Shown here one piece after another: positions 1-21,100 of a stretch of 21,100 nt of DNA (the first letter of the stretch is position 1; every line of letters starts with the position of its first letter). Source of the DNA: a virus; IMG/VR virus record IMGVR_UViG_3300025086_000312, positions 1 to 21,100 of that record; one strand, written 5' to 3'. The translations under genes and the position numbers were made by a program. The notes under the pieces were generated by a model. The model saw nothing but the letters and a program-made list of their open reading frames with translations. It ran no database searches and was not told where the DNA came from.

Positions 1-65
1 CTTCTATAGGATATACCCTAGCATAAGCATATACCCAACACAAGATAAAAACAAGGGATTTGTGT

Positions 66-176
66 ATGGCATACTCTAGACGCAACTATGCTGCATTTAG
101 ATACACTCCACCCTTGTCCAAGCGTTCTGTCCACTATACTGAATACCTACTCGCTTCGACCTCACCTATTAGCTAA
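66..176 (+). CDS. Possible 36-residue basic, Tyr/Arg/Ser-rich peptide
   Basis: A short reading frame starts at ATG 66 and stops at TAA 174. It is preceded by a plausible Shine-Dalgarno sequence (AAGGGA, about 53-58) at a normal distance. The peptide begins MAYSRRNYAAFRY and contains several Arg and Tyr residues, like the many small basic proteins further right. No family is recognised. The only support is the ribosome binding site and composition, so this may be chance. It is the only coding candidate in the first 1.2 kb. Confidence 0.25.
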   Translation: MAYSRRNYAAFRYTPPLSKRSVHYTEYLLASTSPIS

Positions 177-293
177 CTAGGCGCAACAGCGTTACAGTAT
201 AGCAGGAATTAAGGCGCACTTATAGTGTCTTTGGCTCTCCCTCACATGGCACTTCCGATGCACACGCTATCGTTTATGGCTAGTCCTTGCCTA

Positions 294-324
294 TTACTGG
301 TGATAGTAACCTAGTTTTATTTTT
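294..324 (+). terminator. Weak terminator-like hairpin with T-rich tail
   Basis: TTACT (294-298) can pair with AGTAA (305-309) around a six-base loop. Five bases later follows TTTTATTTTT (315-324). The stem is short and AT-rich, so it would be a weak terminator at best. Its position at the switch from mixed to T-rich composition fits the end of a transcript entering from the left. Confidence 0.2.
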
Positions 325-674
325 GTATCTGGTTTTTTAATCCTCTATTTGTTTCGTTTTATTATAATCATTTATTATTTTGCTTTAGTCAAGTATTATT
401 TTTTATTCGGTCTTAATCTTATATTCTAACTAATTACTTTATTTAAACTGTTGAATATTGAATGTTGCCTTAGCGATTATCAGATATTCTTTAAATGTTT
501 CTGTTAGTCATAATTAAGAATAGCATTAAATAAAAAAGATAATCAAGTATTTTTTTAAGTTTTTTTGTATTTTGTTATTAAGTTATTGAATTTAAACGAA
601 TCTTTTTTTATTTGGTGGTGGTATTTGTTGGAATTGTTTTTGTGCATTATATAGTGCTAGTAAAAACCGGGAAT

Positions 675-692
675 TGTTAGTATCGACTAACA
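675..692. repeat. Inverted repeat TGTTAGT-atcg-ACTAACA
   Basis: Two perfect 7-base arms flank a 4-base centre. The half-site CGACTA recurs nearby: inverted at 716-722 (TTAGTCG) and direct at about 759-764 (CGACTA). That grouping suggests a protein-binding site cluster rather than a single chance hairpin. No function can be assigned. Confidence 0.35.
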
Positions 693-941
693 TTTTATGG
701 GGTAGTATATATTTATTAGTCGTGACGTACTATATTTTAATGGTGTAATTATATGCACCGACTAGAAGAAAGTGTGTTCAATCTAACAAATCAGATAATT
801 ATTGTATCAAATAGTGAGGTCAAGTGATTGATTAACTCTTAACCCTAGCTAATAAGCCAATAAATTCAACAACTTACAGACTAAGACCTTGATATTGCAC
901 CAATTTTAAGGCAACGGGCATGAGCCACCCCCCGTACCCAC

Positions 942-953
942 GTATACGTATAC
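942..953. repeat. Perfect 12-bp palindrome GTATACGTATAC
   Basis: The 12 bases equal their own reverse complement. The site lies about 120 bp upstream of the -35 box at 1070. It resembles, but does not match, the GTGTACAC palindromes found downstream of the second promoter at 16208-16239. It could be an operator; nothing else supports a role. Confidence 0.3.
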
Positions 954-1069
954 AGAGAAATACACAGATTAGGTAAATTAAGTGTTAACCACAAAGGTAA
1001 GTGATACTATATACATAGGGTAGGTCAAATTTCTGACACACAATATATGCAACTAATGCATTTTAGGGA

Positions 1070-1099
1070 TTGACAGACCCCCTATAAGTATGGTATAAC
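1070..1099 (+). promoter_or_regulatory. Sigma70-type promoter for the left gene train
   Basis: A perfect -35 box TTGACA (1070-1075) is followed after 18 bp by TATAAC (1094-1099), a good -10 box. Transcription would start near 1106, about 105 nt upstream of the first gene at 1212. The -10 context GTATAACTAT (1093-1102) is identical to that of the second promoter at 16169-16196. The promoter lies immediately before three ACATTAAATGT repeats, so it is probably regulated. Confidence 0.7.
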
Positions 1100-1115
1100 T
1101 ATTATATTAAATAGA

Positions 1116-1170
1116 AACATTAAATGTTATTTAAAAAAAGTAAGATACATTAAATGTAAACATTAAATAT
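1116..1170. promoter_or_regulatory. Three operator-like ACATTAAATGT palindromes
   Basis: AACATTAAATGTT (1116-1128) and TACATTAAATGTA (1146-1158) are palindromes with a single central base. ACATTAAATAT (1160-1170) is a third copy with one mismatch. Their centres are 30 bp and 13 bp apart. All lie just downstream of the predicted transcription start of the promoter at 1070, where a bound repressor would block transcription. No regulator gene is identified in this window. Confidence 0.5.
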
Positions 1171-1211
1171 ACTCTTTAATAATAAAAATACATATGTATA
1201 GGAATTAATTC

Positions 1212-1433
1212 TTGACAAAAAGTAAAAAATCTGTAAAACTATATACAGATAATGTATTAGATGCGTTCTATGATGCTATTAAGAACAATACATTAGACAA
1301 ATTACACATACCCCATAGTGATGTCTTCTATGTAAGAGCAGCTGTAGAGGCATATTATGGTCAGAAGTTTACTTTAGAGCATGTAGAGAAAGCTATGAAG
1401 GCCGAAGGATGGAAAGACACAGACGATGTTTAA
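1212..1433 (+). CDS. Small hypothetical protein, first gene of the operon
   Basis: The 73-residue product is not recognised. It is charged, with a Lys-rich N-terminus (MTKSKKSVK) and a probable helical C-terminal half ending in acidic residues. The only usable start is TTG at 1212, preceded by AGGA at 1200-1203 with 8 nt spacing. No in-frame ATG exists early in the frame. It is the first gene after the promoter and the ACATTAAATGT repeats. Being first, it could be a small early regulator, but no DNA-binding motif is visible. It overlaps the next gene by 8 nt, suggesting translational coupling. Confidence 0.7.
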   Translation: MTKSKKSVKLYTDNVLDAFYDAIKNNTLDKLHIPHSDVFYVRAAVEAYYGQKFTLEHVEKAMKAEGWKDTDDV

Positions 1434-1620
1434 GACTTTAATACTCGTGTGTGCATTAGATGTAGTAGATTTAAATCAATGTACTATATTTGAAGATACG
1501 TGGGGTCCTTATAAATCTGAAACACAGTGTGTATTACGTGCAAAACAAATGCAACGTGATATAGCTGACTTTATTTATGAACCTGTAAGGGCTTTTCATA
1601 GGTGCGAAGAAAGTATTTAA
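1426..1620 (+). CDS. Small Cys-containing protein with hydrophobic N-terminus
   Basis: The 64-residue product starts with a short hydrophobic stretch (MFKTLILVCALDVV), followed by a polar region with the pattern Y-K-S-E-T-Q-C-x3-A and a last Cys near the C-terminus. The same layout recurs in the gene at 5172: hydrophobic start, an aromatic/acidic middle, a Cys-x3-Ala core in a helix, then a later Cys. The two may be distant paralogues. The hydrophobic start could be a signal or membrane anchor, and the Cys residues could pair outside the cytoplasm. Function is unknown. It starts 8 nt inside the previous gene. Confidence 0.65.
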   Translation: MFKTLILVCALDVVDLNQCTIFEDTWGPYKSETQCVLRAKQMQRDIADFIYEPVRAFHRCEESI

Positions 1621-1621
1621 C

Positions 1622-1915
1622 ATGGCTATACCAGAGCGTGTCAAAAATAAAATGAAAGAAGAGGGGCTATCTGGCGTTAATAAGCCAAAGCGTACCCCTA
1701 AACACCCCACAAAGTCTCACTGTGTGATGGCATCTGAAGATGGGAAGTATAAATTTATTAGATTTGGGCAGCAGGGTGTATCAGGTGCAGGTAAAAATCC
1801 TAAGACTGCAAAAGATAAAGCACGTAAGAAATCATATTATGCTAGACATAATGCACAAGGTAAACCGACCACTAAGCTGAGTGCTAAGTATTGGTCACAC
1901 AAAGTTAAATGGTAG
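1622..1915 (+). CDS. Basic phage protein with S-Y-Y-A-R-H-N / K-Y-W-S-H-K motif
   Basis: The 97-residue, strongly basic product has a C-terminal half with FGQQG (48-52), SYYARHN (71-77) and AKYWSHKVKW (88-97). Small proteins with an F-G ... ARHN ... YWSxK signature are, from memory, widespread in marine phages and also occur in some large algal viruses; their function is unknown. The clustered Lys/Arg and conserved aromatic residues would suit nucleic-acid binding, but that is inference. The start ATG lies 1 nt after the previous stop without a strong ribosome binding site, so it is probably translated by coupling. Confidence 0.75.
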   Translation: MAIPERVKNKMKEEGLSGVNKPKRTPKHPTKSHCVMASEDGKYKFIRFGQQGVSGAGKNPKTAKDKARKKSYYARHNAQGKPTTKLSAKYWSHKVKW

Positions 1916-1924
1916 GAGATTACT

Positions 1925-2722
1925 ATGGCATCTAACGATACAACAATTACAGTATTTGGAAAGAAAAGAACTTTTCGTGCAATAAATGGAAAGTATTATG
2001 AAGTAAAGAATGGAAAAGTTTCAAAAAATCCTTCAACTAGTTTTTTAGTTACATCAAATTTACCTAAGTTACAGAAAAGTTCTAGCACAAAGCCTATAGG
2101 ATTTATGACTGATAAACCTAGTGGTACAGTTAAGAAACCAAAACCAAAACCAAAACCAAAAACTAAATCTTCTGCATCACCTAAAGCTAGACCATCAGGT
2201 ATGTCTGACAGAAAATCTAAACCATCTGTATTACCTACACCTAGACCCTCTGCACCTAAAGCTAAAACTAAAACAGATGGAAATCGTCAAGCATATAGAC
2301 CGGGCAGAGGTGATTCTGAAATGCCTAAGAAGGATGCTAAGAATCCTAATGCAGCATTTAATACTGCAAGAAATAAACAAAGACGTGCAGCTAAAAAGAT
2401 AGAGGCGTTAAGCAATAAAACTGTAAGAGATACTAGTATTAAGGACGCAAGACCAGCAAGAGGTCCATCATACGATAATAAAGCACCAGCTAAACAAAGC
2501 CCTAATGCAAGAGCATTAAAACAAATACAAGACCGTAGAGATAAAGCTAAGAACCCATTAAGTAAAGGTATGTTAAATAAAATTACCAAAGAACTTAAAG
2601 AGGGTGGTAAGCCTGTATACAAAGATGGTATGGTTGTAGGTGTTACTCATAAAGGTATTATAGGCACTGTATATACTGGTCGTCCAGATTCTAATCCTTT
2701 TAAAAAGAAAAAGAAGAAGTAA
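1925..2722 (+). CDS. Lys/Pro-rich basic hypothetical protein
   Basis: The 265-residue product has three parts. The N-terminal segment (about 1-45, TITVFGKKRTFRAINGKYYEV) looks like a small beta domain. A long low-complexity middle is rich in Lys, Pro, Ser and Arg, including a KPKPKPKPK tract. The C-terminal segment (about 215-265, with KPVYKDGMVVGVTHKGIIG) ends in a run of lysines. The ribosome binding site AGGAG (1914-1918) is 6 nt from the ATG. Net charge is very high, so DNA or RNA binding, or a place inside the virion, is plausible. No family is recognised. Lysine-rich tails like this are also conceivable substrates for the SET enzyme at 4026. Confidence 0.7.
   Translation: MASNDTTITVFGKKRTFRAINGKYYEVKNGKVSKNPSTSFLVTSNLPKLQKSSSTKPIGFMTDKPSGTVKKPKPKPKPKTKSSASPKARPSGMSDRKSKPSVLPTPRPSAPKAKTKTDGNRQAYRPGRGDSEMPKKDAKNPNAAFNTARNKQRRAAKKIEALSNKTVRDTSIKDARPARGPSYDNKAPAKQSPNARALKQIQDRRDKAKNPLSKGMLNKITKELKEGGKPVYKDGMVVGVTHKGIIGTVYTGRPDSNPFKKKKKK
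2135..2158 (+). repeat. Four tandem AAACCA units
   Basis: Four exact copies of a 6-bp unit encode the Lys-Pro dipeptide tract inside the gene at 1925. The array could change length by replication slippage without breaking the frame. A related Lys-Pro tract ends the 1107-residue protein at about 15165-15185. Confidence 0.8.
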
Positions 2723-2723
2723 A

Positions 2724-3083
2724 ATGGCAAACATGAGTTTAGCAGATGCCTACGAAATATTAGAATCACCATCAGATTTTACTAAACAAGAAGTAAAGAA
2801 TGCAAAAGAAAAAGTAGCTGATGCTTCAAAAACTGTACAAGCTAGTAAAGGTGCGCTAATGAAAAAGAAAAAAGATGATAAGGTAACAGTTGTATCAATT
2901 GGTGTAGGCACTATGAAAAAAAGTGACGCTAAGAAAATGGCTAAAGCACAGATGGCTGATGGCGGTATGGCATACGGTAAGAAGCATATGTATTCCGCAG
3001 GTGGTAGCGTAACTATGAACCCCGGACTAAAAGCATTGAAAAAAGCTAGTCCTGAAGCATTTAATAAAATTACTGGCAACTAA
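2724..3083 (+). CDS. Small basic protein with GGM/GGS motifs
   Basis: The 119-residue product has a helical N-terminal half (ANMSLADAYEILESPSDFT...) rich in Lys and Ala. Its C-terminal half carries MADGGMAYGKKHMYSAGGSV (about 77-96). The x-G-G-[M/L/S/V] pattern recurs in several other proteins of this window, including the 1107-residue protein. Function is unknown. The start ATG at 2724 is 1 nt after the previous stop, and the stop overlaps the next start in a TAATG junction, so it belongs to a translationally coupled string. Confidence 0.7.
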   Translation: MANMSLADAYEILESPSDFTKQEVKNAKEKVADASKTVQASKGALMKKKKDDKVTVVSIGVGTMKKSDAKKMAKAQMADGGMAYGKKHMYSAGGSVTMNPGLKALKKASPEAFNKITGN

Positions 3084-3379
3084 TGCGTAGAATACCTAGA
3101 AAGCCGGGACAACCTGCTAAGAGTAAAAAGCATAGTGACCTATATACAGATGAAGACCCAAAGGGTACAATCAAAGGTTTAAAGTTTGCTACAGTAAAAG
3201 ATGCAGAGGCATCTGTGCGTAAGATAAAAGCATCTAGCAGAAGCCATAATCATAAAACACAAGCGGCTATTGCTATGGAGCAAAGGGCTAAAGCAGCAGG
3301 TAAAATCGCAGCAGCTAATGTGTTTAGAAAATTTATAGAACAACAAAAGAAGAAGACACGTGCATCCAGTAGAAGCTGA
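3083..3379 (+). CDS. Basic conserved phage protein, R-K-P-G-Q-P-A-K-S-K-K type
   Basis: The 98-residue product begins MRRIPRKPGQPAKSKKHSD and contains the segment GTIKGLKFATVKDAEASV (28-45), then a helix with AIAMEQRAKAAGK (63-75). From memory this pattern belongs to a conserved family of small proteins in phages and some bacteria; no function is known to me. The C-terminal half looks like a helical hairpin with many Lys/Arg/Ala residues. The start overlaps the preceding stop by one base (TAATG). The last 20 nt overlap the next gene. Confidence 0.75.
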   Translation: MRRIPRKPGQPAKSKKHSDLYTDEDPKGTIKGLKFATVKDAEASVRKIKASSRSHNHKTQAAIAMEQRAKAAGKIAAANVFRKFIEQQKKKTRASSRS

Positions 3380-3890
3380 TATACGTAAGTGGTCACACGA
3401 CTTTCTTGAAGTACCTAATGATAAACTAAATGGATTACCACCCTGTCCATACGCTAGAAAGGCGTGGGTAGATAATCAAGTAAAGTTTAGTATCAACACA
3501 GGATTAGAAGGTCTAACAGAAGAAGTAAAAAATTTTGAAACTCATAACTATGATATAGTAGTATGGGCATCTGAAGAATTACCTGACATAGAATATCTTG
3601 ATGGTATTTGTGACGGTATGAATGAAGCATTATCTATTGCAGGTATTGATATGCACTTGATGGTGTTTCACCCAGACTTCAATGCTAGTGATGCAGGTCT
3701 TGACTTTTTAGAAGAAGATGGTATAACTAGTAGTGAATTAGAATACTGTATGGTATTTATACAAAGATTGTCCGTATTAGATGATGCGGCATTAAGCCTA
3801 GAAAAGTCAGGATACTATAAACATTTTCCTGAAGATACATATAACGCCTTAGTTCTTGATAGAAGGAGATTACGTGATGGCAATGGGTAA
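3360..3890 (+). CDS. Acidic protein with PCPYARKAW motif (DUF1415-like?)
   Basis: The 176-residue, acidic product stands out among basic neighbours. A short N-terminal helix is followed by L-N-G-L-P-P-C-P-Y-A-R-K-A-W (about 23-36). This recalls the CPFA-type motif of the uncharacterised DUF1415 family; the link is tentative. The middle shows alternating strands and helices (NYDIVVWASEELPDI, MHLMVFHPDF), typical of a small alpha/beta fold. The GTG start at 3360 is forced by the lack of an early ATG and lies 20 nt inside the previous gene. The C-terminus overlaps the next gene. Function is unknown. Confidence 0.7.
   Translation: MHPVEADIRKWSHDFLEVPNDKLNGLPPCPYARKAWVDNQVKFSINTGLEGLTEEVKNFETHNYDIVVWASEELPDIEYLDGICDGMNEALSIAGIDMHLMVFHPDFNASDAGLDFLEEDGITSSELEYCMVFIQRLSVLDDAALSLEKSGYYKHFPEDTYNALVLDRRRLRDGNG
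3863..3868 (+). promoter_or_regulatory. Strong ribosome binding site AAGGAG
   Basis: This near-ideal Shine-Dalgarno sequence sits 8 nt before the ATG at 3877, inside the end of the upstream gene. It is the best evidence that the 49-residue Lys/Met/Gly-rich frame is a real, well translated gene. Confidence 0.75.
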
Positions 3891-4026
3891 AGCAAAAATG
3901 GCTAAAAAGAAAAAAATGATGCGCGGTGGCGGTATGACAAAACCTAGAATGATGGGTGGCGGCATGGCTAAAATGGCTAAGAAAAAGAAGATGATGCGTG
4001 GTGGTATGGCTAAGAAAAAGAAGTAA
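3877..4026 (+). CDS. 49-residue Lys/Met/Gly repeat protein, possible DNA condenser
   Basis: This tiny protein contains only Met (13), Lys (16), Gly, Ala, Arg and single Thr and Pro residues. It is two copies of a unit of the form K-M-A-K-K-K-K-M-M-R-G-G-(G)-M (residues 7-20 and 32-44) joined by T-K-P-R-M-M-G-G-G. It has no acidic or aromatic residue and no obvious fold. The extreme positive charge suggests binding to DNA or RNA. The strong AAGGAG 8 nt upstream and the TAATG overlap with the SET methyltransferase gene support a real, co-translated pair. I infer that its lysines may be substrates of that enzyme. Similar short Met/Lys/Gly proteins occur in marine phages as far as I recall, with no known role. 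Confidence 0.7.
   Translation: MAMGKAKMAKKKKMMRGGGMTKPRMMGGGMAKMAKKKKMMRGGMAKKKK
3895..4008 (+). repeat. Internal duplication in the Lys/Met/Gly protein gene
   Basis: Two imperfect direct DNA repeats (3895-3936 and 3970-4008) encode the duplicated protein unit. They differ mainly at third codon positions and by one Gly codon, which suggests an old duplication kept by selection at protein level. Confidence 0.7.
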
Positions 4027-4382
4027 TGCCGTATCTAGCAGATTCTAGTATACATGGTCATGGTATATTTGCAGATAAGGACTATTTCAAAGATGATACT
4101 ATTGAGATGTGTCCTTATCTTCTAGCTGATGAAGATAGTATAAAAGAAGATTGTATATTACATAATTATATTTTTTATTCACCGTATGAAGACGATACAG
4201 ATTTTTTAATACCTCTTGGTTATGCTATGATATATAATCATAGTTTTGAACCTAATGCTGAGTGGGAAATATCTGAAACAGATAATAGGTTTGTTAGATT
4301 TTTTGCAGTTAAAGATATTAAAAAAGATGAAGAGATAGTGCATGATTATGGATATGATTATTGGGAAAGTAGACCAGAATAA
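4026..4382 (+). CDS. Minimal SET-domain protein lysine methyltransferase
   Basis: SET enzymes transfer methyl groups from S-adenosylmethionine to protein lysines. The 118-residue product is a complete minimal SET fold: S-S-I-H-G-H-G-I-F-A-D (7-17) is the N-terminal cofactor loop, GYAMIYNHSFEPNAEW (65-80) contains the NHSxxPN core, and FFAVKDIKKDEEIVHDYG (92-109) has the end of the fold with Tyr108 in the catalytic position. There are no pre-SET or post-SET zinc Cys. The size and the ending Y-G-Y-D-Y-W-E-S-R-P closely resemble, from memory, the 119-residue chlorovirus enzyme vSET. The start overlaps the stop of the Lys-rich repeat protein (TAATG), and the stop overlaps the next small basic gene. 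The substrate is unknown; a host or phage Lys-rich protein is likely. Confidence 0.88.
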   Translation: MPYLADSSIHGHGIFADKDYFKDDTIEMCPYLLADEDSIKEDCILHNYIFYSPYEDDTDFLIPLGYAMIYNHSFEPNAEWEISETDNRFVRFFAVKDIKKDEEIVHDYGYDYWESRPE

Positions 4383-4492
4383 TGGCTAAACAATTTACTA
4401 ATTCTTTTATGGCAAAGAAAAGACTACGAAGACCGGGAAGGCATAAGAAGAATGTTAACAAAGCTGACAAACCTAAAAACTTCTTTGGTTGA
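4382..4492 (+). CDS. 36-residue basic protein, R-R-P-G-R-H-K-K-N type
   Basis: The reading frame starts at ATG 4382, overlapping the stop of the SET gene, and ends at TGA 4490. The peptide has the basic core KKRLRRPGRHKKNVNK (12-27) and ends N-F-F-G. Short proteins with an R-P-G-x-H-K-K-N pattern recur in marine phages as far as I recall. It has 13 Lys/Arg and is probably a nucleic-acid-binding or virion-associated peptide, but no function is known. The coupled position next to the SET enzyme makes it a second candidate substrate. Confidence 0.6.
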   Translation: MAKQFTNSFMAKKRLRRPGRHKKNVNKADKPKNFFG

Positions 4493-4528
4493 TTCATATA
4501 CATACATAGATAAAGTTCGGATAAAGTA

Positions 4529-4888
4529 ATGCCAAGAACGCAAGATGGTTCAAAGTTTGTAACACATTTAACTGCATTAGATTCTACTTCTGATACAGAT
4601 GTATATGTCGTACCAAAAAACTTTTCGTCTAATGTTGAAAATTTAATGATTAACAATAGTAATGCCGCCAACAAAAACTACACATTAAAAATATATGAAA
4701 AATTAACTAACTTAACGCACACTCTTTTTTCTGACCATCCTGTAACAGGTAAAGACTTTGAGAATGTTTTTACAAATAACTTACCTTTATATCTACATGC
4801 AGAAGATAAGATAATAGTTGCGGCTGAAACAGCAGATACATTAACAATACTAGTTGCAGCAGAAGAATTTTTTGACCCAGTGAGATAG
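4529..4888 (+). CDS. Small beta-rich hypothetical protein, possible virion component
   Basis: The 119-residue product is rich in Thr, Val, Asn and alternating hydrophobic residues (e.g. D-T-D-V-Y-V-V-P and T-L-T-I-L-V-A-A), suggesting an all-beta fold. Unlike its neighbours it is not basic. Its composition resembles small virion surface or neck proteins, but no specific family is recognised. It begins after a 36-nt gap, the largest in this gene string, with only a weak ribosome binding site. Prediction as a structural protein is inference from composition. Confidence 0.65.
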   Translation: MPRTQDGSKFVTHLTALDSTSDTDVYVVPKNFSSNVENLMINNSNAANKNYTLKIYEKLTNLTHTLFSDHPVTGKDFENVFTNNLPLYLHAEDKIIVAAETADTLTILVAAEEFFDPVR

Positions 4889-4890
4889 CT

Positions 4891-5175
4891 ATGAAAAATA
4901 CAACAAACAAAAAGAAAGTAAAAAAAGTTGTAGCAGGTTTAAAGAAAGCATCTAATTTACATGCTAAACAAGCTAAAACTTTATCTAGCCTTAAATTAAA
5001 TAAGGGTGGTAGTACAGTAAATAAAGCAGGTAACTATACTAAACCAACAATGCGTAAGAACTTATTTAACAGAATTAAAGCTGGTACTAGTGGTGGTGGT
5101 GCAGGTCAATGGTCTGCTAGAAAAGCCCAGATGTTAGCCAAGCAATATAAAGCCAAGGGTGGTGGTTACAGGTGA
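4891..5175 (+). CDS. Basic protein with GQWSARKAQ motif (DUF5872-like)
   Basis: The 94-residue product has a Lys-rich N-terminus and a conserved-looking C-terminal half: NYTKPTMRKNLFNRIKAG (48-65), G-A-G-Q-W-S-A-R-K-A-Q (70-80) and K-A-K-G-G-G-Y-R at the end. I associate the pattern L-W/F-x-R-I-K-x-G-x-x-G-G-x-x-G-Q-W-S-A-R-K-A-Q with a family found in phages and large viruses, probably DUF5872; this label is unverified. Function is unknown. It starts 3 nt after the previous gene and overlaps the next one by 4 nt. Its composition fits the nucleic-acid-binding theme of this region. Confidence 0.75.
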   Translation: MKNTTNKKKVKKVVAGLKKASNLHAKQAKTLSSLKLNKGGSTVNKAGNYTKPTMRKNLFNRIKAGTSGGGAGQWSARKAQMLAKQYKAKGGGYR

Positions 5176-5363
5176 TACATGTATTTGTACTGTATGTCTT
5201 TCTTGGTTTAGATGCAGATAAAAAATTAATAAGCAAAGATATGTACTTCAAAGATTTAAAAGAATGTACATGGTATGCAGAAAAATTTAGGAAGCAAGGA
5301 AATCAAATATCATCTTATTGTCTACCTACTCGTATTACTAAGGAGATGAAACCTATTTACTAG
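5172..5363 (+). CDS. Small Cys-containing protein with hydrophobic N-terminus
   Basis: The 63-residue product opens with a hydrophobic stretch (MIHVFVLYVFLGL), then has D-M-Y-F-K-D-L-K-E-C-x3-A-E-K-F-R-K-Q (24-41) and a later S-S-Y-C-L-P. From memory, small proteins with an aromatic-acidic-E-C-x3-A core and a distal Cys recur in marine phages. The gene at 1426 has the same layout and may be a diverged copy. The hydrophobic start could be a signal peptide or anchor, putting the two Cys outside the cytoplasm. It starts at GTG 5172 in a GTGA overlap with the previous stop. Confidence 0.65.
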   Translation: MIHVFVLYVFLGLDADKKLISKDMYFKDLKECTWYAEKFRKQGNQISSYCLPTRITKEMKPIY

Positions 5364-5385
5364 CTTATCATAAAAGGAGAGAGTT

Positions 5386-5847
5386 ATGATAGCAGAAACA
5401 ATGGCAGGTATTGCGCTTGTCAAAGCGAGTGTGGACGGAATAAAAAAAGCTATCACAACTTGCAATGATATAGGCGATATAGCAAAATATATAGATGGCT
5501 TGTTCGATGGTGAACAGCAGATACAAAAGAAAAGAAGTAAAGCTCAGAAAGACCCTTTCGCTGTAAACACAATTGCTGAAGAAACTATAAACGCTAAACT
5601 TGCACAAGAACATATGCAAGATATGAAAAACCTAATCAATATGAGATTTGGGGCAGGTGTTTGGGAAGGTATAATAGCTGAACGTGCTAAACGAATACAA
5701 GAAGCAAAGGAAGCAGAAAAGCAAGCACGTATTGCTAAACGTAAGAAACACGATGCTTTTGTACATAATGTAGAAGTTGGCGGTATAGTAGTTGGAATTT
5801 GTACGGCATTGATTGCCGCTTTAGTATTTTTAATAATGTGGATATAA
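5386..5847 (+). CDS. C-terminally membrane-anchored, charged helical protein
   Basis: The 153-residue product has a short hydrophobic N-terminus (MIAETMAGIALVKASVDGI), a helical middle, a Lys/Glu/Ala/Arg-rich probable coiled coil (about 95-125, AERAKRIQEAKEAEKQARIA), and a clear transmembrane segment at the very end (about 131-153, VGGIVVGICTALIAALVFLI). A strong AAGGAG (5374-5379) lies 6 nt before the ATG. Similar C-tail-anchored proteins sit upstream of lysis genes in other marine phages as I recall. A spanin-like or membrane-scaffold role is possible because no other spanin is visible, but the orientation is not that of a classic Rz. Function is unknown. Confidence 0.72.
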   Translation: MIAETMAGIALVKASVDGIKKAITTCNDIGDIAKYIDGLFDGEQQIQKKRSKAQKDPFAVNTIAEETINAKLAQEHMQDMKNLINMRFGAGVWEGIIAERAKRIQEAKEAEKQARIAKRKKHDAFVHNVEVGGIVVGICTALIAALVFLIMWI

Positions 5848-5848
5848 A

Positions 5849-6094
5849 ATGGCACTAGCTAAATCACAACAAAGTTTAAAGTCTTGGACAAAACAAAAGT
5901 GGAGAACTAAAAGTGGCAAGAAATCCAGTGAAACTGGAGAACGGTATTTACCGTCAGCAGCTATCAAGTCCTTATCGGCACAAGAGTACGCGGCTACCAC
6001 GAAAGCTAAACGAGAAGGAAAAAAAGCTGGTCGTCAGTTTGTATCCCAGCCCAAAAAAATAGCAAAGAAAACAGCGAGGTTTAGACGTGCTTAA
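5849..6094 (+). CDS. Basic conserved phage protein, K-W-R-T-K-S-G-K type
   Basis: The 81-residue product contains SLKSWTKQKWRTKSGKKS (9-26), E-R-Y-L-P-S-A-A-I-K-S-L (31-42), EYAATTKAKREGKKAGRQF (46-64) and QPKKIAKKTARFRR at the C-terminus. I recall this as a well conserved small family in phages and some bacteria with no assigned function. Conserved Trp and dense Lys/Arg suggest nucleic-acid binding. It starts 1 nt after the previous stop and overlaps the holin gene by 8 nt. Confidence 0.78.
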   Translation: MALAKSQQSLKSWTKQKWRTKSGKKSSETGERYLPSAAIKSLSAQEYAATTKAKREGKKAGRQFVSQPKKIAKKTARFRRA

Positions 6095-6470
6095 TATGCT
6101 AATAGGACCTGTAGCAGATTTAGCTGGTACATGGTTAAGTGGTAAGGTAGAAGAGAAGAAAGCTCAGTCAGCAACCAAAGTAGCTAGAGCGCAAGCCGAA
6201 GCTGTAGTAATGCAGAAGAAAGCTACAGGTGAGATAGACTGGGATTTAGAGATGGCTAAAGGTAGTCAGTCTTCATGGAAAGATGAATGGCTTACTATAC
6301 TGTTTAGTATTCCACTTATACTAGCATTCATACCGGGAATGGAAGAGGTTGTAGCAAATGGGTTTGCTCAGTTGGAAGCGATGCCGCAATGGTATCAGTA
6401 TAGTCTTGGTATTATTGTGGCTGCTTCTTTTGGAGTACGTAGCGCAACTAAATTCTTCGGAAAGAAATAA
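6087..6470 (+). CDS. Holin, 3TM/gene-transfer-agent type
   Basis: Holins form holes in the inner membrane so that the endolysin reaches the cell wall. The 127-residue product has an amphipathic N-terminal segment, a charged helix (17-50), two clear transmembrane segments (about 68-85, LTILFSIPLILAFIPG; about 103-120, YQYSLGIIVAASFGVRSA) and a basic tail. This layout and the sequence S-W-K-D-E-W before the first segment match the holin family described in gene transfer agents (GTA_holin_3TM). The GTG at 6087 has GAGG 7 nt upstream and is preferred over ATG 6096. Its place two genes before the lysozyme supports the call. Confidence 0.82.
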   Translation: MLNMLIGPVADLAGTWLSGKVEEKKAQSATKVARAQAEAVVMQKKATGEIDWDLEMAKGSQSSWKDEWLTILFSIPLILAFIPGMEEVVANGFAQLEAMPQWYQYSLGIIVAASFGVRSATKFFGKK

Positions 6471-6472
6471 AG

Positions 6473-6670
6473 ATGGCTGCAAAGAAGATATTAGAGTACA
6501 AGATTCTACCACGCTTAATGATGCTTGTAATGACAATAATGTATATACGAGTAATTGAGTGGGGCATTTCATTAGATGATATTAGCACACAGCAGAGCGC
6601 AATGATTAGTGTAGTTAGTGGCGCAATGACGGGTGCTTTTGCAGTCTGGTTAGGTTCGGAGAAAAAATGA
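6473..6670 (+). CDS. Small two-helix membrane protein, second holin candidate
   Basis: The 65-residue product has a basic N-terminus, a hydrophobic segment (about 11-29, ILPRLMMLVMTIMYIRVI), a polar loop with D-D and a second hydrophobic segment (about 41-61, SAMISVVSGAMTGAFAVWL), ending S-E-K-K. Small size, two membrane helices and a charged C-terminus are typical of class II holins. It could be a second holin, a pinholin or an antiholin acting with the upstream gene. It begins 2 nt after the holin and overlaps the lysozyme start by 4 nt (ATGA), so all three are coupled. Confidence 0.7.
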   Translation: MAAKKILEYKILPRLMMLVMTIMYIRVIEWGISLDDISTQQSAMISVVSGAMTGAFAVWLGSEKK

Positions 6671-7155
6671 AGTATGAACGTCAGAAATTTATAGATAAAC
6701 TAATCCAAGGGGAAGGTCTTGTGCTTACAGTCTATCAAGATACATTAGGCATTGATACCATTGGAATAGGAAGAAACCTAAAAGACCGTGGCATAAGTAA
6801 AGAAGAACTTGACCATATGGACATTCCAAATATGGATGCAATATATGAGCATGGCATAACAGAAGCAGATGCGGTCTACTTAGCAACGAATGACGTGCAG
6901 ATAGTCGAAAGAGAACTATGTCAAGCGCACTCTTGCGTGGATAGCCTAGACGCTGTACGTCAACTAGTACTAATGGACATGGCATTTAATATGGGTGTTC
7001 CAAGATTAAAGAAGTTTAAAAAAATGTGGGCGGCTGTACATAACAATGACTTTGCTACCGCAGCAAAAGAGATGTTAGACAGCAGATGGGCAAGGCAAGT
7101 AAAAGGACGTAGCACACGTTTATCTCACGCTATGGCTACTGGAGAGATGGCATGA
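6667..7155 (+). CDS. Endolysin, T4-type lysozyme (GH24)
   Basis: This enzyme cleaves the N-acetylmuramic acid-N-acetylglucosamine bonds of peptidoglycan to release progeny. The 162-residue length matches T4 lysozyme (164). The catalytic triad is present with T4 spacing: Glu16 (Q-G-E-G), Asp25 (Y-Q-D-T) and Thr31 (I-D-T-I-G-I-G). The C-terminal lobe has DMAFNMGVPRLKKFKKM and S-R-W-A-R-Q-V-K-G-R-S, as in the family. The His that follows I-G-I-G in T4 is Arg36 here. Two close Cys (85 and 90) are unusual. There is no signal peptide, so release depends on the upstream holins. The start ATG overlaps the previous stop. Confidence 0.95.
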   Translation: MKYERQKFIDKLIQGEGLVLTVYQDTLGIDTIGIGRNLKDRGISKEELDHMDIPNMDAIYEHGITEADAVYLATNDVQIVERELCQAHSCVDSLDAVRQLVLMDMAFNMGVPRLKKFKKMWAAVHNNDFATAAKEMLDSRWARQVKGRSTRLSHAMATGEMA

Positions 7156-7523
7156 CACGACAATTAAACGATAGACAACAAAAGTTTCTTGCAGTTCTTT
7201 TTGAAGAAGCAAATGGTGATGTTGTACAGGCAAAGAAGATTGCTGGGTATGCAGACAATACACCAACTACCTCTATTGTCAAAGGACTAAAGGATGAAAT
7301 ATTAGAAGCTACATCTATGTACATGGCACGTAACGCACCAAAGGCGGCTATGGCTATGACAGGTGCATTGTATGACCCAACAGAACTAGGCATACGTGAT
7401 AAGATGTCAGCGGCAAAAGAATTACTAGACCGTTCAGGTTTAGTGAAGACAGAGAAAATGCAGGTAGAAGCAAGCGGTGGTGTTATGCTTATGCCACCTA
7501 AAGCAAAGAGTGAGGATGATTAA
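7152..7523 (+). CDS. terS: Probable terminase small subunit
   Basis: The small terminase recognises phage DNA and delivers it to the motor subunit. The 123-residue product begins with LNDRQQKFLAVLFEEANGDV followed by A-K-K-I-A-G-Y, the usual helix-turn-helix opening of small terminases. A helical oligomerisation region follows (A-P-K-A-A-M-A-M-T-G-A-L, then MSAAKELLDRSGLVK), ending in an acidic tail. It lies between the lysozyme and the large terminase, though two short genes intervene. GGAGAG lies 5 nt before the ATG, which overlaps the lysozyme stop (ATGA). The gene at 7791 is an alternative candidate for this role. Confidence 0.75.
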   Translation: MTRQLNDRQQKFLAVLFEEANGDVVQAKKIAGYADNTPTTSIVKGLKDEILEATSMYMARNAPKAAMAMTGALYDPTELGIRDKMSAAKELLDRSGLVKTEKMQVEASGGVMLMPPKAKSEDD

Positions 7524-7801
7524 TGACTGAATATATGGGTTATGAAGGTTTAACTAAATCTCAACGTGTTGGCATAAAGGGTGCAGCAAGGTTAGCTAGT
7601 GAACACGGATACGATTTTAAAATTACTGATGACGGTAAAATTAAAATTATATCTATAGATGGCACTAGAACTTTCGGACCTAATGTTACTGCTGGTTCTT
7701 TAGGTAAATATTTTGGATACAATACTGGTGGATTAGCAACTAAAAAATATGTAAACCCTGTAAAAGTTGTAAACAATCGCAAATTTAAAAATGACACGTA
7801 G
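7523..7801 (+). CDS. Small hypothetical protein with TGGLATKKY motif
   Basis: The 92-residue product has a helical N-terminal part (GLTKSQRVGIKGAARLASEHG), a small beta segment (KITDDGKIKIISIDGTRTF), and a C-terminal NTGGLATKKYVNP that matches the G-G-[L/M/V] pattern of several other proteins here. Function is unknown. It overlaps the preceding stop by 1 nt and the following start by 11 nt, and is embedded in the packaging operon. Confidence 0.65.
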   Translation: MTEYMGYEGLTKSQRVGIKGAARLASEHGYDFKITDDGKIKIISIDGTRTFGPNVTAGSLGKYFGYNTGGLATKKYVNPVKVVNNRKFKNDT

Positions 7802-8186
7802 TATAGGCAAGTGGAAACTTCCACAACCAACAGATATTAAAGAAGAGAACGAGTGGGTACAGATACCACGCATAGCACGTACCGTACCATTCGGATATAA
7901 GTTAAATGAAGAAGACCCTGACATTCTTGACCCCATACCAACAGAGTTAGATTTATTAGAAAAAGCTAGACAACACGTAAATCAATACAGCTACCGTGAA
8001 GTAGCAAACTGGTTAGTTACTAATAGTGGTAGAACCATATCTCATGTAGGATTAAGGAAACGGTTACAGAATGAGCGACAGCGTAAGAACCAAGTTGCAA
8101 GCATCCGCAAGTGGGCAGAATATGCGGAAACGGCAATCGCCAAAGCGAAAGCCCTCGAAGAAGAAAGAACAGGTGCAAAAGCCTAA
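7791..8186 (+). CDS. HTH-like protein upstream of large terminase
   Basis: The 131-residue product contains R-T-V-P-F-G-Y-K-L (30-38) followed by a polar linker and helices including YSYREVANWLVTNSGRTIS and VGLRKRLQNERQRKN. The V-P-F-G-Y-[K/R] start plus a helix-turn-helix resembles the DNA-binding part that follows the catalytic domain in large serine recombinases, here without any catalytic domain. Immediately preceding the large terminase, it may be a DNA-recognition partner in packaging, i.e. an alternative small terminase. Its 3' 116 nt overlap the large terminase in another frame. Confidence 0.7.
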   Translation: MTRSIGKWKLPQPTDIKEENEWVQIPRIARTVPFGYKLNEEDPDILDPIPTELDLLEKARQHVNQYSYREVANWLVTNSGRTISHVGLRKRLQNERQRKNQVASIRKWAEYAETAIAKAKALEEERTGAKA

Positions 8187-9627
8187 GATTATTGAGGACG
8201 TTTCATACGAAACAGAGTTTGAAGAAGAACATGCTAATGTGCTATTCAAGCCAAACGAAGGACCTCAAACTGACTTTCTAGCCGCAGGGGAACGTGAAGT
8301 ACTATACGGTGGTTCAGCAGGTGGTGGTAAATCATACGCCATGTTAGCAGACCCACTACGTTATATGGGGCATCCAGCATTTAGTGGATTGCTGTTACGA
8401 CATACAACAGAAGAACTTCGTGAACTTATTTTTAAGTCACAAGAGTTGTACCCACAAATATGGCCGGGCATTAAATGGTCGGAAAGAAAGATGCAGTGGA
8501 CTGCCCCTTCTGGTGCGAGACTGTGGATGTCTTATCTTGATAGAGATGATGACGTTCTTCGCTATCAGGGTCTAGCGTTTAGCTGGATAGGCTTTGACGA
8601 GTTAACACAGTGGCAGTCACCTTATGCATGGAATTACATGCGTTCTCGTCTTAGGTCTACTGCACCAGATTTGCCTATCTTTATGAGGGCGACAACAAAC
8701 CCGGGTGGAAGAGGTCACGCTTGGGTTAAGAAGATGTTTATTGACCCGTCATCTTATGGAAGGGCTTTTGATGCGACAGATATTGAAACAGGTGAAGTTC
8801 TCAAGTATCCAGCAGGGCATAGCAAAGCTGGGAAGTCTCTTTTCAAAAGGCGGTTTATACCTGCTAGGCTATCTGATAACCCCTATCTCGCAGATGCTGG
8901 TGACTACGAAGCCATGCTCTTGTCGCTCCCAGAACAACAAAGAAGACAACTCTTGGACGGTGACTGGGATATTAAAGAGGGTGCAGCGTTCACAGAGTTT
9001 AACCGTGATATTCATGTTGTTGAACCTTTTAATATTCCTAGCAATTGGGTTAAGTTCAGAGCATGTGATTATGGGTATGGCTCTTACAGTGCTGTTGTTT
9101 GGTTTGCTGTCGCACCGTCTGAGCAACTTATTGTGTATCGGGAACTGTACGTGTCAAAAGTGTTAGCTACTGACTTAGCTGACATGGTATTAGATTTAGA
9201 GGCAGAAGATGGCAATATTAAGTATGGTGTGCTTGATAGTTCTCTTTGGCATAAGCGTGGTGATACTGGTCCTAGCCTTGCAGAGCAAATGATACAGAAG
9301 GGTTGCAGGTGGCGACCTTCAGACAGAAGCAGAGGTAGTCGCGTTTCTGGCAAGAATGAAATACATAGACGACTACAAGTTGATGAATTTACGGAAGAGC
9401 CTAGACTTGTTTTCTTTAGTAGTTGTACAAATATTATCTCACAGTTGCCCTCATTGCCACTGGATAAAAAAAATCCAGAGGATATTGACACGAAAGCAGA
9501 AGACCACTTGTATGATGCGATGCGGTATGGTATAATGTCACGACCACGATTTAGTATATTTGATTATGATGCTAGAGGTGGAATACACGGTGGTATGCCA
9601 GTAGCAGATTCAACCTTTGGATATTAA
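8071..9627 (+). CDS. terL: Terminase large subunit
   Basis: This ATPase and nuclease pumps DNA into the capsid and cuts concatemers. In the 518-residue product the ATPase has Walker A G-G-S-A-G-G-G-K-S (80-88), Walker B W-I-G-F-D-E (172-177) and the coupling motif T-T-N-P-G-G (208-213). The RNase H-like nuclease has Asp333 (R-A-C-D-Y-G), Asp389 (V-L-D-S) and Asp478 (E-D-H-L-Y-D). All key residues are intact. The start is uncertain: ATG 8071 has AAGGAAA about 12 nt upstream and gives a basic N-terminal extension that overlaps the previous gene by 116 nt. ATG 8122 would shorten the overlap to 65 nt. Confidence 0.95.
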   Translation: MSDSVRTKLQASASGQNMRKRQSPKRKPSKKKEQVQKPKIIEDVSYETEFEEEHANVLFKPNEGPQTDFLAAGEREVLYGGSAGGGKSYAMLADPLRYMGHPAFSGLLLRHTTEELRELIFKSQELYPQIWPGIKWSERKMQWTAPSGARLWMSYLDRDDDVLRYQGLAFSWIGFDELTQWQSPYAWNYMRSRLRSTAPDLPIFMRATTNPGGRGHAWVKKMFIDPSSYGRAFDATDIETGEVLKYPAGHSKAGKSLFKRRFIPARLSDNPYLADAGDYEAMLLSLPEQQRRQLLDGDWDIKEGAAFTEFNRDIHVVEPFNIPSNWVKFRACDYGYGSYSAVVWFAVAPSEQLIVYRELYVSKVLATDLADMVLDLEAEDGNIKYGVLDSSLWHKRGDTGPSLAEQMIQKGCRWRPSDRSRGSRVSGKNEIHRRLQVDEFTEEPRLVFFSSCTNIISQLPSLPLDKKNPEDIDTKAEDHLYDAMRYGIMSRPRFSIFDYDARGGIHGGMPVADSTFGY

Positions 9628-9630
9628 GGA
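9626..9630 (+). promoter_or_regulatory. Ribosome binding site AAGGA setting the portal start
   Basis: AAGGA overlaps the terminase stop codon and lies 7 nt before ATG 9638. It decides for that start over the in-frame TTG at 9617, which has no ribosome binding site and would add seven residues. Confidence 0.7.
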
Positions 9631-9637
9631 TATTAAA

Positions 9638-11773
9638 ATGGCAGAAGATGAAAATGTAATGATTGAAGATGATGCTATCTCGCTAGAAGATGTAGAGGAT
9701 AGCAATGCTGAAGATGTAGATGTTTCTTCCATTATACCTTTTATTAAAGATAGATTTAAAAGAGCAGAAGATTATAGATACCAAGATGAACAAAGATGGC
9801 TAAAAGCATATCGTAACTATCGTGGATTATACGGACCTGACGTAGCTTTTACCGAATCGGAGAAGTCACGTGTATTCATTAAAGTTACTAAAACAAAAAC
9901 TCTTGCGGCCTATGGGCAAATTGTTGACGTACTTTTTGCTAATAATAGGTTTCCTTTATCTGTTGACCCTACTGAATTACCAGAAGGAGTTGTCGCAGAC
10001 GTACACTTTGACCCCAAAGAACCAGAACAGTTGCGTGGTGATACTGCCCTAAGTAGTCCTTATGGATTTGCAGGTGATGGTAAAGACCTACCAGCAGGTG
10101 CTACAGAAAAGTCTCTTCAAGATATGCTTGGTGCTTTAACGGGGAAATTAGAGGGTATAGACGGGCTTAAAGAAGGTGTGGGTATGACACCTAGCTCAGT
10201 GACCTTTAGCCCTGCTATGGTGGCTGCAAAGATGATGGAAAAGAAAATACATGACCAGCTAGAAGAATCAGGTGCAAGTAAACATCTTCGTAACTCTGCA
10301 TTTGAAATGTCACTCTTTGGTACTGGTGTAATGAAAGGTCCTTTTGCTGTAGATAAAGAATATCCTAATTGGGGAGAGGATGGTGAGTATGACCCAGTTT
10401 TCAAAACAATGCCACAAGTTTCCCACGTTTCTGTTTGGAATTTCTATCCTGACCCTGATGCCAATAATATGGATGAAGCGCAGTATGTTATTGAACGACA
10501 CAAGATGTCAAGGTCGCAACTTCGGAATCTCAAAAAACGCCCGATGTTCAGGTCAAATGTAATTGATGAAGTAATACAGTTAGGTGAAAATTACACTAAA
10601 GAATATTGGGAAGACGATTTAGCTGACTATGCACCCGAACACGGTGTAGAAAGATTTGACGTACTAGAATACTGGGGTATGGTTGATACTGATGCTATGG
10701 AAGAGGCAGGTGTTGAAATACCTAAAGAACTAATGGAGTTAGATGAGTTACAAGCAAACGTATGGATTTGTAATGGCAAGTTACTACGTATGGTGCTTAA
10801 TCCATTTAAACCTGCACGTATTCCTTATCATGCTGCACCGTATGAATTAAATCCTTATTCATTCTTTGGTGTCGGTATTGCTGAGAACATGGATGATACA
10901 CAGACACTTATGAATGGCTTTATGCGTATGGCTGTTGACAATGCTGTACTATCTGGTAATTTAGTTGTTGAAGTAGATGAGACAAACTTAGTGCCGGGTC
11001 AAGACTTATCACTGTACCCCGGAAAAATATTTAGAAGACAAGGTGGCGCACCGGGTCAGGCTATATTTGGTACGAAGTTCCCGAATGTATCTAGTGAGAA
11101 CATGATGCTGTTTGACAAGGCTCGTGTACTTGCAGATGAAAGCACAGGCTTTCCATCATTTGCACATGGACAGACAGGTGTATCAGGAGTAGGTAGAACT
11201 GCTAGTGGTATATCAATGTTGATGAATGCCGCGGCAGGTGGAACAAAAACTGTCATAAAAAATGTAGACGATTATCTATTACGTCCTATAGGAGAAGGAC
11301 TGTTTAGATTTAATATGCAGTTTGACTATGACCCACAAATAAAAGGCGACTTAGAGGTAAGAGCAAGAGGTACTGAAAGTCTTATGGCTAACGAAGTACG
11401 TAGTCAGAGATTGATGCAGTTCTTACAAGTAGCAAGCAATCCTTCTCTTGCACCATTTGCTAAGTTCCAATACATTATACGTGAGATTGCAAAGTCTATG
11501 GAGTTAGACCCCGACAAAGTTACTAACAATATGGATGAAGCCGCTATTCAGGCAGAACTGATGAAAGGCTTCCAACAAGAACAGCCACAAACACCAGAGG
11601 CTCAAGCTAATCCGCTAGACCCAACAGGTGCAGGTGGGGGTAACATAGGAACAGGGCAAGTACCAGTTCCGGGCGAACAAGGATTTAGTGCAAATGGACA
11701 ACAACCGCAAGCAGATACTCAGCAACCTCAAAACGCTGGTCAACCACCCGAAGCAGTGGGAGGCATTCAGTAG
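9638..11773 (+). CDS. Portal protein
   Basis: The portal is the dodecameric ring at one capsid vertex through which DNA enters and leaves. The 711-residue product has an acidic N-terminus, then DRFKRAEDYRYQDEQRWLKA (38-57) and NRFPLSVDP (103-111). Around residue 388 follows N-P-F-K-P-A-R-I-P-Y-H, and near 409 F-F-G-V-G-I-A-E-N-M-D-D-T-Q-T-L-M-N-G, the helix-rich core typical of large podovirus (P22-like) portals. Residues about 645-711 are a Gln/Pro/Gly-rich low-complexity tail, probably disordered. Length is similar to the P22 portal (about 725). Location directly after the large terminase supports the call. The start is ATG 9638, preceded by AAGGA. Confidence 0.9.
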   Translation: MAEDENVMIEDDAISLEDVEDSNAEDVDVSSIIPFIKDRFKRAEDYRYQDEQRWLKAYRNYRGLYGPDVAFTESEKSRVFIKVTKTKTLAAYGQIVDVLFANNRFPLSVDPTELPEGVVADVHFDPKEPEQLRGDTALSSPYGFAGDGKDLPAGATEKSLQDMLGALTGKLEGIDGLKEGVGMTPSSVTFSPAMVAAKMMEKKIHDQLEESGASKHLRNSAFEMSLFGTGVMKGPFAVDKEYPNWGEDGEYDPVFKTMPQVSHVSVWNFYPDPDANNMDEAQYVIERHKMSRSQLRNLKKRPMFRSNVIDEVIQLGENYTKEYWEDDLADYAPEHGVERFDVLEYWGMVDTDAMEEAGVEIPKELMELDELQANVWICNGKLLRMVLNPFKPARIPYHAAPYELNPYSFFGVGIAENMDDTQTLMNGFMRMAVDNAVLSGNLVVEVDETNLVPGQDLSLYPGKIFRRQGGAPGQAIFGTKFPNVSSENMMLFDKARVLADESTGFPSFAHGQTGVSGVGRTASGISMLMNAAAGGTKTVIKNVDDYLLRPIGEGLFRFNMQFDYDPQIKGDLEVRARGTESLMANEVRSQRLMQFLQVASNPSLAPFAKFQYIIREIAKSMELDPDKVTNNMDEAAIQAELMKGFQQEQPQTPEAQANPLDPTGAGGGNIGTGQVPVPGEQGFSANGQQPQADTQQPQNAGQPPEAVGGIQ

Positions 11774-11909
11774 TTATATAGAGTTAACTATTGAACAACA
11801 TCAAAAACTTTTAGAACAAACAGACGATGCAGTACTAATACATAGACAACAGGGTGCAATAGCTGTATTGCGTAAACTTAAAATGTTGAGAGATGAAGTT
11901 AATGGATGA
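11694..11909 (+). CDS. Small helical protein after the portal
   Basis: The roughly 71-residue product (MDNNRKQILSNLKTL...) is mostly helical, with L-T-I-E-Q-H-Q-K-L-L-E-Q-T-D-D-A-V-L and LRKLKMLRDEV suggesting a short coiled coil. Small helical proteins of this kind follow the portal gene in related marine phages as I recall; the function is unknown. The gene begins inside the portal's Gln/Pro-rich tail in another frame (80-nt overlap). AAGGA at 11679-11683 is 10 nt before ATG 11694; a GTG at 11688 is an alternative start. It overlaps the next gene by 17 nt. Confidence 0.7.
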   Translation: MDNNRKQILSNLKTLVNHPKQWEAFSSYIELTIEQHQKLLEQTDDAVLIHRQQGAIAVLRKLKMLRDEVNG

Positions 11910-14900
11910 GAATGAATTTCTTGAATCTTATGTAGATATACTAGGAGATATAGAAGGTAAAGAAGGTGGCGACACCACCACAGATATTTTTACTAGAGAA
12001 TTAGGAATTGTAGATACTTTAGGAATAGACCCTGCTGATTATCCCAACAATCCCAGAGGATTAGCAAAAGCAGTAGCCGAAAAAAATATTCAAGAATTAA
12101 AAAGAATAGGTGTAAATTGGGATGAGTTGCCACTGTCTATGAAATACAATGCATTAGATATGCAATTTAACTTTGGTAGTTTAAACGTAAAAGCAAAAAA
12201 TTATTTAGCTAATTTAAAAACAAAAAACTATGCAGGTGCAATAAATGAAACATTGGATGCATTAAGTGCAAGTGACCCTAAAGATGGAAAGCAAAGACCC
12301 GTAAAAGGTATAGCATTAAGAAGAGCAAAGTTTTATAATTTAGTTGCTTCAGACCTTGGTATTCCACTAATAACTAGTGTAGATGCTGTAAATCAAGACA
12401 ATGCTCAAAAGAGTGCAAAGTTTACTTATAAGTTAGACGATGGTAAGGATATAGTAAAACCTTTTACTGTTATGTCATTACATAGTAGAAGTGTACCCGG
12501 TGCTGAAAAAGTATTAGGTTTTGAAGATAAAGTTGTTATTAAACCAACAGGGAAAGAACTTCCTGTATCTGATTTAGAAGAAAAAGGAATAGGACAGCAA
12601 ACTAAATCTGCATTTCCTATGACAGGTGATGAACAATATTTAGACCAAGAAGGTCCTATAAGAGATACAGGAGAACTAGTAGAGCCTGAAGAAAGTAGTG
12701 GTATTTTAGACAGAATAAAAGATTTTATTAGTTTAGATACAGATGAAGAAAAAAAATTAAAAGAAATAAGAAAACAAGAACCTGAAGTATTAGATTTGCC
12801 AGATGAGTTATCTGAAGCAAGAAATTTTAATGTTCTTAGAAAAATGTATCAAGACAAAAAATTTAATGAAGGTGGTCTATCTTTATCAGAACAAATGAAT
12901 ACAATACAAGACCCAGCAGTTAAACAAGATACAAATAAAACAACAGTAGAAAAACTAAAAGATGTAGCAAAATTTGGTGCAGAGTTTATTCCCGGAGTTG
13001 GGGAAGCTATGGCAGTAAAACGTGTATCAGATGCTATGGATGAAAAAGACTATGTTAGTGCTGGTATTGAAACTGCAGCTGGTGCATTAGGTTTGCTTCC
13101 TATAGTAGGTGATGTAGCAGGTAAAGGGTTAAGAAAAGTATTTAGCAGAAAAGAAATTGAGGATGCTAGTCCATCTTGGTTTAAAGAAACAGAAGTATCT
13201 AAAGACATTAAGCCAGAAGATGCTCAAAAAACACAAATTACTACAACTACATCTACTTATAAAAAATCAAAAGAAATTTTACCAGAAGGTAAAACACTTG
13301 ATTTTGGCGCAGGTAAAGGAGTAGGTGCTAAAGAAGTAGGTTCTGATACCTATGAACCTTTTCCTGATAAATCTTTTTCTCCAACATATACTGATTCTAA
13401 AAGTATTCCAAGTAATAGTTATGACAACATAACTAGTTTAAATGTTTTAAATGTTGTTAAACCTGATATAAGAAGTGATATAGTACAAGATATTGGTCGT
13501 ATTTTAAAACCAAATGGAACAGCAATTATAACTACAAGAGGAATGGATGTTTTTGGAAATGCTAATAATCCAGTTAAAGGAATATTAGCTGATGAACCTC
13601 GTGCAGTTATTACTAGCACTGGAACATATCAAAAAGGTTTTACTCCTAAAGAATTAAAAGAGTACATTGAATCCGAATTAGGTGAAAATTTTGAAGTTAC
13701 TAATGTGCGTGATTTAGGTAAAGCAGGTGTTAAAGTAAAGAAAAATTTAGAAATGGCAGAAGGTGGAGCAGTACCTATGGAAAAACAAATGAGCATGTTT
13801 GACAATGGCGGTCTTATGGACGAAGGTGGAACAATAGACCCTATATCAGGTAATGATGTTCCACCCGGGTCAACGCAAGAAGAAGTAAGAGATGATATAC
13901 CTGCACAATTAAGTGAAGGCGAGTTTGTATTTCCTGCTGACGTAGTGCGATATATAGGTCTTGAAAAACTTATGCAGATGAGACAGCAAGCTAAGATGGG
14001 TTTGCAGACAATGGATGACATGGGGCAGATGGGTAATAGTGAGGAAGCTATTATGCCTGATAATATACCATTTGAACTGTCTGACCTTGACATGGATGAT
14101 GACCCAGTAGAAATGAACACAGGTGGTGTTGCTGGTGTAAGCAGTGTTCCTTCACAAGTACCTGCTACTTCGTTTTTGCAAGCACCTGAAGCACCTACTG
14201 TACCTACTCCTGCTCCAACACCTACAGCGTCTACTGTTCCAATAGCACCTACATATACACCACCTACACAACAAGCACCACCTATTGCTCCAGATTATAG
14301 TGAACTTGCATACAAAGATGTAATGTCAACTCCTGAATTAGCTGCAAGACTTGTAGATATAATTAATCCAACTACGGGTGAAAAAAGAACAATTAATTTT
14401 ATTCCCGGTGTAACACCAATACCAGATGGTTTTGTATTTGCTAGTGAATATACTGCACCTAAAACGCAAGCAACATCTGTAACACCTGTTGCAGGTCAAG
14501 AACAAGTAAGACAAGATACTTCAAGTGAACGTAGAAAAGATGAAGAACAAAGAAAACAATTTGAAGAAGCTAAGAATAGAAAAAAAATAATAGCTGAAAT
14601 GTTTGGAGAAGAGTATCTAACAGGTCGTGGTGCTAAACCTTTTAGTGATTTATTAGGAAAACAAGAACCGGGAACTGTAACAACTAATGGATATATTGTT
14701 GGTGATAATGGTGAAATATTAAATCCAATAACAGGAGAACAAGAATTTTTAGGTCTTGCTGTTGACTTAGGACTTAAAGATAAACCACCATTAGATACAT
14801 CTAAAGAAAATGGAGTTAATAGAAGACTACAAAGAGCAATAATGCTACGAAAAGGCGAAGAAAGACGTTCTAAAATAACACCCGAACAAAGGGCAAGAGA

Positions 14901-15216
14901 TAAGGATAAAGCAGAAAAAGCATTTGCGTCATCTATACAAAGTGATGCTTTAAAAGAAATGAGAAATGTAAATACAAAACCTATCTCTGAAAAAAGTAGT
15001 GCGGAACAAATAAAAAAAGAAAAAGAAAAAAGAGCAGATGCAAGAGAACGACAACGAGAAAGATTAAAAGCATCGCAAGAAAGAGCAAGAGAAAGAGCAA
15101 AAACTAAAGTAGACCCAAAAGGTGATTATGGTCTAGGTATTGCAAAAGGTGGTTTATTATCAAAACCTAAACCAAAACCTAAAAAGATGAGGCAAGGTGG
15201 ATTAGCCTCAAGATAA
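11893..15216 (+). CDS. 1107-residue multidomain virion/ejection protein with lysozyme-like and methyltransferase domains
   Basis: Domains in order: residues 1-160 look like a lysozyme-like muramidase (E-G-K-E-G-G at 21-26, LDMQFNFG at 88-95, then L-R-R-A-K-F-Y-N-L). Residues about 360-420 are Gly/Ala-rich and hydrophobic (IPGVGEAMA, A-L-G-L-L-P-I-V-G-D), a possible membrane-insertion segment. Residues about 450-620 are a class I SAM methyltransferase fold (LDFGAGKG at 469-476, YDNITSLNVLNVV, then ILKPNGTAIITTRG). Residues 667-690 are DIPAQLSEGEFVFPADVV, a module common in marine phage proteins. A Pro/Thr-rich linker (about 750-805) and a Lys/Arg/Glu coiled coil (about 950-1065) follow, ending K-P-K-P-K-P-K-K. 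It lies between portal and scaffold, so it is probably packaged and ejected. ATG 11902 is an alternative start. Confidence 0.75.
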   Translation: MKLMDENEFLESYVDILGDIEGKEGGDTTTDIFTRELGIVDTLGIDPADYPNNPRGLAKAVAEKNIQELKRIGVNWDELPLSMKYNALDMQFNFGSLNVKAKNYLANLKTKNYAGAINETLDALSASDPKDGKQRPVKGIALRRAKFYNLVASDLGIPLITSVDAVNQDNAQKSAKFTYKLDDGKDIVKPFTVMSLHSRSVPGAEKVLGFEDKVVIKPTGKELPVSDLEEKGIGQQTKSAFPMTGDEQYLDQEGPIRDTGELVEPEESSGILDRIKDFISLDTDEEKKLKEIRKQEPEVLDLPDELSEARNFNVLRKMYQDKKFNEGGLSLSEQMNTIQDPAVKQDTNKTTVEKLKDVAKFGAEFIPGVGEAMAVKRVSDAMDEKDYVSAGIETAAGALGLLPIVGDVAGKGLRKVFSRKEIEDASPSWFKETEVSKDIKPEDAQKTQITTTTSTYKKSKEILPEGKTLDFGAGKGVGAKEVGSDTYEPFPDKSFSPTYTDSKSIPSNSYDNITSLNVLNVVKPDIRSDIVQDIGRILKPNGTAIITTRGMDVFGNANNPVKGILADEPRAVITSTGTYQKGFTPKELKEYIESELGENFEVTNVRDLGKAGVKVKKNLEMAEGGAVPMEKQMSMFDNGGLMDEGGTIDPISGNDVPPGSTQEEVRDDIPAQLSEGEFVFPADVVRYIGLEKLMQMRQQAKMGLQTMDDMGQMGNSEEAIMPDNIPFELSDLDMDDDPVEMNTGGVAGVSSVPSQVPATSFLQAPEAPTVPTPAPTPTASTVPIAPTYTPPTQQAPPIAPDYSELAYKDVMSTPELAARLVDIINPTTGEKRTINFIPGVTPIPDGFVFASEYTAPKTQATSVTPVAGQEQVRQDTSSERRKDEEQRKQFEEAKNRKKIIAEMFGEEYLTGRGAKPFSDLLGKQEPGTVTTNGYIVGDNGEILNPITGEQEFLGLAVDLGLKDKPPLDTSKENGVNRRLQRAIMLRKGEERRSKITPEQRARDKDKAEKAFASSIQSDALKEMRNVNTKPISEKSSAEQIKKEKEKRADARERQRERLKASQERARERAKTKVDPKGDYGLGIAKGGLLSKPKPKPKKMRQGGLASR

Positions 15217-15291
15217 TTAATCCACATTAACTGGCTACCTAACTCCCCACCCCAACGTGGCTACGGTTAGCCCCAGCATAGGAGACATTAT
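15217..15291 (+). promoter_or_regulatory. GC-richer leader with GGCTA-cggt-TAGCC hairpin before the scaffold gene
   Basis: The 75-nt gap contains a perfect 5-bp hairpin with a 4-base loop (15259-15272). TGGCTAC occurs twice as a direct repeat (15232-15238, 15258-15264). No T-tract follows, so it is not an intrinsic terminator. It might be an RNA processing or stability element ahead of the capsid genes. GGAGA before ATG 15292 is the scaffold ribosome binding site. Confidence 0.4.
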
Positions 15292-16161
15292 ATGTCTGAA
15301 GCAATCATGGCAGAAGAAATGAAGCCACAAGAAAAGAAAGCATTTGTATCTAAACCTTATTCACAAGAGGAACGCATTAAGCGTGACGAAGAAGAGTTAG
15401 AGCAATTAATGAAAGAACAAAAGGGTGAAGCAAAAACTGCTGAACCTGAAGAAGCAGAACCTACTAACGCAGAAGAAAAAACTTTTAAGAAAAGATATTC
15501 TGATTTACGTAGGCATCAGCAAAAACAAGCTGAAGAATTTAAAACAGAACTAGATAATTTAAAACGCCAGTTATCTGAAGCTACTAAAAAAGAAATGAAG
15601 TTGCCTAAGTCTGATGAAGACATTGAAAAATGGGCGGCAGAATATCCTGACGTAGCGCAGATAGTAGAAACAATTGCTATGAAAAAAGCTAGAGAGCAAT
15701 CTAGCGACTTAGAAGAAAGAATAAAAGCAATTGATGAGATGCAAGTTTCAGCTACTAAAGAGAAAGCAGAAGCTGAACTAATGAGATTGCATCCTGACTT
15801 TGGTGAGATTAGAGACAGTGATGATTTTCATCAATGGGCTGAAGAACAACCTAAATGGGTTCAAGAGGCTCTATATGATAATGACAACGATGCAAGGTCT
15901 GCGGCACGAGCAATTGACCTATACAAGGCAGATAAAAATATTAGCAAGGCAAAACCAAGCAAGAATGCTAAAGGTGCCGCTGAAGCTGTTAGTACGAAGA
16001 ATGCAAGAACTAAACCACAGGATAGTGACGCTTCTTCCCACATAAAAGAATCTGATGTCCAAAAGATGTCACCACAAGAATATGAGAAACAGTCAGACGA
16101 AATTATGGAAGCTATTCGTTCTGGCAAATTCATATATGATTTATCTGGTTCTGCTAGATAA
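15292..16161 (+). CDS. Capsid scaffolding protein
   Basis: Scaffolds guide coat-protein assembly into procapsids and then leave or are degraded. The 289-residue product is highly charged and helical. It has an acidic, low-complexity N-terminus, a probable coiled coil (about 65-100, KKRYSDLRRHQQKQAEEFKT), a segment L-H-P-D-F-G-E-I-R (166-174) with D-F-H-Q-W and P-K-W-V-Q-E-A-L-Y-D-N (about 187-197), a disordered Lys/Ser/Ala stretch and a short C-terminal helical region that would bind coat protein. Position directly before the major capsid gene fits. A cleaner ribosome binding site (GGAGA) than most neighbours suggests high expression. Confidence 0.85.
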   Translation: MSEAIMAEEMKPQEKKAFVSKPYSQEERIKRDEEELEQLMKEQKGEAKTAEPEEAEPTNAEEKTFKKRYSDLRRHQQKQAEEFKTELDNLKRQLSEATKKEMKLPKSDEDIEKWAAEYPDVAQIVETIAMKKAREQSSDLEERIKAIDEMQVSATKEKAEAELMRLHPDFGEIRDSDDFHQWAEEQPKWVQEALYDNDNDARSAARAIDLYKADKNISKAKPSKNAKGAAEAVSTKNARTKPQDSDASSHIKESDVQKMSPQEYEKQSDEIMEAIRSGKFIYDLSGSAR

Positions 16162-16167
16162 AAAACA

Positions 16168-16206
16168 GTTGACAAGTAATACTTTATCAGTATAACTATA
16201 GTCAAC
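16168..16206 (+). promoter_or_regulatory. Sigma70-type promoter for capsid genes
   Basis: TTGACA (16169-16174) and TATAAC (16191-16196) are separated by 16 bp. The -10 context GTATAACTAT (16190-16199) is identical to that of the promoter at 1070. The whole element is flanked by GTTGAC (16168-16173) and its inverse GTCAAC (16201-16206). The predicted start is near 16203, giving a leader of about 170 nt before the capsid ATG. A separate promoter fits the high copy number needed for the capsid protein. Confidence 0.65.
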
Positions 16207-16207
16207 A

Positions 16208-16239
16208 CGTGTACACGGACTAGCTATTTGTGTACACAA
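16208..16239. promoter_or_regulatory. Two GTGTACAC palindromes 21 bp apart, operator-like
   Basis: CGTGTACACG (16208-16217) and TTGTGTACACAA (16228-16239) are perfect palindromes sharing the core GTGTACAC. Their centres are 21 bp apart, i.e. two helical turns, so two dimers would bind the same face of DNA. They lie just downstream of the predicted transcription start. In the RNA each could also form a hairpin. No regulator gene is identified in the window. Confidence 0.55.
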
Positions 16240-16375
16240 CTATTCGCAAACGAACAATGTCTTCGGATTACCTGATGCAATTGGCCTGACCCGTACAGTC
16301 ACACCCAACTAAATCAGCCTCTACAGTCTTGTAAGTTTGTATCTGTAAATAATGCTTATAACATAGGAGAATATC

Positions 16376-17434
16376 ATGGCATTTTCTACTGCTGCCGGGT
16401 ACGGTAATCTTCCTAACGGCAATTTCAGTCCTGTTATTTATAGCAAACAGGTGCAACTTGCTTTCCGCAAGTCTGCTGTTTGTGAAGCTATCACCAATTC
16501 TGATTACTTTGGTGAGATTGCTAACATGGGTGATTCCGTTAAGATTATCAAAGAACCCGAAATCACAGTTAAGGCTTACGCACGTGGCACAACTATTACA
16601 CCACAAGACCTTGACGATGAAGACTTCAGCCTAACAATTGACAAAGCTAACTACTTTGCATTTAAGGTTGATGATATTGAAGAAGCACATTCACATGTGA
16701 ACTTCCAACAACTAGCATCTGACCGTGCGGCATACCGTTTGGCTGACCAGTTTGACCAAGATGTACTTGGTTACTTAACTGGCTTTAAACAGTCTGCTAT
16801 TCATGGTACACCAGATACAGTAAACACAACCACTAATGGTTCTGTAGCTGTGTCAACTGCTGGTTCAGATGAGTTATTGTCATCAATGAAGATTGATGCT
16901 AACGACTTTGGTGGTTCTGCTGGTGATGCACTTGCACTTCAGCCTCGTACTGGTGGTGCTACTGATTCAACACCTGCCGCTGGGGATACATTCCCATTGA
17001 CAGTTATCGCTCGTATGTCACGTTTGCTAGACCAGCAAAATGTTGATTCTACTGGGCGTTGGTTGGTTGTTGACCCAGTATTCATGGAACTATTGAAAGA
17101 CGAAGATTCTCGTTTATTCAATGCTGACTTCGGTGGTTCTGGTCTTCAGAACGGTCAGGTCAGTACACAGATTCATGGCTTTACTGTGTACACCTCTAAT
17201 AATCTTCCTTCTGTTGGAACAGGTCCGTCCTTTACTGGTACGAACTCTACTACCAACTTTGGTATGATTGTTGCAGGACATGATTCTGCTGTTGCTACCG
17301 CAGAGCAGATTAACAAGACCGAAACATATCGTGACCCTGACAGCTTTGCTGACATTGTTCGTGGTATGCATTTATATGGTCGCAAGATACTTCGTCCTGA
17401 AGCTCTTGTTAACGCCAAATATCACTTGGCATAG
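16376..17434 (+). CDS. Major capsid protein
   Basis: This protein forms the icosahedral shell. The 352-residue product starts MAFSTAAGYGNLPNGNFSP and contains S-K-Q-V-Q-L-A-F-R-K-S-A-V, D-Y-F-G-E-I-A-N-M-G-D-S-V-K-I (an N-arm-to-core region), a spine helix rich in Ala/Asp/Gln (FQQLASDRAAYRLADQFDQD) and a C-terminal K-I-L-R-P-E-A-L-V-N-A. The layout suits an HK97-fold coat protein of the kind seen in marine podoviruses; the fold is inferred. AGGAG (16364-16368) precedes the ATG by 7 nt. Codon usage is less AT-skewed than in the small genes, consistent with high expression. The upstream scaffold and its own promoter support the call. Confidence 0.9.
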   Translation: MAFSTAAGYGNLPNGNFSPVIYSKQVQLAFRKSAVCEAITNSDYFGEIANMGDSVKIIKEPEITVKAYARGTTITPQDLDDEDFSLTIDKANYFAFKVDDIEEAHSHVNFQQLASDRAAYRLADQFDQDVLGYLTGFKQSAIHGTPDTVNTTTNGSVAVSTAGSDELLSSMKIDANDFGGSAGDALALQPRTGGATDSTPAAGDTFPLTVIARMSRLLDQQNVDSTGRWLVVDPVFMELLKDEDSRLFNADFGGSGLQNGQVSTQIHGFTVYTSNNLPSVGTGPSFTGTNSTTNFGMIVAGHDSAVATAEQINKTETYRDPDSFADIVRGMHLYGRKILRPEALVNAKYHLA

Positions 17435-17447
17435 GGGAGAATAGAAA

Positions 17448-17933
17448 ATGGCGAATATTACATCATTACTTATTGCTTCCTCTGGTAGTTCATCTCGTGG
17501 TCGCTCTCCATATCTAGTGGAGAATACTATTGACTTAACCGCTACAGCTATTTCATGTACAGGTGGGGATACAGTGCAAGCACTGACTATTCCAGCAGGT
17601 ACTAAAGTACTAGCCGCAGGTTATGAGGTAGTTGCAAGCGCGACTATGAATACAGGAACAAATGCAACAGCAGCTCTTGGCTTCACTGGTGGTGACGTTG
17701 ATGAGTTTGTTTCAGCTTTTGATATCGATGGTGCGGCAGATGGAGCATACGCTCCTAGTGTTGCTATCACTGGTGATACTGTATCAGCGTCTGCTGACAC
17801 TATTGACTTGCTATTTGCAGGAGATGGTGCAACTTTTACAGCAGGTAAACTTAGAGTTTACGCTATTATGATGGACGTTGCAACTCAAGGTGACACTTCT
17901 GCTGATGAAGTAGACCGTGACGCACTTGCCTAA
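17448..17933 (+). CDS. Probable head decoration or minor virion protein
   Basis: The 161-residue product is rich in Ala, Thr, Gly and Val and almost free of Lys and Arg after the first 20 residues. It predicts as an all-beta protein with segments such as V-E-N-T-I-D-L-T-A-T-A, TIPAGTKVLAAGYEVVA, D-T-I-D-L-L-F and KLRVYAIMMDVA. Acidic beta proteins directly after the capsid gene are often decoration proteins that stabilise the shell. The gene has its own GGGGAGA 13 nt after the capsid stop and is followed by a strong terminator, so the two form one transcription unit. Specific family not recognised. Confidence 0.7.
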   Translation: MANITSLLIASSGSSSRGRSPYLVENTIDLTATAISCTGGDTVQALTIPAGTKVLAAGYEVVASATMNTGTNATAALGFTGGDVDEFVSAFDIDGAADGAYAPSVAITGDTVSASADTIDLLFAGDGATFTAGKLRVYAIMMDVATQGDTSADEVDRDALA

Positions 17934-17938
17934 CATAT

Positions 17939-17967
17939 AAAGGGGGCAGGGCAACTTGCCCCTTTTT
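17939..17967 (+). terminator. Strong intrinsic terminator after the head module
   Basis: AAAGGGGGCA (17939-17948) pairs with TGCCCCTTTT (17957-17966): ten pairs including one G-U, with an 8-base loop, running into a T run (17963-17967). The A-run on the 5' side means it could also work for transcription from the other strand. It separates capsid and decoration genes from the tail genes. A competing inner stem GGGCA/TGCCC (17949-17961) is possible. Confidence 0.85.
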
Positions 17968-17991
17968 ACTTTATATATATAGGAATAAAAA

Positions 17992-18387
17992 ATGTCTTCA
18001 AAATCAAATTACTTAGAATTAAAAGTACTAGACCATTTTCTAGGAACTACTGAATCTAGTTTTGTAACACAGAAATATCTTGCTTTACATACCGCTAATC
18101 CAGATGAAGATGGTTCAGGTGCAGAGTTAGCTGCGGCAAATGGTTACTCTAGGCAAGCTATAGATTTTGCTTCTGCTAGTGGTGGTTCAGCCGCCAGTAG
18201 TACTGCTGAAGAATTTACAGCAAGTGGTGGGGCATTTGGTACTATAACACACTTTGGTATATGGGATAATGCTACTAGAGGTGCAGGTAATCTAATATAT
18301 TATGGAGAATTAAGTGCATCTAAAACAATAGCAGATGGAGATACGCTTCGTTTTGCAGCAGGTGCAATTACAATTACTGAGGCGTAA
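17992..18387 (+). CDS. Virion structural protein, tail-fibre-associated type
   Basis: The 131-residue product has K-V-L-D-H-F-L-G-T-T (11-20), YLALHTANPDEDGSGAEL (29-46), GYSRQAIDF (51-59), T-I-T-H-F-G-I-W-D (84-92) and a final D-G-D-T-L-R-F-A-A-G-A-I-T-I. From memory this pattern (an LDH-x-LG start, Y-L-A-L-x-T-A, G-Y-x-R-Q-x-V/I-x-F and a final G-D-x-L-x-F) marks a common small structural protein of phages, often near tail-fibre genes. It is probably on the virion surface. AGGA (17981-17984) lies 7 nt before the ATG. It follows the terminator, so it needs read-through or an unseen promoter. Confidence 0.75.
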   Translation: MSSKSNYLELKVLDHFLGTTESSFVTQKYLALHTANPDEDGSGAELAAANGYSRQAIDFASASGGSAASSTAEEFTASGGAFGTITHFGIWDNATRGAGNLIYYGELSASKTIADGDTLRFAAGAITITEA

Positions 18388-18389
18388 GC

Positions 18390-21100
18390 ATGGCATTAGT
18401 TCTTGCCGATAGAGTAAAAGAAACATCAACCACTACGGGTACTGGTACATACACTCTTGCTGGTGCTGTTAGTGGCTTTGAAACATTTGGCTCAATAGGC
18501 AATGGTAATACTACATACTATGCTTGTACGCTTGGTGCTGATTTTGAGGTAGGTATAGGAACATACACCTCGTCTGGCACTACACTAGCCCGAACTACAA
18601 TACTACAATCTAGTAACTCTGATAACGCTGTTGATTGGGGTGCTGGTACAAAAACACTGTTCTGTACTCAACCAGCAGAGAAAGCAGTGTTTTTAAATGC
18701 CTCTGATGATTTAGAACTTAATAATAAAAATATTACATTGGGAGACAGTACCTCTGGCAATTCTTTTGCAAACAGGATTAAACTAGGTGCTTCAGGCGAT
18801 TTAAAGTTATTCCATGATGGAAATAATAGCTTTGTCGGTGAAAATGGTAATGGTGGTCTTTACATTACAGGTTCTAGTCACATAACATTACAGTCTAGTG
18901 ATTTTGGAGAAACATACGCTACATTTAATGACGATGGTGCTGTTTCTTTACGGCATGATAACAGTGTCAAGTTTTCAACTAGTAGCACTGGTGCAAGCAT
19001 AACAGGAGACCTCACACTTACTTCAACCGCTGATAATGGAGCAGTTCTAAAGTTAGTAAGTGATGACCCAAGCGATGTAAGTGATTTTGGTATTGAGGGT
19101 CAAATACAGTTTTTTGCAGAAAATGATGCAAGTGAATCATTGCAGTATTATGGAATCCAACTAAAAACAGCAGACGTTACAGATGGCTCAGAGGATGGTT
19201 GGTTATATTTTAATTCAACAGCAGATGGTTCTCTTGCTACTGCTAATGCTTTAGGGAGCGATGGTACTTTTTATTTTCTTGGTAATGGAAATGCCTCTAA
19301 CGCAGTTATAAAATGGTTTCAAACTAGAGGCACATCTAATAATGTTTCGTTGGCAGTAGCCACACCAACCGCAGACCGCACTATTACATTACCTGATGCG
19401 TCAGGCACTGTGCTTTTAACTAATGGAGATGGCTCTAGTCTTACAAACGTAAACGCTACAACGCTTGACAGCATCGATAGCACATCATTTCTACGCAGTG
19501 ATGCGGCAGATACAAAGACCAGTGGTAATTTAGACTTTAGCGATAATGTTCAACTGAGGTTAGGAACAGGTTTTGATTTACGTCTATACCACGATGCTAG
19601 TGATTCGTATATTTACGGAACAACTGGAAACACATTAATTCAACAAAATGGTTTTGGTTACGTAGGAGTTCAGGGCAAAGATGGTGTTGATGGTATTCGT
19701 GTAAATTCAGATGATTCGGGTGGTGGTGGCAATGTAGAGTTGTATCACGTTGGTTCAAAGAAGCTAGAAACCACTAGCACTGGTGCGACAATCACAGGCA
19801 CAGCTAAAGCTACCACAGCATTTCAAGTAGATGGTGTATCTTCTGGAAGCGGATTATTTGGTGCGGCAGGTTCATTTGGTGGTGCAAAAATTAATGCCAG
19901 TGCAGGAAGTGACGCTACAACTTTTATAGATTTTGATGCTCCTGATATTAGTGCTAGTGGGGGTGATATATTTTATAGGTTTGGACGAGGTACAACAGAA
20001 GCTACTGATGAATTAAGTGCATTAGTTTTTTATGCACATGATAATGGTAATAATCCTATTTTTCAAGTTACAACAAACTCTGATTTAACATTAACTTCTT
20101 ATGATGCAGGTGCTACAGAAAACCCAACCCTAGACCTATACCGCAACAGTGCTAGTCCAGCCGCAAATGACATCATGGGCGAGGTTGTGTTTTCTGGAGA
20201 AAATAGTGCAGGTGAAAAAGTAACTTATTCCAGAATAACTTCTCAACCAAGTTCTGTTACTGATGGTTCTGAAAGTGACAGATTACAATTAAGAGCAATT
20301 AGAAATGGAACTGAGATTACATATCTTGAATGTAAATTTGATTTTGTTACTTTAAATAAACCTTTGTTTTTTAACACAGGACAAAATATTGTTTTTGAAG
20401 GTTCTACATCAGATGACCATGAATTAACATTGACTCCTGCCGACCCTACATCTGATAGAACGATTACCTTACCCGATGCCACAGGCACTGTTCTCACAAC
20501 AGGTAATTCAGATGCACCCACTACCACAACATCAAGCGGTGATGCAGACTTTGTGCTTGTAGATGATGGTGGCACAATGAAGAAAATTACCCCTACCAAT
20601 CTTGGCATAGGCGGTGGCGGTGGCGGTATAACTGTTGAAGAAGAAGGTTCTGCATTATCAACAACAGCTACCACTTTAAACTTTACTGGAAATGGTGTAA
20701 CCGCATCAGGCACAGGAGCAACTAAAACAATAGCTGTCAATGGCAATGAAGTTTTAATTAGTTCTGGTACAGTATCAAATGTGGCAAGTATTGATTTTGA
20801 TAGTTCTGTTGTTACTGGATTTGAACAATATAGAGTTGTCTTATATAATGTCACACCTACTACCGACACAAGAGAACTGAGAATGAGACTGGGGACTAGT
20901 AATACAGCTATAACTTCTAGTATTTATCAATCAGCTTTGTTTCAATATGGGATGCGAACAGATGGTAGTCAAAGGAGTTCCGCTGTTGCTACTGCTAATA
21001 ATACTTTTTTATATTTGACTGCTCCTACAAACGATATGGGAAATAATACAGGTGAAAATCTTTATGCGGAAATTTTGTTGCCAAACCCAAACAGTACAAG
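18390..21100 (+). CDS. Tail fibre protein, N-terminal 903 residues (runs off the window)
   Basis: Tail fibres bind the host surface. From ATG 18390 the frame stays open to the right edge. Residues 1-105 (MALVLADRVKETSTTTGTGT..., V-G-I-G-T-Y, T-T-L-A-R-T-T-I-L, W-G-A-G-T-K-T-L-F) look like the conserved virion-attachment domain of many phage fibres. The rest is Gly/Ser/Thr/Asn-rich with repeated motifs: G-D-L-K-L-F-H-D (near 18792), V-S-L-R-H-D, D-L-R-L-Y-H-D (near 19575), V-E-L-Y-H-V-G-S-K-K, S-T-G-A-[S/T]-I-T-G (twice), and [A/S]-D-R-T-I-T-L-P-D-A (near 19370 and 20453). A G6 run lies near 20610. It starts 3 nt after the previous gene. The end and any receptor-binding tip or chaperone lie outside the window. 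Confidence 0.85.
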   Translation, partial: MALVLADRVKETSTTTGTGTYTLAGAVSGFETFGSIGNGNTTYYACTLGADFEVGIGTYTSSGTTLARTTILQSSNSDNAVDWGAGTKTLFCTQPAEKAVFLNASDDLELNNKNITLGDSTSGNSFANRIKLGASGDLKLFHDGNNSFVGENGNGGLYITGSSHITLQSSDFGETYATFNDDGAVSLRHDNSVKFSTSSTGASITGDLTLTSTADNGAVLKLVSDDPSDVSDFGIEGQIQFFAENDASESLQYYGIQLKTADVTDGSEDGWLYFNSTADGSLATANALGSDGTFYFLGNGNASNAVIKWFQTRGTSNNVSLAVATPTADRTITLPDASGTVLLTNGDGSSLTNVNATTLDSIDSTSFLRSDAADTKTSGNLDFSDNVQLRLGTGFDLRLYHDASDSYIYGTTGNTLIQQNGFGYVGVQGKDGVDGIRVNSDDSGGGGNVELYHVGSKKLETTSTGATITGTAKATTAFQVDGVSSGSGLFGAAGSFGGAKINASAGSDATTFIDFDAPDISASGGDIFYRFGRGTTEATDELSALVFYAHDNGNNPIFQVTTNSDLTLTSYDAGATENPTLDLYRNSASPAANDIMGEVVFSGENSAGEKVTYSRITSQPSSVTDGSESDRLQLRAIRNGTEITYLECKFDFVTLNKPLFFNTGQNIVFEGSTSDDHELTLTPADPTSDRTITLPDATGTVLTTGNSDAPTTTTSSGDADFVLVDDGGTMKKITPTNLGIGGGGGGITVEEEGSALSTTATTLNFTGNGVTASGTGATKTIAVNGNEVLISSGTVSNVASIDFDSSVVTGFEQYRVVLYNVTPTTDTRELRMRLGTSNTAITSSIYQSALFQYGMRTDGSQRSSAVATANNTFLYLTAPTNDMGNNTGENLYAEILLPNPNST
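19365..20505 (+). repeat. Duplicated D-R-T-I-T-L-P-D-A-[S/T]-G-T-V-L module in the tail fibre
   Basis: Two copies of a segment with D-R-T-I-T-L-P-D-A, at about 19370-19420 and 20453-20498, differ by few residues. They lie about 1.08 kb apart in the same frame. They probably mark repeated structural units of the fibre shaft and could be sites of recombination between related fibres. Confidence 0.6.

Follow-up and report, generated by a model that had tools for sequence, protein, structure and literature searches.

A SET-domain gene and a matched lysine-rich repeat gene in HMO-2011-type marine phages: a candidate methyltransferase and its candidate substrate

A gene predicted to encode a minimal SET-domain lysine methyltransferase was found directly behind a gene for a small lysine-rich repeat protein in the 21,100-nucleotide stretch of viral DNA analysed here (positions 1 to 21,100 of IMG/VR record IMGVR_UViG_3300025086_000312, hereafter the window), and among related phages the repeat gene has a distinctive allele that accompanies the SET gene. 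Since this SET-specific allele changes with gain and loss of the SET gene, the phage is suggested to methylate its own lysine-rich protein. On these comparisons there is about an even chance that the repeat protein is the main substrate of the SET protein and is methylated at or near its N-terminal GKAKMAKKK tail.

The coat protein encoded in the window shares 81-82% identity with its counterparts in two cultivated phages, Puniceispirillum phage HMO-2011 and Roseobacter phage CRP-345, and the portal/terminase region has about 75-77% DNA identity to the same two genomes. Judged by these homologies, the window is that of an HMO-2011-type marine phage, and the coat, portal and terminase matches bear out a previous interpretation of the DNA (hereafter the sequence-only reading) as that of a phage. 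Phages of this type are described in PMC9038755 as an abundant marine group with hosts among SAR116, Roseobacter and SAR11 bacteria; the section of that paper devoted to metabolic genes makes no mention of any SET protein. An open-access literature search found no paper combining 'SET domain' and 'HMO-2011', and no SET methyltransferase with an assigned substrate for HMO-2011-type phages; to our knowledge, no such enzyme with an assigned substrate has been described for any bacteriophage. The SET gene is absent from HMO-2011 and from the CRP isolates, and among annotated phages it was found only in two 735-kb uncultured phage records, both with the same match (39%). Elsewhere in the window, a 1107-aa protein of what is apparently the structural region (11893-15216) has a weak methyltransferase-domain match mid-protein (residues about 462-550, E 4e-4, under the Pfam cut-off).

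The SET gene (4026..4382, + strand) encodes a 118-aa protein that matches the whole of the PF00856 profile (positions 1-105 of 105; E 5.9e-14; score 52.8 bits, cut-off 22.4 bits). In a sequence search of the PDB it matched vSET (1n3j, E 1e-13, aligned across residues 6-117) and PFL0690c (4rz0, E 3e-11). An AlphaFold model based on a 94-row alignment (pLDDT 87.6, pTM 0.78), used instead of the poor model obtained from an alignment of 27 close relatives (pLDDT 67), has the SET beta-clip fold and gives Z scores of 12-16 to many SET structures, including 15.8 to 4rz0 and 14.8 to vSET (3kma). The protein contains the motifs NHS (71-73), P76-N77 and D107-Y108-G109 and the C-terminal Y-W-E-S-R-P; residues G11, G13, N71, H72, S73 and Y108 are invariant in 27 phage relatives, and across the 94 rows of phage and bacterial relatives the same holds for G13, N71, H72 and Y108. 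Among close phage copies the median dN/dS is 0.11, indicating strong purifying constraint on the protein. The tyrosine at position 16 of vSET, which we take to be important, aligns with residue 12 of the phage protein, and because this residue is variable (H/Q/L/F) it was not used as evidence. By all testable features the 118-aa protein belongs to the SET family, with predicted lysine methyltransferase activity. Thus the sequence-only reading was correct in the coordinates of the SET gene and the repeat gene and in the motif residues, and its proposal of a complete SET fold, for which structure prediction and a SET profile search had been named as checks, is upheld by PF00856, the PDB sequence match and the model (Z 15-16); the description of the enzyme as vSET-like also holds, vSET being among the best solved relatives by both sequence and fold.

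Immediately upstream is the repeat gene (3877..4026, + strand), which encodes a 49-aa protein of Lys/Met/Gly repeats, beginning MAMGKAKMAKKKKMMRGG..., composed almost exclusively of K, M, G, A and R, with a net charge of about +19 to +21 and the motif GKAKMAK at residues 4-10; the ORF listing also allows a longer version with a TTG start at 3856. No match to this protein was found in Pfam or PHROG, and no DNA-binding family was recognised. The last base of its TAA stop codon is the first base of the SET ATG (TAATG, a 1-nt overlap), and its own start is overlapped by the stop of a neighbour gene (3360..3890, + strand) encoding a 176-aa protein of phrog_28122 (E 2.5e-76; unknown function), which served as a phylogenetic marker. 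Directly 3' of the SET gene is a Lys/Arg-rich ORF of 36 aa, MAKQFTNSFMAKKRLRRPGRHKKNVNKADKPKNFFG (4383..4490, + strand), which is kept with or without SET; it is retained in near-identical relatives that lack SET and forms the right-hand boundary of the exchanged block. Further small basic ORFs surround the SET gene at 1622-1915, 2724-3083, 3083-3379, 4891-5175 and 5849-6094. In CRP-345 the repeat gene is gp77 (40 aa), and in HMO-2011 an unannotated Lys-rich repeat gene lies between phage1322_66 and phage1322_65 (locus L085, about 4504-4655). Four loci (L159, L164, L275 and L257) encode alternative N-terminal domains, of the EKGDP... and MATREEQ/MASREER types, fused before the Lys-rich repeats; this modularity of the N-terminus occurs in phages with and without SET alike.

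The opposite net charges of the two proteins (-21 for SET and +21 for the repeat protein) could also suggest a catalytically dead SET protein that acts as an acidic chaperone, neutralising its basic neighbour. This is scarcely credible, given that the catalytic Tyr and NHS are invariant in the phage copies (Y108, N71 and H72 are present in 94/94 rows), as expected of an active enzyme.

Conservation of the gene pair was examined by scanning IMG/VR with the 176-aa neighbour gene, which identified 302 relatives. In a first comparison of 81 loci, made up of the window and 80 relatives, 36 had the SET gene, and the repeat gene followed the neighbour gene in essentially all. Further scans enlarged the comparison to 198 distinct loci, 76 with SET and 122 without, numbers that do not represent a frequency because a SET-based scan enriched the SET-positive loci. 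Only two of the 198 loci, both of them lacking SET, yielded no repeat gene, which is therefore nearly universal and far commoner than the optional SET gene; its presence in so many phages without SET means that methylation would not be needed for the core role of the repeat protein. Wherever SET was found in an HMO-type locus with sufficient upstream sequence, it was directly behind the repeat gene (75/75), with the 1-nt overlap in 68 of those 75 loci; one SET locus has a gap of 371 nt to the nearest repeat ORF found. Conservation of the pair across related contigs, which the sequence-only reading had put forward as a check, was thus observed, and together with the low dN/dS of SET it indicates more than chance association.

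The repeat protein differs between phages with and without SET. Of the 76 SET-positive loci, 69 encode the motif GKAKMAK in the N-terminus of this protein, adjoining the beginning of the repeats, as against 0 of the 122 SET-lacking loci, and the remaining 7 SET-positive phages have a repeat gene without the motif. At the same place, loci lacking SET have GKTKVA (25 loci), GKTKMA (15), GKAKAA (9), GKMKMA (6), GKKKMA (6), others, or none. The sequence GKAKMAKK is encoded by 21 distinct DNA sequences, and GKAKMAK is retained even when another N-terminal domain precedes it (L159 and L164). The allele that accompanies SET differs over its whole length, having MMGGGM repeats and almost no Val.

Among the proteins of the region, the repeat protein has the best association with SET presence (phi 0.91). 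The phi of 0.71 for the neighbour gene stems from one large SET-positive clade, and a tree-based test of pairs was therefore needed. On the neighbour-gene tree, SET state has changed at least 12-14 times; of the 8 supported independent pairs, about 7 show the motif following SET and none the opposite (sign test, p about 0.016). Phylogenetic confounding was rejected as the cause, since neighbour-gene peptides do not follow SET on the independent pairs. Other Lys-rich proteins of the region, which the sequence-only reading had included among possible substrates, show weak association with SET presence (phi 0.35-0.48) and were rejected as matched partners. Although several small basic ORFs are nearby, it is on this evidence highly unlikely that SET methylates other Lys-rich structural or DNA-condensing phage proteins of the region and not the repeat protein.

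A natural near-isogenic pair is formed by the window and one SET-lacking relative (L005), whose flanking DNA is about 92-97% identical to that of the window on both sides; L005 shows a clean absence of the SET gene together with a simultaneous exchange of the repeat allele. Because the repeat gene and SET are adjacent, exchange of a block could yield the allele association without any enzyme-substrate relation: the repeat allele and SET would constitute a linked recombination cassette, the association would be due to hitchhiking, and the two proteins would not interact. The direct adjacency of the genes, their joint change in the window/L005 pair, and the distinctness of the SET-positive allele along its entire length, beyond the motif, are all consistent with such a cassette. 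However, simple deletion of SET should then leave the SET-positive allele in some phages without SET, and it was seen in 0 of 122; moreover, the linkage is breakable, as evidenced by the 7 SET-positive loci with motif-less repeat genes, and the motif is invariant across its 21 DNA encodings. Hitchhiking in a cassette is considered distinctly unlikely as the whole explanation of the matched alleles.

The origin of the SET gene was investigated in a scan of species genomes of bacteria and archaea, about 85,000 in all. The closest cellular relatives, about 45-54% identical, are alphaproteobacterial and mostly labelled SAR116/Puniceispirillum; SAR116 is the host group of HMO-2011. Of the 136 genomes of the SAR116 order (Puniceispirillales), 54 carry the gene, in several unlinked contexts among metabolic genes (L168-L205), with no repeat gene adjacent. 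In trees of phage and bacterial SET proteins, the phage copies group next to those of SAR116, each set on its own side of a branch (support 86-88 for the phages and 87-93 for SAR116), and other bacteria, mainly Bacteroidota, fall outside both; the exact branching is uncertain because the alignment has about 120 columns. The simplest reading is a host-to-phage transfer of the gene, its source probably a bacterial host. Both the wider spread of the repeat gene and the SAR116 kinship of the enzyme had escaped the sequence-only reading. SET proteins 58-62% identical to the SAR116 type are also encoded in unrelated phage contigs (L415-L432, L435 and L448-L450), where they adjoin genes for integrase, primase, or DnaB-like or other helicases and have no Lys-rich repeat. 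Thus SET can serve phages without the repeat protein, and the pairing of SET with a Lys-rich repeat was rejected as a general rule. In six viral contigs (L453, L454, L455, L463, L473 and L479), SET adjoins a GMP reductase/IMP dehydrogenase-like gene; several of these contigs are large, at 22 to 205 kb.

These relatives bear on another explanation, that SET targets a host protein (for example ribosomal or nucleoid), replacing or overriding the host SET during infection, the site beside the repeat gene being a tolerated insertion. The SAR116 chromosomal genes in unlinked metabolic contexts, and the SAR116-like SET genes of other phage contigs beside primase/helicase genes, would both fit a host target, which accounts for the origin of the gene and its occurrence in other phages, but not for the matched allele. 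A host target also leaves unexplained the acidity of the HMO-type enzymes, which have a median net charge of -21, compared with -14 for SAR116 SETs and -14.5 for other SAR116-like viral SETs (the p-value of this comparison overstates the evidence, the sequences being related and hence not independent). Furthermore, no protein bearing the motif was found in the 136 host genomes: a degenerate KAKMAKK pattern gave three DNA matches in these Puniceispirillales genomes, all at the start of ribosomal L11 (MAKK) preceded by untranslated bases, and mimicry of a host protein was rejected. A host target is judged rather unlikely, though less so than the other alternatives. The extra acidity of the HMO-type SET proteins is consistent with their having adapted to a strongly basic partner such as the repeat protein.

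Several known systems resemble the phage pair in part. The protein vSET (A612L of PBCV-1), a chlorovirus histone H3K27 methyltransferase of about 119 aa, is likewise a minimal stand-alone SET protein with no pre-/post-SET domains and the same Y-G-x-D-Y-W-x-S-R-P C-terminus, and it superimposes on the phage model at 2.0 A over 101 residues (Z 14.8; 31% identical). It differs in that it belongs to an algal virus and acts on a host histone, whereas the phage protein is closest among cells to SAR116 genes; we know of no substrate gene adjoining that of vSET. The best structural match, Plasmodium falciparum PFL0690c (4rz0; Z 15.8 over 105 residues), differs in being a eukaryotic putative histone methyltransferase. 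The SAR116 chromosomal SET proteins are of the same size as the phage protein and 45-54% identical to it, but are less acidic and have no adjacent repeat gene. In Methanosarcina mazei, the DNA-binding protein MC1-alpha is a substrate of Go1-SET in vitro (PMC3980110; Manzur and Zhou 2005). This system resembles the phage pair in that a prokaryotic SET protein is associated with a small basic protein from its own organism, the substrate in the phage being a candidate. Go1-SET differs in being a cellular archaeal gene product with a chromosomal DNA-binding substrate and with methylation proven in vitro.

The mechanism proposed is that the SET protein would be an active, stand-alone lysine methyltransferase of host-like origin, made together with the repeat protein from what may be a shared message, and would act mainly on the repeat protein, whose N-terminal GKAKMAKKK tail, or the residues close to it, would be methylated on at least one lysine. 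Of the substrates offered by the sequence-only reading, the phage's own repeat protein is the best candidate, given the matched alleles and the conserved pair, and the methylation itself stands as a prediction. The histone-like role and the host shut-down that the sequence-only reading raised stand as conjectures. As the genes belong to the half of the genome that covers packaging and structure, the simplest proposal is that methylation might tune, in late morphogenesis, the binding of this charged, disordered phage protein to DNA or to partners in the capsid. The fuller interpretation, a phage writer-and-substrate module in which a host-derived SET protein methylates a histone-tail-like N-terminus and thereby controls DNA packing in the virion or another late step, is advanced tentatively and is on balance doubtful.

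An enzyme and its candidate substrate would thus form one genetic unit that recurs in many genomes of a very abundant marine phage group. The sharp GKAKMAK signature makes the question of the substrate directly testable with the 49-aa protein or a 13-residue peptide. If the proposal is true, phages would have recruited histone-tail-like lysine methylation, with a bacterial host gene as the likely source.
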